Assembly (NCBI RefSeq): GCF_009258225.1
Contig: NZ_CP043617.1
Span: forward strand, 310,001 to 374,000
Reading direction: 5' to 3'
DNA: 64,000 bases
Source: Sulfurimonas lithotrophica
GTDB lineage: Bacteria > Campylobacterota > Campylobacteria > Campylobacterales > Sulfurimonadaceae
A program made the translations under genes and the position numbers. How positions within the stretch are numbered: the stretch's first letter is position 1; each line of letters opens with the position of its first letter. Below the pieces are notes generated by a model, which did no database searches, was not told where the DNA came from, and worked only from the letters and a program-made list of their open reading frames with translations. Shown here in pieces: positions 1 to 64,000 of the stretch.

Positions 1-1
1 T

Positions 2-622
2 CAACTACAAAATATAGTTCTTTTTGATAATCTGGATGAAGAAACAATCCTAAACATTGAGAGCTTTACAACTGAACATAAAGCAAGTAAAGATGAACTT
101 CTGTTTTATGAAGGCGATGATTCTAAATACTTATATCTTTTAACAAAAGGCATAGTAAAACTTTATAAAACTTCATCTCAACATAAAGAGATAGTTTTAA
201 AATATTTTAATTCCAACGAATTAATAGGTGAAGTTGCAAATTTTGAACATATACCTTATCCGGCTACTGCTAAAGCTTATACAGATGTCGAGTATTTAAA
301 AATAGATTTTGACAAATTAAAAGAGGTAATTTTAACATCACCTGTTTTATCTCTTAGAATGCTTACATCTTTAATATATAAAATAAAAAATTTAGAAAAT
401 CTAATATCTACAAACTTGGTTTTAGATTCTAAAGAGAGAATAGCTAAATATCTTTATTCTCATTCCGAAGATTTTTTTGAAACCAAAAATATTATAATTG
501 CCGAGGTACTTGGAGTTTCTCCTGAAACATTGTCTAGAATTTTAAAGTTTTTTAAAGATGAAGATATCATAGATGTCAAAGATAAAAAGATAGATAAACA
601 AAGACTTGAAGAATATTTTTAG
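2..622 (+). CDS. Crp/Fnr family transcriptional regulator (5' end cut off)
   Basis: The reading frame is open from the first full codon of the window, so the N-terminus lies outside. About 206 residues are visible. Residues 1-115 look like a cyclic-nucleotide-binding-type beta roll (FYEGDDSKYLYLLTKG, then FNSNELIGEVANFEH), followed by a dimer helix and a winged helix-turn-helix. The recognition helix reads SPETLSRIL at visible residues 174-182. This keeps the E-T-x-S-R pattern that FNR uses to read TTGAT half-sites, and such sites occur upstream of nearby genes. Any N-terminal iron-sulfur cysteines cannot be seen, so FNR, DNR/NnrR and other subgroups cannot be told apart. Its place beside the nir/nor genes suggests a regulator of nitrogen-oxide respiration (inference). 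Confidence 0.9.
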   Translation, partial: QLQNIVLFDNLDEETILNIESFTTEHKASKDELLFYEGDDSKYLYLLTKGIVKLYKTSSQHKEIVLKYFNSNELIGEVANFEHIPYPATAKAYTDVEYLKIDFDKLKEVILTSPVLSLRMLTSLIYKIKNLENLISTNLVLDSKERIAKYLYSHSEDFFETKNIIIAEVLGVSPETLSRILKFFKDEDIIDVKDKKIDKQRLEEYF

Positions 623-683
623 AGAATTATTTATATACAACTTGATTTAAATATATTTAATCAAGTTGTATAAAATAGTTTAT

Positions 684-1085
684 TTAGTGTCCAGATGAAT
701 TTTTCTCAGCTTCATCTTCTATAGCATCACGTAAATCTGAAATATCAGAATCAGAAGTTTCACTTCCTTTTTCAAATTCAATACATCTTTCACGCTCAAA
801 GAATTTTAAAGTAGCAGAGTACGTTGTGTCTCCGTCAATTTTTTCAGCTATTACTCTATCGCTTTTGAATTTTGTTATGCTCCAGCCAGAATTTTTAGCA
901 GCACTCTCGACAATCTCTTCTAAAGAATTTTTATTACTATTATCAAGATATAAAGTACCCTCGGGATGTTTTTCTTTTTCTACTGAAATACCTGCAGATG
1001 TATTCGGCGAAGCTCCAATACAACCAGTTAAAAATACAAATGGGACAGCTAAGATTAAAGCGACAGACATAAAACCTTTTTTCAT
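684..1085 (-). CDS. Putative lipoprotein, function unknown
   Basis: This is a 133-residue protein with a lipoprotein signal peptide: K-K near the start, a hydrophobic stretch and a lipobox LTGC with the acylated Cys at residue 22. The mature part is small, charged and acidic at the C-terminus, with no family I recognise. The start is supported by an AAGGAG ribosome binding site about 9 bases upstream. A TTGAT-N4-GTCAA operator at 1144-1157 sits about 40 bases upstream of a plausible start site on this strand, so the gene may belong to the same anaerobic or NO-responsive regulon as the nor/nir genes (inference). It points away from that operon. Confidence 0.75.
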   Translation of the reverse strand: MKKGFMSVALILAVPFVFLTGCIGASPNTSAGISVEKEKHPEGTLYLDNSNKNSLEEIVESAAKNSGWSITKFKSDRVIAEKIDGDTTYSATLKFFERERCIEFEKGSETSDSDISDLRDAIEDEAEKNSSGH

Positions 1086-1143
1086 TACACACTCCTTAAG
1101 TTTAAAAGTAATTATATGATATAATAACGCTCATAAAAAGGAA

Positions 1144-1157
1144 TTGATGCAAGTCAA
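1144..1157. promoter_or_regulatory. FNR/DNR-type operator, TTGATGCAAGTCAA
   Basis: The site is an inverted repeat with half-sites TTGAT and GTCAA and a 4-base spacer, close to the FNR consensus TTGAT-N4-ATCAA. It lies between the divergent lipoprotein and the 63-residue membrane protein gene. A TATCAT -10 box on the minus strand (1122-1117) would put the operator centre about 40 bases upstream of a start near 1110, the class II activator position. For the rightward gene the site is only 40 bases from the start codon, which fits less well. Confidence 0.55.
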
Positions 1158-1196
1158 TTTAAATATTAAATAAAAAATTAAAAAAAAGTTTTAAAA

Positions 1197-1388
1197 ATGG
1201 TTTTAGATATCGTAATAATTTTGGCAATGTGTTTTCCTATGCTGCTTTTTACAGTGTATCCAGGTTTAAAGTTAGGTGATTATTTGGAGCAAAAGCACGC
1301 TATCAGCGAGGCTTCTAAGCGAAAAGTAGTCATTATATTTACAGTTGTTTTTACCGTAACACTCTCCTCTTTGCTATACTATATATAA
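1197..1388 (+). CDS. Small membrane protein, function unknown
   Basis: The gene encodes 63 residues with two predicted membrane helices (about 3-22 and 44-62) joined by a charged loop. The visible loop motif is YPGLKLGDYLEQKHA. I do not recognise the family. There is no convincing Shine-Dalgarno sequence before the ATG, and an FNR-type operator ends 39 bases upstream, so a very short leader would be needed. It precedes the nor operon by about 200 bases. It could be a small accessory protein of the denitrification locus, but only the position argues for that. Confidence 0.6.
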   Translation: MVLDIVIILAMCFPMLLFTVYPGLKLGDYLEQKHAISEASKRKVVIIFTVVFTVTLSSLLYYI

Positions 1389-1411
1389 TAATACTAAACA
1401 AAAATAACTTG

Positions 1412-1442
1412 ACAATATTATGACATTATCATAAAATATTGT
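1412..1442. repeat. AT-rich nested inverted repeat, operator or terminator
   Basis: Arms ACAATATT (1412-1419) and AATATTGT (1435-1442) enclose an inner ATGA/TCAT pair around CATTA. The right arm is followed by TGTTTTTTT. It could be an AT-rich terminator of the 63-residue protein gene or a binding site in the nor upstream region. The sequence alone does not decide. Confidence 0.4.
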
Positions 1443-1516
1443 TGTTTTTTTAACATTGTTTCATAAGGTAACAGATACTCTTAATAGAAACTTAAAATAA
1501 TAATTAAATAAAAAAA

Positions 1517-1530
1517 TTGATTTAAGTCAA
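1517..1530 (+). promoter_or_regulatory. FNR/DNR-type operator before the nor operon, TTGATTTAAGTCAA
   Basis: The half-sites are TTGAT and GTCAA with a 4-base spacer. The centre at about 1523.5 would lie near -41 of a start site around 1565, with GATAAA (1551-1556) as a weak -10. This is the class II arrangement for an FNR/DNR-activated promoter. The first gene downstream starts at 1605 behind an AGAGGAG ribosome binding site. Confidence 0.65.
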
Positions 1531-1604
1531 TAGAAGCAGTTTTAAATAGTGATAAACTTCATATGATTCTGAAGAACTAAAAATGAATCTAGAGGAGTAA
1601 AAAA

Positions 1605-1931
1605 ATGATTGAACCAGCTATAATTAGACCGGAAATTGCCTTGAATGATTTCTTGCCAATCTTTGTCTCTTCTGCGTTTGTTTTAATATTTGGAGGTTTC
1701 TATGTTGGTATATATACGGCTGTAAAAGTTAATTTACTTAAAAAATGGACAATGCCTATTGGGTATTTTTTTTGGGTGTTAACAGCATACTGTTTATATA
1801 TAATGGGAAATTTAATGCATGTTGGTGAGTTTACGGCAAAAGCATTAGTTGTTGCTGCTTTTGGGCTGTTATTACTTCCACATGCAGTCTATTACATGCA
1901 AGATAGTGTTCATGAAGAAAATGAACATTAA
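1605..1931 (+). CDS. Small three-helix membrane protein leading the nor operon
   Basis: The gene encodes 108 residues with three hydrophobic helices (about 17-39, 49-70 and 80-97) and an acidic, His-containing C-terminal tail. The start has a clear AGAGGAG site 7 bases upstream. It is the first gene after the FNR-type operator, and norC follows 38 bases later, so it is very likely cotranscribed with norC-norB. I do not recognise a named family. A role in assembly or stability of the nitric oxide reductase is a reasonable guess from position only. Confidence 0.7.
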   Translation: MIEPAIIRPEIALNDFLPIFVSSAFVLIFGGFYVGIYTAVKVNLLKKWTMPIGYFFWVLTAYCLYIMGNLMHVGEFTAKALVVAAFGLLLLPHAVYYMQDSVHEENEH

Positions 1932-1969
1932 TTTAAGTATATATTCAACTATAAAAATAGGAGGGTACA

Positions 1970-2623
1970 GTGGCTAAAAAATCTGTATGGAGTGACAATC
2001 GTTTCTGGCAACGTTCAGCAGCGTGGATTACAGGATTTGCATCAGTATTATTAATTTGGTTGACATTTGATACTATGGCTCAAATTTCAATGGGTACTGA
2101 CGCTGATTTAAAAAATGGCGTAACTAAAAGGGTTCCAGGACCTACGGTTATTAATTATAAAATCACTTACGAAATGGACACTAAACGTGGTCATGAAGTT
2201 CCTGTGATTGGGGAAAAAGAAAAGTTTTTTGGACGTGACGACTGGTCTGAGGAAGAAGCGGCTGAGCTTCTACACTTGGGTAAACTAGGTTCACAAGCTA
2301 AAAACTGTATGAACTGTCATACATTACTTGGTAACGGTGCATATTATGCTCCGGATTTAACAAAAGCATGGTTAGATCCGGCATGGGGACCAGAAGGTTC
2401 AATGCAAGCAATGACAGGAAAAGATACAAAAGAAGAAGCTATGGCTGAGTTCTTGCAACATCCATCGACTTATCCGACTCATGCTCGTATGATGCCAAAT
2501 CTTGGTATTACGGCAGAAGAGGCTAAAGGTTTGGTAGCATTTCTTAAGCATATGGCTTCAATAGATACTAATGGATTCCCAAGAAACTTTGGAAGAATGC
2601 AAGGAGCAGTACATGGCAAATAA
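1970..2623 (+). CDS. norC: Nitric oxide reductase subunit C (membrane-anchored cytochrome c)
   Basis: NorC passes electrons from periplasmic donors to NorB. The 217-residue protein has one N-terminal membrane helix (about 17-35) and a heme c site CMNCH at residues 113-117, followed by TLLGNGAYYAPDL, a typical NorC stretch. Met174 or Met175 in ARMMPNLG is the likely sixth heme ligand. The start is GTG with a strong AGGAGGG site 4 bases upstream. It is somewhat longer than the roughly 150-residue NorC of Pseudomonas. The end overlaps norB by 11 bases, which suggests coupled translation. Confidence 0.95.
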   Translation: MAKKSVWSDNRFWQRSAAWITGFASVLLIWLTFDTMAQISMGTDADLKNGVTKRVPGPTVINYKITYEMDTKRGHEVPVIGEKEKFFGRDDWSEEEAAELLHLGKLGSQAKNCMNCHTLLGNGAYYAPDLTKAWLDPAWGPEGSMQAMTGKDTKEEAMAEFLQHPSTYPTHARMMPNLGITAEEAKGLVAFLKHMASIDTNGFPRNFGRMQGAVHGK

Positions 2624-4034
2624 TATAACATCAGAGTCAAAACAGTTAGCTACATGGTATTTTACATTTGCAGCTATCATATTTGGTGCACAGTTACTAT
2701 TTGGTCTTGTTGCAGCTATCCAATATGTAATGCCGGGCTTCTTATTTGAAATTATTGATTTTTCGGTTGCTAGAATGATACACATTAATGCACTTGTTGT
2801 ATGGATGGTATTTGCAATGTTTGGTTCAGTTTATTGGTTATTACCTGATGAAACAGGAATTGAGACAGTTGGTATTAAACTTGGTAAATTATTATTCTGG
2901 ATTTTCGCAGCAGCTATCGTTGTTGTTGTATTAGTATATCTACTTGTTCAAGTTGGACCGGCAGATGAAACTACAATCTGGTTTATTAATGAGGGTCGTG
3001 AATATATCGAAGCTCCAAGATGGGCTGATTTTGGTATTGTTGTTGTAGCTCTTGGATTTGTTGCTAATCTTTTCTTAACAGGAATGAAAGGTCAACGTTC
3101 AGGAATCGTAACGGTATTAATGGCTGATATGATTGCTTTCTCAGGTTTATATCTATGTGGTATGTTCTTTACTGACAATATCTCTATGGATCAATACTGG
3201 TGGTGGTGGGTAATCCACTTATGGGTTGAAGCTACATGGGAAGTTTTTGTTGGTGCGTTGGCAGCATACGGTCTTATCACTATTATCGGTGCACACCGTA
3301 AAGTAGTTGAAATGTGGTTATGGATCGAGGTAGCTATGCTATTTGGTTCAGGTATCCTAGGTCTAGGTCACCACTACTTCTGGATCGGTACACCTGAATA
3401 TTGGTGGGAAATCGGTGCATTGTTCTCGGCGTTAGAGCCATTACCGCTTGTAGCTATGTTTATCCACGTACTATATGATTGGGGTAAAACTCAAGGTGGT
3501 CAAGATGCAACAGGTAAGGAAGTTTCTGTTATTACAAATAAGCCTGCGTTTACTTGGTTTGTTTTAAATGCATTTGGTAACTTCCTTGGTGCTGGTATTT
3601 GGGGATTCTTCCATACATTACCACAGGTAAACTTATATACTCACGGTACGCAATTTACATCGGCTCACGGTCACTTGGCGTTCTTTGGAGCATATGCGAC
3701 TATTTTACTTGGTATGATGTACTTAGCAATTCAAGGCTCAAACGGTATTAAAGTTCTTAAGCATACTAAAGCTTCTATTTGGGCTGTAAGTTTAATTACA
3801 TCAGGTGTAGTTGGTATGACCGTAGCGTTAACAATTGCGGGATATGTTCAAGTACTTGTGTCTCGTGCACAAATGGGTGCTACATGGGCTGCTTATTTTG
3901 ACGGTCAATCCGGTATGTGGTTTGCACAAGCTATGGATTGGAGACTTGTTATGGGTGCGGTTACGTTCCTAGGTTTCTTATTCTTAATAAAAGATTTTTT
4001 AAGTACTGGTAAAAATCCGGTACATGAAAGATAA
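2613..4034 (+). CDS. norB: Nitric oxide reductase subunit B (cNOR catalytic subunit)
   Basis: NorB reduces two NO to N2O at a heme b3/non-heme iron centre in the membrane. I place the start at the ATG at 2613, giving 473 residues, because AAGGAG lies 6 bases upstream; an earlier in-frame ATG at 2571 lies inside norC and lacks a site. Visible ligands include His57, His202 in HLWVEATWE with Glu206 and Glu210 (matching the paired glutamates of cNOR), His253-His254, and the HGTQFTSAHGH block with His344, His352 and His354. About twelve membrane helices are expected. It lacks the N-terminal extension of quinol-dependent qNOR, in agreement with a separate NorC. Confidence 0.97.
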   Translation: MANNITSESKQLATWYFTFAAIIFGAQLLFGLVAAIQYVMPGFLFEIIDFSVARMIHINALVVWMVFAMFGSVYWLLPDETGIETVGIKLGKLLFWIFAAAIVVVVLVYLLVQVGPADETTIWFINEGREYIEAPRWADFGIVVVALGFVANLFLTGMKGQRSGIVTVLMADMIAFSGLYLCGMFFTDNISMDQYWWWWVIHLWVEATWEVFVGALAAYGLITIIGAHRKVVEMWLWIEVAMLFGSGILGLGHHYFWIGTPEYWWEIGALFSALEPLPLVAMFIHVLYDWGKTQGGQDATGKEVSVITNKPAFTWFVLNAFGNFLGAGIWGFFHTLPQVNLYTHGTQFTSAHGHLAFFGAYATILLGMMYLAIQGSNGIKVLKHTKASIWAVSLITSGVVGMTVALTIAGYVQVLVSRAQMGATWAAYFDGQSGMWFAQAMDWRLVMGAVTFLGFLFLIKDFLSTGKNPVHER

Positions 4035-4045
4035 GGAGAAATATT

Positions 4046-4198
4046 ATGTTTGAACCAATGGTAGATGTAGTACCAAGTTTTTTTGCTTGGTTAAATCAAG
4101 GTCCACTTACTCTAACTATCTTTCTTCACACTGTGATTGTACTTCCAATGATTTGGATTTACAAACAAGAGAAAGCTCGTTTAGAGCAAGAGGGTTAA
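4046..4198 (+). CDS. 50-residue single-helix membrane protein between norB and nirS
   Basis: A short frame of 50 codons starts at an ATG with AAGGAG 7 bases upstream, 11 bases after the norB stop. It begins MFEPMVDVVPSFFAWLNQ, has one hydrophobic helix (about residues 20-37, ending MIWIYK) and a charged tail EKARLEQEG. The good ribosome binding site, tight spacing and membrane-protein composition support a real gene. A longer frame running into nirS overlaps it and would hide it from automatic gene callers. It may be an accessory subunit of NorCB, comparable in size to the small subunits of heme-copper oxidases, but no family is recognised. Confidence 0.72.
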   Translation: MFEPMVDVVPSFFAWLNQGPLTLTIFLHTVIVLPMIWIYKQEKARLEQEG

Positions 4199-4213
4199 TA
4201 GGTCATTTAGTTT

Positions 4214-4237
4214 GCAGGGCTCCATTGGGGCCCTCGC
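4214..4237 (+). promoter_or_regulatory. GC-rich hairpin in the nor-nir intergenic region
   Basis: AGGGCTCC (4216-4223) pairs with GGGGCCCT (4227-4234) across an ATT loop, with one T-G wobble, and can be extended by GC on each side. It is the most GC-rich spot in this AT-rich locus and is not followed by a T-run, so it is not a classical terminator. It lies about 30 bases before the nirS start. It may set a processing or stability boundary between nor and nirS messages (inference). Confidence 0.5.
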
Positions 4238-4266
4238 TATATCTTTATTTTAGAAGGAGAAATAAA

Positions 4267-5907
4267 ATGAGATTAAATAAGTTAGTTATGTCAGTTGCTG
4301 CTTTAGCAGTAGTTTCATCAGGTTTATTTGCTGGAACATCTAACATGGATGTTGAAAAAGTATTTGAAAAAGAGTGTCAAGGTTGTCACGGTCCAAATCA
4401 CGAAGGTGGTGTTGGTTCTGATTTACGTCCAAAAGTTATCAAAGATAAAAACTCTTATGCATTAGCAGAGGTTATCTTAAACGGTCGTCCTGGTACAGCT
4501 ATGCCTCCATTTAAAAATAAGTTTTCTAAAGAAGATGCTGATAAAATGGTTGATTACCTACAGCACTTTAAAGGTAAAAAAGTTAAACAACTTACTTTAG
4601 ATAATGTAAAAGCTGGTTGGAAAACATTAAATGATAGAATGAAATTTTTCAAAAAATATCCACACGCTGTAGATGTTAAGAAAAATACTGATATTTGTTT
4701 CGTAACAGAGCGTGATGCTTCAAGAGTTGCGTTCGTAGATGGTACAAACGGTAAAATTCTTTCTAAGCATGAAGCTGGTTTCGCTGTTCACGTAACAGTT
4801 ACAAATAAACGTCAACCTCGTTATGCATACTCTGTATCTCGTTCAGGTTTAGTAACAATGTTTGACCTTAACACTCCGGGTCAGCAAAAAATTGCTCAAG
4901 TACAAGTTGGTGAAGAATCACGTGGTCTAGCGGTATCTCCAGACGGTAAATACCTAATGGCTGGTAACTATACTCCGGGTGGTGCTATTTTAATGGATGC
5001 TATGACTCTTGAGCCATTAAAAGTATATCCTACTTCTTCGGTAATCGATCCTGATGGAAACATCGGTTCTTCTCGTGTAGCTGGTATCTTTGATACTCCA
5101 TACGGTCCGTATATTGCATTTGCACTTAAAGATGGTGGTCACGTTTATATCGTAGATTACTCTAAACCTGATTTCCCAATCGTTGGTGATATTCCAAATA
5201 TCGGTAAAATTCTTCACGATGGTTTCTTAAATGAAGGTAAAGAGATTGGTAGATATTTATTTATCGCTTCTCAAGGTTCGGATGTTGTTGGTGTAGTTGA
5301 TTTTAAAACTAAAGCTCTAGTTACTAAAATTTATACAGGTCCTGCATCTAAGCCACACCCAGGTCAAGGTTCTTCTTGGTTCCACGAAGGTCTTAACCAA
5401 CAACTTGGTGCTACTGTTAACATGAACTTAGGTCAAGTAACTATTTGGGATGACAACTTTGATGTTGTACGTCAAATTCCTATCGGAGGCGGTGGTTTAT
5501 TCATCGGTACATCTGAGCATACTCCTTTCCTATGGGCAGATAATGTATTAGGTAGTTCTGCTGTTTGGAATCAAGTTCACTTAATTAATAAGCAAACTTT
5601 AGAATTAGACAGAATTATTACTGTTGGTACTAGTAAAGGTACAGTTACAGACCCTGTAACTCACAAAACTCTTTATAGCTGGAATGTTCCAACTGTAAAA
5701 GGTAAAGACGGTAAAGCTGTAACTCCTCGTATTTTACACGCAGAGCCTGCAAATCACGGTCACTGGACTATGATTTCTGAGTGGAATACTGGTCGTATCG
5801 GTATTTATGAAGCTAAAACTGGTAAATTTGTTAAATATATCAAAGGTTTAACAACTCCTACTTTTACTTACTCTATCGAGCATAGACAAACTATTCCAGG
5901 TGCTTAA
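4267..5907 (+). CDS. nirS: Cytochrome cd1 nitrite reductase
   Basis: NirS reduces nitrite to nitric oxide in the periplasm. The start used here gives 546 residues with a signal peptide (about 1-22, ending GLFA); the frame is open further upstream but that part is not protein-like. AGAAGGAG precedes the ATG. A small cytochrome c domain carries CQGCH at residues 37-41. The rest is the eight-bladed d1-heme propeller, with VSPDGKYLMAGNYTPGGA and KPHPGQGSSWFHEG, a His-rich strand typical of the d1 pocket. NO made here would feed NorCB encoded just upstream, and the d1 cofactor comes from the genes downstream. Confidence 0.97.
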   Translation: MRLNKLVMSVAALAVVSSGLFAGTSNMDVEKVFEKECQGCHGPNHEGGVGSDLRPKVIKDKNSYALAEVILNGRPGTAMPPFKNKFSKEDADKMVDYLQHFKGKKVKQLTLDNVKAGWKTLNDRMKFFKKYPHAVDVKKNTDICFVTERDASRVAFVDGTNGKILSKHEAGFAVHVTVTNKRQPRYAYSVSRSGLVTMFDLNTPGQQKIAQVQVGEESRGLAVSPDGKYLMAGNYTPGGAILMDAMTLEPLKVYPTSSVIDPDGNIGSSRVAGIFDTPYGPYIAFALKDGGHVYIVDYSKPDFPIVGDIPNIGKILHDGFLNEGKEIGRYLFIASQGSDVVGVVDFKTKALVTKIYTGPASKPHPGQGSSWFHEGLNQQLGATVNMNLGQVTIWDDNFDVVRQIPIGGGGLFIGTSEHTPFLWADNVLGSSAVWNQVHLINKQTLELDRIITVGTSKGTVTDPVTHKTLYSWNVPTVKGKDGKAVTPRILHAEPANHGHWTMISEWNTGRIGIYEAKTGKFVKYIKGLTTPTFTYSIEHRQTIPGA

Positions 5908-5914
5908 TAGCACT

Positions 5915-5936
5915 TTTCTCTCCTTTTGGAGAGAAA
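5915..5936. terminator. Hairpin after nirS
   Basis: A perfect 9-base stem, TTTCTCTCC and GGAGAGAAA, with a TTTT loop starts 8 bases after the nirS stop. No long T-run follows, so it is a weak intrinsic terminator at best and may instead protect the 3' end of the nirS message. Confidence 0.55.
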
Positions 5937-6002
5937 CCTCTTCACTTTAAAAAATCATATATTGTTTCAAAATGACAAACTTCATTTAAAATCTATAAAA
6001 AA

Positions 6003-6019
6003 TTGACAAATGTTGTCAA
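6003..6019. promoter_or_regulatory. 17-base perfect palindrome TTGACAAATGTTGTCAA
   Basis: The arms TTGACAA and TTGTCAA around ATG form a perfect inverted repeat directly upstream of the FNR-type box at 6022-6035, with centres about 17.5 bases apart. The half-sites resemble but do not equal TTGAT, so a second regulator of the Crp/Fnr family or a different factor may bind. Confidence 0.5.
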
Positions 6020-6021
6020 AA

Positions 6022-6035
6022 TTGATTAAAATCAA
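6022..6035 (+). promoter_or_regulatory. FNR/DNR operator before the nirC-J-F-E operon, TTGATTAAAATCAA
   Basis: This is an exact match to TTGAT-N4-ATCAA. With its centre at 6028.5, a class II start near 6070 would use GATATT (6056-6061) as -10. The first gene starts at 6123 behind ATAGGA. Confidence 0.75.
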
Positions 6036-6122
6036 CAAATATTCTGTAATAATAAGATATTCTTTAATTATATAATTAATAATAAATCCTTTTTATGGAT
6101 TAAGAATAAGATAGGAAAAAAT

Positions 6123-6428
6123 ATGAAAAAAATTGTTGTAATATTAATCATGTTATCTTCGTTACTGTATTCAAAAGATTTAGACGGTAAAAAATTATTT
6201 GAGACCCATTGCTGGGGTTGTCATCATCAAACAGCAGTAGCTTTTGGACCTCCGTTTAATGAAATTGCTTCTAAAAGAACTAAAGAAGAAATTCAAGCCT
6301 ATATAATAAGTCCGGAATCCATGTATAAATCATTTGGTTATAAAAGAACGGTAATGACGCAGTTTAATCTTAGCGATGCAGAAGTAGAATCGTTAAGCAA
6401 CTATATTCTTTCTTATAAAGGTAAATAA
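6123..6428 (+). CDS. nirC: Small periplasmic cytochrome c (NirC-like)
   Basis: The gene encodes 101 residues with a signal peptide (1-17) and one heme c site CWGCH at residues 30-34; Met78 in TVMTQF is the likely axial ligand. Monoheme cytochromes of this size in nir clusters (NirC) donate electrons to NirS or take part in d1 maturation. The symbol rests on size and position, and NirM-type donors look similar. It opens the heme d1 operon behind a perfect FNR-type box. Its stop overlaps the next start by one base. Confidence 0.8.
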   Translation: MKKIVVILIMLSSLLYSKDLDGKKLFETHCWGCHHQTAVAFGPPFNEIASKRTKEEIQAYIISPESMYKSFGYKRTVMTQFNLSDAEVESLSNYILSYKGK

Positions 6429-7546
6429 TGTTTAGATTAACAAACTTGATAAAATCGGTGGTAGAAGATCAAAGTCCCAGAGTTTTAGACGGTGCAATAG
6501 CAATATGGAACTTTACAAACAGATGTAATCTTTCATGTTTGCACTGTTACTCGAAATCAACTTTAGATGAAGTTGATACTTTGACTACGCCACAGATTAA
6601 AAAAACGATTTTAGAAATGAAAGAAAACGGGATTAAATTCATTATATTTTCCGGCGGCGAACCTTTAACTAGAAAAGATTTGTTTGAAATAGCTGATTTT
6701 TGTAAGGAAAACGAAATTATTACATATCTATCCAGTAACGGATTATATTTTACAAAATCAAATATTCAAAAAATCGTAGATACTTTTAATTATGTGGGCG
6801 TATCGATTGACGGAGATGAAGAGACACATGATTATTTTCGTGGTTTAAAAGGTGCATTTAAAGAAACTTTAAAAGCTGTTAAACTAGCTAATTCAACAGG
6901 CTCAAAAGTCGGTATCCGTTTTACTATGACAAAAGATACTATAGGTTCACTTGAATATATCTTTGATATGGTTGAGAAAGAGAATATACCAAAAATATAT
7001 ATATCGCATCTAGTTTATTCGGGACGCGGATTAGATAACCTGAAAATGGATTTAACAAAAGAGCAAAGAAGAGAAGCAGTTGATTTTATATTAGATAAGG
7101 CATTTCAGTATCACAAAGAGGGACGTGATATTGAAATAGTTACCGGAAATATGGAGATGGATGCAGTCGTGTTCTTAGAGAGATTTGCAAATGAGTATCC
7201 AGATTTAAAAGAGAAAATGAGAGAGCGTCTTGTTTCATGGGGCGGAAATTCTGCAGGTAGAAAACTATTAAATATAAATAGTGAGGGTGATGTTAGACCT
7301 GATCCGTTTTTCCCGATAACTATAGGAAATATAATAGAGCAAAATTTTAGTGATATTTGGCAAAAAGGAGAATTGTTAGAACAGTTAAGAAAGCATCCAA
7401 GAAAACAGATTAGCGGTATATGCAGTGATTGTGAACAGATAGATATCTGTAACGGAGGAAGTCGTGCTCGAGCTTATGCAATAACAGGAGATTTATGGAG
7501 TGAAGACCCATCATGTTATTTAACAAAAGAAGAAAGAAGGAGATAG
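6428..7546 (+). CDS. nirJ: Heme d1 biosynthesis radical SAM protein NirJ
   Basis: NirJ is the radical SAM enzyme that modifies propionate side chains of a didecarboxysiroheme precursor toward heme d1. In 372 residues the cluster motif CNLSCLHC is at 33-40, followed by a GGEP motif (FSGGEPL). A SPASM-like C-terminal Cys set is seen at 332, 335, 341 and 363, within CSDCEQIDICNGGSRA. It is translationally coupled to the cytochrome gene upstream. The context with nirS, nirF and nirE separates it from the many similar SPASM proteins such as AhbC/AhbD. Confidence 0.93.
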   Translation: MFRLTNLIKSVVEDQSPRVLDGAIAIWNFTNRCNLSCLHCYSKSTLDEVDTLTTPQIKKTILEMKENGIKFIIFSGGEPLTRKDLFEIADFCKENEIITYLSSNGLYFTKSNIQKIVDTFNYVGVSIDGDEETHDYFRGLKGAFKETLKAVKLANSTGSKVGIRFTMTKDTIGSLEYIFDMVEKENIPKIYISHLVYSGRGLDNLKMDLTKEQRREAVDFILDKAFQYHKEGRDIEIVTGNMEMDAVVFLERFANEYPDLKEKMRERLVSWGGNSAGRKLLNINSEGDVRPDPFFPITIGNIIEQNFSDIWQKGELLEQLRKHPRKQISGICSDCEQIDICNGGSRARAYAITGDLWSEDPSCYLTKEERRR

Positions 7547-7550
7547 TATT

Positions 7551-8684
7551 ATGATAAAAAAAATATTTTACACAGTGACTTTGGTCTCATCGTTATTAAT
7601 AAGTGCCGAGGCACAGAGTATTAACCCTATTAAAGCTATGCTTAAGACGGATGAGAAAATTTTTGTGGTTGAGAGAGAAAGTGAATCATTAGCTGTAATT
7701 GAAAACGGCATACCTTCAGGACATATAAAAGGTATGCATAATATGAATCACGGTGTCGTTAAATTTGTCGGTAAAGACGGATACGTAATAAGCCGAGACG
7801 GATATGTAGTTAAGTTTGATCCGGAGAGTGAAAAAATTTTAGCAGAGCGTAAAACAAGTGAGAGTGCTATAGGTTTTACGATAAATGAAAACTATTTAGC
7901 GGTTGCAAACTATGCAAAAAAAAGTGTAGATATACTTGACCGTGATTTAAACCCATTGCAGTCTTTTAATACAGGTAGTAAAAACGTAGGTATAAAAATA
8001 TATAAAAACTATCTTATCTTTTCTCAAATGGATAATGACAAGATTACTGTGCTAAAAGATACCAATGAAGGAAAAGGAAAACCGAATTTTGTTATTCATA
8101 AAGAGTTTGAAGATGTAGGTGTGATGCCTTTTGATGCGATGATAAAAGATAATAACTTTATAACTGGTTTTTTCCAAAGTGAGCATTTTGGCGTAGTTGA
8201 CTTAGATACTATGAAATATTCAAAAATAAAAATAATGTTAGAAGACAGAAAACCTGTTTTAAAAGTACCTCACTTCGGGTTTTGGTCAATTGGCGGAGGG
8301 TATGTATTTATCCCTGCAGTCGGTAATAACAAAGTTATGGTATATACACCTGATTTTAAGCATGTTAAAAATATAGAAACTGAAGGACTTCCTGTATTTA
8401 CTTCATTGTCTCCTGATAAAAAATATTTAGCCGTAACTTTTAGCGGGAAAAAATTTCCGGTAATTCAGATTATAGATACAAAAACATTAAAAATTATCAA
8501 AAGATTTGAGTTTGACGGAAAAGTTCTACATTTAAGATGGTCAAAAGCTAAACCGAACTTATATGTATCAGTAAACGATACAAATAAAATAGCTGTTTTA
8601 AATACTGACGGTTGGTGGTTAAGCAGAGAGATATTCCAAATTAAAAAACCATCGGGTATATTTATTTATGAAGGAAAAAAATAA
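7551..8684 (+). CDS. nirF: Heme d1 biosynthesis protein NirF
   Basis: The protein has 377 residues, with a signal peptide (about 1-21) and a propeller related to the d1 domain of NirS, but no CxxCH. The absence of a heme c domain favours NirF over NirN, which carries one. Visible propeller motifs are HNMNHGVVKF, NYLAVANYAKKS and GFWSIGGGYVFIPAVG. NirF is required for heme d1 formation and binds d1-type tetrapyrroles in the periplasm; its exact chemistry is unsettled. GGAGATAG precedes the start, and the last base overlaps nirE. Confidence 0.9.
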   Translation: MIKKIFYTVTLVSSLLISAEAQSINPIKAMLKTDEKIFVVERESESLAVIENGIPSGHIKGMHNMNHGVVKFVGKDGYVISRDGYVVKFDPESEKILAERKTSESAIGFTINENYLAVANYAKKSVDILDRDLNPLQSFNTGSKNVGIKIYKNYLIFSQMDNDKITVLKDTNEGKGKPNFVIHKEFEDVGVMPFDAMIKDNNFITGFFQSEHFGVVDLDTMKYSKIKIMLEDRKPVLKVPHFGFWSIGGGYVFIPAVGNNKVMVYTPDFKHVKNIETEGLPVFTSLSPDKKYLAVTFSGKKFPVIQIIDTKTLKIIKRFEFDGKVLHLRWSKAKPNLYVSVNDTNKIAVLNTDGWWLSREIFQIKKPSGIFIYEGKK

Positions 8685-9427
8685 TGGGTAACGTGTATTT
8701 GACAGGGGCAGGTCCCGGTGATGTAGAGCTTTTAACTCTTAAAGCTGCTCGTGTGATTAAAGAAGCGGATGTAATAATATACGATCGTTTAGCCAATCCG
8801 GATATCTTAGAGATGTCCAAAGACGGCTGTGAGTTCGTTTATGTCGGAAAAGAGGATGGTCGTCATATCATGCCTCAAGACGATATAAACGAAGTGATAT
8901 ATCAAAACGCCCTAAAACATGAAAATGTTGTTAGGTTAAAAGGGGGTGACCCTTTTGTATTTGGTCGTGGGGGAGAAGAAGCGGCATACCTACAAGAAAG
9001 AGGAATCGGATTTGAGATAATTCCAGGTATTACATCGGCTATATCAGCTCCTGCATATGCGGGGATTCCTGTTACGCATCGCGGAGTTGCGGTTAGTTTC
9101 AGAGTAGTTACGGGGCATGAGTCACCAAATAAAAAAGTTTCACAGATTCCATGGGAGAATTTCCGTACGGATGACACTATTGTATTTTTGATGGGACTTC
9201 ATAACTTGCCAAAAATTACTAAAAAACTTAAAGAGGTAGGAAAAGAGGGGAGTTTCCCTTGTGCCGTTATATCAAAAGGTACTACTAAGGAGCAGTCGGT
9301 TGTAGTAGGTACACTAGATACTATAATTGACTTAGCTAAAGATGTTCCGACACCGGCACTTATCGTTGTTGGAAAAGTAGTTGAATTACGTAAACAGTTA
9401 GAATGGTTTAAGGGTGAAGAAGCATAA
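8684..9427 (+). CDS. nirE: Uroporphyrinogen III C-methyltransferase (NirE/CobA type)
   Basis: The enzyme uses SAM to methylate uroporphyrinogen III to precorrin-2, the entry to siroheme, cobalamin and heme d1. In 247 residues the typical motifs appear in order: VYLTGAGPGDVELLTLKA at the N-terminus, LKGGDPFVFGRGGEEA, PGITSAISAPAYAGIPVTHR, and a C-terminal PALIVVGKVV. There is no CysG-type dehydrogenase/ferrochelatase part. Its place directly behind nirF points to the heme d1 role (nirE), although it could also serve siroheme. The next gene overlaps its end by 14 bases. Confidence 0.92.
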   Translation: MGNVYLTGAGPGDVELLTLKAARVIKEADVIIYDRLANPDILEMSKDGCEFVYVGKEDGRHIMPQDDINEVIYQNALKHENVVRLKGGDPFVFGRGGEEAAYLQERGIGFEIIPGITSAISAPAYAGIPVTHRGVAVSFRVVTGHESPNKKVSQIPWENFRTDDTIVFLMGLHNLPKITKKLKEVGKEGSFPCAVISKGTTKEQSVVVGTLDTIIDLAKDVPTPALIVVGKVVELRKQLEWFKGEEA

Positions 9428-10916
9428 TTATAATGAAGCTATTGAGATAGCCTCAAATATTTTTTGGGTCGGGATGCAGTTAAAAAACGACCCGTTTCAA
9501 TGTCATCCGTATCTTATAAAAAATCAAGATGAATCTATACTGGTAGATCCCGGTTCTATGCTTGAATTTTCTGAGACTGTAAGAAAAGTTAAATCGCTTG
9601 TAGATATAAAAGATATAAAATATATCATATTGCATCACCAAGATCCAGATTTAGCAGCAGCAGTTCCAGAGATTGAAAAACTAATAGATAGAGATGATTT
9701 GTATATAGTTACACACTCAAGAATGTCTGTTTTGATAAAACACTATCTTGTCACTTCCAAATATTATAAGATAGATAAAAATGACAATAAATTAGTAACT
9801 GACAACGGATTTGAGTTAGAATTTTTAACTACTCCGTATTGCCATTCGCCTGGAGCATTTGTAAGTTATGAACCAAAAACAAAAACTCTATTTTCGGGAG
9901 ATATTTTCGGGGGAATAGAAGAGAGTTGGGATTTTTATGCAGATGAGACTTATTTTGAAAAAGCTAAGCAGTTTCATCAGGAGTATATGCCGAGTCGAGA
10001 TATATTTAATTATGCATTAAAAAAGATAGAAAAACTGGATATAGATTTAATAGCCCCGCAACACGGTTCTGTTGTTCAAAAAAAATATATAAAAAACCTT
10101 ATTGAAGATATGAAAAATCTTGATTGTGGATTGTATATTGAGGAAAAATATAACCGTGAACTTTTAGATACGATTGATGAATTAAAAGAAAAAGAAAAAA
10201 CCATACAAGAACGTGACCGTCAACTTTTTGCACAATCAAAGCGTGCAGAAATAGGCGAGATGATTGGAAATATTGCACATCAGTGGAGACAACCTTTGGC
10301 TATTGTTAATACGGTGGTGGCAATTATGGAAGAAAAAAACCAAGCCGGTGCCCTTGAAAAAGATGAAATTAATGAAAAATTAAAGAGTATAACAAAACGT
10401 ATGGAGTATATGTCCGATACGATAGAGGACTTTATTAATTATTATAAGCCCGATAAAGAAAAAACTATGTTTAATATATCAAAGGCTATAGATAAAGCTT
10501 TAGGTATAGTAGATTTTTTAACAAAAAAGAAAGATACGGACGTAAAAATAAACCTAAAAGTAGATAAGAGCTTAGAGACGTACGGTTTGATGAATGAATA
10601 TGTTCAGGTCATAGTAACAATACTCTCAAATATAAGAGATATCATTGTAGAGAAGATGATTGACACTTTATATATAGATATATCTCTATATAAAGATTCA
10701 GGCTTTAACGTGCTTAGTATCTCTGATAATTGCGGGGGTATCAGCAAAAAAAATTTATCAAAAATATTCGACCCGTATTTTACCACTAAACATCAATCTA
10801 TAGGAACAGGACTTGGCTTATATATAGCCAAGATGATAATTGAGGACAATATGGGTGGTGAACTAAGTGCACAAAATAAACTTAACGGTGCAGTATTTAC
10901 AATAAAAACAAGGTGA
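9414..10916 (+). CDS. Histidine kinase with an N-terminal diiron (ODP/flavodiiron-type) sensor domain
   Basis: The 500-residue soluble protein joins two modules. Residues 12-235 are a metallo-beta-lactamase fold of the flavodiiron/ODP kind: NDPFQCHPYLI, then HHQDPD (His75, Asp77, Asp79 in the place of H-x-E-x-D), CHSPGAF (His144), FSGD (Asp163) and APQHGS (His217), so most diiron ligands are kept while the following His is Leu80. A coiled coil (about 245-280) leads to a kinase with H-box NIAHQWRQPL (His289), an SDNCGG box and GTGLGLYIAKMI. The start is GTG, overlapping nirE. No membrane segment or flavodoxin domain is seen. Diiron sites of this fold bind O2 or NO, so this is a likely cytoplasmic NO/O2 sensor for the locus (inference). 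Confidence 0.88.
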   Translation: MKKHNYNEAIEIASNIFWVGMQLKNDPFQCHPYLIKNQDESILVDPGSMLEFSETVRKVKSLVDIKDIKYIILHHQDPDLAAAVPEIEKLIDRDDLYIVTHSRMSVLIKHYLVTSKYYKIDKNDNKLVTDNGFELEFLTTPYCHSPGAFVSYEPKTKTLFSGDIFGGIEESWDFYADETYFEKAKQFHQEYMPSRDIFNYALKKIEKLDIDLIAPQHGSVVQKKYIKNLIEDMKNLDCGLYIEEKYNRELLDTIDELKEKEKTIQERDRQLFAQSKRAEIGEMIGNIAHQWRQPLAIVNTVVAIMEEKNQAGALEKDEINEKLKSITKRMEYMSDTIEDFINYYKPDKEKTMFNISKAIDKALGIVDFLTKKKDTDVKINLKVDKSLETYGLMNEYVQVIVTILSNIRDIIVEKMIDTLYIDISLYKDSGFNVLSISDNCGGISKKNLSKIFDPYFTTKHQSIGTGLGLYIAKMIIEDNMGGELSAQNKLNGAVFTIKTR

Positions 10917-10929
10917 TAAGGATTTTAAA

Positions 10930-11619
10930 ATGGAAATGCAAAAAATAAAAGACATATCTATATTATTAGCAGAAGATGAAGAAGAGTTAAGAGAATTTTT
11001 AAAAGAGTATCTACAAATTTTCTTTACAAAAGTTCATACGGCTGAGAGTGGAGATGAAGCTTATAAACTGTATGAAGATAAGAAGCCCGATATTATTATT
11101 ACCGATATAAATATGCCCTCAATGGACGGACTTACTTTAATATCAAAAATTAGAGAAGAAGATAAAGATACAAAAATAATAGTTATGAGTGCACATTCCG
11201 AGGAAGCAAAATTATTAAAAGCAATAGAGTTGCATCTGGAGACTTACCTGATAAAACCTATAAACGCAGAAAAATTAAAATATGTATTATTAGAAGCGGT
11301 GGAAAATATCAGAAAAGCTATTAAAAGAGTTTATTTATCTGAAAATACATACTGGGAGATGCAATCCCAAACTTTATATCAAGACAACATACCTGTATCC
11401 TTAAAAGCTAGAGAGATACTAGTGTTAAATATGTTATGCTCAAACCCTAATCAACCTATAAGTCCGCAAGATATTTTTTATGCTATATATAAAAACGATA
11501 AAGATAAAGAGTTCTCTTCGGATTCTATTACCTCTCTTATAAAAAGATTACGAAGTAAAATTCCTAAAGAGAGTTTAACTAATGTATATGGAGCGGGATA
11601 TAAGATAATTCCGGTTTAA
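10930..11619 (+). CDS. OmpR-family response regulator, partner of the diiron kinase
   Basis: In 229 residues a receiver domain (about 8-125) keeps the acidic pair Glu15-Asp16, phosphoacceptor Asp59 in ITDINMPSMDG, and Lys109 in YLIKP. The C-terminal winged helix (about 145-229) ends LTNVYGAGYKI, as in OmpR/PhoB regulators. It starts 13 bases after the kinase gene and is surely cotranscribed. The promoters it binds are unknown; the nor and nir promoters next to it are the obvious candidates. Its end overlaps the convergent cytochrome gene by 4 bases. Confidence 0.93.
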   Translation: MEMQKIKDISILLAEDEEELREFLKEYLQIFFTKVHTAESGDEAYKLYEDKKPDIIITDINMPSMDGLTLISKIREEDKDTKIIVMSAHSEEAKLLKAIELHLETYLIKPINAEKLKYVLLEAVENIRKAIKRVYLSENTYWEMQSQTLYQDNIPVSLKAREILVLNMLCSNPNQPISPQDIFYAIYKNDKDKEFSSDSITSLIKRLRSKIPKESLTNVYGAGYKIIPV

Positions 11620-12731
11620 TAAACCATTATCGATTCACTCGCACCTATGTAAGGTTTTATAAGCTCTTTTGTTTTTATATCTAGTTTTTTAGCAATTTTT
11701 GGATTTACTATATAGCTTATCCAAGTAGTAGTAATCTCATCGCCTCTTTGCAACTTTATGTCATAGCTTATATTAACTGAAGTTGCCGCTTTAAGGTTTT
11801 GATTTATTTTATATCCGACAGCTTCATGTGGCATTGATGGATTGTCTTTAGCATCTTTTAATACAATTATAAAAGTAGCTTTTTTATCTTCAAGAGGTGA
11901 ATCTTTGAAGTTACTCCAGATAATTTTACCATCTCTTTTAACAACTGTTTTGGCAAATTTTAATCTCATAGGATGGGTAATAATAGAGTGACCCATTTTA
12001 TTTGATATTATCAGGTTTATTTTTTCATCTTTATAGCTTAGTTCGAGTTTTACGGCTTTTTTAACCATCTCATTTGAATGTACACCCAAGAATTCATGAG
12101 ATTTATAGCTTTCTCTTAAACCTTTATTTTTTTTCTCGATTGTCCCCGGAGTTGATGGCATATGACACCCAATACAGTCACTGGTTTTATCATACTGATT
12201 TTTTGTATTACATACTTCAAAGCCGTGAGAATTTTGTTTATGTGAGTGACAACCCATACAAACTTCCGAATTTTTATATATTTCGTTGTTTTTTGAGTGG
12301 TGTTCATTACTTTCATACGGTTTCTTTAAATTTCCAAATACTGTGGGTTTTTTCTCACCGTTATAGTTTGAAAAGTTAATTTTATGGGCTTTTGAATCGT
12401 AGATTTTACTGATTTGATGACAAAAAAAGCATGATACGCCGTCTGTTTGTCTATAGCTTTTAGGATTTGGTTGTTCTTCTCCGCTCATAACTGCTCTGAG
12501 GTTTTTAGTAGCAGGCATATGACAGATTGCACATTTATATTTATCTTTATTTACGGCATTTTTTACTTTTGCATGTATTTCATCTTTAAAAAGAGATGAT
12601 TTGTGATGCATTGATTTTGCGTGTTCTCGATATATATTCTCATGACATTCATTACATGACTCTGACGAAGGATATTGATTTAGTGAAAAAGAGAAGCTGT
12701 ATAGTAACAGCAAAGAAAGAATAATTTTCAT
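11616..12731 (-). CDS. Periplasmic five-heme cytochrome c (cytochrome c554-like)
   Basis: The gene encodes 371 residues with a signal peptide (about 1-17) and five CxxCH heme sites at residues 26, 67, 101, 158 and 186 (CNECH, CAICH, CFFCH, CMGCH, CIGCH). An additional Cys174 lies between the last two. The first site in SSESCNECHENIYREH resembles the cytochrome c554 family start. Residues 210-371 have no heme site and look like a beta-rich domain. It may accept or deliver electrons in nitrogen-oxide or sulfur metabolism. It is tail-to-tail with the response regulator, so its shared regulation is uncertain. Confidence 0.85.
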   Translation of the reverse strand: MKIILSLLLLYSFSFSLNQYPSSESCNECHENIYREHAKSMHHKSSLFKDEIHAKVKNAVNKDKYKCAICHMPATKNLRAVMSGEEQPNPKSYRQTDGVSCFFCHQISKIYDSKAHKINFSNYNGEKKPTVFGNLKKPYESNEHHSKNNEIYKNSEVCMGCHSHKQNSHGFEVCNTKNQYDKTSDCIGCHMPSTPGTIEKKNKGLRESYKSHEFLGVHSNEMVKKAVKLELSYKDEKINLIISNKMGHSIITHPMRLKFAKTVVKRDGKIIWSNFKDSPLEDKKATFIIVLKDAKDNPSMPHEAVGYKINQNLKAATSVNISYDIKLQRGDEITTTWISYIVNPKIAKKLDIKTKELIKPYIGASESIMVY

Positions 12732-12771
12732 AACTTACTCCAAATTGTAGTATGAAAATTATATCTTATAA

Positions 12772-13470
12772 TTAATATTTTTTCAAATTATGCTTATCCC
12801 AAAGTTCTTTAGCAAGTAAATTACCGGTATCTATTGATTTTTTTGCCCATTTTTTTGCTTTTATAAATTTTTCCTGTGTGCAGTATATTTCAGCTAACAA
12901 ATAATATGCATCCACATCACCGTTTTGTGCATTTTTTTCAAGCCAAAAAGCTGCTTTGTCAAGTTTTAATAGCTGCATATATATACGACCGATATTTTGC
13001 ACGGACGGTTCATAGCCTTTTCTTGCACTTATTTCTAAGAGTTGAGAGCTTTTTGTTACATTCTGGTCAACGCCCTCACCCTTATAATACATTAGTGCTA
13101 AATTATATTGAGCTTTTGGATTTTGCAGATCACTTGAGCGTTCCAGCCAAAAAGCTGCTTTTTTTAAATCTTTTTTGGTATTTAAACCGCTAAAATACAT
13201 CATGGCTAAGTCAAACTGAGCCTCAGCATCAGCATTGTGTGCAGACTTATCCAGCCACTCCATACCTTTGATTTTATCTTTTTCTGTCCCGATGCCGTTA
13301 AAATACAGATAACTAAGTGCATTTTGAGAAACGCTGTTTCCCTCTTTTGCTTCTTTAGTATATAGCTCGAAAGCTTTTTTATACTCTTTTGCTTTAAAAG
13401 CTTCAAGACCACTATCATACGCAAATAAGCTAGCGGATAATACTAAGGTTAAAAAAAGTTTTTTTATCAT
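12772..13470 (-). CDS. Secreted Sel1-repeat protein
   Basis: The gene encodes 232 residues with a signal peptide (1-17, ending LFAYDSG) and about five Sel1-like helical repeats; typical units are ALSYLYFNGIGTEKDKIKGM and NLALMYYKGEGVDQN. Such repeat proteins usually act as periplasmic interaction scaffolds; no enzyme domain is present. Its start overlaps the stop of the L,D-transpeptidase gene by 4 bases (ATGA), so the two are translated together. A role with that peptidoglycan enzyme is plausible from coupling alone. Confidence 0.85.
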   Translation of the reverse strand: MIKKLFLTLVLSASLFAYDSGLEAFKAKEYKKAFELYTKEAKEGNSVSQNALSYLYFNGIGTEKDKIKGMEWLDKSAHNADAEAQFDLAMMYFSGLNTKKDLKKAAFWLERSSDLQNPKAQYNLALMYYKGEGVDQNVTKSSQLLEISARKGYEPSVQNIGRIYMQLLKLDKAAFWLEKNAQNGDVDAYYLLAEIYCTQEKFIKAKKWAKKSIDTGNLLAKELWDKHNLKKY

Positions 13471-14159
13471 TTAAATCCTTCCAAGTTTAAGTTTGGATAT
13501 TGTTTTTTTACTTGATTAAGATGCTCTTTTGCTACTTGAATAAGAATAGGGTCTTTTTTAGAATCCAACCAAATTGCAAGTTCTTTTAAATCTTTATAGC
13601 TCATAGATGTGCATCCGGCAGTAGAAGCGTCTTGGGCTTTTTGAACATGCATAAATATGCAAGAACCTGCATATGGTTTTTTAATATCATTATGACCGAC
13701 TACAATACCGAGTTTGTATTGGTCATCATCCCGCTTCATATACTCAAAACTTTTAGCGTCTTTATCTACAAAGTTTAGCACAGAGTTATAATATTTAGAT
13801 TGAGCATCGTCAATACAGGTGTATTTTTCATCAACTTGCATATAGTCCATTTTATAGTTGTCATCTTTTTTTTCATAACCAAACAGATAAGATAGTTTAA
13901 ATACACCTATCGGTGCTTTTTTGTCTCCCTCTTTTTTATCCGGTTCTTTAACATTTGTTTTAAATGTTGATATGCCTAGACCGTGAGCTAAACCGTTTTT
14001 TCCAATATTTACATCTATAGGACTGGCAACTTTTTGATTATCTTGATATCGTTGCAGTTTTGCTTTGGAGCTGTGTATATTTTCTGCCACAACCAGCACA
14101 ATTTGAGAGGCACAAGCAAATATATGTAAATTTATGATGATTAAGAAAGTTTTTAGCAT
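13467..14159 (-). CDS. L,D-transpeptidase/carboxypeptidase family protein (YkuD fold)
   Basis: The protein has 230 residues, with an N-terminal signal segment and the catalytic YkuD block GSCIFMHVQKAQDASTAGCT: His171 and the nucleophile Cys183 are present. An upstream APIGVF motif is also typical. Family members cut or cross-link peptidoglycan stem peptides in the periplasm. In helical Campylobacterota, related L,D-carboxypeptidases (Csd6/Pgp2) shape the cell; this protein is shorter than those, so orthology is not claimed. It is the first gene of a two-gene unit with the Sel1 protein. Confidence 0.85.
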   Translation of the reverse strand: MLKTFLIIINLHIFACASQIVLVVAENIHSSKAKLQRYQDNQKVASPIDVNIGKNGLAHGLGISTFKTNVKEPDKKEGDKKAPIGVFKLSYLFGYEKKDDNYKMDYMQVDEKYTCIDDAQSKYYNSVLNFVDKDAKSFEYMKRDDDQYKLGIVVGHNDIKKPYAGSCIFMHVQKAQDASTAGCTSMSYKDLKELAIWLDSKKDPILIQVAKEHLNQVKKQYPNLNLEGFK

Positions 14160-14212
14160 AAGATATGTTACTATTACTAAAATATGAAAGAGATTAATTA
14201 CGGAAAAATATT

Positions 14213-14836
14213 ATGAGCATAGGTATTTCCAAGGCATCAAAAGAGGATGCCGGATTTTTAGCACAGATGATTCTTCAAAGTTCCAGAGCTGAAAAAAAAT
14301 TTGGTATATATGATTTGGTTTTTGGAGTTAAAAAAGATGAAGAGTTGTTAAAATATTTAGAAAGACTAATAGTTACAGATACTAAAAACCATTGTCATTA
14401 CAGTAATTTTTTAATAGCAAATATAGATTCAAAACAAGTCGGTACACTTTGTAGTTATGAGCCTCGAATATCTACACACGATGCATTTAAAAGATCATTG
14501 CAGGAGATAGGTTTTGAAGGTGATATAAGTGAATATGAAGATATATTGAACGTATGTAACTTTGCACAAAATAATCGTACATTGATTTTTGATTTTATGG
14601 AAGAGTTGGAAGGTTTTGTTGATGTCGGTATTTTAAAAGCATTAATGCAAAAGAGTTTACTTACGGCTAGATTAAAGGGCTATAGAATAGCACAAACAAT
14701 AGTAGAAATTGGATCGCTTGAAACTATACTGCTTTATAAAAAACTGGGTTTTAGAGAAGTAAAACAAAAAGAGTGTGATTTATATAAAGAAAAATTTGGA
14801 CGTATGGGTCTTGCACTTTTAGAGATAGAGTTTTAA
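14213..14836 (+). CDS. GNAT-type acetyltransferase-like protein
   Basis: The 207-residue protein has a GNAT-like ending: a helix (RLKGYRIAQTIVEIGS) followed by LLYKKLGFREV, the usual beta6-alpha4 pattern, and an N-terminal ISKASKEDAGFLAQMI strand-helix. The acetyl-CoA loop (Q/R-x-x-G-x-A) is weak, so activity and substrate are unknown. It starts within 60 bases of the divergent L,D-transpeptidase gene. The antiporter gene follows with 2 bases between the stop and its proposed AUA start. Confidence 0.65.
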   Translation: MSIGISKASKEDAGFLAQMILQSSRAEKKFGIYDLVFGVKKDEELLKYLERLIVTDTKNHCHYSNFLIANIDSKQVGTLCSYEPRISTHDAFKRSLQEIGFEGDISEYEDILNVCNFAQNNRTLIFDFMEELEGFVDVGILKALMQKSLLTARLKGYRIAQTIVEIGSLETILLYKKLGFREVKQKECDLYKEKFGRMGLALLEIEF

Positions 14837-14838
14837 CC

Positions 14839-16206
14839 ATAGAACCTACTTTTTTATCAGTTATCCCTTCTCTTTTTGCCATTGGTTTGGCATTAATAAC
14901 AAGAAATGTTAATTTATCCTTATTTAGCGGAATAGTGCTTGGTATTTTCTTTTTAAGCAACTATTCGATTTTACAAACATTTATTCAAATATATGAACTT
15001 TTTTATCAGCTTCTTAGTACTCCTTGGGTTTTAAAAACATTGGCTTTTGCTATTCTTGTGGGTTCAATAATGGAACTGATTGAAAAAAGCGGTGGGATAG
15101 GCGGTTTTGTAGAATATCTTGAAAATAAAAAAAAGCTTGTAACTTCCAAACGCTCTGCTTTGATGCTTAGTTATATAGTAGGGGTCGTAATATTTGTCGA
15201 ATCTTCTATTACGGCACTTATAAGTGGAGCTGTAGGGAAACCTCTTTGTGATAAATATGAGATTTCAAGAGAAAAGCTTGCTTATGTATGTGATTCTACA
15301 TCTGCACCGATTAGTTCACTCATCATATTAAACGGATGGGGTGCTTTGCTGCTTGGTTTAGTGTTAACCCAAATAGAGACAAATGCATTAAACATAAGTG
15401 CTGTTGAATTGTTAATAGATTCCGTATTTTATAATTTTTATGCAATATTTGCATTGTTTGTTACTTTTATCTCTATCTGGTATGGAATAGATATCGGTCC
15501 GATGCAATATGCTACGTATAAAAAATTTGATATTAAAGAGAATAGTTTACATAAAAGTATGTGGTATATGATAAGCCCAATATTTTTAATGGTCTTACTA
15601 GTTTTTTTATTTTTATATATCACAGGTGATGGAAGTATATTTAAAGGAAGCGGTTCAAGTTCTATTTTTTATACAATGCTCTCAACTTTATTATTTATAA
15701 ATATATATTATTTTTTTACTAAAAATATGAGTTTTAAAAATATACAAATACATTCACTTGTAGGGGCTAAAAAACTTTTTCCGATAGCTTTGATTTTGTT
15801 ATTTGCTTTTGCTTTGGGTGAAGTGAGCTCAGAGTTAAAAACAGGCTTGTATTTAGCATCCTTGGCAAGTCAAAATTTAAATCCGGTATTTTTAGGATTT
15901 ATTATATTCTTGTTAAGCTCGATTATATCTTTCTCAACGGGAACCAGCTGGGGTACATTTTCTATAATGATACCAATAGCGGTTCCTATGGCAATAGGGG
16001 TAGATGCCAATATTGCTCTTGCAATAGGTGCAGTAATATCTGGTGGTGTATTTGGAGATCACTGTTCCCCTATCTCCGATACTACTATAATATCCTCTCT
16101 GGCAACTGAGTGTGATGTAGTCTCACATGTAAAAACACAACTTCCATATGCATTGATATCAGGAGTATTGGCTTCTGTATTTTTTATAATCTTCTCATTA
16201 TCTTAG
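14839..16206 (+). CDS. NhaC-family Na+/H+ antiporter-like transporter
   Basis: This is a polytopic membrane protein of about 455 residues with roughly eleven helices and the repeated motifs of the NhaC family: VESSITALISGAVGKPL, STSAPISSLI, FSTGTSWGTFSIMIP and SGGVFGDHCSPISDTT. The frame's conserved N-terminus EPTFLSVIPSLFAIGLALIT lies upstream of every ATG, GTG or TTG except an internal TTG at 14887, and the only plausible initiator is ATA at 14839, two bases after the previous stop. If TTG at 14887 is used instead, 16 residues of a conserved helix are lost. The transported ions or substrates cannot be read from sequence. Confidence 0.85.
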   Translation: MEPTFLSVIPSLFAIGLALITRNVNLSLFSGIVLGIFFLSNYSILQTFIQIYELFYQLLSTPWVLKTLAFAILVGSIMELIEKSGGIGGFVEYLENKKKLVTSKRSALMLSYIVGVVIFVESSITALISGAVGKPLCDKYEISREKLAYVCDSTSAPISSLIILNGWGALLLGLVLTQIETNALNISAVELLIDSVFYNFYAIFALFVTFISIWYGIDIGPMQYATYKKFDIKENSLHKSMWYMISPIFLMVLLVFLFLYITGDGSIFKGSGSSSIFYTMLSTLLFINIYYFFTKNMSFKNIQIHSLVGAKKLFPIALILLFAFALGEVSSELKTGLYLASLASQNLNPVFLGFIIFLLSSIISFSTGTSWGTFSIMIPIAVPMAIGVDANIALAIGAVISGGVFGDHCSPISDTTIISSLATECDVVSHVKTQLPYALISGVLASVFFIIFSLS

Positions 16207-16257
16207 CAATAGATTAAATAAACTCTTAAAATAAGCTTACTTTAATTAGAATTTTAG

Positions 16258-16263
16258 TATTAT
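16258..16263 (+). promoter_or_regulatory. Candidate -10 box of the str operon (TATTAT)
   Basis: TATTAT follows an AT-rich stretch without a clear -35, as is common for Campylobacterota sigma-70 promoters. It is the best -10 in the gap before rpsL and lies 11 bases before the palindrome at 16274. Confidence 0.35.
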
Positions 16264-16273
16264 TGCGCGTTTA

Positions 16274-16298
16274 TAACTCCCTGAACTTCAGTGAGTTA
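16274..16298 (+). promoter_or_regulatory. Palindromic leader element before rpsL
   Basis: TAACTC-c-CTGAA (16274-16285) and TTCAG-t-GAGTTA (16287-16298) are matching arms with one mismatch around a central C. In RNA this folds as a two-part stem with an AACUU loop. It ends 34 bases before the rpsL start, within the probable leader, and may be an attenuation or ribosomal-protein control site (inference). Confidence 0.5.
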
Positions 16299-16332
16299 CA
16301 TTCTACTGGAAAAAATTAAGTAAAGGAAAACA

Positions 16333-16707
16333 ATGCCTACAATCAATCAATTGATTCGTAAAGAGCGTAAGAAAGTTGTTAAGAAATCAAAATCTGCAGC
16401 GCTATTATCTTGCCCTCAACGTCGTGGTGTATGTACTCGTGTTTATACGACTACACCAAAAAAACCAAACTCAGCTTTAAGAAAAGTTGCAAAAGTTCGT
16501 TTAACTTCTGGATTTGAAGTTATTTCATATATCGGTGGTGAAGGTCACAACCTTCAAGAACACTCAATCGTACTAGTACGTGGTGGTAGGGTAAAAGATT
16601 TACCTGGTGTTAAGTATCACATCGTTCGTGGTGCACTTGATACTGCCGGTGTTAACGATAGAAAAGTTGCTCGTTCTAAATACGGTGCTAAAAAACCTAA
16701 AAACTAG
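16333..16707 (+). CDS. rpsL: 30S ribosomal protein S12
   Basis: S12 is part of the decoding site. The 124-residue sequence is typical: [13 protein letters not shown] at the start, [20 protein letters not shown], and [15 protein letters not shown]. Lys43 in TPKKPNS is unchanged, so no common streptomycin-resistance substitution is visible there. TAAAGGAAAAC precedes the ATG. It is the first gene of the str operon with rpsG and fusA. Confidence 0.98.
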
Positions 16708-16780
16708 GTTTAACTAATTAGTTCAAGCTAACTACAGGGTATGAAAATATCTTGAGTAAATTTGAAAAAATTGAAGATAA

Positions 16781-17260
<480 letters not shown>

Positions 17261-17272
17261 TAGGAAACTAAA

Positions 17273-19363
17273 ATGGCAAGAAGTCACAAACTAGAAGACG
17301 TAAGAAATATCGGTATTGCTGCTCACATTGATGCGGGTAAAACTACAACAACGGAAAGAATTCTTTTCTATACCGGTGTTGAGCATAAAATCGGTGAGGT
17401 TCATGATGGTGCTGCTACTATGGACTGGATGGAGCAAGAGCAAGAGCGTGGTATTACTATTACATCTGCTGCAACAACTTGTACATGGGATGGAAAACAA
17501 ATTAACATTATCGATACTCCTGGTCACGTTGACTTTACTATCGAAGTTGAGCGTTCTATGCGTGTACTTGACGGTGCCGTATCAGTATTTTGTGCAGTTG
17601 GTGGTGTTCAGCCTCAATCAGAAACTGTATGGAGACAACGTAACCGTTACGGTGTACCATCAATCGTATTCGTAAACAAATACGATAGAACCGGTGCAGA
17701 CTTCTACGAAGTTGAGCGTCAAATTCGTGAGCGTCTAAAAGGTAATCCGGTTCCTATACAATTACCTATCGGTGCTGAAGATAAATTTGAAGGTGTTGTT
17801 GATTTAGTTCAAATGAAAGAGATCGTTTGGGATGAAGATGCAGCAATGGGTTCTGCATATCATACACAAGACATCCGTGCTGAGTATCAAGATAAAGCTG
17901 AAGAGTACCGTGAGAAAATGATCGAAGAGATCGCTTCTGTAGATGGTCAAGAAGAGCTTATGGAGAAATTCTTAGAGGGTGAAGAGATCTCTAACGAAGA
18001 GATCAAAGCTGCTATTAAAGCTGCTACTATCGGTATGCATATTGTTCCAATGACTGTTGGTACTGCATTTAAGAACAAAGGTGTTCAAACTTTACTTGAC
18101 GCTGTTGTTGATTACCTTCCTGCTCCAACTGAAGTTGCTGCAATTAAAGGTACTAAGATGGAAGATGAGACTCAAGAAGTTGCAGTTGAATCATCTGATA
18201 AAGGTGAATTTGCATCTTTAGCATTCAAAATCATGACTGACCCGTTTGTTGGTCAATTAACTTTCATCCGTGTATATCGTGGTTCACTAGAATCTGGTTC
18301 ATACGTTCACAACTCTACTAAAGATAAAAAAGAGCGTATCGGTCGTATCATGATGATGCACGCTATTAAACGTGAAGAAGTTAAAGAGATTTACGCTGGT
18401 GAAATCGGTGCGGTTGTTGGTCTTAAAAATACTACTACCGGTGATACTTTATGTTCTGAAAAAGATAAAGTTGTTCTTGAGAGAATGGACTTCCCAGAAC
18501 CGGTTATCTCTGTTGCAGTTGAGCCAAAAACTAAAGCTGACCAAGAAAAAATGGGTATCGCTCTAGGTAAACTAGCTGCTGAAGATCCGTCTTTCCGTGT
18601 ACATACTGATGAGGAAACTGGTCAAACTATTATTTCTGGTATGGGTGAGTTACACCTTGAGATCATTGTTGACCGTATGATGCGTGAATTTAAAGTTGAA
18701 GCTGAAGTTGGTGCTCCACAGGTATCTTACCGTGAAGCTATTACAACTGAAGTTGATAAAAACTATAAATACGCTAAACAATCAGGTGGTCGTGGACAAT
18801 ATGGTCACGTTGTATTCAAAATGAAACCTGCTGAAGCTGGTTCAGGTCTTGTATTTAACAACGATATTAAAGGTGGTGTTATTCCTAAAGAGTACATTCC
18901 TGCTATTGAAAAAGGTATGGAAGAATCTATGAAAAACGGTGTACTTGCAGGTTATCCGATTGAAGATATCGAAATCACACTATATGATGGTTCTTACCAC
19001 GATGTGGATTCAAATGAGATGTCTTTCAAAATAGCTGCATCTATCGGTTTCAAAGAAGCTGCTCGTGAAGCAAATGCTAAGATCCTTGAGCCGTTAATGA
19101 AAGTTGAAGTTGAAGTACCTGAAGAGTATATGGGTGATGTTATCGGTGACCTTAACCGTCGTCGTGGACAAGTTAACTCTATGAGTGACAGAAGCGGAAA
19201 CAAAATTGTTGATGCACACGTTCCATTATCAGAGATGTTTGGTTACTCTACGGATTTACGTTCATCTACTCAGGGTCGTGCTACATACTCTATGGAATTC
19301 GATCACTATGAAGAAGTTCCAAGAAATGTATCTGAAGAGATTATCAAGAAAAGAAACGGTTAA
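17273..19363 (+). CDS. fusA: Elongation factor G
   Basis: EF-G is the GTPase that drives ribosomal translocation. In 696 residues all G motifs are present: [29 protein letters not shown] and NKYD. Domain IV contains the GRGQYGHV loop. It lies 12 bases after rpsG. tuf does not follow, so the operon ends here at a good terminator. Confidence 0.98.
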
Positions 19364-19379
19364 TATTTAACCTTTTCTT

Positions 19380-19404
19380 AGAGTTTCACAAAAAGTGAAA
19401 CTCT
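19380..19404 (+). terminator. Intrinsic terminator of the str operon
   Basis: AGAGTTTCAC and GTGAAACTCT form a perfect 10-base stem with an AAAAA loop, 16 bases after the fusA stop, followed by TCTTTA. Confidence 0.8.
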
Positions 19405-19423
19405 TCTTTACTCCTATTAACTT

Positions 19424-19651
19424 TTATTTTTTCCTTACAAGTTTTACAATATATCTAACAACAAATCTTAAAAAATACAATATTAAATATACGAAAAATG
19501 TATATAAAAGAGGATGTATATAGTTTCCTTTTTCTTGCATTAATCCAAGTCTTGCCGTAGGATGACTTAGTAGATCAGGGTGCATGAGCACAACTAGCAG
19601 TGTTAAAAGTGCAGTGTATATTATAAGTTCTTTTTTTAGTATTTTAATCAT
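19424..19651 (-). CDS. Small two-helix membrane protein, function unknown
   Basis: The gene encodes 75 residues with two hydrophobic helices (about 10-25 and 46-65), a conserved-looking loop LSHPTARLGLMQEKGNYIHP, and a basic C-terminus (VKLVRKK). No family is recognised. Membrane-protein composition and a fit between the fusA terminator and the next divergent gene support it. No strong ribosome binding site is seen. Confidence 0.6.
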   Translation of the reverse strand: MIKILKKELIIYTALLTLLVVLMHPDLLSHPTARLGLMQEKGNYIHPLLYTFFVYLILYFLRFVVRYIVKLVRKK

Positions 19652-19723
19652 GCGAATATTTTATTAAATATGTACTTAGTTGGTACTAAATTTGCTACAA
19701 TTTCAAAAAAATTTGAGAAAAAT

Positions 19724-20383
19724 ATGAAAACAATTTTATTTATAGTGTTATTTACATTTGAACTTTTTGCACTCAATCCAAAAGTTTATTCAGTATTGGG
19801 CGATCAGCTTTATGATAATTTAGAGAATATAGGTAAACTTCAAGATATTAATGAATTTAAGATGTATAGTAAAAAAATTCAAGAGTATTATCTTGATGTA
19901 AAATCCGTTAGAAAAATAGGTTTTATGATTGACAAAGGTAATTCCGAAGCTTCTAAAACAGAGTACTTAAAAGAGCTTAGAAAACTCTCTAAAACAAATG
20001 ATTTTTTTATAAAGTCCGTAAATTCGGTTTTTCAAAAATCTTTAAAAGATGAAGACAGTGATTTATTTTTAAAAATGCTAAATTCAGGTTTGCTTGATAG
20101 TGATAAATATAAGCAAGAAATAAAAAGATATTATTACGAACATAAAGATGAGATAGATATTAAAGGGACTGTTATTGAGCGATTTGTAAATGAAGATATA
20201 AAAAACAAAAAAAGAGTTTATACCGGACCTTCCAAAAAAGAACTTCAAAAAGCAAAAATTGAGAGAATAAGAGCTAAAGACAAAGCTAAACAAGAAGCAA
20301 TTGCCAAATCTATAGAAGAAGAACTTTTAAAGAAAAAGAAAAAGATTAGAGAAGAACAAAAAAAAGAACTTAAAACCAAATAA
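19724..20383 (+). CDS. Secreted, lysine-rich protein of unknown function
   Basis: The start chosen is the ATG that begins a clean signal peptide (MKTILFIVLFTFELFA), giving 219 residues; an ATG 54 bases earlier would bury that signal behind 18 unlikely residues. The mature protein is helical, and the last 70 residues form a very basic, lysine/glutamate-rich coiled coil (about 150-219). No family is recognised. It ends inside the convergent bpt gene, overlapping by 14 bases. Confidence 0.7.
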   Translation: MKTILFIVLFTFELFALNPKVYSVLGDQLYDNLENIGKLQDINEFKMYSKKIQEYYLDVKSVRKIGFMIDKGNSEASKTEYLKELRKLSKTNDFFIKSVNSVFQKSLKDEDSDLFLKMLNSGLLDSDKYKQEIKRYYYEHKDEIDIKGTVIERFVNEDIKNKKRVYTGPSKKELQKAKIERIRAKDKAKQEAIAKSIEEELLKKKKKIREEQKKELKTK

Positions 20384-21083
20384 GCTTATCTTCCTCGTTA
20401 GGTCTTCCTTCCAAGGTTAAATACGGTTTATAATATGATTTATACGAGAGTGAAGGGCAGTCTTTAACATAGTACCCCATATATATCCAGTCAATATTTG
20501 ATTCTTTTGCAAACTTAATTTGCATATACATGGATAGTTTTCCAAGGGCATATTTTTTATAATCGGGATCATAGTAAAAATATATTGAAGATATGCCGTT
20601 TGGTAGTATATCGATTAAATCTACACCGATTAGTTTATCCTCGTCAAAATATAAAACCTCATAACCAAATTCATTTGCACCGCTTACAAAAGAATTATAG
20701 TAGCCTTGGGCAGTTGTCGGAGTATGTTCCCAACCTTTTTTATCTTTCATATATTTATGATACTTTTCAAAAAGCTCAATATGTTCTTGTGTCAAAGTAG
20801 GTTTTTGAATATATGATTTAATATGTTCGGCTTTTCGCATCTCTCTTCTTTGAGATTTTGAAAAAGTGAAGTTTCTGACATCTATTTTAATACTTTTACA
20901 TTCATCACAGCCTTCACAAATCGGGCGAAAATACATTTTACCAAAACGTCTAAATCCACGTTCTATAAAATCCTGACATTTCTCCCCCGAACAATTTTCA
21001 ATAATTTTATAATGCATAGTCTGTTCGAGATTATCAAGATAAGAACATTTATCATGTATAGAGAATTCTTTTAGTATATTCAT
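20370..21083 (-). CDS. bpt: Aspartate/glutamate leucyltransferase (N-end rule)
   Basis: Bpt attaches Leu to N-terminal Asp or Glu of proteins and so marks them for ClpS/ClpAP. The protein resembles the ATE/Bpt family: a Cys-rich N-terminal part (CSGEKCQDFIERGFRRFGKM, then RPICEGCDECKSI), and the catalytic-domain motifs GWEHTPT, SSIYFYYDPDY and DWIYMGYYVKDCPSLSYK. I use the start MNILKEF, giving 237 residues; an ATG 7 codons upstream is also possible and neither has a good ribosome binding site. Confidence 0.88.
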   Translation of the reverse strand: MNILKEFSIHDKCSYLDNLEQTMHYKIIENCSGEKCQDFIERGFRRFGKMYFRPICEGCDECKSIKIDVRNFTFSKSQRREMRKAEHIKSYIQKPTLTQEHIELFEKYHKYMKDKKGWEHTPTTAQGYYNSFVSGANEFGYEVLYFDEDKLIGVDLIDILPNGISSIYFYYDPDYKKYALGKLSMYMQIKFAKESNIDWIYMGYYVKDCPSLSYKSYYKPYLTLEGRPNEEDKLIWF

Positions 21084-21186
21084 AGTATGATTTTGACATA
21101 GCATCTATTAATGTTGACTTATTATTTTTAGTAAGTTAATTATGTTTTTAATGATTAATATGTAATATCTCTTAACATTAGTTTAA

Positions 21187-21192
21187 TATAAT
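21187..21192 (+). promoter_or_regulatory. Candidate -10 box TATAAT before the HD-GYP gene
   Basis: This is an exact TATAAT 56 bases before the start codon. The expected leader contains an inverted repeat TTAGGA/TCCTAA (21205-21210 and 21218-21223), which could be a small hairpin or operator. Confidence 0.45.
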
Positions 21193-21247
21193 ATATGTAG
21201 AATTTTAGGAAAATATATCCTAATGCTTAAAGTAATGAGGTTTTTGA

Positions 21248-22180
21248 ATGGAAAATGGAAATTATATTTTAATAGATAAAAGTATTATTGCAGAGGGTTG
21301 TGCGTATGACTTTTCCATATATTATTTTCATAATAAATCAAAGATAAAAAAATTACAAAATAAAGGTGTTGTCATTGATAGTGACGACCTATTGTACTTT
21401 GAACAGGCAAATAAACTATATGTACATGCACATGAACATTCATCGTATAAAAAGTTCATGCAGGAAAATTTTGTAGGCAAAAGTGGTAATCCCGTAAGTT
21501 TTGCAAGTAAATTTAACTCAATATATAAAAATGCTTCTAAAGCGTTAAACGATCTGTTTGATAATCCTGAAAAACTTAGTAACTATAAAGAATCAAAAAA
21601 AATTGTAAATGAATTGGTAGAGAGTGTTTTAGATGATGATTTTGCTATAAAATCGTTAATGGAGATAGCTACGCATGATTATTACACACATACACATTCC
21701 ATAAATGTTTCCATATACGCTTTAAGCTTGGGTAATTTTTTGTCTTTATCGACCAAAGAACTAGAAGAGTTAGGAGAAGCTGCCCTGCTACATGATTTGG
21801 GGAAAAGCAAAATAGACAGTAATATTATTAATAAAAAGGGTTCACTCACTATCCAAGAATTCAAAATTATGAAAAAACATCCATCTTTTGGAGTAAGTAT
21901 AGGTTTAAAACTTGGCATAAAAAATAAAAATATACTTGAAGGGATAAAGTACCACCATGAAAAAATGGACGGTTCGGGTTATCCAAACGGCTTATATAAC
22001 GATGAGATACCTCTTTATGCTAAAATAATATGTATATGCGATATTTTTGACGCCCTGACAAGTCAGAGAAGTTATAAACAAGCTATGACCTCATATGAGG
22101 CGCTAAAACTTATGAAAGTTGAGATGAATAGGCATATAGATTTAAAGCTTCTAAATAAGATGATACTGATGTTTAAGTAA
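21248..22180 (+). CDS. HD-GYP domain protein, likely cyclic-di-GMP phosphodiesterase
   Basis: The gene encodes 310 residues. The C-terminal half is an HD-GYP domain: His150, the HD pair 182-183 in LLHDLGKSKID, His211, His236-His237 and the GYP triad at 244-246 within DGSGYPNGL. These are the metal and substrate residues of cyclic-di-GMP hydrolases. The N-terminal half (1-130) resembles the region often found before such domains and has no membrane helix. A small membrane protein gene follows 9 bases later and is probably cotranscribed. Confidence 0.92.
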   Translation: MENGNYILIDKSIIAEGCAYDFSIYYFHNKSKIKKLQNKGVVIDSDDLLYFEQANKLYVHAHEHSSYKKFMQENFVGKSGNPVSFASKFNSIYKNASKALNDLFDNPEKLSNYKESKKIVNELVESVLDDDFAIKSLMEIATHDYYTHTHSINVSIYALSLGNFLSLSTKELEELGEAALLHDLGKSKIDSNIINKKGSLTIQEFKIMKKHPSFGVSIGLKLGIKNKNILEGIKYHHEKMDGSGYPNGLYNDEIPLYAKIICICDIFDALTSQRSYKQAMTSYEALKLMKVEMNRHIDLKLLNKMILMFK

Positions 22181-22189
22181 GGATTTAAA

Positions 22190-22519
22190 ATGGAATTTTT
22201 TAAAAAATACCAAACGATAATTTTTAGGAGTTTAGGGGTCCTTCTTTTGATTGTGTCTATAGCTGCTTTTTTTTGGACTGCACCAAAAAAAGGTTTTACT
22301 GAAAATGAGATTGCAGCTGCAAATGTTGCTAGAATGGAAGCCAGGATGGCAGGGCAAAATTCAGGTGTTGCTCAAAAAGAAAAACCAAAGCATAGTCCGT
22401 TTTTAAAAACTTATAAAGATACTCAAGCCAAACAGTTGCGTTATGCACTTATTGTAATGATGATAGCCGGAATCGGGTTTTTAGGGTATAGCTTTCTGAG
22501 TAAGAAAGAAGAGCAGTAA
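22190..22519 (+). CDS. Two-helix membrane protein of unknown function
   Basis: The gene encodes 109 residues with an N-terminal helix (about 12-29, ending FFWTAPKKGF), a soluble Ala/Met/Lys-rich middle, and a second helix (about 86-103). AAGGATT precedes the ATG. It is probably cotranscribed with the HD-GYP gene and could place or sense for it, but no family is recognised. Confidence 0.7.
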   Translation: MEFFKKYQTIIFRSLGVLLLIVSIAAFFWTAPKKGFTENEIAAANVARMEARMAGQNSGVAQKEKPKHSPFLKTYKDTQAKQLRYALIVMMIAGIGFLGYSFLSKKEEQ

Positions 22520-22535
22520 ATTTATAAATTTTATA

Positions 22536-22555
22536 CTTCTAGCGTAGGCTAGAAG
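22536..22555. terminator. Hairpin between convergent genes
   Basis: CTTCTAGC and GCTAGAAG form an 8-base stem with a GTAG loop, flanked by AT-rich sequence, midway between the convergent 109-residue protein gene and prfB. It could serve both directions. Confidence 0.65.
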
Positions 22556-22559
22556 AAAC

Positions 22560-23657
22560 TTAGCCTTTATTTTGAGAGATAAGTACACCCTCTATAATTG
22601 CATCTATATCACCGTCTAATATCCCGCTCACATTTGAGTAGGCTTCATTACTTCTGGTATCTTTGACTTGTTGGTATGGTTGCATAACATATGAGCGTAT
22701 CTGATGACCCCAACCTATCTCACTTTTTGCTACACCGTCTTGTTCTGCTTTTTGAGCTTCGAGTTCTAGTTCGTATAGACGAGATTTTAACATCTTCATA
22801 GCCGTAGCTTTGTTTTTGTGCTGACTTCTGTCATTTTGACACTGAACTACTACACCCGTCTCAATATGCGTAATACGTATAGCCGATTCGGTTTTGTTTA
22901 CGTGCTGTCCACCTGCACCTGATGCACGGTAAGTATCTATTCGGATATCTTTATCTTCTATCTCTATTTCGATATTATCATCAATCTCAGGAGAGACCAT
23001 TACCGATGAGAAAGAGGTATGACGTTTTGCATTTGAATCAAAAGGGCTTATGCGAACCAAACGGTGGATACCGTTTTCAACTTTTAAGTATCCATAGGCA
23101 TTTTCACCTTTTATGATTATAGATACATCTTTTATACCTGCTTCCTCACCGACTTGATAATCAAGAGTTTCTACTTTAAATCCACGTCTTTCAGCCCAGC
23201 GTTTATACATACGAAGTAACATTGAAGCCCAATCTTGAGATTCGGTTCCGCCTGCACCTGGATGGATAGATAAAATTGCATTATTTGCATCACTTTCACC
23301 GCTTAAAAGAACTTCAAGTTCCATCTTCTTTATCTGCTCTTCCAAAATCGGTGCATCTTCAAAAAGCGACTCTATCGATTCCTCATCGTTTTCTTCTTTA
23401 GCCATCTCATAAAGCTCTTTTGCATCTTCGATAGCTTCATTTGCAATATTGTATTTTTCTAGTTTACGCTCACACTGTGTTTTTTCTTTTTGAATCTTTG
23501 CCGCATTTTTTGCATCGTTCCAAAAATCAGAATCATTTTCTAACTCTTCAATCTCTTGAAGTCTAATTTTTAACTTTTTTGGTTCAACTACTCCCGTAAT
23601 ATTTTCCATTTTTGTAGATAATGTTTTTAAAAGTTCCGTATATTCGTAGTTGTCCAT
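22560..23657 (-). CDS. prfB: Peptide chain release factor 2
   Basis: RF2 reads UGA and UAA and releases the finished peptide. I start at [10 protein letters not shown] (365 residues); an ATG 18 codons upstream gives an odd hydrophobic extension. The tripeptide SPF sits in [14 protein letters not shown] and the catalytic GGQ in [16 protein letters not shown]. The frame is continuous through the region where many bacteria place the programmed +1 frameshift, so autoregulation by frameshifting is absent here. It shares a palindromic promoter region with the divergent panC. Confidence 0.96.
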
Positions 23658-23687
23658 TAAAAGTCCGTTTTTGAGTTTAAAAAATAG

Positions 23688-23705
23688 TATAATTTCGAAA
23701 TTATA
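23688..23705. promoter_or_regulatory. 18-base palindrome with a -10 box on each strand (prfB/panC)
   Basis: TATAATTTCGAAATTATA is a perfect palindrome. It gives TATAAT at 23688-23693 for panC (start codon 23723) and TATAAT on the minus strand at 23705-23700 for prfB (start codon at 23657). Both distances suit promoters with leaders of about 20-40 bases. Confidence 0.55.
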
Positions 23706-23722
23706 ACACATTAGGTAAGAAA

Positions 23723-24544
23723 ATGAAGATTATTTCAAACCCACATGAACTAAACGATTATGTAAAAAATTTAAATAAAACTATTGGCTTTATTCCAACT
23801 ATGGGGGCACTTCACGAGGGACATATATCACTTATAAAAGAAGCTAGAAAAAATAATGAATTTGTAGTTGTATCGATTTTTGTAAACCCTACACAGTTTT
23901 CAAAAGATGAAGATTTAGATAAGTATCCCCGCAAAGATGAAGCAGATAAAAAAATATGTGAACTCTCAGGTGTGGATGTATTGTTTTTTCCAAATGCAAA
24001 TGATATATATACAAAAGATGAAGTATCTTTGCAAGCTCCAAATGTACGAGGTTATGTATTAGAAGGTTATACAAGACCTACTCATTTTAACGGCGTACTA
24101 ACAGTTGTTAATAAGCTTTTAAACATAGTTAATCCTACACGTGCTTATTTTGGTAAAAAAGATGCACAACAATTAAATCTTATAAGCTTAATGGTTAAAC
24201 AGCTTTTTATGAATGTTGAAATAGTTGCCGTAGATACAAAAAGAGATTCGGACGGCTTGGCACTTAGTAGCAGAAACATTTATCTTTCAAAAGATGAGAG
24301 AAAACAGGCTTTAGCGATACCGACATCTTTAAACTTAGCATCTAGCATGATAAGCAAAGGTATTAAAGATACTAAAGAGATAAAAGAAAAAATGTTGGAA
24401 CATTTAAAATTATTGGAAGTTTTTTATGTAGAAATCTTAGACAGAGAGTTTAATCAAGTTAAAGAAGTTGAACTCGGAAACTCTATTATATTAGTTGAGG
24501 CTAGAGTAGGGGAAACCCGCTTACTTGATAATATTTGGCTTTAA
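23723..24544 (+). CDS. panC: Pantothenate synthetase
   Basis: PanC joins pantoate and beta-alanine with ATP to make pantothenate, the precursor of coenzyme A. The 273-residue sequence shows the family motifs [49 protein letters not shown] and [12 protein letters not shown]. panB lies 9 kb away in this window instead of next to it. The end overlaps the convergent ftsI gene by 24 bases. Confidence 0.97.
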
Positions 24545-26326
24545 GTAACCGTTTTCTACCATTATATCGATAGCTTTTTTAAATACGGGTACGGAAGTCT
24601 GCGCGGCAAATTGACTTTTTTCGGGTTCAACTACAACCACACCCATTGTGTATTTAGTAGTTTCATCGTTTACAAAGCCCAAAAATGCAGTATTGTATCT
24701 ATTTACATATCTTCCGTCTTCAACTTTATGTGCAGTCCCTGTTTTTCCTCCGACTTCCAGCCCCTCTGTTATAGTTTTAACACCGGTTCCTTTGTTTACC
24801 GTCTTGATAAGAATTTGTTTAACTCTTTGGGCGGTTGAGGGGTTTATAACTTGAATTTGTTCATGTTTTGGAATTTTTATCTCTTGTCCTAATTCATTTA
24901 TAAAGCTATCGACTATTTGAGGAGTTACACTTTTACCGCCGTTGTTAAACACACTGTACGCGCGAATGAGCTGCATTAGGTTTGTATGCATTCCATAGCC
25001 GTAAGAACACGTAGCTTTGTAAATTTCATTATTTAATCTTGTAGCGCTTGGAATAGAGCCTTTTTTCTCATATATAATATCAGGAGTTGAAAGTTTGGAA
25101 AATCCAAATTTTTTTAACCCTTCATGAAACTCCATACCACTCATCTTCTGTGCAAGTTGTGCTATACCTATGTTTGAGGAATGTACTATAACGTTCTCAG
25201 CCGAAAGCCAATCAAATTCATGCTCATCCGTAATGATTTTACGACCTATTTTAAAACGTCCGTTATAACCGTTAACCAAGTCGTACGGATTAATAAGTTG
25301 CTTATCAAGCAGTAAAGCAAAGGTAACAGTTTTTATAACACTTCCCGGTTCAAAACTGTACTCGACCATTCCCGAGTTTAGCGATGGATAATCCTCTTTT
25401 TTTATATCTTTTGGAAGATATCTGTTTGAAGAAGCCAAAGATACGACCTTGGCAGTTTTAGTATCCATTATAGCTATCATTACCTCTTTAGCTTCTAACT
25501 CTTCTTTCATGCTATCAAGCATTCTTTCCATACGAATCTGAAGAGAAGCTTTGATGTTTAGTTTTATATTTAAGCCGTCTATCTGTTGTTTTGTAAAACT
25601 GTTTTTATTTAAAATGATATAACCGTTTACATCACGCTTACCTTGACTAAGTTCGTCTTGTCTTGCTTCAAGTTCGGCTTCAAAACGTTTCTCTAAGCCT
25701 TTGATTCCTTTGATTTTTGTATAACCGTCATTTTCTATTTTATGTGTATATCCTATAACCGGAGTAAGTAGTTCTTTATATGGATACTCACGACTCTCAC
25801 CGCTTTGAATAATACTGAGACCTTGCATAGTCTTTATACCGGTTCTAGGGTTTTCTCTGCTCATAAATACTTTATAACGTCTAAGCTCATATGCGAGTTT
25901 TTTTAGGTACTGTGCATTTTTTTCTTCTATGTTATAGCTTAAAACAACTACACCTTTTCTTTTTGATAGCTTTTTTCTAATTTCGTTTGCTTTCATACCG
26001 GAATAGATGCTAAAGAGTTCAATAAAAAGTTCTTTTTTTTGCGGGTCGATAAAACGTGTATTTACTACTGCTTTGTATAGTTTAGTCGTAGATGCCAGCG
26101 TAAAACCGTCTGCGCTTAAAATATTTCCACGAATAGCATAAGATGTGTTTTTTGTATATAAAGAAGGTAGGCTTCTAGGTTTTAGAACATTTAAAAGCAT
26201 TACACTTAAAAATATTAAAAAACCTATAGCCAAAAGGGTATAGAGTAAAAAAATTTTTTTACTCTTGTTCTTACTTTGTGCAGTCAATGTATTATAGCTG
26301 TGTACGTCCGAGCTCTTTATACGCAC
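24521..26326 (-). CDS. ftsI: Cell-division transpeptidase FtsI (penicillin-binding protein 3)
   Basis: FtsI cross-links septal peptidoglycan. The 601-residue class B penicillin-binding protein has a short cytoplasmic tail, one membrane helix (about 24-46), an N-terminal dimer domain and the transpeptidase domain with EPGSVIKTVTF (S-x-x-K), the SSN motif in IVHSSNIG and KTGTAHK. The start is uncertain: the ATG used overlaps fliE by 35 bases, and a TTG at 26287 just after the fliE stop is an alternative that would shorten the tail by 13 residues. Placement behind fliE matches the order I recall in Campylobacter. Confidence 0.92.
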   Translation of the reverse strand: MRIKSSDVHSYNTLTAQSKNKSKKIFLLYTLLAIGFLIFLSVMLLNVLKPRSLPSLYTKNTSYAIRGNILSADGFTLASTTKLYKAVVNTRFIDPQKKELFIELFSIYSGMKANEIRKKLSKRKGVVVLSYNIEEKNAQYLKKLAYELRRYKVFMSRENPRTGIKTMQGLSIIQSGESREYPYKELLTPVIGYTHKIENDGYTKIKGIKGLEKRFEAELEARQDELSQGKRDVNGYIILNKNSFTKQQIDGLNIKLNIKASLQIRMERMLDSMKEELEAKEVMIAIMDTKTAKVVSLASSNRYLPKDIKKEDYPSLNSGMVEYSFEPGSVIKTVTFALLLDKQLINPYDLVNGYNGRFKIGRKIITDEHEFDWLSAENVIVHSSNIGIAQLAQKMSGMEFHEGLKKFGFSKLSTPDIIYEKKGSIPSATRLNNEIYKATCSYGYGMHTNLMQLIRAYSVFNNGGKSVTPQIVDSFINELGQEIKIPKHEQIQVINPSTAQRVKQILIKTVNKGTGVKTITEGLEVGGKTGTAHKVEDGRYVNRYNTAFLGFVNDETTKYTMGVVVVEPEKSQFAAQTSVPVFKKAIDIMVENGYLKPNIIK

Positions 26327-26603
26327 TTAATGCTTTGTTTCTAATCTCAAGCATCAGTTTCATATTTGTCTCGGCTTTACCGATTGCAAGGGCTGCTTGA
26401 TGCAAATCTTTTACTTCACCGGTTGCTAAATCAGCTACAGCTTCTTCTTTTTTAACCTGAAGGTCGTTCATCTCATTGATAGCACCTTTTAAGTGCTCCG
26501 CAAAAGCTTCACCGCCTTTAGTGTCAAGTTTTTGTTTTTGTTTTAATAAGTCGGCAGTAGATGAGCCAAGTAATCCATCAACACCGTTTGTAACATTGCT
26601 CAT
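26292..26603 (-). CDS. fliE: Flagellar hook-basal body protein FliE
   Basis: FliE links the MS-ring to the flagellar rod. The 103-residue protein shows the C-terminal family pattern DLHQAALAIGKAETNMKLML followed by EIRNKALSAYKEL. It is the third gene of the flgB-flgC-fliE unit, 10 bases after flgC, with GGAG upstream of the ATG. Confidence 0.95.
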   Translation of the reverse strand: MSNVTNGVDGLLGSSTADLLKQKQKLDTKGGEAFAEHLKGAINEMNDLQVKKEEAVADLATGEVKDLHQAALAIGKAETNMKLMLEIRNKALSAYKELGRTQL

Positions 26604-26613
26604 AATCTACTCC

Positions 26614-27108
26614 TTATTGTAAAAGAGATATCGAAGCATTTGCCATATCTTTTGCAGCTTGAAATGCTGAGACATTTGCTTGATAACTTCTTGTAGCTTC
26701 TACTAAATCGGCCATTTCCACAACAGGATTAATATTTGGATATGCTACATACCCGTTTGCATCCGCATCCGGATGGTTTGGCTCAAATTTCATTTTCGGT
26801 TCACGATCGTCACGTGAAATTTTATCGACTACTACACTCATTATAGCAGGATTTACCTTTTTTCCAAATTCACCCTCGTTTAAAGGGTCTTGATATTTAG
26901 CCGAATTTGTTTCATCGCCGATAGCTTTGTTATAGTAATCGTTAAAGTTTATAGCTTTAAAAATTACCTCTTTACGTCTGTATGGACCACCCTCATCAGT
27001 ACGAGTTGTTTGTGCATTTGCTATATTGCTTGAGATTGTATTTACACGAACTCTTTGAGCACTTAAGCCGTAACCGCTTATATCAAAACTGTTTAAAAAA
27101 TTGCTCAT
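26614..27108 (-). CDS. flgC: Flagellar proximal rod protein FlgC
   Basis: The gene encodes 164 residues. The N-terminal rod/hook signature is FDISGYGLSAQRVRVNTISS followed by NIANAQTT, and the C-terminus has PNINPVVEMADLVEATRSYQ. Both ends are typical of FlgC. It lies 19 bases after flgB. Confidence 0.97.
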   Translation of the reverse strand: MSNFLNSFDISGYGLSAQRVRVNTISSNIANAQTTRTDEGGPYRRKEVIFKAINFNDYYNKAIGDETNSAKYQDPLNEGEFGKKVNPAIMSVVVDKISRDDREPKMKFEPNHPDADANGYVAYPNINPVVEMADLVEATRSYQANVSAFQAAKDMANASISLLQ

Positions 27109-27127
27109 CGTTTATCCCTTTTAATTA

Positions 27128-27559
27128 TTAACTTAATTTTGAAGAGGCTTCTATTACACTTTTAAAAATAGCGCCGTCTTTTTTTATCGCATTTATTAAA
27201 GCGTTGAACATAATAGAGTTTTTACTCATCTCTGTTGTTTCAACATCCAAATCAACAGAGTTGCCGTCATTTCTAGCCATGTGACCATCACGATAAAAAG
27301 TGATAGGCTTATCCGTATTTGTAGGTTTCTTAGGTTCTAAATGTTTGTCCGATGTTTGAGCCATTTGAAGCTTACCTCTGTCATCGTGCATAATTTCTGC
27401 TTTTTTTTCTGCCAGATATTCTCCAAAACGGATATCGCGAGGGCGATAAAAAGGAGTATCTGCATTTGCAATATTAGACGATATCATTTTCTCACGAGCT
27501 GCACGGTAGTTTAATGCTTCTTTTGCTAGTGTTGCTGTACGGGAGACTGATATTGCCAT
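27128..27559 (-). CDS. flgB: Flagellar proximal rod protein FlgB
   Basis: The 143-residue protein has the FlgB pattern: an N-terminal helix with ALNYRAAREKMISSNIANAD followed by TPFYRPRDIRF, and a C-terminal FNALINAIKKDGAIFKSVIE helix. It is the first gene of a flgB-flgC-fliE(-ftsI) unit. Upstream is a sigma-54 type promoter, the sigma factor known to drive rod and hook genes in Campylobacterota. Confidence 0.97.
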   Translation of the reverse strand: MAISVSRTATLAKEALNYRAAREKMISSNIANADTPFYRPRDIRFGEYLAEKKAEIMHDDRGKLQMAQTSDKHLEPKKPTNTDKPITFYRDGHMARNDGNSVDLDVETTEMSKNSIMFNALINAIKKDGAIFKSVIEASSKLS

Positions 27560-27603
27560 CTTTTTTCCTTAATTTATACGATTAAATCTTGTGTTTATTA
27601 CAA

Positions 27604-27618
27604 GCAAGTTTAATTCCA
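27604..27618 (-). promoter_or_regulatory. Sigma-54 (-24/-12) promoter of the flgB operon
   Basis: On the minus strand the site reads TGGAATTAAACTTGC, with the invariant GG and GC dinucleotides separated by exactly 10 bases. The predicted start near 27593 leaves a leader of about 34 bases before flgB. A palindrome CACTATAGTG lies about 15 bases upstream of the promoter. Confidence 0.7.
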
Positions 27619-27766
27619 CTTTTTATATATATCACTATAGTGTGATAATAATTAAATTTAAGTTTAAAATAATTAAGATTTAAGTAAATATTAATTTTTA
27701 AAGGAGCATAATACTCATTACGATTACAAGTGTAGTCAAATTTTCTTATTTATGAAAGGATCTCTT

Positions 27767-28222
27767 ATGAAAAGATCTGGTTTTACAATGATCGAATTAA
27801 TTTTCGTTATCGTTATCTTAGGTATTCTTGCTGCTGTTGCAGTTCCAAAACTTTCTGCTACTCGTGATGATGCAAAAATTGCCAAAGGTGCTGCAGCAGT
27901 TTCTACAGCTGTTACTGATATGGGTGCTTATTATACTGCACAAGGAAGTTTTGGTACAGTAGGTGATATGACTAATGTTTCTTTTGTTACTACAAGTAAT
28001 GGTACAACTGACGCATCAGCTACAGATTTAAATGGTTCGGCTACTGTATATTTCAATGACTCTACAAATACTTCATGCCTTTCATTTACGGCTTCTGCTA
28101 CAGATGGAAACTTAACAGTCTCTTCAGAATCAAATAGCACGGCAGAGTGTAGAGGAATCAATGCTGCTACAAAAGATTTAGCAATAGTGCATCAATTTGG
28201 TGGAAGCTCTGTTAAATGGTAA
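27767..28222 (+). CDS. Type IV pilin-like/pseudopilin protein
   Basis: The start used has AAAGGA 6 bases upstream and gives a short leader peptide, MKRSG, before the prepilin cleavage site G/FTMIEL; an ATG five codons earlier is less likely. The mature N-terminus is the usual hydrophobic helix (FTMIELIFVIVILGILAAVA). The C-terminal part is Ser/Thr-rich with two cysteines (residues about 104 and 132) that could form a disulfide loop. No assembly genes lie nearby. It could be a minor pilin of a type IV pilus or a DNA-uptake or secretion system. Confidence 0.88.
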   Translation: MKRSGFTMIELIFVIVILGILAAVAVPKLSATRDDAKIAKGAAAVSTAVTDMGAYYTAQGSFGTVGDMTNVSFVTTSNGTTDASATDLNGSATVYFNDSTNTSCLSFTASATDGNLTVSSESNSTAECRGINAATKDLAIVHQFGGSSVKW

Positions 28223-28390
28223 TAATTTAATCTATTGTTTAATAAAGTTCTAATTTATTCCCATATTAAAATTGGGAATAAATAATCATAAAATATATTC
28301 TCTTCAATTCTCGAACTTAAAAAAAATCAACTAAAATAATGATAATATTATAAATATAAAATGCTAAGTTATGTTTAATAGGAGATATTA

Positions 28391-28843
28391 ATGAAAAAAA
28401 CAAAAAAAAATGGATTTACTATGATAGAAATGGTTTTTGTTATAGTTGTACTTGGTATATTAGCAGCTATAGCTGTACCAAGATTTGCTGTAACAAGAAC
28501 AGATGCTCAAATTTCTAAAGGTCGTTCAGATATTGCTTCCATTCGCTCTGGTATTATTAATGAAAGACAAACAAGGATTATTCAGGGTGACTCTTCTTGG
28601 ATTTCAGATATAAATTTAGATTTAAATAATACATCAACACTTTTTGGTGGAGTATTAATGTATGGAATTCCTTCAGAAGATACCGAAGGTCATTGGTATA
28701 CAGCAACGGCTGGAAACGGTTCTTATATTTTTAAGAGTGAAGGACAAGATGTAGTATTTACTTATGATGATACTACTGGAATATTTACATGTAACAGAAC
28801 ACATGCTACATATGGTGAAGCATGTAAACACCTTATAGATTAA
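28391..28843 (+). CDS. Second type IV pilin-like/pseudopilin protein
   Basis: The gene encodes 150 residues with leader MKKTKKNG, cleavage before FTMIEMVFVIVVLGILAAIA, and a C-terminal domain ending in a likely disulfide loop (CNRTHATYGEACKHLID). AGGAG lies 8 bases before the ATG. Its helix closely resembles that of the preceding pilin gene but the C-terminal domains differ, so they are paralogs with separate roles. priA starts 6 bases later and may be cotranscribed. Confidence 0.88.
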   Translation: MKKTKKNGFTMIEMVFVIVVLGILAAIAVPRFAVTRTDAQISKGRSDIASIRSGIINERQTRIIQGDSSWISDINLDLNNTSTLFGGVLMYGIPSEDTEGHWYTATAGNGSYIFKSEGQDVVFTYDDTTGIFTCNRTHATYGEACKHLID

Positions 28844-28849
28844 AAATAA

Positions 28850-30694
28850 TTGAACTACTACAAAATTTCACTTTTAAACTCCCCGATTGGGAGTTATACT
28901 TACCATTTTGATAAAAATATAGATATTGGCTGCAAAGTATCTGTAAAACTTCAAAATAGAGAAACTTTTGGCGTAATAATAGAGTCATGTGAAAAACCTG
29001 ATTTTGAAACTTCAGAAGTATTAGAAGTTTTAGATGAGTACTACTCTTCAAATCAATTAGAATTAGCTAAATTTATATCTTCTTATTATATCTGTTCATT
29101 AGGTGATGCATTAGGTATTATGGTTGCATTTGAAGATGATGAGATAAAAAACATATCTTCAGATACTAAGTCTTATGAAAATATAGAACTATCACAAAAA
29201 CAAGAAGCTGCATTAGAGTTTTTAAAAAAACATACAGTATCTTTACTTTTTGGTGATACGGGTAGCGGTAAAACAGAGATATATATGAAATATTTTGAAG
29301 ATATTTTATCTCAAAATAAGCGATGTATATTTTTAATGCCTGAGATCTCACTAACACCGCAGATGGATGAGAGACTTAAAAAACATTTCGGTGATGAAGT
29401 GGTGATGTACCATTCAAAACTCACACCTAAAAATAAAAAAATCGCACTAGAGAAGATAAGAAACGGTGAAGCAAAAATAATAGCAGGACCTCGTTCAGCT
29501 TTGTTTTTACCGATAAAAGACTTAGGTCTGATAGTAGTGGATGAGGAACATGACGACAGCTATAAGTCATCTTCAAGACCGCGTTACAATGCAAGAGATA
29601 TAAGCATCTATATGGGACAACTTTATAATGTTCCTGTAGTGCTCGGAAGTGCTACGCCTAGCTTGACAAGCTATGTAAAATTTCCTCATGTAAGATTAAA
29701 AGGCGGACACTTTAGCTCAGAGAGGGAGTTTATTTATGAGCGAAGTGCCGAGTCATTAAGTCCTATGATTTTAAACGAACTAAAGTCTATACTGGATGCA
29801 AAAAAACAAGCTATAGTCTTTATACCTACTAGGGCTAATTTTAAATACCTTGTATGTAATGATTGCGGACACTCTTATGAGTGTGCTTTTTGCTCGATTG
29901 GTCTAAGCGTGCATAATAAATCAAATGCATTGAAGTGTCATTATTGTAACTATACACAGGCCATACCTCAAAAATGCTCCGAATGTGGAAGTACTACACT
30001 TGTAAGTAGCCGTTTAGGAACCGCTGAGGCTGTTAAAAGTTTAAATGAAGAGTTTACAGATGCAAATATAGAACAGTTTGATCGTGATGTTATAACGAGC
30101 AATACAAAACTAAAAAAAGCACTTAAACGCTTTAGAGATAAAGAGAGTGATATATTGGTCGGTACTCAGATGCTAAGCAAGGGTCATGATTATCACGGTG
30201 TGACTTTGGCGGTGGTGTTGGGGATGGATAATCTTTTAAATATGCCGGATTACCGCTCACGTGAAAAGGCACTTTCCTCTTTACTTCAAATAGCTGGACG
30301 AAGTGGAAGAAAAGAGGTCGCAAAAGTTTTAGTTCAAAGTTTTAACGAGGAGTTTTTCAAAAACTACCTAGACTCATATGAGAGTTTTTTAGATGAGGAA
30401 AAAATATACAGAGAGGGCTTATATCCACCGTATAAAAAACTCTCACGTCTGCTTTTTAGCCATAAAAACGGTGCAAAAGCACGTGAATCTATGGAAGAGG
30501 TATTAGATAGTTTAAGAGATTATAATGGAATAGAAATAGTCGGATTTGGTAAATGTGCAATAGAAAAAATAGCAAATAAGTACCGTTTTGAGATACTGTT
30601 GCGTTCAGATAAAAGCACAGATTTAATAAAAGCTATCAGTAGATGCAAAAACGACTTATGTGAGGTGGATATGGACCCTATAGAGTTCGGATAG
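28850..30694 (+). CDS. priA: Primosomal protein N' (replication restart helicase)
   Basis: PriA rebuilds replication forks away from the origin. The 614-residue protein starts at TTG and has Walker A GDTGSGKTEIYMKYF, the Walker B DEEH in VVDEEHDDSYK, and a zinc-binding Cys set in CNDCGHSYECAFC, CHYCNYTQAIPQKCSEC. The helicase C-terminal motif LLQIAGRSGRKEV is present. It is shorter than the E. coli protein (about 730), mainly in the N-terminal DNA-binding part, as is usual in Campylobacterota. Confidence 0.95.
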   Translation: MNYYKISLLNSPIGSYTYHFDKNIDIGCKVSVKLQNRETFGVIIESCEKPDFETSEVLEVLDEYYSSNQLELAKFISSYYICSLGDALGIMVAFEDDEIKNISSDTKSYENIELSQKQEAALEFLKKHTVSLLFGDTGSGKTEIYMKYFEDILSQNKRCIFLMPEISLTPQMDERLKKHFGDEVVMYHSKLTPKNKKIALEKIRNGEAKIIAGPRSALFLPIKDLGLIVVDEEHDDSYKSSSRPRYNARDISIYMGQLYNVPVVLGSATPSLTSYVKFPHVRLKGGHFSSEREFIYERSAESLSPMILNELKSILDAKKQAIVFIPTRANFKYLVCNDCGHSYECAFCSIGLSVHNKSNALKCHYCNYTQAIPQKCSECGSTTLVSSRLGTAEAVKSLNEEFTDANIEQFDRDVITSNTKLKKALKRFRDKESDILVGTQMLSKGHDYHGVTLAVVLGMDNLLNMPDYRSREKALSSLLQIAGRSGRKEVAKVLVQSFNEEFFKNYLDSYESFLDEEKIYREGLYPPYKKLSRLLFSHKNGAKARESMEEVLDSLRDYNGIEIVGFGKCAIEKIANKYRFEILLRSDKSTDLIKAISRCKNDLCEVDMDPIEFG

Positions 30695-30702
30695 GATTAG
30701 TT

Positions 30703-31545
30703 ATGAGAATATTTTTAATTTTATTGACTTTCACTTTATCTCTTTATGCAACACATAGTTTAAAAGTACTTGATATTTATGAATATAAAAATAAAGATAT
30801 AAGAGAACTCTCGGCACTTGCATATGATGGAAATATACTTTATGCTTTAAGTGACTATGGGCAGTTGCATCATTTTAAATTAGATATTAAAAATAAAAAG
30901 ATAAAACTCTCACTTGTAAAGAGTTTTAAACTTAGAAATAAAAAGAATAAACCCTTAAAAAAGAAAGAAAGTGATGCCGAGAGTTTAGTTTACAAAGATA
31001 AAAAATTATATATATCTTTTGAGAGAAAGCATAGGATAGATGCTTTTACTTTAGATGGCAAAAAAATCAAAAAATTAAAACTAAATGAAGAATTGTTAGA
31101 CAAAGATAAGTATAAATCAAAAAACAAAGGTTTAGAAGCTCTGGCATACAGTGAAAAATACGGCTTTATAACAGCCCCAGAGGCTCCGTTTATAGATAAC
31201 GGGACACATATACTATATACGGTAGATAATAGCTTCAAAATAAAGAAAAACGGATATATAACCGCCTTAGAGTTTATGAGTAAAAATAAGCTTATAGTTT
31301 TGGAAAGAGATTTTAATAATCTAACGAGAAGACAGCTTATCACCATTAGTCTTGTAAATTTGAAAAAATGTAATTTTGGTAAATGTAAAAAGCAGATTTT
31401 AAAAGTATTTGACAGTTACAAAGATAAAAACGTCGATAATTTTGAGGGTTTGACGAAGCTGGATAATAACTTGTTTTTAATGGTAAGTGATGATAATGCC
31501 AATTTCCTTCAAAAAACACTGTTCGTGCTTTTTGAAGTTGATTAA
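30703..31545 (+). CDS. Secreted esterase-like phytase family protein
   Basis: The gene encodes 280 residues with a signal peptide (1-17, ending LSLYA) and repeats of the phytase-like propeller pattern: ELSALAYDGNILYALSDYG, DAESLVY, NKGLEALAY and NFEGLTKLDNNLFLMVSDDN. This matches the family often labelled esterase-like activity of phytase; true substrates are not established. It starts 8 bases after priA and overlaps the convergent trpA by 4 bases. Confidence 0.75.
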   Translation: MRIFLILLTFTLSLYATHSLKVLDIYEYKNKDIRELSALAYDGNILYALSDYGQLHHFKLDIKNKKIKLSLVKSFKLRNKKNKPLKKKESDAESLVYKDKKLYISFERKHRIDAFTLDGKKIKKLKLNEELLDKDKYKSKNKGLEALAYSEKYGFITAPEAPFIDNGTHILYTVDNSFKIKKNGYITALEFMSKNKLIVLERDFNNLTRRQLITISLVNLKKCNFGKCKKQILKVFDSYKDKNVDNFEGLTKLDNNLFLMVSDDNANFLQKTLFVLFEVD

Positions 31546-32282
31546 GAGTTAATCTCGTTTTTTATAACACGAGCCAGTTCTGAACACTCTTCTATTTTTT
31601 TTGTGTAGTTAAGATTCTCTTTTAGTAAGATATCTATAAATGCACTCCCTACAATTACACCATCAGCACCATGTACTTTATCTTTTGCAGTTTTTGCATT
31701 TACACCAAAACCTACATATACCGGTGTTTTTGTGTATTTTTTTATAGAGCTTAAAAATGGTTGCAGATCTTCTGCTTTGCCACTACCTGTTATACCGGTA
31801 TATGCAACCATATATATAAATTTTTTTGCATCTGCTACGACTTCTGCAATTCTCTCTTCTGTATCTGTAGGTGCTACAAAAGAGATGTTTGCCAAGTTGT
31901 TTTGTTCAAATAAATCTTTGTATTTTAAAGCCTCTTCATGCGGTAAATCAGGAATAATTAATCCATTTATACCCATTTCACTTGCCTCTGGAAGAAGCTT
32001 GGTAAGATTTTGTTGGTAAAAAGAGTTAAAATAACCCATCCATAAAGTATCTACTTTTGGTGCTACTTCACGTGATATTTCTCTAAGGTGTTCAAATTTA
32101 AATCCAAGTTCAAGAGCTTTATGGTTGGCTTTTTCTATTAAAGGTCCATCCGCCACAGGATCAGAGAAGGGTACACCGAGTTCAAGCGTATCAACACCAC
32201 TCTCACCTAGGGCTAAAGATAAATCTATACTAAAAGATTTTTCAGGATACCCTGAAGTTATATATGCTACTAAATTTTTCAA
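31542..32282 (-). CDS. trpA: Tryptophan synthase alpha chain
   Basis: TrpA cleaves indole-3-glycerol phosphate and passes indole to TrpB. In 246 residues the active site motif ELGVPFSDPVADGPLI carries the catalytic Glu and Asp, and GFGVNAKTAKDKVHGADGVI forms the phosphate loop region. The other trp genes are not in this window. Its start overlaps the HPt gene stop by 4 bases (ATGA). Confidence 0.97.
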   Translation of the reverse strand: MKNLVAYITSGYPEKSFSIDLSLALGESGVDTLELGVPFSDPVADGPLIEKANHKALELGFKFEHLREISREVAPKVDTLWMGYFNSFYQQNLTKLLPEASEMGINGLIIPDLPHEEALKYKDLFEQNNLANISFVAPTDTEERIAEVVADAKKFIYMVAYTGITGSGKAEDLQPFLSSIKKYTKTPVYVGFGVNAKTAKDKVHGADGVIVGSAFIDILLKENLNYTKKIEECSELARVIKNEINS

Positions 32283-32683
32283 TTATCATCCAAGTCAGGT
32301 ATTTTAAGTAGAGAATATTTTACGCGAGTAAGCTCATTGTCGTTTTTTATATCTTCTTGCCAATCGGCAAAGATATCGCTGATTTGTAAAAGCCAGTTAA
32401 GAGTTTCTTCACTAATCGGTTTATCTTTTTGTCTTAGCTCTTCTAACACTTCTTCTACAAAAGTAGAGAGTCTTCTCATAGGTTCAATTTCTAAGAAACC
32501 AGAAGCTGATTTTATGTTATGAAACACACGAAATAATTCATCTATACTACGTTTATATGTATTAGGTTTTGAAAGGTCTATTATCATCACTTCCATACTC
32601 TCTACCATCATAGTATAATGGTCATAAAACTCGTCAACTACTTCGTAATCAAAATTAGAATCTAAGTGACTTCTTATCCCCAT
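32279..32683 (-). CDS. Histidine phosphotransfer (HPt) domain protein
   Basis: The 134-residue all-helical protein carries the HPt signature FRVFHNIKSASGFLEI with phosphoacceptor His55 and Lys58. No other domain is present. It could relay phosphate from one of the hybrid kinases encoded elsewhere in this window, but no partner is adjacent. It is translationally coupled to trpA, an unexpected neighbour. The putative operator at 32703-32731 lies in front of it and of the divergent panB. Confidence 0.85.
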   Translation of the reverse strand: MGIRSHLDSNFDYEVVDEFYDHYTMMVESMEVMIIDLSKPNTYKRSIDELFRVFHNIKSASGFLEIEPMRRLSTFVEEVLEELRQKDKPISEETLNWLLQISDIFADWQEDIKNDNELTRVKYSLLKIPDLDDN

Positions 32684-32702
32684 AAAATATTTCTCCCATT
32701 AC

Positions 32703-32731
32703 TTAACCAAATTGTATCAGTTTTTGGTTAA
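32703..32731. promoter_or_regulatory. Inverted repeat between HPt/trpA and panB
   Basis: TTAACCAAA (32703-32711) and TTTGGTTAA (32723-32731) are perfect 9-base arms, 11 bases apart. The right arm overlaps a candidate -10 (TAAAAT, 32729-32734) for panB, whose start codon is at 32741, as a repressor site or divergent control element might. Confidence 0.5.
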
Positions 32732-32740
32732 AATACGTTT

Positions 32741-33532
32741 ATGAAGAAAAAAATGACAATAACATCGATTAAAAAATCAAAAGGTAACAAACCTTTAGTG
32801 ATGGTGACTGCTTATGATGCACTTTTTGCCAGACTAATAGAGCCATCTGCAGATATAATACTTGTCGGAGATTCATTAAATATGAGTTTTGCCGGTAAAA
32901 GCGATACTCTAAGTGCTACACTTGAACAGATGATTTATCATACAAATGCCGTCTGCATGGGTGCTGAAAATAGTTTTGTAATATGCGATATGCCGTTTGG
33001 AACTTATGTAAACAAGGACGATGCTTTAAAAAATGCTATTAGAGTTTTTCAGGAGACTAATGCAGACAGCGTTAAAATAGAAGGCGGTGTCGATAAAGCT
33101 GAAATTGTCAAGCATCTAACAAGCAACGGCATCGCGGTTTGTGGGCATATAGGATTATTGCCTCAAGCTTTTAGAAGTGAAGGCGGTTATAAAATCAAAG
33201 GTAAAACCGAAGAAGAAAAACTATCTCTTATAGAAGATGCAAAAGCCATTGAAAAAGCGGGTGCTTTCTGCATCGTTATAGAGGGTGTAAAAGCTGATGT
33301 TGCCAAAGAGGTTGCAAAAAGCGTGGATATACCTTTAATAGGTATAGGTGCCGGTGTAAACGTAGATGGTCAGGTACTCGTATTTTCGGATATGTTAGGG
33401 TTGTTTGAAGAGTTTACGCCTAAATTTGTAAAAAAATATTTAAACGGTTCTACTCTTGTAAAAGATGCTATCAAAAACTATAAACAAGAGGTAGAAACAG
33501 GTGCGTTTCCACAAGATATACATACTTATTAA
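32741..33532 (+). CDS. panB: 3-methyl-2-oxobutanoate hydroxymethyltransferase
   Basis: PanB makes ketopantoate from ketoisovalerate and methylene-tetrahydrofolate. The 263-residue sequence has VMVTAYDALFARL, VGDSLNMSFAGKSDTL, SVKIEGG and HIGLLPQAF followed by GGYKIKGKT, and the C-terminal PLIGIGAG. With panC elsewhere in the window the pantothenate pathway is covered except panE/ilvC and panD. Confidence 0.97.
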   Translation: MKKKMTITSIKKSKGNKPLVMVTAYDALFARLIEPSADIILVGDSLNMSFAGKSDTLSATLEQMIYHTNAVCMGAENSFVICDMPFGTYVNKDDALKNAIRVFQETNADSVKIEGGVDKAEIVKHLTSNGIAVCGHIGLLPQAFRSEGGYKIKGKTEEEKLSLIEDAKAIEKAGAFCIVIEGVKADVAKEVAKSVDIPLIGIGAGVNVDGQVLVFSDMLGLFEEFTPKFVKKYLNGSTLVKDAIKNYKQEVETGAFPQDIHTY

Positions 33533-33719
33533 GCTTTGCATGGCTATATTTACTTTAAACATTATTACGGGTTGTACAAAAATGGCATATGACACTTTGC
33601 ATAATGTTTCAAAAAAACAATGTTACGATAATCCAAATTTTGAAGAGAGACAAGAGTGTATTCGCAAGTATGAAGATATGAACTATGAAAAATATCAACG
33701 AATATACAAAGAGAAATAG
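33501..33719 (+). CDS. Small putative lipoprotein between panB and ruvB
   Basis: The gene encodes 72 residues. A GTG start inside the panB end, with AGAGG 9 bases upstream, gives a proper lipoprotein signal: charged MRFHK, a hydrophobic stretch and lipobox ITGC with Cys25. Starting at the ATG at 33540 would leave a signal without positive charge, so the GTG is preferred. The mature part is short, polar and Tyr/Lys-rich with two further cysteines. The function is unknown. It ends directly at the ruvB start codon. Confidence 0.7.
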   Translation: MRFHKIYILIKLCMAIFTLNIITGCTKMAYDTLHNVSKKQCYDNPNFEERQECIRKYEDMNYEKYQRIYKEK

Positions 33720-34730
33720 ATGGATAGATTAGTAGAGATTGAAAAGTTTGATACCGAAGAACAAAGTGAGTTAAGCCTTCGTCCTGATGCATGGAATGAA
33801 TATATAGGTCAGGATAAAATCAAAAAAAATCTTGACGTTTTTATAAAAGCTAGTAAAAAACGCTCAGAGGCACTTGACCATGTTCTTTTTTTCGGACCTC
33901 CGGGACTCGGAAAAACTACTCTGGCTTTAATCATAGCAAACGAGATGGAATCAAATATAAAAGTAACGGCAGCTCCCATGATAGAAAAAAGCGGAGATTT
34001 AGCTGCGATTTTAACAAATTTGGAAGAGGGCGATATCCTTTTTATAGATGAGATCCATCGTTTATCACCTGCAGTTGAAGAGATACTTTACTCATCTATG
34101 GAAGATTTTCGCATAGATATAATTATAGGAAGCGGTCCCGCTGCACAAACCGTAAAAATAGACTTGCCAAGATTTACTTTAATAGGTGCTACTACACGTG
34201 CCGGTATGCTCTCAAACCCGCTTCGCGATAGGTTTGGAATGAATTTTCGTCTGCAGTTTTACAACAACGAAGAGTTGGCAAAAATAATCTCTCAAGCTTC
34301 AAAAAAACTAGATCGTGAGATTATACACGAAGCAGCAATAGAGATAGCAAAAAGAAGTAGGGGCACTCCACGTATAGCATTGCGACTCTTAAAACGTGTC
34401 AGAGATTTTGCAGATGTTGCTGATGAATTAAATATAGGGCATCATAGAACAAAGTTTGCTTTAGATGAACTTGGAATTAACTCTTATGGATTTGACGAGA
34501 TGGATTTAAAGCTTTTAAAACTTCTTGTAGATGCAAGGGGAAAGCCTATGGGACTTAGTACAATTGCGGCAAGTTTGAGTGAGGATGAAGGTACGGTTGA
34601 AGATGTATTGGAACCATATCTTTTGGCAAACGGATTTTTAGAACGCACGGCGAAAGGGCGTAAAGCCACAAGAGCCACTTATGATGTTTTAAATATGGAC
34701 TGGGTAAGCGAAGAAGGAACTTTATTTTGA
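33720..34730 (+). CDS. ruvB: Holliday junction branch migration helicase RuvB
   Basis: RuvB is the AAA+ motor of RuvABC branch migration. In 336 residues it shows [18 protein letters not shown], Walker [15 protein letters not shown], Walker [10 protein letters not shown], sensor [20 protein letters not shown], and a C-terminal winged helix. The start codon directly follows the stop of the lipoprotein gene. The end overlaps the next gene by 4 bases. Confidence 0.98.
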
Positions 34731-35767
34731 AACCACAATATTTTGTAGCTATATTATTTGCTACATCGCTTTATTGGATGTATCTTTTGTATGCACCTTT
34801 TTTACTGAGCATCACGATAGCTGCACTTTTAGCAATTTCAACTTCAAATATTCAAGATTTTTTTGAAAATAAAACAGGTTCCAAGTTTAGTGCTGCATTG
34901 ATTTCTAGTATATTACTTGGCGTATTGTTTTTTGTTCCCCTTGGATACTTTTTGGCTACTCTTACTATAAAGTTAAATACACTTGATCAAATTAGCGTAA
35001 AAAATCTTGAGAGTTTTATTTTAAATTTTATGAATACCCCGCCTCCGTATTTAGAGTTTTTACAACCGTATATACAAGAAACGATAAGCGATATAGACGT
35101 AAAAGGTATAACGTCTAAGACTATCTCTTTTGCAGGCAGTATCGGTGCTTTCTCCGCAAGCTTTTTGAAAAATGCTTTTTTAGTGATTGTTTTTTATTTT
35201 TTTGCTCAATATAACGGTGAAACTATAGTGGAGTATTTAAAAAGAGTTGTACAAGTATCGGTCGAGGAAGCAAATACCCTCACAAAAGAACTCTCTTCTG
35301 TTATGAGTGTTGTGTTTTATTCTATTATTATCAATGCCATGTTTCAAGGAGTTCTTTTTGGTGTAGCTATATCCTTTTTTGGATATGATGGAATTTTATT
35401 TGGGATAATGTACGGATTTGCTTCTCTTATTCCGGTAGTCGGCGGGACACTTATGTGGTTTCCGTTTATGATGTATGAATTTTATTTGGGAAATAATTTT
35501 AATGCTTTTTTTATAGCTCTTTATTCAATTATTATGATATCTATAATTGCAGATACGTTTATAAAACCGATAATTATAAAAGAGATAAATAACCGTCTTT
35601 TAAAAGAAGACGATACTAAGTTAAATGAGCTTGTTATTTTCTTTGCAATAATCGCAGGTCTTGCGACTTTTGGGTTTTGGGGTATGATTTTAGGACCTGC
35701 AATTACGGCATTTTTTCTAACTATTCTTAAAATCTTTGAGGCACGTACGGCTGATTGTGCCACTTAG
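34727..35767 (+). CDS. AI-2E family (PerM/YdiK-like) membrane transporter
   Basis: The protein has 346 residues with about seven or eight membrane helices in the AI-2E exporter family pattern; conserved stretches include [20 protein letters not shown] and [15 protein letters not shown]. It starts with TTG overlapping the ruvB stop. Members have been linked to export of autoinducer-2 or to Na+/H+ exchange, but most are uncharacterised. Its stop codon lies in the left arm of an inverted repeat (35760-35769 with 35819-35828). Confidence 0.85.
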
Positions 35768-36015
35768 TCCAGCGCATGGAATATATTTCGTAGAAATATG
35801 TTCACGGGAGCTGAAATAGACTAAGTGGTATTCGGATAAGAATATTGAAGATTCCCTTTTAATATACTCACGGGAGCTTGTAAAAGTTAAGGGGTATTCG
35901 GCCAACCAAGTGAATGAAAGCAAAGACAAAACACCTAAAGGTGTACATCTAAGTCTTCTTATAAGCTCCCGTGAGCATTTTATTTAAAATGCTCCATACG
36001 CTTATTACTTAGATG
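35760..36015. repeat. Nested inverted repeats and a 66-base tandem repeat
   Basis: The 237-base gap between two convergent genes contains several matched pairs. CCACTTAGTC (35760) pairs with GACTAAGTGG (35819). TCACGGGAGCT occurs at 35802 and 35868 and GGTATTCGG at 35827 and 35893, both 66 bases apart. CTCACGGGAGCTT (35867) has its inverse AAGCTCCCGTGAG at 35963. CATCTAAGT (35945) pairs with ACTTAGATG (36007). The outermost arms reach into both flanking genes and include or touch their stop codons. Confidence 0.65.
35973..35994. terminator. Hairpin next to the acyltransferase gene end
   Basis: GAGCATTTT and AAAATGCTC form a perfect 9-base stem with an ATTT loop, 11 bases from the end of the minus-strand acyltransferase gene. 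There is no T-run on either side. Confidence 0.55.
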
Positions 36016-36892
36016 CATAAATTTCCGGATAATCCGTTTTAAAGCGTCTGTGAATCCAAAACCAAAACTTAGGTTCTTTCTCTATCAAAGAGCCTAACCA
36101 GTCGGCTTGAGCTTGAGTTGCTTTTTGAATATCGGCTGATTCATCATCTGTTTTTTCTACTTTTATCTCATCAAAAAGCATCAGTGTATAATTTTCTTCA
36201 TCATCCGTTCTTATAGTTACAGGAATAATTGCGGCATTAAATTTTCTAGCTAAATATGCAGGAGTTGGAGTTTGTGAGATTTTTTTACCCATAAAGTCAA
36301 CTTCAACACCCTCTCTTTTATTTAGGTTAGTATCTATTAAAATACCACTGCCTTTTTTCTCTTTTATGTATCTAATAAGCGGTTTAATAACTTTTGATTT
36401 TTCAAGATTTATATTTCCAAATTTTGCACGACCTTCCAGTAACCACTCTTGCATTGTCGGATTTTTCATCTTCCTATAAACTGCTACGATAGGCTCTATA
36501 AAAGCTCCTATACTAGCCCCGCCTAACTCCCAAGAAGAGTAATGAGTAGTTACATATATAACGGCACGTCCTTCTTTATGAACTTTTTCTACGGCTTCTA
36601 TATTTTGTATTTTAACTATTTTTGAGAGCTCGTCTTTTGACATATGTCTTAGTTCCATTACATGATGAAAGTTCAGTAGTAGGTTTTTAAAACTGTATTT
36701 TGTAATCTCTGTTTTTTCTTGCTCTGAGAGTTTGTTTGAAAAAATAAAATTCAAGTTATCAAAAGATACTTTTCTGTATCTTGAAGATATATAATATCCC
36801 AGAGTTCCAAGAGATGTAAAAAACCATTTTCTAACTTTTCTCGGAAAAAGCATTAAAAAACTCTCAAATACTAAAAAAATTTTATAACCCAT
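36005..36892 (-). CDS. Lipid A biosynthesis acyltransferase (LpxL/HtrB family)
   Basis: The enzyme adds a secondary acyl chain to lipid A at the inner membrane. The 295-residue protein has an N-terminal membrane-associated segment and the catalytic H-x4-E motif THYSSWELGG (His117, Glu122), followed by VYRKMKNPTMQEWLLEGR and the GILIDTNLNKREGVEVDFMG block, all usual in this family. Which acyl position it uses cannot be said. Its end lies in a repeat-rich gap. Confidence 0.92.
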   Translation of the reverse strand: MGYKIFLVFESFLMLFPRKVRKWFFTSLGTLGYYISSRYRKVSFDNLNFIFSNKLSEQEKTEITKYSFKNLLLNFHHVMELRHMSKDELSKIVKIQNIEAVEKVHKEGRAVIYVTTHYSSWELGGASIGAFIEPIVAVYRKMKNPTMQEWLLEGRAKFGNINLEKSKVIKPLIRYIKEKKGSGILIDTNLNKREGVEVDFMGKKISQTPTPAYLARKFNAAIIPVTIRTDDEENYTLMLFDEIKVEKTDDESADIQKATQAQADWLGSLIEKEPKFWFWIHRRFKTDYPEIYASK

Positions 36893-36983
36893 ACGCTAAA
36901 AACCTATTTTTTAATCGAATTATATCATTAAAACTGTTGTCAGTAGCTTTTTTTAATACCATTTTGCTATACTTCCAAGTATA

Positions 36984-36989
36984 TATAAT
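36984..36989 (+). promoter_or_regulatory. Candidate -10 box TATAAT before the PDC-sensor gene
   Basis: This is an exact TATAAT 20 bases before the ATG, with an AGGG ribosome binding site in between. No -35 is evident. Confidence 0.45.
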
Positions 36990-37008
36990 ATACAGGGATT
37001 AAAGTATC

Positions 37009-37917
37009 ATGGTTGCATCTGATATTCAAAATTTTTCAGAAGGTAGAACAAAAGCAAGAGCTTATTTTTGTTACCTTTTTTCCAAAAATATTCCAAATCG
37101 TTTGCCTTCGCTGAGTGTAGATATGATAATGCCCCGCCTTTTAAAAATAAAGGCAGATTTGGGTATAACAGAGGGTGTTTACCTACTTGACTATAAGGGT
37201 GTTCAAGTTACACCTACTTTTACTAAAAAAGAACAAATAGATGAGGATATTGGTTTAATCAGAGCTGATCGTGCATATTATTATCGTGCAGTCAGAGAGG
37301 CACGTTGTACTATTACCGACCCTTATCCGTCTTTAATAACGGGTGATTTGTGTATAACCGCATCTCAACCAATATATGATGAAAACGGTGATTTAAAATA
37401 TGTAGCATGTTTAGATATGTCTTTGGATGAGGTTTTGAAAATATCTCAACAAAACTCTAATGACATATTTTTTGCAAAATTATTTAAATATTCATACGGA
37501 ACATTTGCTTTTGCTCTTATTGCAATATCTATGTTACTTTTTTTTAAAGGTTTGACAAGTTTCTTTATTCATGAGATTACACCTTTTCACTTTAAAATAA
37601 AAGATGTTTTTGAAGCCACTATTCTTTTAACTTTGGCACTGGCGATATTTGATCTTGCCAAAACTATTATTGAAGAAGAAGTTTTAGGACGTATAAAAGA
37701 TACATCCACTTCAGGTACTCATAAAACAATGGTTAAATTTATAGGTTCGATTATTATCGCTTTATCGATTGAAGCATTGATGCTTGTATTTAAGTTTGCC
37801 ATAACAGATCCAAGTCAGCTTTTATACTCGGTATATATAGTCGGCGGAGTTGGAATATTATTATTTGGTCTGGCATTTTATATTAAATTTACAAAAGATA
37901 AAGAGACTCTTATATGA
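37009..37917 (+). CDS. PDC/Cache sensor domain membrane protein
   Basis: The protein has 302 residues. Residues 1-150 resemble a PDC/Cache ligand-binding fold (EGVYLLDYKGVQVTPTF, RAYYYRAVREARCTITDPYP, ITASQPIYDENGDLKYVACL). Four membrane helices follow (about 163-185, 203-222, 240-262 and 268-290). Unusually, no N-terminal membrane helix precedes the sensor part and no kinase, chemotaxis or GGDEF output is attached, so signalling would need a partner. The end overlaps hisH by 4 bases. Confidence 0.75.
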   Translation: MVASDIQNFSEGRTKARAYFCYLFSKNIPNRLPSLSVDMIMPRLLKIKADLGITEGVYLLDYKGVQVTPTFTKKEQIDEDIGLIRADRAYYYRAVREARCTITDPYPSLITGDLCITASQPIYDENGDLKYVACLDMSLDEVLKISQQNSNDIFFAKLFKYSYGTFAFALIAISMLLFFKGLTSFFIHEITPFHFKIKDVFEATILLTLALAIFDLAKTIIEEEVLGRIKDTSTSGTHKTMVKFIGSIIIALSIEALMLVFKFAITDPSQLLYSVYIVGGVGILLFGLAFYIKFTKDKETLI

Positions 37918-38534
37918 AACAAAATATAGCTATAGTTGATTATAATATGGGAAATTTGGCAAGTGTTCAAAATGCACTGAGTAAATTAGGACAAAGAAGT
38001 GTAATTGAGAGCGATCCTGAAAAATTTTTAGAGTATGATAAGTTAATACTTCCGGGTGTAGGTGCTTTTGGCGATGCAATGGAGCATTTACATGAACGTA
38101 ATATGATAGATGCAATTAAAGCATATGCCAAAAGCGGAAAATATATGTTTGGCATCTGTTTAGGGATGCAACTTCTTTTTGAATCGTCTCAGGAATTTGG
38201 AAGCAATGAGGGCTTAGGACTTATAAAGGGGCAGGTAGAAGCTTTTAATACTAAAAAGTTTAGCGAACCTTTAAAAGTACCTCACATGGGATGGAACAGA
38301 ATGTTTACAAAAGAACACCCTCTTTTTAACGGTTTGGATGACAACCACTATTTATATTTTGTTCATTCATTCCATGCAGTATGCGATAATGAAGATGATA
38401 TTATAGGTCGTACTGTATATGGTTATGAGTTTACATCTAGTGTGGCAAAGGACAATGTACTGGGGATTCAGCCACACCCTGAAAAAAGCCATAATAATGG
38501 TTTAAAAATACTAGAGAATTTCATTAATTTGTAA
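37914..38534 (+). CDS. hisH: Imidazole glycerol phosphate synthase, glutaminase subunit
   Basis: HisH releases ammonia from glutamine for HisF in histidine synthesis. In 206 residues the class I amidotransferase nucleophile Cys82 is in GICLGMQLLFE, the oxyanion region in ILPGVGAFGDAM and the His/Glu pair in GIQPHPEKS. hisA follows after a structured gap; hisF is not in this window. Confidence 0.97.
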   Translation: MKQNIAIVDYNMGNLASVQNALSKLGQRSVIESDPEKFLEYDKLILPGVGAFGDAMEHLHERNMIDAIKAYAKSGKYMFGICLGMQLLFESSQEFGSNEGLGLIKGQVEAFNTKKFSEPLKVPHMGWNRMFTKEHPLFNGLDDNHYLYFVHSFHAVCDNEDDIIGRTVYGYEFTSSVAKDNVLGIQPHPEKSHNNGLKILENFINL

Positions 38535-38590
38535 CGCTATCGGAAGTAAATTCCTATTAGCTACGTTAACACTGGATTCACTTCGGCAGT

Positions 38591-38612
38591 GAGCCCTCGC
38601 CACTAGTGGCTC
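38591..38612 (+). promoter_or_regulatory. Hairpin/palindrome between hisH and hisA
   Basis: The 12-base palindrome GCCACTAGTGGC (38599-38610) overlaps a second pairing, GAGCC with GGCTC (38591 and 38608). Directly before it TCACT/AGTGA can pair around TCGGC. The 108-base gap is thus highly structured, although the genes appear to be in one operon. An attenuator, a processing site or an intergenic repeat are all possible. Confidence 0.5.
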
Positions 38613-38642
38613 TAAAAAAGATACTTAAAGGACAAAACAGAT

Positions 38643-39353
38643 ATGACACTTTACCCGGCAATAGATTTAAAAGATGGAAAAGCAGTTCGCCTTACAAAAG
38701 GTTTGATGGATAGTGCAAAAATATACTCAAACGAGCCGTATGAGCTTGTAAAAAAATTTGAAGATATGGGTGCCGAGTGGGTGCATTTAGTTGATTTAAA
38801 CGGAGCATTTGCAGGTGAGCCTAAAAATTTAGAACAGATTATTAAAATTCGTCAAAACTGTAATGTAAAACTTGAACTTGGCGGCGGTATCCGTGACGAA
38901 GCCACAATTCAAAAGATGTTAGAAATAGGAATAGACAGAGTTATACTGGGTTCAATCGCAGTTAAAGACTCACAATTTGTAAAGGATATGGCGGCAAAAT
39001 ATCCGATAGCAGTAGGTATAGATGCAATAGACGGTTATGTAGCGGTTGAAGGTTGGGGTGAAGTGAGTGAGATGAAGGCAACTGATTTGGCACGTGAGTT
39101 TGCAAATGCTGGTGTTGAGGCAATTATATGTACAGATGTTGGAAAAGACGGTACTTTAAGCGGTGTAAATGTTAAGTTTACCGTCGATATTGCCGATGCT
39201 AGTGGTGTGAGTACTATTGCAAGCGGCGGTGTTAAAGATGAAAGCGATATAAGGGCACTGATAGATACCAATAAAGTAGATGGTGTTATAATAGGAAAAG
39301 CTTATTATGAGGGTACATTAGACTTGCCAAAGATGTTTAAACTGCTTGATTAA
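38643..39353 (+). CDS. hisA: ProFAR isomerase
   Basis: HisA isomerises the ProFAR aminoaldose in step four of histidine synthesis. The 236-residue half-barrel repeat protein starts [20 protein letters not shown], with catalytic Asp8, and has [19 protein letters not shown]-like [11 protein letters not shown] and the phosphate loops [18 protein letters not shown] precedes the start. Confidence 0.97.
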
Positions 39354-39367
39354 TAGAAAAAAAATAA

Positions 39368-39398
39368 AAAATTTGTTATCATACAGATAATAAATTTT
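39368..39398 (+). terminator. AT-rich hairpin after hisA
   Basis: AAAATTTGTTATC and GATAATAAATTTT form a 13-base stem (one G-T) with an ATACA loop. It follows the hisA stop by 14 bases and precedes cheY. It is not followed by a T-run, so termination is likely but not certain. Confidence 0.55.
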
Positions 39399-39428
39399 GC
39401 AAAATATATATAAAAAAAAGGATTTTAG

Positions 39429-39803
39429 TTGAAAATACTTGTTGTTGATGACAGCTCTACAATGCGTCGTATTATTAAAAACACTTTAGCTAGACTTGGA
39501 TACAAAGATGTTTTAGAAGGTGGTGACGGTGTTGAGGGTTGGGACGCTATGAATGATAATCCGGATGTTGAAATGTTAATTACCGACTGGAATATGCCGG
39601 AAATGAATGGTCTTGAACTTGTAAAAAAAGTTCGTGCGGACGAGCGTTTTGTAGATTTGCCTATAATTATGGTTACAACAGAGGGTGGTAAAGCCGAAGT
39701 TATCACTGCACTAAAAGCCGGTGTTAATAACTATATTGTAAAACCATTCACACCACAGGTTTTAAAAGAAAAACTTGCAGCAGTAATGGGTGTATCTGAT
39801 TAA
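39429..39803 (+). CDS. cheY: Chemotaxis response regulator CheY
   Basis: CheY-P binds the flagellar switch and changes rotation. The 124-residue single receiver domain has Asp7-Asp8, phosphoacceptor Asp53 in ITDWNMPEMNG, the Thr of MVTTEG and the Lys of YIVKPF. The start is TTG with AAAAGGA 5 bases upstream. The cheY-prmA-ftsH-psd-like order is as I recall it in Campylobacter jejuni, where this cheY is the chemotaxis one. Confidence 0.95.
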   Translation: MKILVVDDSSTMRRIIKNTLARLGYKDVLEGGDGVEGWDAMNDNPDVEMLITDWNMPEMNGLELVKKVRADERFVDLPIIMVTTEGGKAEVITALKAGVNNYIVKPFTPQVLKEKLAAVMGVSD

Positions 39804-40636
39804 TGCAAGAGAGCTATTATGAGCTCACGATATCCGTATCTTCTCATCATGAACTTTTTTCTGACTTTTTAGCCGATACCATTCCCGTCGGCTTTGAAGA
39901 GACGGAAAATGGTTTTATAGTTAGAAGCGAAGATGACCTTCAAACTATAGCTTGGGGAGTTGAACAGTTTGCTCAAGCGTTATCAAAAGCATTATCGTTA
40001 AATATAGAATGTGAATGTAAACAACAAAAACTAAAAGCAAGTGATTGGGTAAAAGAGTATCAACAAAGTATAAAACCTATAGAGATAGATAAGTTTTATA
40101 TACATCCGACATGGGATGAGCCTAGCACCGAGCATATAAATATAGAGATTGATCCTGCTTTAGCTTTTGGAACAGGGCATCACCCTACAACAGCTTCATC
40201 TCTTCGTGCAATATCAAAGTATGTAAAAGAGAATGACAGAGTTATAGATGTAGGTAGCGGAAGCGGAATATTAGGTGTTGGAGCCATTAAGCTTGGAGCG
40301 AGTGTAGATGCATGTGATACCGATCCCGTATCGGTTGAAAATACCTTGGAAAATGCAAAATTAAACGGTGTAGAGTTTAATAGAGTTTGGGAAGGTTCGT
40401 GTTCACTTGCAAACGACCAATATGATGTTGTCGTAGCAAATATTGTTGCGGATGTTTTGACTTTTATAGCAAAAGATTTAAAAGCAGCCTTAAAAGATTC
40501 AGGTGTATTAATACTATCAGGTATTTTAGATAAATATGAAGATAAAGTTATAAAATATTATAAAGATATGAAAGTAGTTCAAAGAATAGCCCAAGAAGAG
40601 TGGGTAACAATAGTTTTACAAAAGGAAAATGCATAG
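39803..40636 (+). CDS. prmA: Ribosomal protein L11 methyltransferase
   Basis: PrmA trimethylates ribosomal protein L11 with SAM. In 277 residues the SAM-binding motif is VIDVGSGSGILGVGAIKLG, preceded by DPALAFGTGHHPTT and followed by VVANIVADVL, all typical. The start overlaps the cheY stop by one base. ftsH starts directly at its end. Confidence 0.95.
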   Translation: MQESYYELTISVSSHHELFSDFLADTIPVGFEETENGFIVRSEDDLQTIAWGVEQFAQALSKALSLNIECECKQQKLKASDWVKEYQQSIKPIEIDKFYIHPTWDEPSTEHINIEIDPALAFGTGHHPTTASSLRAISKYVKENDRVIDVGSGSGILGVGAIKLGASVDACDTDPVSVENTLENAKLNGVEFNRVWEGSCSLANDQYDVVVANIVADVLTFIAKDLKAALKDSGVLILSGILDKYEDKVIKYYKDMKVVQRIAQEEWVTIVLQKENA

Positions 40637-42601
40637 ATGCAAAATAATAAAAAGAGTCCAAAAAATAATCCGAATAATTTTTTTAATCAAAATCCATTAA
40701 TAACTTTTGCAATATTCTCTGTTGTAGTTATTTTACTGTTTAAAGCGTTGGTAGGTGAAAACAGTTCTATGGAGGGACAAACCGGTTCAAAAAGAACCCA
40801 ACAGGTTTCATACTCTGAATTTAAAGAGTTGGTATCAAATAAAACATTAAACAAGGTTGAGATAGGACAGACTTTTATAAGAGCTAAATCAACCGACGGT
40901 ACACTTTATACAACCAGAATCGTAAAAGGTGATACGGAATTAGTAAAAGAACTTGATAAACAAGGTATAGATTACAGCGGATTTAGTGAAACAAACTGGT
41001 TTACGGAGATGTTTGGATGGTTATTTCCGTTTTTAATCATTATGGCACTGTGGATGTTTTTTGCAGGACGTATGCAAAAAAGTATGGGTAACGGTATCCT
41101 TGGTATGGGTGGAAGTAAAAATATGGTTAATTCCGAAAAGCCTAAAACCAAGTTTGACGACGTAGCAGGAGTCGAAGAAGCTAAAGAGGAAGTTCAAGAG
41201 ATTGTTGACTTTTTAAAGCATCCTGGGCGTTACGTTGAGATTGGTGCAAAAATCCCTAAAGGTGTCCTTTTAGTCGGTAGTCCCGGTACAGGTAAGACAC
41301 TTTTGGCTAAAGCAGTAGCAGGTGAAGCAGATGTACCTTTTTTCTCGGTAACGGGTTCTAGTTTTATAGAGATGTTCGTAGGTGTCGGTGCTGCACGTGT
41401 TAGAGACTTATTTGAACAAGCAAAAAAAGACAGCCCTAGTATTATATTTATCGATGAGATAGATGCTATCGGTAAAAGTCGTGCTGCAGGCGGTATGATG
41501 GGTGGAAACGATGAACGTGAACAAACTCTGAATCAGCTTTTGTCTGAGATGGACGGTTTTGGTACGGATACTCCGGTTATAATTTTGGCAGCTACCAATA
41601 GACCGGAGACACTTGACCAAGCACTTATGAGACCTGGTCGTTTTGATAGACAAGTTTTAGTTGACAAACCTGATTTTGAAGGTCGTATCAAAATACTAAA
41701 AGTTCACACAAAGGGTGTGAAGATGGATGATGATGTTGAGCTTGAAGAAGTCGCACGTTTAACTGCAGGTTTGGCAGGAGCAGACTTGGCTAATGTTGTA
41801 AACGAAGCCGCACTACTAGCGGGTCGTAAAAACCAAAAAACAGTTAAACAACAAGATTTATTTGAATCGGTTGAGCGTGCACTTGCAGGTTTAGCTAAAA
41901 AATCACGCCGAATAAACCCTAAAGAGAAAAAAATAGTAGCATACCATGAAAGTGGTCATGCCCTACTTGCAGAGACTACAAAGGGTGCTAAACAAGTATC
42001 TAAAGTCTCTATTGTACCTCGCGGTTTAGCAGCTCTTGGTTATACACTTAATAAACCTGAAGAAGATAAGTTTATGATGCAAAGACATGAACTTTGGGCT
42101 GAAGTAGATGTGTTATTAGGCGGTCGTGCAGCGGAGCAGGTTTTTATAGGTGAGATATCAACCGGTGCCGGAAACGATTTAGAACGTGCAACCGATATTA
42201 TTAAATCTATGGTTCAAACTTACGGTATGACTGATGTAGCAGGACTTATGGTTATGGAAAAATCGCGTCAGTCATTTTTAGGTCCACAAGGTGGCAGTAG
42301 TCGTGAGTACAGTGATAAACTAGCTCAAGATGCAGATGAGTTTATAAAAGCATCTCTGGATGAGCATTATAAAGCAGTAGTAGCTAGGCTTGAAGAGTAT
42401 CGCGGTGCTATTGAAGATATGGTTAAACTTCTTTATAAAAAAGAAAACATTACAGGTGAAGAGGTTAGAAATATAATACTTGACTTTGAAAAAGAAAACG
42501 GTATTGAATCAAAAGTTCAAGAGCATATCAATGAGATAGAAGATGAACTTAAAGAAGACGCTTCTATGAGTGAAAAAGAAAGTAAAGTCGATGAACAATA
42601 A
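40637..42601 (+). CDS. ftsH: ATP-dependent zinc metalloprotease FtsH
   Basis: FtsH is a membrane AAA+ protease that degrades unassembled membrane proteins and regulatory proteins. In 654 residues there are two membrane helices (about 19-36 and 119-138), Walker [15 protein letters not shown], Walker [12 protein letters not shown], the arginine finger region and the zinc site HESGHALL, followed by the [13 protein letters not shown] block. The N-terminus is cytoplasmic and Asn-rich (about 1-18). Its last 11 bases overlap the next gene. Confidence 0.97.
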
Positions 42602-43214
42602 TCTATTTCCGATTTCTAAAGAGGGTTGGAGTTATATTGGATATTCAGTAGCACTGTTTTTAGTGCTTGGTTTTTTTGATTTAGAATTTTTGCAGTTTTT
42701 TTCTTTTTTATTAATTTTATTTTTTCTTTACGTATTTAGAAATCCCGAACGAGAGATGCCTGCATTTGAAAAGGGCGGTGTTGTCAGCCCAGTAGATGGT
42801 AGAGTGACAGATATACACGAAGATACAAAAACTACGCAAATTACCCTAGAGAGTAACTATCTCGACGTATCCGTACTTAGAGTTCCTATAGGGTCTGTAA
42901 TATCAGAGATAAAAGAACAAAAAGGTGCATCTCTATCTAAAAACTCTTTAAAATCAAAGTTTTTAAACGAGCAATTAAACATCTCATTTGAAGATTCCCA
43001 AAAAAGAGTAGTTAATGTGTCTCATGTCGTAAATTTAAATTTTTTAGGTGTCTTACATTATTTAATAAACTCTCAAAAAGTAATTCAGGGTTCTCGTTAC
43101 GGTGTAATGTTAAAAGGTACTACTGTAGTTTCAATACCAAAGAATTCAAAAGTGAATGTCCAAATCGGTAGTGAAATAAAAGCTTGCGAGAGTGTTATAG
43201 CTTATCTTTCTTAG
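42591..43214 (+). CDS. Phosphatidylserine decarboxylase-related membrane protein
   Basis: The ATG used gives 207 residues beginning [13 protein letters not shown]; an ATG 21 bases earlier is possible. Two hydrophobic helices (about 15-50) precede a Psd-like beta domain with NPEREMP, VVSPVDGRVTDI and a C-terminal GSEIKACESVIAYL. At the place of the pyruvoyl-forming Gly-Ser (as in FGS) the sequence is RYGVMLKGTTVVSIP, so Thr replaces Ser and self-processing is doubtful. The position after ftsH matches the psd-related gene I recall in Campylobacter. True Psd activity is uncertain. Confidence 0.8.
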   Translation: MNNNLFPISKEGWSYIGYSVALFLVLGFFDLEFLQFFSFLLILFFLYVFRNPEREMPAFEKGGVVSPVDGRVTDIHEDTKTTQITLESNYLDVSVLRVPIGSVISEIKEQKGASLSKNSLKSKFLNEQLNISFEDSQKRVVNVSHVVNLNFLGVLHYLINSQKVIQGSRYGVMLKGTTVVSIPKNSKVNVQIGSEIKACESVIAYLS

Positions 43215-45551
43215 CTAAATCTGCCCTAATGTCTTTTGCAAATATAGTTTATCGGTATCTATATCAAAAGTGAAGTATTTTGATCTAAATCCGCTATCTC
43301 CAACCATATTTAATTGAATGGAAGCTCCTGCATTATTTTGTGTCTCTAGGTATAATAAACCTAGTGCATAACGACTTTGTTTAAAAGTTTTGTTTTTCAT
43401 TTTAGATAATTCCAAAAGTGCTATTGCATTCGCATTATGTCCCGCTGCCGTAGAAGCTACCGCACCTAAAAACAGCGTGTAAGAATCTCTAACTTTTAAA
43501 GTGTCGATAAGGTTGTTATATAGAACGTAAGATTCCTCATAAGACTTATCATATAAAGAAGCTAGAGCTAATGCACTTGTCAATTCCTCCGTATTTTTTC
43601 TTGTAGTTTCCAGTTCATCACGAAGTATTTTTCTTACAAAATATAGATTACCGGTAATTAAACTTTGTTGTATGTAGAGTTGTCTTGTAATAAACGGACC
43701 GTAAAATAAATCTTTATAATTAAAGTTTTGTTTTTTAAGATACTTTAAAACTTCAAATGCATATTTTTTTGGTTTAAGTTCATTAAAGTGAGTATCTATA
43801 TACATAATTTGCGGCAGTATATCGTTTGGAAAGAGTGTACTCAATGTGGTGGTAGCTTTCTTTGCTATTGCCTTGTTATTCAAGTCGTCTGCTATTATTG
43901 CTTCAAGAGCCAGATATATAGGTCTTTGTTTATAATCGTGATACAGCCAGTCGGATGCACTGGATGAGTTGTTGTTGCTAATAAACATAAGTGTTTTATA
44001 AAATTGAATCTCTTCGGAATCATTTTCCAACAATATAGATTCTTTTAAAGTGTTTAAGAGTCTTTTTTTATCTTTATCAAGTAAGTCCGCACATAAAGAG
44101 GCATAGATTCCGGAGAGATAATTTTTTGCATCCAGATGATATGATTTTAAAAAATGTTGATATGCATTTGTAATATCACCCATTTGTGCATAAGTCAAAG
44201 CTAGATTATAGTGTAAAATAGAGTGTCTAGGCTGGATATTTACGAGGTTTTGAAGCTTTTGGTTAGCATCTCTTAAATCAAACGACAATGCCATTTTTAT
44301 AGCTTGCACGATGCCTTTGTTAACACTTGATGTAGCTTTACTTCTTTTAAGATAGTTTTTTGCACTGTGGACATTATCTATATATATATTCGTATTTCCT
44401 TTTCTAATATAATCAATTGTACTGTTGGCATTAAAAATCTTATATGGAGAGAAATAAAATATTTTATGATACTTTATTAGATTACTTTTTTTGATATCCT
44501 CTTTGTAGCTAGCCTGGGCTTTTTCTGGATCAAAGAGTTCATCTTTTAGTTTTACTTTTATAGGATAGGGTTTATACACCTCTTCGGGGAACATATCGGT
44601 CGTATTTTGAATAAGTTTTCCCGCAGATGTAACACGACCTGATTTTAGATATATATAACTAAGTGCCAATGCCGATTTAACGGGTTCGATATTATTACTT
44701 AAGGCTTCTTGTATATACTTTTCAGCCAAGCCTATATCACCTATTCTTCCGTATAACAAACCTAAAGAGAGAGAGTCTTCTTTTTCATAATCTTTCTCCA
44801 GTTCCTCAATAGCTTTAAAATTATTATTGTACAGTGCATTTATTTTGGACTTTAAGTGTTTTTGTATATTTGGATACTCATCTGTTGTAGGATTATTCAG
44901 TGCACTTAAGGCTTCAAAATAGTTGTTTTTATAGTACTGAATCAAAGCATAGTAGTATGAATAAAGAGGTGATTTGTTTTCTGAAGGAAGATAAGCGTAT
45001 GCTAAATTAATATAGTAATCAAAACTTTTTTTATTGTTCATATGAAGTGAACAAACAGCGGCATTTATAGCACTTACGCATCTTTTTTCTCCATTTTGTA
45101 TAGCTTTGGAGAATGTTTTTAGGGCAGTATCGTACTGCTCGTTTTTAAGTTGTGCTACACCTAAGTTGTATTGCGAAATCGATTCACTGAATTGTGCTAT
45201 TTTTTCATACAGATGCAAAGCTTTTGCTTGTGAGCCGTTTTCATATAGATAAGCAGCTTTGGCTATCATGTTCTCAAGCTCGCTCATCTCTAGATTTTGC
45301 TTTTTGTCTTGGTTATCGTTAAGTTTTTCTTCGATGGAGTCAATCGAATATTTTTGAACTTCTTCTTTTTTATCTGATGAAAATATTAGGATAAGAGTGA
45401 CTATAATAATGACGATTAAGACGGCACTGATTGCGGAAAAAATAATTATCTTTTTCTTTTTATCCGAATCGTCGGATTCTTCTTGTTTTAGACTTTTGAT
45501 TACATCATCGTCTTCTATGATAATTATTTCTTCTTCAAATTCAGCCATCAC
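43215..45551 (-). CDS. Membrane-anchored TPR protein, possibly PflB-like
   Basis: The gene encodes 778 residues: an acidic cytoplasmic N-terminus (EEEIIIIEDDDVIKSL), one membrane helix (about 35-57), then some 700 residues of helical TPR-type repeats facing the periplasm (for example ISQYNLGVAQLKNEQYDTAL and HYNLALTYAQMGDITNAYQH). Size and topology are like the flagellar motor protein PflB of Campylobacter, which supports the stator disk. That is a resemblance in architecture only and not a sequence-based assignment; other large TPR scaffolds are possible. Confidence 0.75.
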   Translation of the reverse strand: MMAEFEEEIIIIEDDDVIKSLKQEESDDSDKKKKIIIFSAISAVLIVIIIVTLILIFSSDKKEEVQKYSIDSIEEKLNDNQDKKQNLEMSELENMIAKAAYLYENGSQAKALHLYEKIAQFSESISQYNLGVAQLKNEQYDTALKTFSKAIQNGEKRCVSAINAAVCSLHMNNKKSFDYYINLAYAYLPSENKSPLYSYYYALIQYYKNNYFEALSALNNPTTDEYPNIQKHLKSKINALYNNNFKAIEELEKDYEKEDSLSLGLLYGRIGDIGLAEKYIQEALSNNIEPVKSALALSYIYLKSGRVTSAGKLIQNTTDMFPEEVYKPYPIKVKLKDELFDPEKAQASYKEDIKKSNLIKYHKIFYFSPYKIFNANSTIDYIRKGNTNIYIDNVHSAKNYLKRSKATSSVNKGIVQAIKMALSFDLRDANQKLQNLVNIQPRHSILHYNLALTYAQMGDITNAYQHFLKSYHLDAKNYLSGIYASLCADLLDKDKKRLLNTLKESILLENDSEEIQFYKTLMFISNNNSSSASDWLYHDYKQRPIYLALEAIIADDLNNKAIAKKATTTLSTLFPNDILPQIMYIDTHFNELKPKKYAFEVLKYLKKQNFNYKDLFYGPFITRQLYIQQSLITGNLYFVRKILRDELETTRKNTEELTSALALASLYDKSYEESYVLYNNLIDTLKVRDSYTLFLGAVASTAAGHNANAIALLELSKMKNKTFKQSRYALGLLYLETQNNAGASIQLNMVGDSGFRSKYFTFDIDTDKLYLQKTLGQI

Positions 45552-45623
45552 TTACCTTATTTTAGTCCTGTACTTAGTTTGATAAAGCAAAATTAGTGCC
45601 AAATTATAGAAAAAGTATCTATA

Positions 45624-46133
45624 CTATCTGGCTTGTTTTATAGCCTCTAGTGCTGCTTCATAGTTTGGTTCTGCCGTAACTTCAGGGACAATCTCTTTAT
45701 ATACGATTTTTCCGCTTCTATCTATAACAAAAACTGCTCTTGCACTTAAGCCTTTTAGTTTATTATCATCCATTAAAACACCGTAGGCACGACTTACTTC
45801 TTTATCCATATAGTCAGATGCTACACTTAAATTCTCAATACCTTCGGTTGAACAAAAACGCTCAGATGCAAAAGGCAAATCCATAGAAACGACAGTCGTT
45901 TCGCAAATATCAAGATTGTTAACATCTACGTTAAATCTTCTGGTTTCTGCTGCACATGTATCCGTATCTAGTGAAGGAACCGTTATAAGAAGTTGAACTC
46001 TGTCTTTAGCTCCGCCTACTTCTACCTCGTTTAAATCAGTCCCTATAGCTTTGGCTATCGGTGCATTATCACCTACATTTATTTCATTTCCTGCTAGTTT
46101 TACTTCCGTACCTTTAAACATTGTCATCTGCAT
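45624..46133 (-). CDS. tpx: Thiol peroxidase
   Basis: Tpx is an atypical two-cysteine peroxiredoxin that reduces hydrogen and lipid peroxides with thioredoxin. In 169 residues the peroxidatic Cys60 is in SLDTDTCAAETRRFN and the resolving Cys94 in SERFCSTEG, in the family arrangement. An alternative start three residues later (MFKG follows) is possible. It is a single-gene unit. Confidence 0.96.
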   Translation of the reverse strand: MQMTMFKGTEVKLAGNEINVGDNAPIAKAIGTDLNEVEVGGAKDRVQLLITVPSLDTDTCAAETRRFNVDVNNLDICETTVVSMDLPFASERFCSTEGIENLSVASDYMDKEVSRAYGVLMDDNKLKGLSARAVFVIDRSGKIVYKEIVPEVTAEPNYEAALEAIKQAR

Positions 46134-46302
46134 ATTTAAACCTTTTAAAAAATATATTATTTATATTAACATTATTTTTACTTGTAACGATTAAGAAATA
46201 TAAAAGTTTAAAATTTTTTTGTGTAAGTGAGTAAATTTTCTCTATGGCGGATACATTCTTGATGTATTATTAAACTTAAAAGAAAATTAAACTACTTTGC
46301 AT

Positions 46303-46308
46303 TATAAT
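46303..46308 (+). promoter_or_regulatory. Candidate -10 box TATAAT before the PAS/GGDEF-like gene
   Basis: The exact TATAAT sits in the palindrome CATTATAATG (46300-46309), 39 bases before the GTG start. About 40 bases upstream there is an inverted repeat ATACAT/ATGTAT around TCTTG. Confidence 0.45.
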
Positions 46309-46346
46309 GTAAAAGTAAGGAAGAGTATTTTTTTAAAAGAGCAGCA

Positions 46347-48347
46347 GTGGATATAAAACAAAAAGTAGCACCGAATCTATATAAAATAATCGACACTATA
46401 GAATCAGACAGAGTTAAAATAGCCGATGAATGGATGAAAGTAGAGACGGTAGCCGATATATTTAAAAAATATAAAATCTCTATAAACAAGTTCAAAGAGA
46501 AATTTGCCGTAAAAATTATTGAGTATTTTATATCCGTTGTAAGAGAGGAAAAAGAAGCCGGCGACTGTCCGATTATGACCAAGTTTGTAAATTATATGAT
46601 TGATAAAAATATTACCCCTAGACAAGTTTTTCAAATATGTATGGGAGTAAGAAAAGCATTAAGGGTTTATATATTTAACAAAGATTTTACTTTAGAAGAA
46701 ACACAGGGGATACTAACTGAGACAGCCGATTTGTTTGATGCAAATCTAGCAGGTGTTTTAGATATCTTTACCTCTCTTTATGAAAAACAACAACAGCTCA
46801 TAGTAGAATCGCGTGAGAGACAAAATAAATTTCAGGAATTTTCTAAAATAATCAACTTTATTCATTCTAAAATAATTATTGTTAAAGACGGAAAAATTGT
46901 TACGGCGAACAAATCGTTTTTTGAATTTACAGGGACATCTAACTTGGATGAATTTTATGAAGTTTTAAAATATGAACAGATTAAACATGAAAAAGATAGT
47001 AAAGAAAAATTTACCCTAAGCAATATAGATGATTGGCTCGAAGATGCATGTAAAAAAGACAACTCTTTTAATGTAGATGTGTATCATCAAAAATATCAAA
47101 AACTTTTTACCTATAATGCCAGAGTAACGGAACTGCCGGGCAAAGAAGTAAAATATATTATCAGTTTTAACAACATATCAAACTTTATAGGAGACAATGA
47201 GAAACTTAAAATGTCTCTTGAAAAAGATAAACTGACAGGTTTATATAATTATGTAAAATTTGAGAGTTTACTAGGTAATTCAAGAATACAAAACCAAGAC
47301 GGTAAAAAAAGTGCACTTGCAGTTATAGATTTGCCTGATTTAAAAACATTAAATGCAAAAGGCGAAACTAAACAGTGCTCGGACATTATTGTCCAAACTG
47401 CAAATAAAATAAAAGACTTCGTAAGTAAAGATATACAAGTTGCCCGCGTGCAAGATTGTAGATTTGCTTTATATATACCTATGAACACTAAGCAGTCTTG
47501 CTATGATTGGTGTTTTTCTTTATTTAGTAAATTAAATCAAGAAAAGCATCGAGTTACCTTTGCCTTGTCTTGGTTTGATACATCAGAAGATGAAAATGTT
47601 TCACTCCTTAACGTATTTAGTTTAATAGAAAAAGCAAATAAATCTATAAAGAAAAAAATATTTACCGATTTTGAAGGCATTAGAGAATCAGAATTGTTAG
47701 AAGATCAGGAAAAGTTTGTATCTGCTATAGATAAATTAAAAAAAGTAAATATGATAATTTACTATAAAGAGTTGCCTATAGTCAGTAAAAATACGCTTTT
47801 ACATAAAGATTCCAAAAGTGTATCTTTTCATATCTCTAAGAAACAGTGCGTAACTATACGTGAAGATTCAAAGGTATATTTTCATTTAGAAAATATAGGT
47901 GATGTAGAAGCTGAGATAAAAGATTTTGACGTAGTTAAAAACGAAATGGCTATCCATAATTTCAGAGTAGCAAAAAGCTCGCCTATTCATAGAACTATGT
48001 TTAGGGTTAGAGCAGAAGAACAAGATGTTAAAATCATTCCTGAGGATGATGACATAATTTATTCTACATTGCTGGATTTAAATATAAAATCAATGGCTGT
48101 TTCAATGAAAAGAAAATATGATATCTCCGTCGGTGATAAAATTCAGATAAAAACCGTATTGAGTATCGATAAAAAGCCAAATAATATTAAAGCTTTAGGT
48201 GAAGTTATTAAAATAGAAAAAAATAAACAAAATAAAAAAGTAGTTATAGAGTGTAAGTATGATTCTCAGACCGAAAAAGCTATTAGCAGTTATATCTCTA
48301 TTCGTCAGATGCAAATTGTAAAAGAGATACAGTGTGTTGACACTTAA
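46347..48347 (+). CDS. Cytosolic multidomain signalling protein: helical sensor, PAS, degenerate GGDEF, PilZ-like
   Basis: The 666-residue protein starts at GTG. Residues 1-165 are helical with an RsbR/globin-sensor-like look (RVKIADEWMKVETVADIF). Residues 170-290 resemble a PAS domain (FSKIINFIHSKIIIVKDGKI, ANKSFFEFTG). Residues 300-455 start like a GGDEF domain (EKDKLTGLYNYVKFESLL), but the active-site GGDEF is replaced by VQDCRFALYIP, so it should be catalytically dead. Residues 560-655 have PilZ-like arginines (HRTMFRVRAEE) and DLNIKSMAVS. No membrane helix is seen. It may bind cyclic-di-GMP as an effector (inference). Confidence 0.8.
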   Translation: MDIKQKVAPNLYKIIDTIESDRVKIADEWMKVETVADIFKKYKISINKFKEKFAVKIIEYFISVVREEKEAGDCPIMTKFVNYMIDKNITPRQVFQICMGVRKALRVYIFNKDFTLEETQGILTETADLFDANLAGVLDIFTSLYEKQQQLIVESRERQNKFQEFSKIINFIHSKIIIVKDGKIVTANKSFFEFTGTSNLDEFYEVLKYEQIKHEKDSKEKFTLSNIDDWLEDACKKDNSFNVDVYHQKYQKLFTYNARVTELPGKEVKYIISFNNISNFIGDNEKLKMSLEKDKLTGLYNYVKFESLLGNSRIQNQDGKKSALAVIDLPDLKTLNAKGETKQCSDIIVQTANKIKDFVSKDIQVARVQDCRFALYIPMNTKQSCYDWCFSLFSKLNQEKHRVTFALSWFDTSEDENVSLLNVFSLIEKANKSIKKKIFTDFEGIRESELLEDQEKFVSAIDKLKKVNMIIYYKELPIVSKNTLLHKDSKSVSFHISKKQCVTIREDSKVYFHLENIGDVEAEIKDFDVVKNEMAIHNFRVAKSSPIHRTMFRVRAEEQDVKIIPEDDDIIYSTLLDLNIKSMAVSMKRKYDISVGDKIQIKTVLSIDKKPNNIKALGEVIKIEKNKQNKKVVIECKYDSQTEKAISSYISIRQMQIVKEIQCVDT

Positions 48348-48354
48348 TGACAGA

Positions 48355-48389
48355 TGGAGTTTTAAAAATCTTCTATTTTAAAAACTTCA
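48355..48389. terminator. AT-rich hairpin between convergent genes
   Basis: AGTTTTAAAAAT (48358-48369) and ATTTTAAAAACT (48375-48386) pair with one mismatch around CTTCT, and the stem can be extended by three further pairs. It lies between the PAS/GGDEF-like gene and the convergent serS gene. Confidence 0.6.
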
Positions 48390-48406
48390 TATGCCACTTA
48401 AAATTA

Positions 48407-49657
48407 CTAAATACCTAGATAAGGTTTCAGTACCTCTGGAATATTTATGCTTCCGTCTTCGTTTTGAAAGTTCTCCATTATAGCTACTAGTGTACGACCT
48501 ACTGCTAAAGATGAACCGTTTAATGTATGTACGAAAGTATTTTTTTTACCGTCTTTAAAACGTATCTTCGCACGTCTTGCCTGGAACTCTCTTGTATTTG
48601 AGATAGAGCTTATCTCACGGTAAGTGTTCTGACCCGGAAGCCATACTTCAATGTCTGTAGTATGTGCAGCTCCAAAACCTAAATCACCGGTACATAGGTT
48701 TACTAAACGATGAGGTAATTTTAGTGCAGTTAGTATATCGGATGCAGTTTGAACCATTTCATCAAAGATTTTCTCACTCTCGTTTGGATGAGATATAGCT
48801 ACAAGTTCAACTTTATGAAATTGGTGTTGGCGTATCATACCGCGGGTATCACGTCCTGCAGCTCCTGCTTCTTTTCTAAAACATGATGTATATGCAGTCA
48901 TCTTTTTAGGAAGTTCATCTTCACGTAAAATCTCATCTTGGAAAAGATTAGTTACGGGAACTTCTGCCGTTGGGATTAAAAAAAGTTCTTGATCTTGCAT
49001 CTTATATAAATCATCTTCAAATTTTGGAAGCTGCCCGGTACCTTCTAATGCCGTACGGTTTACTATAGCAGGTACACTTACTTCATCAAATCCTCTACTT
49101 CTGTTAAAGTCAAGCATAAAGTTTATAAGTGCACGCTCTAATCTTGCACCCATGCCAAACTGAACAGAAAAACGGCTAGTTGCAAGTTTAACACCGCGCT
49201 CGAAATCTATCCAGCCGTTTTGTTCAGCTAACTCCCAGTGCTCTTTCGGAGTGAAGTCAAACTTTCTTGGTTCAAGAACTTTTTTTAACTCTACATTATC
49301 TTTCTCGTCTTCACCGTCCGGTACATCATCGTCCGGCATATTTGGAATAGCCATAGCAAGACTCTCTAGCTCTTCTTGACGCTCTCTTTGAATTTCGAGT
49401 GCATCTGCTATTTTTAGTTTGTTCTCATCTAGTTTAGCTTTAAGCTCAGCTATATCGCGACCCTCTTTTTTGTATATCGGGAACTCTTTACTCATAGCAT
49501 TTTGTGCAGCTTGTAGTGTTTCATAAGCTTGTTTAGCGGATTTTAGATGCTCATTTTTTAGTTTTAATTCTTCCAAGAGTGTAGCATCTACACCTTTACG
49601 AACAAGCTTTTTACTTACTGTATCAAAATCTTTTTGTAATAGTTTTAAATCTATCAA
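48407..49657 (-). CDS. serS: Serine-tRNA ligase
   Basis: SerS charges tRNA-Ser. In 416 residues there is an N-terminal coiled-coil arm (about 28-100), motif 2 in [20 protein letters not shown] and motif 3 in [18 protein letters not shown]. The length is usual. A MetF-like gene lies directly upstream on the same strand, 10 bases away. Confidence 0.98.
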
Positions 49658-49667
49658 TTTCTATCCT

Positions 49668-50585
49668 CTATATTAATATATCTTTAGCAATTTTAAATTG
49701 GTTTGCAGTCATCAGATGCATCTTCGGATGCAACTCTTTTAAGTCTTCAAAAAGTTTTTTACTAAGCTCAAATCCTACTTTATACTCTTCACTCTCTCCG
49801 CCTTTTGAAGCAATACGCAATTTTTCTATCCATTCATCGGGTACGTTTATACCCGGTACGTGGGCGGATAAAAACTGTGCAGTTCTTAATTTTGTTATAG
49901 GGAACAGTCCTAAAACCAGTTCAGCTTTTTTATGCTCTAAACAACATTCATTGTTTGCTTTTTCAATCAGGTCAAGAAGTTGTTTTGCACTTTCTACGTC
50001 GTAAACAGGCTGGCTGATTATTCCAAGCGCACCGTGTTTAATCTTCTTTTGCATCTTCTTTTGAAGAGTTTTCGGGTTTTTTGCATAGCTGTTTATAACA
50101 GCAAATGGGTATATCTCTTTAGGTTTTTCTGCAAAAGGTTTTCCCGCATAACTCATACCGGAATTAAATGCACCTATCATCTCAAGTAAAAGTGTGCTAT
50201 CACCTTCAAATACCCCTTTTACGTGAGGTTGATCAGAAAGATTTGCAGGATCACCCGTAAGTGCTAAAATTGCGCGTATATCTACTTCATTTGCAGCTAG
50301 TAAATCCGACTGAAGTGCTATTTTATTACGATCACGCATACTCATCGTAGCAATTACGGGTTTATTAAATCTCTCTTGAAGCATCTTAGCTGCAAAAAGG
50401 GAGTTGTATTTCAGTTTTGCAAGCGGGTTGTCGGTCGTGCTAAATCCATCCACATACTTGTCAAGTTCCAACTCGGCTATTTTATCTATAGTCGGATTAA
50501 AACGGGCAGAATGACCGGGTGTTGTTTCCAGAGTTATATATGTTGAATTTTTAAGTTTATCTATTAGTGTATTAAACAAAAACAA
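49668..50585 (-). CDS. metF: Methylenetetrahydrofolate reductase family protein
   Basis: The 305-residue protein has the MTHFR barrel layout, with a Glu near the N-terminus (YITLETTPGHSARFNP), an ILALTGDPANLSDQ loop as in MetF, and IISQPVYDVESAKQLLDLIE followed by LGLFPITKLRTAQF. These match the family that reduces methylene-THF to methyl-THF for methionine synthesis. The N-terminal motif differs from the classical SFEFFPPK, so it may be a divergent MetF; the symbol is tentative. It is probably cotranscribed with serS. Confidence 0.8.
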   Translation of the reverse strand: MFLFNTLIDKLKNSTYITLETTPGHSARFNPTIDKIAELELDKYVDGFSTTDNPLAKLKYNSLFAAKMLQERFNKPVIATMSMRDRNKIALQSDLLAANEVDIRAILALTGDPANLSDQPHVKGVFEGDSTLLLEMIGAFNSGMSYAGKPFAEKPKEIYPFAVINSYAKNPKTLQKKMQKKIKHGALGIISQPVYDVESAKQLLDLIEKANNECCLEHKKAELVLGLFPITKLRTAQFLSAHVPGINVPDEWIEKLRIASKGGESEEYKVGFELSKKLFEDLKELHPKMHLMTANQFKIAKDILI

Positions 50586-50598
50586 GTCCTATACTTGA

Positions 50599-50604
50599 TA
50601 TAAT
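50599..50604 (+). promoter_or_regulatory. Candidate -10 box TATAAT before serB
   Basis: This is an exact TATAAT preceded by TG one base upstream (cTTGATATAAT context), 33 bases before the serB start codon, with AAAAGG between as ribosome binding site. Confidence 0.45.
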
Positions 50605-50636
50605 TGCATTATTATAACAAAAGGTACTATATAAAT

Positions 50637-51260
50637 ATGTTGAAATTAGCAGTATTTGATTTTGATTCTACGCTTATGGACGGTGAGACGATAGATTTTT
50701 TCGCAGAAGAATTAGGACTTGGCGAACAAGTAGCGCACATAACCGAAGAGGCAATGAGCGGAAGACTTGATTTTTTTGAGTCTCTTCAACAAAGAGTTTC
50801 TTTATTAAAAGGGCTTGATTTCTCGGTTGTAGAGAAAATATCTCATAATCTTCCGTATATGAAAGGTGCAAAGGAGACTATAGCCGAGCTTAAAAAACGC
50901 GGTATGACCGTTGTTTGTTTTTCCGGCGGGTTTAGAACGGCAACTTCTTATGCAAAAGATATACTTGGTTATGATGCGGATTTTTCGAACGCACTGCATG
51001 AAAAGGATGGAAAACTTACAGGTCTTGTGGGAGGTGACATGATGTTTAACTTCTCAAAAGGCGATATGTTGGTTCGTCTTCAAAATATTTTGGGTGTAAG
51101 TGAAGAGGAAACTCTTGTGTGTGGTGACGGTGCAAATGACTTAAGTATGTTTGCACATGCAGGTACGCGCGTGGCTTTTTGTGCAAGAGAGATACTTGAA
51201 CGTGAAGCAAATATAATCATAAAAGAGAAAGATTTAACAAAAATTTTGGAGCAAATATAA
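50637..51260 (+). CDS. serB: Phosphoserine phosphatase-type HAD hydrolase
   Basis: SerB removes phosphate from phosphoserine in the last step of serine synthesis. I use the ATG at 50637 (207 residues), with AAAAGG upstream; an ATG 11 codons earlier adds a Tyr-rich tail unlike the family. Motifs are DFDSTLMDGE (Asp8, Asp10), CFSGGFRTAT and GDGANDLSMFAHAG. A role beside SerB cannot be fully excluded since related HAD phosphatases look alike. The next gene overlaps by one base. Confidence 0.9.
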   Translation: MLKLAVFDFDSTLMDGETIDFFAEELGLGEQVAHITEEAMSGRLDFFESLQQRVSLLKGLDFSVVEKISHNLPYMKGAKETIAELKKRGMTVVCFSGGFRTATSYAKDILGYDADFSNALHEKDGKLTGLVGGDMMFNFSKGDMLVRLQNILGVSEEETLVCGDGANDLSMFAHAGTRVAFCAREILEREANIIIKEKDLTKILEQI

Positions 51261-51589
51261 TGAGTGAATCAGTACTAGATAGTTCTGTATGGAGACAATA
51301 TAACAAAGATAACAGCTTTAGAGAGAAGCTTGCAGAGTTTTGTGTTATGGATGAGACAGAATTTATAAGTGACGATAAAGAACTGTATGCAGTTATGAAA
51401 TCAAAACTTACAAAAAAAGAGTTAAAACTTTTTGCAATGGATAGTGCAGGTATGTCGGAAGCAGAGTTATGTAAAAGTTTTTCTTATAACGAAGAGGAAC
51501 TTGAAAAAGCGAAATTTAAACTATATAAAAAGCTAAAACAGGATAAAACCCGTCTTAGTTTTAGAGCTACTGCAATAGACGAAGAGTAG
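51260..51589 (+). CDS. Small conserved-looking protein with HTH-like region, unknown function
   Basis: The 109-residue soluble, highly charged protein is coupled to serB by a one-base overlap. Residues 50-92 (LTKKELKLFAMDSAGMSEAE, then LCKSFSYNEEELEKAKFKLY) look like a sigma region 4 or LuxR-type helix-turn-helix, where a cascade of short helices ends in a Lys-rich helix. No family is recognised and DNA binding is only a guess. The hairpin for its termination lies in the adjoining convergent gene. Confidence 0.7.
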   Translation: MSESVLDSSVWRQYNKDNSFREKLAEFCVMDETEFISDDKELYAVMKSKLTKKELKLFAMDSAGMSEAELCKSFSYNEEELEKAKFKLYKKLKQDKTRLSFRATAIDEE

Positions 51590-53314
51590 TTATTTTTTCT
51601 CATTTAAAATTATTTTAAATGAGACTCTTCTTGATTTTTCTCTATCTTCCATATTATCAAGCATTATTTTTTTTGAAAATCCGTAACCGCTACCTTTAAA
51701 AACGTCGCCTAAGTATTTTTGCAGTTTTTCAGTTTGATTTTTAAAGATAAAACTCATTGTAGCATATGCTCTGTTCATAGAAAGTTTTTCGTTTTTAAGG
51801 AAGTTTTGCGAGAAACCTACATTGCCCCATTCACTTGATGTGTGCCCGTTTATTTCTAAGGTATCTACCATATCCTGATGCTTATGTAAAAAAGGTATCA
51901 GCTTATTTGAAAACTTTTTTAAAAATATTTTTTGAATTTTGTTTAGTTCATATTCGGATACTTTAAAAAGTAGTCTTTTATCTAAAAGTTCTATGGTCAA
52001 ATCTTTTTTTATTCTTATCTTATTTGTATTTATCTCATCTGAAAAAAGCTGACATAGTTTTTCGTAAAACTCATTTGTATTAGATGCTATTTGTGCTATG
52101 GATGCATCGCGGTTTAATTTCAGAATCCACATATTTGATTCTTGAGAATTTTTAGAGGTATGGATACCTGCTGCGGCAATTTGAGAATTATTTAAAATTA
52201 CAAGGGAGTTTAATAAATCAAAATTATCATCACCGTAATGTTCTTGATAGAGCATATTTAATTTTGAATCAAACATCATAGCAAGTGCGTCGGTATTAAA
52301 TGTATCTTTAACATAACCGACACCTACGATTCCTTCATCGGAAAATTCTTGTATATCCAGAAGTGCCGAGCCGTATAGCGTATATATTTTTTTATCGGAT
52401 AAAATATTTTTATTTATATCAAATTTTAGCAGTCTGACCTGATCTTTGTTTAATTCGTTTTTATATGAAAGGGAGAGTAAAAAGTTTTTATCGCGAAGTT
52501 GTATGATTTTTCTAGGTGTAACTGTAGGGTCATCATTATATTGTTTTAGCCATACTTTATCTCCGTTTTCATCAATACGCATAAGCATTAAATTTTTGCC
52601 GCTATTTTGCATAGTCTGAGCGACTATGATTAATGAACCGTCATTTGCTTCAACACCGTCTATCCCGATGTCGTCAAATTCCGTTCCGTATTTCTTACTC
52701 CAAAGTTTATAGCCGTTTTTACTGAATCTTGTTACATATATATCGCTCATACCAAGACCCGTGTTAAATAACGGATCGTTAGAATCTCTTGAAGTCGCTG
52801 ACGTACCGATTGCTAAAACACCGCCGTCTCTTAGCTTAACAAGTGTTTTTAACCTGTCTAAATTTTTTGTTCCAAATATTTTTTTAAATATAATATTTGC
52901 ATGGGCATCCAGCTTTAGAAGTATAAGCTGACCATCCATCGTATGACCGCCGACATAGTAGCCGTTAGCAGGTGTCTTAACTAAAGATACGGCTTCTGAA
53001 AAACTTGATAATGATTTTGTTTTATCAAGTAAGATATTTGCACCGGCATCTACTTTTATAAGCTGCATCTGAGTTGAATGTGCACTAGATACGCTTTCTA
53101 AATAGTCAAAAGCATTAGTATATCTATTTGTGCTATTGGAACTTGTTTTATAGTTTTTGACAAAACCTACCGCACTTATGCTGCGATCGTAATCTTGGTC
53201 TATATCTAATAGTTGATTATTGAATGCTTTATCGATAATAAGTGAATACTCAGAGCCTTTTGCAAAAGCAAAGCTTGATAAGAATAATATAGCAAAGATA
53301 AAAAGTAGTTTCAT
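51590..53314 (-). CDS. Secreted beta-propeller protein with C-terminal OmpA-like domain
   Basis: The gene encodes 574 residues with a signal peptide (1-18, ending SFAFA). Residues 40-400 form repeated propeller units with W-x-K-x-Y-G type strands (SKNGYKLWSKKYGTEFDDIG, DENGDKVWLKQY). Residues 450-574 are an OmpA-type peptidoglycan-binding domain: LEINGHTSSEWG, LSMNRAYATMSFI, GSGYGF and DNMEDREKSRRVSF. The protein probably links an outer-membrane or periplasmic interaction module to the cell wall. The first bases of its 3' end hold a perfect inverted repeat. Confidence 0.82.
   Translation of the reverse strand: MKLLFIFAILFLSSFAFAKGSEYSLIIDKAFNNQLLDIDQDYDRSISAVGFVKNYKTSSNSTNRYTNAFDYLESVSSAHSTQMQLIKVDAGANILLDKTKSLSSFSEAVSLVKTPANGYYVGGHTMDGQLILLKLDAHANIIFKKIFGTKNLDRLKTLVKLRDGGVLAIGTSATSRDSNDPLFNTGLGMSDIYVTRFSKNGYKLWSKKYGTEFDDIGIDGVEANDGSLIIVAQTMQNSGKNLMLMRIDENGDKVWLKQYNDDPTVTPRKIIQLRDKNFLLSLSYKNELNKDQVRLLKFDINKNILSDKKIYTLYGSALLDIQEFSDEGIVGVGYVKDTFNTDALAMMFDSKLNMLYQEHYGDDNFDLLNSLVILNNSQIAAAGIHTSKNSQESNMWILKLNRDASIAQIASNTNEFYEKLCQLFSDEINTNKIRIKKDLTIELLDKRLLFKVSEYELNKIQKIFLKKFSNKLIPFLHKHQDMVDTLEINGHTSSEWGNVGFSQNFLKNEKLSMNRAYATMSFIFKNQTEKLQKYLGDVFKGSGYGFSKKIMLDNMEDREKSRRVSFKIILNEKK
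51598..51624. terminator. Perfect 12-base inverted repeat inside the 3' end of the OmpA-like gene
   Basis: TCTCATTTAAAA and TTTTAAATGAGA pair around TTA. The element starts 9 bases after the stop of the upstream convergent gene and encodes residues near the C-terminus of the OmpA-like protein on the other strand. It is well placed to end the serB transcript, although no T-run follows on the plus strand. Confidence 0.6.
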
Positions 53315-53369
53315 GTATAGGCTTTTTTATCTATTTTAAAAGCAATTAATATTCCATCTATATATAACT

Positions 53370-56276
53370 TTATTTTTCTTTTAAATAAAGTTGCAGTACA
53401 CCTTGTATATCTTTCTCCGTATAGGGTTTGCTTATATAATCGTCCATTCCTGTATCTAAAAACCTTTCTTTGTCATTGGATAAGGCATTTGCGGTAACGG
53501 CAATTATGGGAGTTTTTTCCAAGTTTTTCTCTTTTTCTATGATTCTTATCTGTTTCGTTGCTTCTATACCATTCATATTCGGCATATTCTCATCCATAAA
53601 AATAATATCGTAATGTTTGTCTTTAAACATATTTAGCGCTTCTATGCCGTCATTTGCTACTTCGTAAGTTATATTTGATTCTTCTAAAATCATACCCAGT
53701 AATAACTGGTTGGTTTTATTGTCTTCTACAATTAATACATTGGCTTTAAATGAAGAGACTTTTGATTTTATTGTATTTTTAACTGTATTGTTTATAGCTT
53801 CTTTACATAGCGGCGCAGATATTTCAAATGAAAAGGTACTCCCTTCCCCAAGAGTACTTGTAACATTAAGTTCACCGTCCATTAAAGCAAGCAGTTTGGA
53901 TGAGATAGACAGTCCTAATCCTGTCCCTCCGAATTTTCTTGTGATTGAACTGTCTTCTTGGTTAAATGCGTTAAAAATTTTATTTAGGTTTTCTTTTGCT
54001 ATACCGACTCCCGTGTCCTTTACACTGCATTTTAATTTTTTTGTTTGCTCTATATATTCTACTTCTAATATTATCGTACCGTTTTGAGGGGTAAACTTTA
54101 TCGCATTACTTAATAGATTAAAAATAATCTGATTAATTCGTATAGGGTCTATAATAAGACATTTTGGCAGATTTTTATCGATATTGAAATTTAGTTTTTG
54201 CTCTTTTTTTAGAGTTAAAATTTCAAAAAGCGATTTTAATTCATTAAGCAATTTTTTAAGATTGGAAGGATGAGCTTCAATATCCATTTTTCCGCTTTCT
54301 ATTTTTGAAAGGTCAAGTATGTCGTTTATAATATTTAAAAGGTTTTTACCCGAACTTGTTATTATCTCAAATTGCTCAAGACGTTTTGAATCTTTCTCAT
54401 TTTTAGATAATTGTTCTACAAAACCTAAAATAGCATTCATAGGCGTTCGTATTTCATGGGACATATTTGCTAAAAATTCGGACTTTGCACGATTTGCATC
54501 TTCGGCATCCGTTTTAGCCTGAATTAGCTCTTTTTGTATTTTATTGCTTTGTGTTACATCCCTTGCACTTGCTACCAAGTGTTCTCCGTCTGGCATCATG
54601 GCTATGGACATATTCACCGTGACTATTTTGTTGTCTTTTCTTATACATGATTTTTCTATATTTGTTATATAGCCTTTTTTTACAACCTCTTTTATAGCCT
54701 CTTTAGTTTTTTCAACATCTTCTTTAACACTTAAACCTATACATGATTTTTTAAGAAGCTCTTCACGTGTATAACCGCTTATTTCTAAATATGCATCGTT
54801 AAAATTTAAAAAGTTCGTATCTAAATCTAAAATAGCCAAAGCATCTTTAGCCGTGTAAAAAATTGTCTCCACTTCTTCTTTTTGCTTTTGTTGAGTAGTG
54901 ATATCTGATATATAACCTAAAAAATGTGTAGTTTCACCTTTTTTATTTTTTGATAACACGGTATAGTCAAGTATCCATTTTACAGAACCGTCTTTTGCAA
55001 TAATCCTATAGGGTTCATGTTTAAAAAAACCTTCTTTGTTGTTTACATTATCTTTTACTTCTTTGCTGACTCTAGCTAAATCATCCGGATGTATGCAATC
55101 GGCATAAAGAACATCAGATGACAAAAAATTATCCCTTGAATAACCGAGCAGTTTTGTTACACTTTTAGAAACATACTCTATACTCCAGGATTTATCATTT
55201 TTCCATCTAAATAACACACTGTCACCGGTATCAAAAAGAGATAATAAATTTTTTTGTTCCGTGTTTACGATATCGCTTTTTTCTATTGCAACTTCTAGTT
55301 GATTTAGTGTCCTTAAAATCTCTTTTTCATGTGTTTTTATCAATAAAAAACCGATAGCCAGTAAGAATATGGAACTAAAGACTATAATTGAAGTAAAGTT
55401 AATATAAGTACCTATAAAATCATTATACTTTTCTGTTATATCGATTAAAAACAGTATTCTTCCGAGTTCTTTTTCAGAAACATCCCTAAGAACTTTGTTA
55501 TAACTTATATAAACCTGATTATCTGTTTTGATCCACTCTGTTTCAGTTGAATTTACCAGCTCTGAAAAGTTATTTGGAATTTTATTTGTCTTATATACGA
55601 TATATTGTTTATCCGTAGTATGCAGTTTTAATAGTTTCTTTTTAATAAATTCTGCCGAATTAGTAAAAATGGACTTGTTGATTGCATAATAGATTTCAAC
55701 GTCAAGTTGATTAGAGAGTGTTTGGGTTATTTTATCTATTTCTTTACCGATTTCGATAAATCCTATAAGTTTAGAATCTATTATCCACGGATGCACGACA
55801 CGTAAAGTATAGTTTTTTTTAAGACCGAATTCCAAACCGTGAAAAGGAGTTAAGTTATTTTTGGCTTGTAAAAAGGTATGACGTTTTACTATATCACCGT
55901 TGCGGTATTTATCATGTACGCGTAATAAGACTTTTCCGTTTGGTTTTAAAAAATAAAAATGGGTAATGTCATTGTTTTTATTTATATTATCAAAAATAGG
56001 TTTAGCAAGTGAAAATAGCTTTTCTTTATCATCGGTAACAAAAGGTTTAACAAATTCACTTTTATTTTTAGCCAAATGAATGATACTGTTCATCATTCCA
56101 GCTTCAGATTGTATATATCTTGTAAATTCTATATTGTATTTTTTTAGTGTATGTATTGTCTCGTGTTCAATTGCATTTTTTTGAAAATAATAACTGCTGA
56201 TTAAACCCAAACCGCTTAATAAAATAACGATAAATGTCAAAATAACAAAAGCATATTTTGATTCTTTTACAGCCAT
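53370..56276 (-). CDS. Membrane hybrid sensor histidine kinase
   Basis: The start MAVKESKY is chosen because TGGGGA lies just upstream (968 residues); an ATG 20 codons earlier has no such site. Order: helix (about 7-28), a periplasmic Cache-type sensor (FSLAKPIFDNINKNNDITHF and NGKVLLRVHDKYRNGD), second helix (about 295-318), two PAS domains, HisKA with FLANMSHEIRTPMNAILGFV, HATPase with NLLSNAIKFT and GGTGLGLSISSKLL, and a receiver with FMDENMPNMNG. It is a paralog of the divergent kinase at 56436. Signal and partner are unknown; an HPt protein is encoded at 32279-32683. Confidence 0.93.
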   Translation of the reverse strand: MAVKESKYAFVILTFIVILLSGLGLISSYYFQKNAIEHETIHTLKKYNIEFTRYIQSEAGMMNSIIHLAKNKSEFVKPFVTDDKEKLFSLAKPIFDNINKNNDITHFYFLKPNGKVLLRVHDKYRNGDIVKRHTFLQAKNNLTPFHGLEFGLKKNYTLRVVHPWIIDSKLIGFIEIGKEIDKITQTLSNQLDVEIYYAINKSIFTNSAEFIKKKLLKLHTTDKQYIVYKTNKIPNNFSELVNSTETEWIKTDNQVYISYNKVLRDVSEKELGRILFLIDITEKYNDFIGTYINFTSIIVFSSIFLLAIGFLLIKTHEKEILRTLNQLEVAIEKSDIVNTEQKNLLSLFDTGDSVLFRWKNDKSWSIEYVSKSVTKLLGYSRDNFLSSDVLYADCIHPDDLARVSKEVKDNVNNKEGFFKHEPYRIIAKDGSVKWILDYTVLSKNKKGETTHFLGYISDITTQQKQKEEVETIFYTAKDALAILDLDTNFLNFNDAYLEISGYTREELLKKSCIGLSVKEDVEKTKEAIKEVVKKGYITNIEKSCIRKDNKIVTVNMSIAMMPDGEHLVASARDVTQSNKIQKELIQAKTDAEDANRAKSEFLANMSHEIRTPMNAILGFVEQLSKNEKDSKRLEQFEIITSSGKNLLNIINDILDLSKIESGKMDIEAHPSNLKKLLNELKSLFEILTLKKEQKLNFNIDKNLPKCLIIDPIRINQIIFNLLSNAIKFTPQNGTIILEVEYIEQTKKLKCSVKDTGVGIAKENLNKIFNAFNQEDSSITRKFGGTGLGLSISSKLLALMDGELNVTSTLGEGSTFSFEISAPLCKEAINNTVKNTIKSKVSSFKANVLIVEDNKTNQLLLGMILEESNITYEVANDGIEALNMFKDKHYDIIFMDENMPNMNGIEATKQIRIIEKEKNLEKTPIIAVTANALSNDKERFLDTGMDDYISKPYTEKDIQGVLQLYLKEK

Positions 56277-56395
56277 ATTTCCCCATTTCCATAGCAATAA
56301 TGATAATCTTACAACATTAATAACGTATTTTAACATATTGTTTATTTAAAAAAATTTATTAACGACAGTAAGATTTTAATATAAAAAAATTGTAG

Positions 56396-56401
56396 TATAA
56401 T
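56396..56401 (+). promoter_or_regulatory. Candidate -10 box TATAAT before the cytosolic hybrid kinase gene
   Basis: This exact TATAAT lies 34 bases before the ATG. The message would carry AAGGATAGGGG, a purine-rich stretch about 12-20 bases before the start codon. Confidence 0.45.
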
Positions 56402-56435
56402 ACATTAAGAAGGATAGGGGAAAATAAATATTATT

Positions 56436-58832
56436 ATGAAATTTTTTGCTAAAAGTTTGTTGAATTTTGATTCTGTTAATAAGCTCAACAAAGAATTGGA
56501 AGAAAAAAATAAAGAATTAAAAAAACTTACACAACGACTTGATTATGCTTTAAAAGGTAGTACAGACGGTTTGTGGGATTGGAATATAAAAACTTCCGAA
56601 GTTTATTTCTCGCCACAATGGAAAAGTATGCTCGGTTTTTCAGAAGATGAAATAAGCGGATCTCTAAAAGAATGGGAAGATCGTATTCATCCTGATGATA
56701 TAAAAAACGTATATAAAGATTTACAAAAGCATATGGATGCCAAGTCGGATCGTTATGTGAATGAGCATCGAGTATTATGTAAAGACGGCAGTTACAAGTG
56801 GATTCTTGACCGTGGTAAAATAGTCGAATATGACGAAGACGGAAAACCATCCCGTATGACCGGTACTCATACCGATATCTCCAAACAAAAGAAATTCGCA
56901 CAAGAGCTAAACAACCAAAATATTAAACTTGAAATACTAACTAAAGAACAAAATAGCCTACTTTCCCTTTTTGATAAAGGGGATTTAACACTTTTTAAAT
57001 GGAATAACGATGCAAAATGGAGTATAGAATATGTATCAGGAAACGTAAGTAAACTTATGGGATATACAAAAGATGAGTTTTTATACTCTAACGTCGTATA
57101 TTCTTCGTGCATCCATCCCGATGATTTGTCATATGTTTTTGAAGAAGTTCAAGATGCTATAAAAAATAATATGGATTTTTTTAAACATAATCCGTATCGT
57201 GTCGTAACCAAAAACGGTGATATTAAGTGGGTACTTGATTATACCGTTACACAAAAAAATAAAGATGGACAAATCACACATTTTATAGGTTATATTTCAG
57301 ATGTTACCGAGCAGAAAAATACCGAAGATAATTTTAGAAACTATATGGTTTTAGCATCTGATGCTATACATGTATTGAATGAAAAAGGAGATGTTGTTGA
57401 ATGTAGTCACTCTTTTGCAAATATGCTTGGTTATACATATGAAGAGGCACTGAGACTAAATGTAAAAGACTGGGATATTAATTTTAAAAATGATGAATTA
57501 GTAGCTAGAATAAAACAGTTTATGAGTGACCCTCAAACTTTCGATACTAAACAAAAGCGAAAAGACGGTGTAGAAATAGATGTACAAATAAATGCAAAAG
57601 GTATTGATATTAACGGCAAAAAGTATTTATATGCATCTGCACGCGATATTTCCGAACGTAAAAAACATGAACAAGAGATTATCATAGCCAAAGAAGTCGC
57701 CGAAGAAGCAAACCGCTCAAAGTCCGAATTTTTAGCAAATATGTCCCATGAGATACGCACCCCTATGACAGGGATACTAGGTTTTGTAGAGCATCTCTCA
57801 AAATCAGAACATAATTCTGAACGCATTAAAGAGTTTGAAGCAATTAAAAATTCCGGAGAAACTTTACTGCATATTATAAACGATATCCTTGATTTTTCTA
57901 AAATAGAAAGCGGAAAAATGGATATTGAATTTCATCCTTATAATATTCAAAACCTAATTGATAATACCAAAGCCATATTCGATGAACTGGTAAAAGATAA
58001 AAAAATTCACTTTGAAAAAAATATAGATAAAAATCTTCCCGAATGTATCATAATGGATGAGACACGGCTTAAACAGATTATTTTTAATTTGCTTAGCAAT
58101 GCAATTAAGTTTACATCCCAAGAAGGAAGTGTAAAACTTCATATAAAATATTTGCAAGAGAAAAACATGATGTACTTCAGCGTAAGTGATACCGGAATAG
58201 GTGTTGCCAAAGAGAACGTCGAAAAGATATTTGAAGCTTTCGGACAAGAAGATACATCTACAACAAGACGTTTCGGCGGAACCGGACTCGGTCTGTCAAT
58301 CTCTCATAAACTAGTAGGTATGATGGGAGGAGAACTAAAAGTAGAGAGTAAATTAGGTAAAGGAAGTAAATTTTATTTTGAACTGCCTGTAACGGTATGT
58401 GAAAAACAAAGTCAATTTGAAAAAGATAGTTCGACAAATATGTCAAAGACTCAAAACTTCTCAGGACATATACTGGTAGTTGAGGATAATAAAACAAACC
58501 AAATGCTTATGAGTATGATTTTAGATGATTTTGGTATAACGTATGATATTGCAAATGACGGAGTTGAAGCAATAAAGTGTTACCAAAAAAATTCATACGA
58601 TATAATTTTAATGGATGAAAATATGCCGAATATGAACGGTATAGAAGCAACTAGGCAGATTCGGATTTTAGAGATGGAGAAAAACCTAGACTCAACGCCT
58701 ATTATTGCTGTAACGGCTAATGCCATGACTGATGACAGACAACGTTTTATAGATGCAAAAATGGATGATTATATCAGTAAGCCGTACACGGAAAAAGATA
58801 TTAAAACTGTTTTGGAAAAGTATTTGATTTAA
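56436..58832 (+). CDS. Cytosolic hybrid histidine kinase with three PAS domains
   Basis: The gene encodes 798 residues without a membrane helix. After an N-terminal coiled coil (about 10-35) come PAS domains near 36-150 (STDGLWDWNIKTSEVYFSPQ), 170-290 (SIEYVSGNVSKLMGYTKDEF) and 298-410, then HisKA (FLANMSHEIRTPMTGILGFV), HATPase (NLLSNAIKFT, GGTGLGLSISHKLV) and a receiver (ILVVEDNKTNQML, LMDENMPNMNG). The second PAS is nearly the same type as one in the divergent membrane kinase. The stimulus is unknown; redox or energy sensing is common for such soluble PAS kinases. Confidence 0.93.
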   Translation: MKFFAKSLLNFDSVNKLNKELEEKNKELKKLTQRLDYALKGSTDGLWDWNIKTSEVYFSPQWKSMLGFSEDEISGSLKEWEDRIHPDDIKNVYKDLQKHMDAKSDRYVNEHRVLCKDGSYKWILDRGKIVEYDEDGKPSRMTGTHTDISKQKKFAQELNNQNIKLEILTKEQNSLLSLFDKGDLTLFKWNNDAKWSIEYVSGNVSKLMGYTKDEFLYSNVVYSSCIHPDDLSYVFEEVQDAIKNNMDFFKHNPYRVVTKNGDIKWVLDYTVTQKNKDGQITHFIGYISDVTEQKNTEDNFRNYMVLASDAIHVLNEKGDVVECSHSFANMLGYTYEEALRLNVKDWDINFKNDELVARIKQFMSDPQTFDTKQKRKDGVEIDVQINAKGIDINGKKYLYASARDISERKKHEQEIIIAKEVAEEANRSKSEFLANMSHEIRTPMTGILGFVEHLSKSEHNSERIKEFEAIKNSGETLLHIINDILDFSKIESGKMDIEFHPYNIQNLIDNTKAIFDELVKDKKIHFEKNIDKNLPECIIMDETRLKQIIFNLLSNAIKFTSQEGSVKLHIKYLQEKNMMYFSVSDTGIGVAKENVEKIFEAFGQEDTSTTRRFGGTGLGLSISHKLVGMMGGELKVESKLGKGSKFYFELPVTVCEKQSQFEKDSSTNMSKTQNFSGHILVVEDNKTNQMLMSMILDDFGITYDIANDGVEAIKCYQKNSYDIILMDENMPNMNGIEATRQIRILEMEKNLDSTPIIAVTANAMTDDRQRFIDAKMDDYISKPYTEKDIKTVLEKYLI

Positions 58833-58839
58833 TTTTAAA

Positions 58840-58861
58840 AGCTCCCTAAAGTCAGGGAGCT
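58840..58861 (-). terminator. Terminator of the rpsF-ssb-rpsR operon
   Basis: AGCTCCCT and AGGGAGCT form an 8-base stem with a 6-base loop, 10 bases beyond the rpsR stop. On the minus strand it is followed by TTTTAAAATT, an intrinsic-terminator pattern. It may also serve the convergent kinase gene. Confidence 0.8.
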
Positions 58862-58871
58862 ATATGAGAAC

Positions 58872-59135
58872 TTATTTTAAGTTCTCAAACGGTGCAGTTA
58901 CAACTGTTTTACGAGTTACCGTATATGGAACAAGTGCTGCCGCACGAGCTCTTTTGATTACTGTAGCTACCATATCTTGGTGACGTTTGCAGTTACCTGT
59001 TAAACGACGAGGCATGATTTTGTATCTCTCAGATAATGAAAAACGCAATCCTGCTACATCTTTATAATCTATGAAGTCAACTTTTGCTTCACAGTATTTA
59101 CAATATCTTTTTTTGTATTTTCTTCTTTCTGCCAT
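58872..59135 (-). CDS. rpsR: 30S ribosomal protein S18
   Basis: S18 pairs with S6 on the small subunit. The 87-residue sequence has [20 protein letters not shown] with two cysteines and a third in TGNCKRHQ, a zinc-type S18, plus the [20 protein letters not shown] core. It is the last gene of rpsF-ssb-rpsR. Confidence 0.97.
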
Positions 59136-59163
59136 GATTTTATCCTTAATTATTTATATTTTT

Positions 59164-59739
59164 CTAAAACGGAATCTCATCTTCATCGATGTCGATCTCA
59201 GGGACTTGATGAGCATTTGGCATCTGTTGTGCAGGCTGCCCATATGGCTGTTGTTGCTGCTGCCCATAGCTTTGTTGTTGCTGTGGCGGTTTGTTGTAGT
59301 TTTGTTGTTGCTGCTGTTGTGGTGCTTGATAGCTTTGTTGTTGTTGTGCAGGTTGAGCATATGTCTGCGGTTGTGTTGCATTATCTTGTGGATATGCATT
59401 TGCCGAAGGATTGTCACCTTTGCTATCTAGCATCTGCATAGTTTCAACTACAACAGAGTGCTTGCTTCTTTTTTGTCCGTTTTGATCAACCCACTGGTCA
59501 AAGTTAAGTCTGCCCTCAACAAGAATTTTACTTCCTTTGCGAAGATATTGATTAGCTATTTCAGCCGAACGTGCAAAAAAAGTGATGTCTACAAAACAAA
59601 CCTCTTCTTTTTTTTCGCCGTTACTAGTATATTTGCGAGAAGTAGCTATTGCAGTGTTTGCAATACCCATACCGCTCTGAGAGTATCTAAGTTCAATATC
59701 GCGTGTTAAGTTTCCTACTAAAATAACTTTGTTAAACAT
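59164..59739 (-). CDS. ssb: Single-stranded DNA-binding protein
   Basis: SSB coats single-stranded DNA and recruits repair proteins. The 191-residue protein has an OB fold (1-108: FNKVILVGNLTRDIELRYSQ, VCFVDITFFARSAEIA), a long linker dominated by Gln, Pro and Tyr (about 118-178, encoded by CAA/CAG-rich repeats), and the conserved acidic tip DIDEDEIPF that binds partners. The linker is unusually glutamine-rich. It lies between rpsF and rpsR. Confidence 0.97.
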   Translation of the reverse strand: MFNKVILVGNLTRDIELRYSQSGMGIANTAIATSRKYTSNGEKKEEVCFVDITFFARSAEIANQYLRKGSKILVEGRLNFDQWVDQNGQKRSKHSVVVETMQMLDSKGDNPSANAYPQDNATQPQTYAQPAQQQQSYQAPQQQQQQNYNKPPQQQQSYGQQQQQPYGQPAQQMPNAHQVPEIDIDEDEIPF

Positions 59740-59781
59740 GAGTTTCCTTTTAAATTAATGCTTTATAAATAAAGCTACTTA

Positions 59782-60180
59782 TTACTCTGCTGCCGCTTCA
59801 GTTTCTTCAGCTTTAGGTGCTTCTTCTGCTTTAGGTGCACTTGCTTTAGTCTGAGCTTTTTTAACCATTTCGTTCCATGCAGCTACTTCACGGTTAGTAT
59901 CATACTTGATAGTAACAAAACGAAGTAAATCTTCATTTAAACGAAATCTTCTTTCGATTTCAGAGATTGACGAAGGCTCTGCCGAGTAATAAATAACCTG
60001 GTAAAATCCACGTTCTTGTTTTTCAATCGGGTATGCTAATTTTCTCATTCCCATATCATCAGTTGTAGCTATTTCGCCACCGTTTGAAGTAATAACTTCC
60101 TGGACGGCTTTTAAGCTTTCTTGAATCTCTTCTGCTGTTAATGTCGGTTTTACGATTACTAAGTTTTCGTAATTTCTCAT
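59782..60180 (-). CDS. rpsF: 30S ribosomal protein S6
   Basis: S6 forms a dimer with S18. The 132-residue protein starts MRNYENLVIVKPTLTAEEI and has DDMGMRKLAYPIEKQERGFY and LNEDLLRFVTIKYD, with an Ala/Glu-rich C-terminal tail (EEAPKAEETEAAAE) beyond the core. AAGAGGAG precedes the start. A small hairpin (GCCTTATAGGC, 60207-60217) lies in the leader. Confidence 0.97.
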   Translation of the reverse strand: MRNYENLVIVKPTLTAEEIQESLKAVQEVITSNGGEIATTDDMGMRKLAYPIEKQERGFYQVIYYSAEPSSISEIERRFRLNEDLLRFVTIKYDTNREVAAWNEMVKKAQTKASAPKAEEAPKAEETEAAAE

Positions 60181-60420
60181 GTGAGTATAGTCTCCTCTTG
60201 GTATTTGCCTTATAGGCTTAATGTTTCCCTTTCGGTTTAAAATATATCATCTGTTTTTATGATACAAAGAGAAAGGAACTCGCAATTATACCCAAATATA
60301 CTTAAAAGAGTATGATGATAATTTTATACTTTAACTAAATATATCAATTTGCAATATTTATATTTATGTTTGGGCTTTTTTGATATAGTTTTAAAAACTT
60401 AAGAAAAATATAGAGATTAT

Positions 60421-61413
60421 ATGACAAAAAGAAAACACAAAAAAAGTAAAACAAAATCACATTTTCTTACCTATATAGCATGGACCTTGGCTTTTGTAAC
60501 CGTTATTTTAGCTTCACTGGCAATAGGTTACTACGTAGGTTTTAGCGACGCACAAGCCCAAACAAAAAAACAGCTTTCGCAAAAAGAAAAAAAACGTTTG
60601 GCTCTTTTAAAAAAACTTGACGAAGCAAATGTAAAAGAGGGTACAAAAAGTGTAAACGAGAGGTTGAAAGAGGTTTTAAAAAATGTACAAAATATAGATG
60701 CTACACATGAATACGATTCAGATGAACTTGCCAAACCCCCTGTAAGAAAAAAAATTATAGCTACTACGCAAAAACCAAAACTTGCGATTATATTGGATGA
60801 CGTTTCGGTTAGAACTCAAGTAGATGCTATAAAAAACTTGAACTTGCCTCTAACTATGAGTTTTTTACCTCCTTCAAAGGCAAGACCAAATTCGGCAAGG
60901 TTAGCTAAAAAAGAGCCGTTTTATATGGTGCATCTGCCGATGGAAGCAATGAGTTTTACAAAAGAGGAACCTTTTACCTTGCGAGTTGATGATTCACAGT
61001 CTAAAATTTCTAATAGAATCCAAAAAGTAAAAGAACTTTTTCCTAGGGTAAAATATATAAATAATCATACGGGAAGCAAGTTTACTTCGGATGAAAGAGC
61101 CGTAAATAAGCTTGTTTATGAACTTAAAAAAAGAAATATATACTTTGTAGATTCACGTACAATAGCAGATACTAAAGTTCCTAAAGTTATGAAAAATTAC
61201 GGTTTAAAATATGTAGGTCGTGATGTCTTCTTAGATCACCATTCAGACAAAAAATATGTAAAAGGTCAAATCAAAGAAGCGATAAGAATAGCAAAAGAAC
61301 ACGGAACGGCAATAGCAATAGGTCATCCACATAAAAATACTCTCTTAGCAATATCTGAATCAAAAGCACTTTTTAAAGACGTAGAACTGGTTTTGATTGA
61401 CAAGGTGTATTGA
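60421..61413 (+). CDS. Divergent polysaccharide deacetylase family protein
   Basis: The gene encodes 330 residues. A very basic N-terminus (TKRKHKKSKTKS) and one membrane helix (about 18-40) anchor a periplasmic part with a coiled coil (about 48-85) and a domain (118-330) of the divergent polysaccharide deacetylase family: KLAIILDDVSV, LPLTMSFLPPS, MVHLPMEAM, NNHTGSKFT and AIGHPHKNT. The substrate is unknown; family members of this kind are often found in Proteobacteria beside cell-wall genes. dprA follows directly. Confidence 0.85.
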   Translation: MTKRKHKKSKTKSHFLTYIAWTLAFVTVILASLAIGYYVGFSDAQAQTKKQLSQKEKKRLALLKKLDEANVKEGTKSVNERLKEVLKNVQNIDATHEYDSDELAKPPVRKKIIATTQKPKLAIILDDVSVRTQVDAIKNLNLPLTMSFLPPSKARPNSARLAKKEPFYMVHLPMEAMSFTKEEPFTLRVDDSQSKISNRIQKVKELFPRVKYINNHTGSKFTSDERAVNKLVYELKKRNIYFVDSRTIADTKVPKVMKNYGLKYVGRDVFLDHHSDKKYVKGQIKEAIRIAKEHGTAIAIGHPHKNTLLAISESKALFKDVELVLIDKVY

Positions 61414-62193
61414 TTGCAGTTAGTTAAGGGAGTCGTAAAAGAGTTACAAAGTATGAAAAAATACCCAAAGGAACTCTTTTATGATGGAGACCTTGAACTG
61501 CTAAAAAAAACTAAAGTCTCAATCGTAGGAAGCAGACGACCTTCTAAATATTCAAAAACTCAAATTAACTCTCTTGCTTCTAAACTTTCAGATATCGGTG
61601 TATGTGTTGTAAGTGGCGGTGCTATGGGTATAGATGCCGTGTCTCATCAAGGTGCGGGTGCACAAAATACAATCTCTGTTTTACCGTGCGGAATAGACGT
61701 AAGATATCCAAGCGTAAATAAAAATCTTTTAGACTCTATAGCTAAAGAGGGATTGCTTTTATCGCAGTTTGTGTTAGGTGAAAAAGCACGCCCGTATAGC
61801 TTTGTTTTAAGAAACGAAATAGTTGTAGCACTAGGCGATGTTTTGATAGTAGGTGAAGCGGATGAGGGTAGTGGAACTATGAGAAGTGTCGAGTTTGCTT
61901 TGGAGATGGGAAAAGATATATATGTACTCTCACACAGAATAGGGGAGAGTAAAGCTACAAATAAACTCGTACAAGAGGGCAAGGCAAAAGCTATAACAGA
62001 TATAGATGAATTTGTTTATTCTTTATATCCTGATGCACAAAATAGTGCTCATTCAAATACAGATGAGTTTTTAGAGTATTGTGCTAGTAACCCAAACTAT
62101 GAAGAAGCTGTAGCAAAGTTTCCAACTCGTATTTTCGAATCGGAACTATCAGGAGAGATTCTTATAAAAGACGGTAGGATACTGCTTAATTAA
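61414..62193 (+). CDS. dprA: DNA processing protein DprA
   Basis: DprA loads RecA on incoming single-stranded DNA during natural transformation. The 259-residue protein starts at TTG directly after the previous stop, and has the Rossmann-like core VSIVGSRRPSKYSKTQINSL, VVSGGAMGIDAVSHQGA, VLPCGIDVRYPSVNKNLL and DVLIVGEADEGSGTMRSVEF. A winged-helix C-terminus is short or absent, as in relatives from this phylum. With the pilin-like genes in this window it hints at competence. Confidence 0.93.
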   Translation: MQLVKGVVKELQSMKKYPKELFYDGDLELLKKTKVSIVGSRRPSKYSKTQINSLASKLSDIGVCVVSGGAMGIDAVSHQGAGAQNTISVLPCGIDVRYPSVNKNLLDSIAKEGLLLSQFVLGEKARPYSFVLRNEIVVALGDVLIVGEADEGSGTMRSVEFALEMGKDIYVLSHRIGESKATNKLVQEGKAKAITDIDEFVYSLYPDAQNSAHSNTDEFLEYCASNPNYEEAVAKFPTRIFESELSGEILIKDGRILLN

Positions 62194-62198
62194 ATATG

Positions 62199-63221
62199 TT
62201 ATAAAATCAACATAGCATCGCCGTAAGAGTAAAAACGATATTTTTCTTTTATAGCTTCAGCATATAATTCTTGTGTTTTTTCAACTCCAACAAATGAAGC
62301 TACAAGCATCAACAGTGTTGATTTTGGCAGGTGAAAATTAGTAAGCAGATGATTAACTCGACTTGGTTTATTGTTCGGATGCAAAAATAGATTTGCTTCA
62401 CCTCTTTGAATTTTTCCGTGCTTGGCATAAAACTCGATTGTACGAGTAGAGGTGGTTCCTACACTTAAAACCGGTATATCCGAATCTAATATCTCTTTAG
62501 CCGCATCTGAAATATCATAATACTCCGAGTGCATCGGATGCTGTGTTATCACATCTACATCTACGGGTTTGAAAGTTCCACTACCTACATGAAGAGTCAC
62601 ATATGCATATTTATGCTTTTTACATATACGCTTATGTTGTTCGGGTGTAAAATGAAGTGATGCCGTAGGAGCTGCAACCGCACCCTCATTAGACGCAAAT
62701 ACACTTTGATATTCATCTTCATCGCTTTTATCATCTTTTCGGTTTATATAAGGCGGTAGCGGGACATGACCTATTTTATCTATTATAGGAAGTAAATCCT
62801 CAAATCTTAGCTTTATATAGTTTTGGTAAAACTCAACCACACGACTTCCGTCATCCTCTAATTTTATAACTTTTGCAACTAAATCATTATCGAATAAAAT
62901 CTCTGTTTGGGCTTTTACTTTTCCACGAATATATACGTTTATATTATATGCATCTAACGGACGGTTTATAAGAAGTTCTATCTTACCTCCGCTTGGTTTA
63001 TGACCGTATAGTCTTGCTTTTATTACTTTTGTATCGTTAAATATAAGTGCACAGTTTTTTGGAATATATTTTTCGAGTTCATAAAAGTATGTATGGATTA
63101 TTTTATCTGTTTTTCTGTTATATACTAAAAGTTTTGCATGGTCTCTCGGGTTTGCGGGATGGCTTGCTATGAGTTCATCAGGTAGATAAAAATCATAGCT
63201 GGAGGTTAAAAGCGGGTCTAT
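62199..63221 (-). CDS. queA: tRNA preQ1(34) S-adenosylmethionine ribosyltransferase-isomerase
   Basis: QueA builds epoxyqueuosine at the tRNA wobble base. The full family length (340 residues) is reached only with an ATA start at 63221: the conserved N-terminus DPLLTSSYDFYLPDELIA, NPRDHAKLLVYNR, ALIFNDTKVIKARL and GKIELL all lie upstream of any ATG, GTG or TTG, apart from an internal GTG at 62840 that would remove 127 residues. A perfect GGAGG lies 7 bases before this ATA, and ATAG overlaps the tatC stop. Further motifs are HVGSGTFKPVDV, HSEYYDISDAA, VGTTSTRTIE and NHLLTNFHLPKSTLLMLV. Confidence 0.92.
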   Translation of the reverse strand: MDPLLTSSYDFYLPDELIASHPANPRDHAKLLVYNRKTDKIIHTYFYELEKYIPKNCALIFNDTKVIKARLYGHKPSGGKIELLINRPLDAYNINVYIRGKVKAQTEILFDNDLVAKVIKLEDDGSRVVEFYQNYIKLRFEDLLPIIDKIGHVPLPPYINRKDDKSDEDEYQSVFASNEGAVAAPTASLHFTPEQHKRICKKHKYAYVTLHVGSGTFKPVDVDVITQHPMHSEYYDISDAAKEILDSDIPVLSVGTTSTRTIEFYAKHGKIQRGEANLFLHPNNKPSRVNHLLTNFHLPKSTLLMLVASFVGVEKTQELYAEAIKEKYRFYSYGDAMLIL

Positions 63222-64000
63222 TTTTTATCCTCCAAACCAAGTATTTCGGAAAGACTTTCATCATCTTCGCCTTCATCCTCATTTTCTTCCTCTTTTGGAG
63301 CAGGATTTACCAGTCTTACTATAAGTATTGAAAAACCGTAAAGGATTATAAGCGGACCTGCCATGAGAAGTTGAGTTAAAACATCAGGAGGTGTTAGAAG
63401 TGCAGCGACTATAAATATGATTACGATAGCATATTTAAAAAACTCTGCCATTTGACGGTCGTTAATCATTCCAAGTAAGGCTAAAAAGTATGCAAATATA
63501 GGAAGCTCAAATGCTAAACCAAATCCAAACATAATTTTTGTAAAAAAACCTACATAATCTTCTATATTTATAAGCGGAGTAAATTTAAAAGAACCAAAGG
63601 TGATTAAGAAGTCAAATCCAAAGGGAGTAACTACATAGTAGGCAAATAAAACACCAACGGCAAACATGCTTGTCCCGCCAAATATGAACGGAATAATCAT
63701 CTTTTTTTCATTTGCATAAAGACCCGGCGCTATAAACATCCAAATTTGAGATAAGATTATCGGTAGTGCTCCAAAAATTGCCGCAAAAAATGCTACTTTG
63801 AGTGCTACAAAAAAAGCTCCTCCAACTTGAGTAGTCGTAACCATACCATCAGCTGCGTGAACCGATTTTTTCCCGACTTCTATAAGTGCTTGGTTTAGCG
63901 GTTCTATCATCCAATTTAAAATCGGTTCATGGAAATAAAACATTACAAAAAACATAACTATTAAGCTACCTACGGATATTGCAAGTCTTTTTCTAAGCTC
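63218..64000 (-). CDS. tatC: Twin-arginine translocase subunit TatC (5' end cut off)
   Basis: TatC is the receptor subunit that recognises twin-arginine signal peptides. The frame runs through the window end, so the N-terminus (with the expected HLxELRxR motif, of which ELRKRL is visible) is partly missing; 260 residues are seen. Six helices are expected, with APGLYANEKK and PFIFGGTSMFAVGVLFAYYV, VTPFGFDF and ALLTPPDVLTQLLMAGPLI typical. The C-terminal tail (about 30 residues) is very acidic. The TAG stop overlaps the proposed AUA start of queA. Confidence 0.96.
   Translation of the reverse strand, partial: ELRKRLAISVGSLIVMFFVMFYFHEPILNWMIEPLNQALIEVGKKSVHAADGMVTTTQVGGAFFVALKVAFFAAIFGALPIILSQIWMFIAPGLYANEKKMIIPFIFGGTSMFAVGVLFAYYVVTPFGFDFLITFGSFKFTPLINIEDYVGFFTKIMFGFGLAFELPIFAYFLALLGMINDRQMAEFFKYAIVIIFIVAALLTPPDVLTQLLMAGPLIILYGFSILIVRLVNPAPKEEENEDEGEDDESLSEILGLEDKK

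What the first reader, a model, noticed from the sequence alone, without database searches (positions are those of the whole stretch)
63219..63233. AUA start codon for queA with a perfect ribosome binding site
The 127 conserved N-terminal residues of QueA have no in-frame ATG, GTG or TTG after the last upstream stop. An ATA at 63221 lies 7 bases after GGAGG, and the resulting length (340) is that of the family. It shares ATAG with the tatC stop, as ATGA overlaps do in coupled genes. An ATG-to-ATA change with everything else intact argues for AUA initiation instead of a pseudogene.
Basis: partly seen in the sequence, partly recalled or inferred. Interest (0 to 1): 0.68.

Follow-up and report, generated by a model that had tools for sequence, protein, structure and literature searches.

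The report
AUA start codon of Sulfurimonas queA
A tRNA-modification gene in a Sulfurimonas bacterium has no normal start codon and most likely begins at AUA, and the same kind of rare start (AUA, AUU or AUC) turns up at several other conserved genes of this group, so gene finders may cut such proteins short.

Summary
On the minus strand, queA (62199-63221) has no in-frame ATG/GTG/TTG before codon 128. ATA (63219-63221) lies 7 nt after GGAGG and shares ATAG with the tatC stop. Base error and decay are very unlikely: a second species, G002 (89% QueA identity, separate assembly), has the same junction although synonymous sites are saturated and protein change is slow (dS 1.67, dN 0.067). The other 122 of 124 readable genus genomes have a canonical start; the owner's Shine-Dalgarno is stronger than all 122.

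The finding is wider than queA. In 309 ortholog pairs with G002, five owner genes, judged by eye, lack a canonical start at the conserved N-terminus and have AUA/AUU/AUC there: queA, greA, rnpA, a glycosyltransferase, a Na+/H+ antiporter. rnpA has ATT in 30 of 30 genus loci read; 26 of 30 genomes sampled from the order lack a canonical start. Best explanation: AUH initiation, often at stop-start overlaps. No protein or ribosome data were available.

The parts
62199..63221 (-). queA coding sequence read from ATA (340 codons and stop)
   Evidence: PF02547 over its cut-off across the whole profile, single match; dN 0.067, dS 1.67 against G002
63219..63221 (-). proposed ATA start codon of queA
   Evidence: only ATN/NTG codon between the in-frame stop and the conserved domain; same codon in G002
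63229..63233 (-). Shine-Dalgarno GGAGG, 7 nt before ATA
   Evidence: duplex energy -9.3 kcal/mol, stronger than at all 122 canonical queA starts scored in the genus (minimum -6.7)
63218..63220 (-). tatC stop codon TAG, overlapping the start as ATAG
63225..63227 (-). in-frame TAA that closes the queA frame upstream
63221..63226 (-). run of six A, considered as a frameshift site and thought unlikely
   Evidence: also present in tatC of G015, which has an ordinary ATG start
63218..64000 (-). tatC, upstream gene (runs off the window)
14839..16206 (+). second candidate in the window: Na+/H+ antiporter-like gene with ATA start 14839-14841, 2 nt after the stop of a 212-residue upstream frame; the first canonical codon (TTG, 14887) is 16 codons further on
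   Evidence: frame conserved in G002 upstream of the first canonical codon; PF03553 matches residues 184-470 only, so the N-terminus rests on the G002 comparison alone; weak SD (-2.9)

Best explanation
queA is a working gene whose translation starts at AUA. Ribosomes finishing tatC stop at UAG, which begins one base after the A of AUA, with GGAGG seven bases before the AUA. The Shine-Dalgarno pairing and this position let initiator tRNA pair with AUA (mismatch at the third base) and start QueA, probably at a fraction of the AUG level. The AUA arose by loss of a few bases at the junction, and a strong Shine-Dalgarno makes up for the weak codon. It is one case of a wider habit in these bacteria: AUA/AUU/AUC starts at genes overlapping or closely following an upstream gene (greA, rnpA, others). 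Shown: sequence, conservation, selection, absence of other starts. Inferred: initiation at this codon, coupling to tatC, lower yield.
For: No ATG/GTG/TTG in 127 codons and a single ATN/NTG codon before the domain. Identical ATAG junction in G002 at dS 1.67 and dN 0.067, with 110 of 127 N-terminal residues identical. Strong SD at 7 nt. tgt and queH present, one match each; tRNAs with G34 anticodons for Asp, Asn, His and Tyr. Same pattern elsewhere: greA ATA in owner, G002 and G015; rnpA ATT in 30 of 30 genus loci read; 26 of 30 order genomes read have no canonical codon up to three codons past the domain start, all 26 with ATT/ATA/ATC before the domain. Precedent: AUA starts of S. aureus infC, ccpN and citZ and an AUU start of cvfC1, with reporters of cvfC1, ccpN and citZ at about 10-30% of AUG (PMC13009471, passages read).
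Against: No ribosome profiling, peptide or reporter data. Only 2 of 124 readable genomes share the queA state. Identities in five gene neighbourhoods, dS and the greA tree put owner and G015 together with G002 outside, so the shared junction needs recombination, sorting or a change in G015; no clear local patch was found. G002's SD is weaker (-5.8; 7 of 122 canonical queA sites are as strong or stronger). The conserved ATA is partly forced by the tatC stop and its preceding lysine codon. One study argues that reinitiation in E. coli uses 30S with IF3 and is therefore proofread (PMC2268962, passages read). queA, greA and rnpA all lie in the -1 frame of the upstream gene, as overlaps of this kind must, but as a frameshift would need too.
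Confidence: 0.83

Rival explanations
1. QueA is made as a TatC-QueA fusion by -1 ribosomal frameshifting, or by transcript slippage, at the A6 run just before the tatC stop.
For: The frames are offset by -1 and tatC ends AAA AAA TAG; joining at A6 would read straight into queA without a start codon. The owner's greA has A5 at its junction and some relatives' rnpA have A6, and both are also in the -1 frame.
Against: The site is T AAA AAA, not X XXY YYZ. GGAGG ends only 2 nt before the run, not the 10-14 nt recalled for -1 stimulators, but is well placed for ATA. G015 has the same A6 in tatC with an ordinary ATG start for queA, so A6 did not arise for this. The owner's rnpA (A4 then G), the GT2 gene and queH of G002 have AUH starts without such a run. 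A fusion would tie a cytosolic enzyme to a membrane protein (established knowledge). Downstream RNA structure was not tested.
Confidence: 0.09
2. queA is a recent pseudogene and the organism lacks queuosine or gets it otherwise.
For: No canonical start codon.
Against: 340 open codons in two species, dN/dS about 0.04, no second copy, tgt and queH present.
Confidence: 0.03
3. Base-calling or assembly error: the true codon is a canonical start.
For: The assembly has one doubtful contig (C2 looks mirror-duplicated).
Against: The same junction stands in G002, a different species in another assembly. ATG at this place would also remove the tatC stop (ATGG).
Confidence: 0.02
4. The codon is changed in the RNA (A-to-I editing would make AUA read as AUG).
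For: Editing of bacterial mRNA by TadA exists (recalled; no call).
Against: The edited base would sit in UAG, not in the UACG loop that TadA prefers (recalled), and would abolish the tatC stop; ATT at rnpA cannot be explained this way.
Confidence: 0.01

Closest known systems
AUA start codons of Staphylococcus infC, ccpN, citZ and AUU of cvfC1 (PMC13009471, passages read)
   Same: AUH start at the normal position; for infC, cvfC1 and ccpN the paper predicts an extended SD; ccpN codon conserved to B. subtilis
   Different: Those were seen by ribosome profiling, three of them tested with reporters; queA here overlaps the upstream stop as ATAG, is a tRNA-modification gene, and is known only from sequence
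AUU start of E. coli infC (title in the reference list of PMC2268962) and pcnB (recalled)
   Same: Third-base near-cognate start in place of AUG
   Different: infC is autoregulated by IF3; here infC has an in-frame TTG at the expected start in all 30 loci read, and rnpA, greA and queA carry the AUH codons
NTGA stop-start overlaps with termination-reinitiation (PMC6728339, PMC12548453, passages read)
   Same: -4 nt overlap, SD inside the upstream gene
   Different: The start is ATA (ATAG, ATAA), not NTG; the word AUA occurs in neither main text
rnpA/rpmH overlap of Thermus (described in PMC9841429, passages read)
   Same: rnpA and rpmH overlap
   Different: Thermus has rpmH nested in rnpA behind two AUGs; in the Campylobacterales read here rnpA most likely begins inside the 3' end of rpmH at ATT

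Membership tests
QueA (PF02547) | profile matched over full length above the curated cut-off | tested here: met
   E 8.6e-112, 1-322 of 322, 373 bits against 25
bacterial AUH start codon | no ATG/GTG/TTG in frame before the conserved N-terminus | tested here: met
   first canonical codon is codon 128
bacterial AUH start codon | ATA/ATT/ATC at the expected start with an SD at working distance | tested here: met
   ATA, GGAGG, 7 nt
bacterial AUH start codon | codon kept in relatives | tested here: inconclusive
   kept in G002, not in G015 or 121 other genomes
bacterial AUH start codon | initiation shown by profiling, peptide or reporter; IF3 sensitivity | not testable with these tools
   none available
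stop-start overlap with reinitiation | -4 nt overlap of start and stop | tested here: met
   ATAG
stop-start overlap with reinitiation | start codon NTG in NTGA | tested here: not met
   ATA in ATAG
stop-start overlap with reinitiation | downstream translation depends on upstream translation | not testable with these tools
   needs reporters
programmed -1 frameshift | X XXY YYZ heptamer with SD 10-14 nt upstream (recalled) | tested here: not met
   T AAA AAA, SD 2 nt upstream; A6 also in G015
programmed -1 frameshift | stimulatory RNA structure downstream | not tested
   no fold was run
pseudogene | disrupted frame or relaxed selection | tested here: not met
   intact frame, dN 0.067 and dS 1.67

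The most novel reading that the evidence does not exclude
Campylobacterales keep a standing class of AUA/AUU/AUC-started genes at overlapping or closely spaced junctions: rnpA with AUU inside rpmH in most of the order, and ATAG/ATAA stop-start quadruplets (queA, greA) in Sulfurimonas. Start-codon proofreading is in effect looser for ribosomes arriving from the upstream gene, so about 1-2% of genes in this genome may begin at AUH and be cut short by gene finders that allow only ATG/GTG/TTG.
Probability: 0.5. Interest if true: 0.72.

Novelty: new variant of a known kind. Interest (0 to 1): 0.58.

Why it matters
[quoted passage not shown] Here most sampled members of an order appear to start an RNase P subunit at AUU, and one genome has about five AUH-started conserved genes in the part sampled. 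If right, gene finding that allows only ATG/GTG/TTG truncates or loses real proteins, the stop-start overlap rule NTGA should be widened to ATAR, and it becomes testable whether reinitiating ribosomes proofread the start codon less.

Tried and rejected
Frameshift fusion, pseudogene, base error and RNA editing: see rivals. A relaxed IF3 as cause: own, G002 and G015 share K77 and Q80 (E. coli numbering, E. coli sequence recalled) against E and K in the 27 other IF3 proteins compared, plus changes at 50 and 131, but rnpA ATT is seen far outside this trio, so a trio-specific IF3 change cannot explain it. infC itself with an AUH start: not needed, an in-frame TTG stands at the expected start in 30 of 30 loci read. 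A tRNA that would read AUA as initiator: among the 30 tRNA loci scanned (of 45 matches) the Met tRNAs have CAT and no TAT anticodon was seen; 15 matches were given no locus of their own, though some lie inside the 30. A recombination patch at the queA junction of owner and G002: none clear in 120-column windows. Papers: ten searches listed no report of AUH starts for queA, greA or rnpA in these bacteria; the library is open-access only, and beyond the passages named here I saw listings only. My note calling the greA upstream gene lpxB-like was a guess; Pfam gives only a sub-threshold FliD_N match.

A coding-potential screen listed 24 owner and 22 G002 frames with the first canonical codon at least 18 codons in; most looked, by eye, like ordinary genes with a later ATG or antisense frames.

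Not covered: order families f16 (frames of 99-104 residues) and f19 (no match) were not among the 30 genomes read for rnpA.

Full report
What is there. The window lies in a 2.4 Mb genome (G000, two contigs) whose nearest named relatives are Sulfurimonas. On the minus strand tatC is followed by queA. Bases read GGAGG (63233-63229), seven bases, ATA (63221-63219), with the tatC stop TAG at 63220-63218. The queA frame is closed by TAA at 63227-63225; from the ATA it runs 340 codons, and its first ATG/GTG/TTG is a GTG at codon 128. The protein matches QueA over the whole profile and is the only match in the genome.

Relatives. A protein search found QueA in 96 of 100 genus genomes, and a DNA search of the junction matched 125 of 135. 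I fetched junctions where they were not already held. Of 125 genomes with a fetched junction, 124 could be read (G112 is cut at a contig end): 122 have a canonical start (as picked by the script: 73 GTG, 41 ATG, 8 TTG) and two, the owner and G002, have none. In G002 the sequence GAGGATAAAAAATAGACCCG is the same. Of the 80 named genome contigs, 79 could be read and all 79 have a canonical codon in the frame; L065 is cut at a contig end. QueA of owner and G002 is 89% identical, with dS 1.67 and dN 0.067, so the gene has been under strong purifying selection while both carry ATA. An error in one assembly, or decay, does not explain this.

Origin. G015 is closer to the owner than G002 is in five compared neighbourhoods (queA, infC, tgt, queH, greA) and in the greA tree (owner with G015 at 100/95; the tool warns that the bootstrap had not settled). 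G015 has ...KKQS* then ATT ATG CAA GAT AAA GAC CCT, that is, an ATG three codons before the aligned position, similar to the GTG CAA AAT AAA GAG of G008. The owner and G002 therefore most likely show a deletion that removed the old start and left ATAG. That the two less-related species share it needs recombination, lineage sorting or a later change in G015; I found no clear recombination patch. From ATAG a one-base change to ATGG would remove the tatC stop, so a return to ATG is hindered (inference).

Shine-Dalgarno. Pairing energy with the recalled anti-SD core is -9.3 kcal/mol in the owner and -5.8 in G002. Among the 122 canonical queA starts the median is -2.9 and the strongest -6.7; none reaches -9.3 and 7 reach -5.8. 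A strong SD beside a weak codon was reported for infC, cvfC1 and ccpN of S. aureus, and reporters of cvfC1, ccpN and citZ gave about 10-30% of AUG output (PMC13009471; passages read). The other AUH sites of the owner have weaker SDs: greA -4.2, rnpA -3.8, glycosyltransferase -6.2, antiporter -2.9, so a strong SD is not a general rule.

Not only queA. I compared 464 kb of the owner with 770,539 bases of G002: 309 reciprocal-best pairs of frames of at least 70 codons with at least 50% identity. Thirty pairs have aligned sequence running at least nine codons upstream of the first canonical codon in one of the two genomes. I judged these by eye. Five owner genes remain without a canonical start at the conserved N-terminus: queA (ATA), greA (ATA), rnpA (ATT), a family 2 glycosyltransferase (ATC in the owner, ATA in G002, behind AAGGGG) and a Na+/H+ antiporter in this window (ATA at 14839). 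The antiporter is the weakest: Pfam covers only residues 184-470, its SD is weak, and the start rests on conservation with G002. One more flagged pair is queH, canonical in the owner only. The others have an ATG or TTG at the plausible start, are antisense frames or have differing upstream parts; one (C1:323467, 61% identity) is uncertain. Five of 309 is 1.6%; starts with a canonical codon close behind would be missed, and I ran no control pair outside this genus. In G002 queH begins TAAGG CTTTAAC ATT where owner and G015 have ATG; its first canonical codon is index 179. A phosphatase-like frame of G002 has AGGAG six bases before ATA (no ortholog compared).

greA. 132 of 135 genus genomes have a GreA match; I read 90 of them. 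Twelve have no canonical codon before the conserved Glu-Pro; all twelve have ATA, ATT or ATC at that place, and 78 have a canonical codon. Seven of the twelve (owner, G015, G002, G064, G026, G111, G079) also lack the ATG at codon +4 that the other five could use. Three of the 78 have only a TTG 3-5 codons upstream that may belong to the preceding gene. In the owner the start overlaps the stop of a preceding 110-residue frame as ATAA; that frame has no Pfam match over cut-off. GreA_GreB_N begins at residue 5 of the frame, well before the first TTG. The owner also holds a second GreA-like gene, 52% identical, so this copy may not be essential. The seven fall in two groups of the greA tree: (G064,(G002,(owner,G015))) at 100/82, and G079 with G026 and G111 at 91/72.

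rnpA. The rnpA frame is closed by a stop inside rpmH and the RNase P domain starts within about 10 codons. In the genus 128 of 135 genomes match; in all 30 loci read ATT stands at the same place (overlapping the Arg/Lys-Leu codons of L34), and in 24 of 30 there is no ATG/GTG/TTG in the first 15 codons. Codons 4-8, beyond the rpmH stop, vary mostly at third positions (889 against 440 and 319 pairwise differences), much as inside the domain (1423, 891, 682), which points to translation of this stretch. Across the order, 88 of 90 genomes have the family. Of 30 that I chose outside the genus (21 family labels), 26 have no canonical codon up to three codons past the domain start, and all 26 have ATT, ATA or ATC before the domain (25 with ATT, G150 with ATA only); four (G147, G135, G148, G192) have a canonical start. 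Families f16 and f19 were not read. ATT conservation here is partly imposed by the L34 protein, and in some species an NTA codon overlapping the rpmH stop is an alternative start; the SD spacing (about 9 nt) favours ATT.

Mechanism. The common picture is a start within or a few bases from the end of the upstream gene (queA, greA, rnpA, the antiporter); for the glycosyltransferase no overlapping upstream frame was found and it has its own SD. In E. coli, excess IF3 lowers reinitiation on a reporter without SD, and loss of the ribosome recycling factor lets ribosomes start at non-canonical codons behind a stop; the same authors argue that normal reinitiation uses a 30S subunit with IF3, hence with proofreading (PMC2268962, passages read). 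I propose that a ribosome terminating on the upstream gene, held by the SD, accepts AUH. This is inference. IF3 in the clade is not obviously altered. Queuosine genes tgt and queH are present in owner, G002 and G015, as are tRNAs for Asp, Asn, His and Tyr with G34 in the owner. A -1 frameshift remains the main rival: queA, greA and rnpA are all in the -1 frame of the upstream gene and the owner's greA junction has A5, but the owner's rnpA, the glycosyltransferase and G002 queH lack such runs.

Known or new. AUA and AUU starts are known one by one in bacteria and are allowed by table 11 (recalled). Papers on coupled genes describe NTGA overlaps; in the two that I searched by term the word AUA does not occur (PMC6728339, PMC12548453). 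My ten searches of the open-access library listed no report of these starts at queA, greA or rnpA in Campylobacterales. I rate the queA start likely real (0.83) and the wider class plausible (0.5); protein-level proof is missing.

Noticed in passing
window 14788-16206 (+): Na+/H+ antiporter-like frame conserved in G002 from before its first canonical codon (TTG at 14887); ATA at 14839 follows the upstream stop by 2 nt. An ORF caller limited to ATG/GTG/TTG starts it 16 codons later.
   Followed up: partly
owner genome C1:399032-399373 (L232, L411), L412-L440, L468-L497: rnpA has ATT inside rpmH at its N-terminus in all 30 genus loci read and no canonical start in 26 of 30 genomes read from the rest of the order.
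   Followed up: yes
owner genome C1:420119-420646 (L233, L271), L272-L300, L331-L390: greA has ATA, ATT or ATC in place of a canonical start in 12 of 90 Sulfurimonas genomes read, overlapping the preceding stop as ATAA in the owner; a second GreA-like gene exists at C1:1683031-1683501.
   Followed up: yes
L229 1489-1503 (G002 contig C19): queH, another queuosine gene, has ATT with TAAGG seven bases before it in G002, where owner and G015 have ATG.
   Followed up: partly
owner genome contig C2 (36.6 kb): tRNA matches lie at mirrored coordinates on opposite strands (9749/26772 and 16923/19598), so the contig looks like a fold-back assembly product.
   Followed up: no
L131 1741-2752 (G131): queA of G131 is split over two frames near residue 155; a frameshift or assembly error, with an ordinary ATG start.
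   Followed up: no
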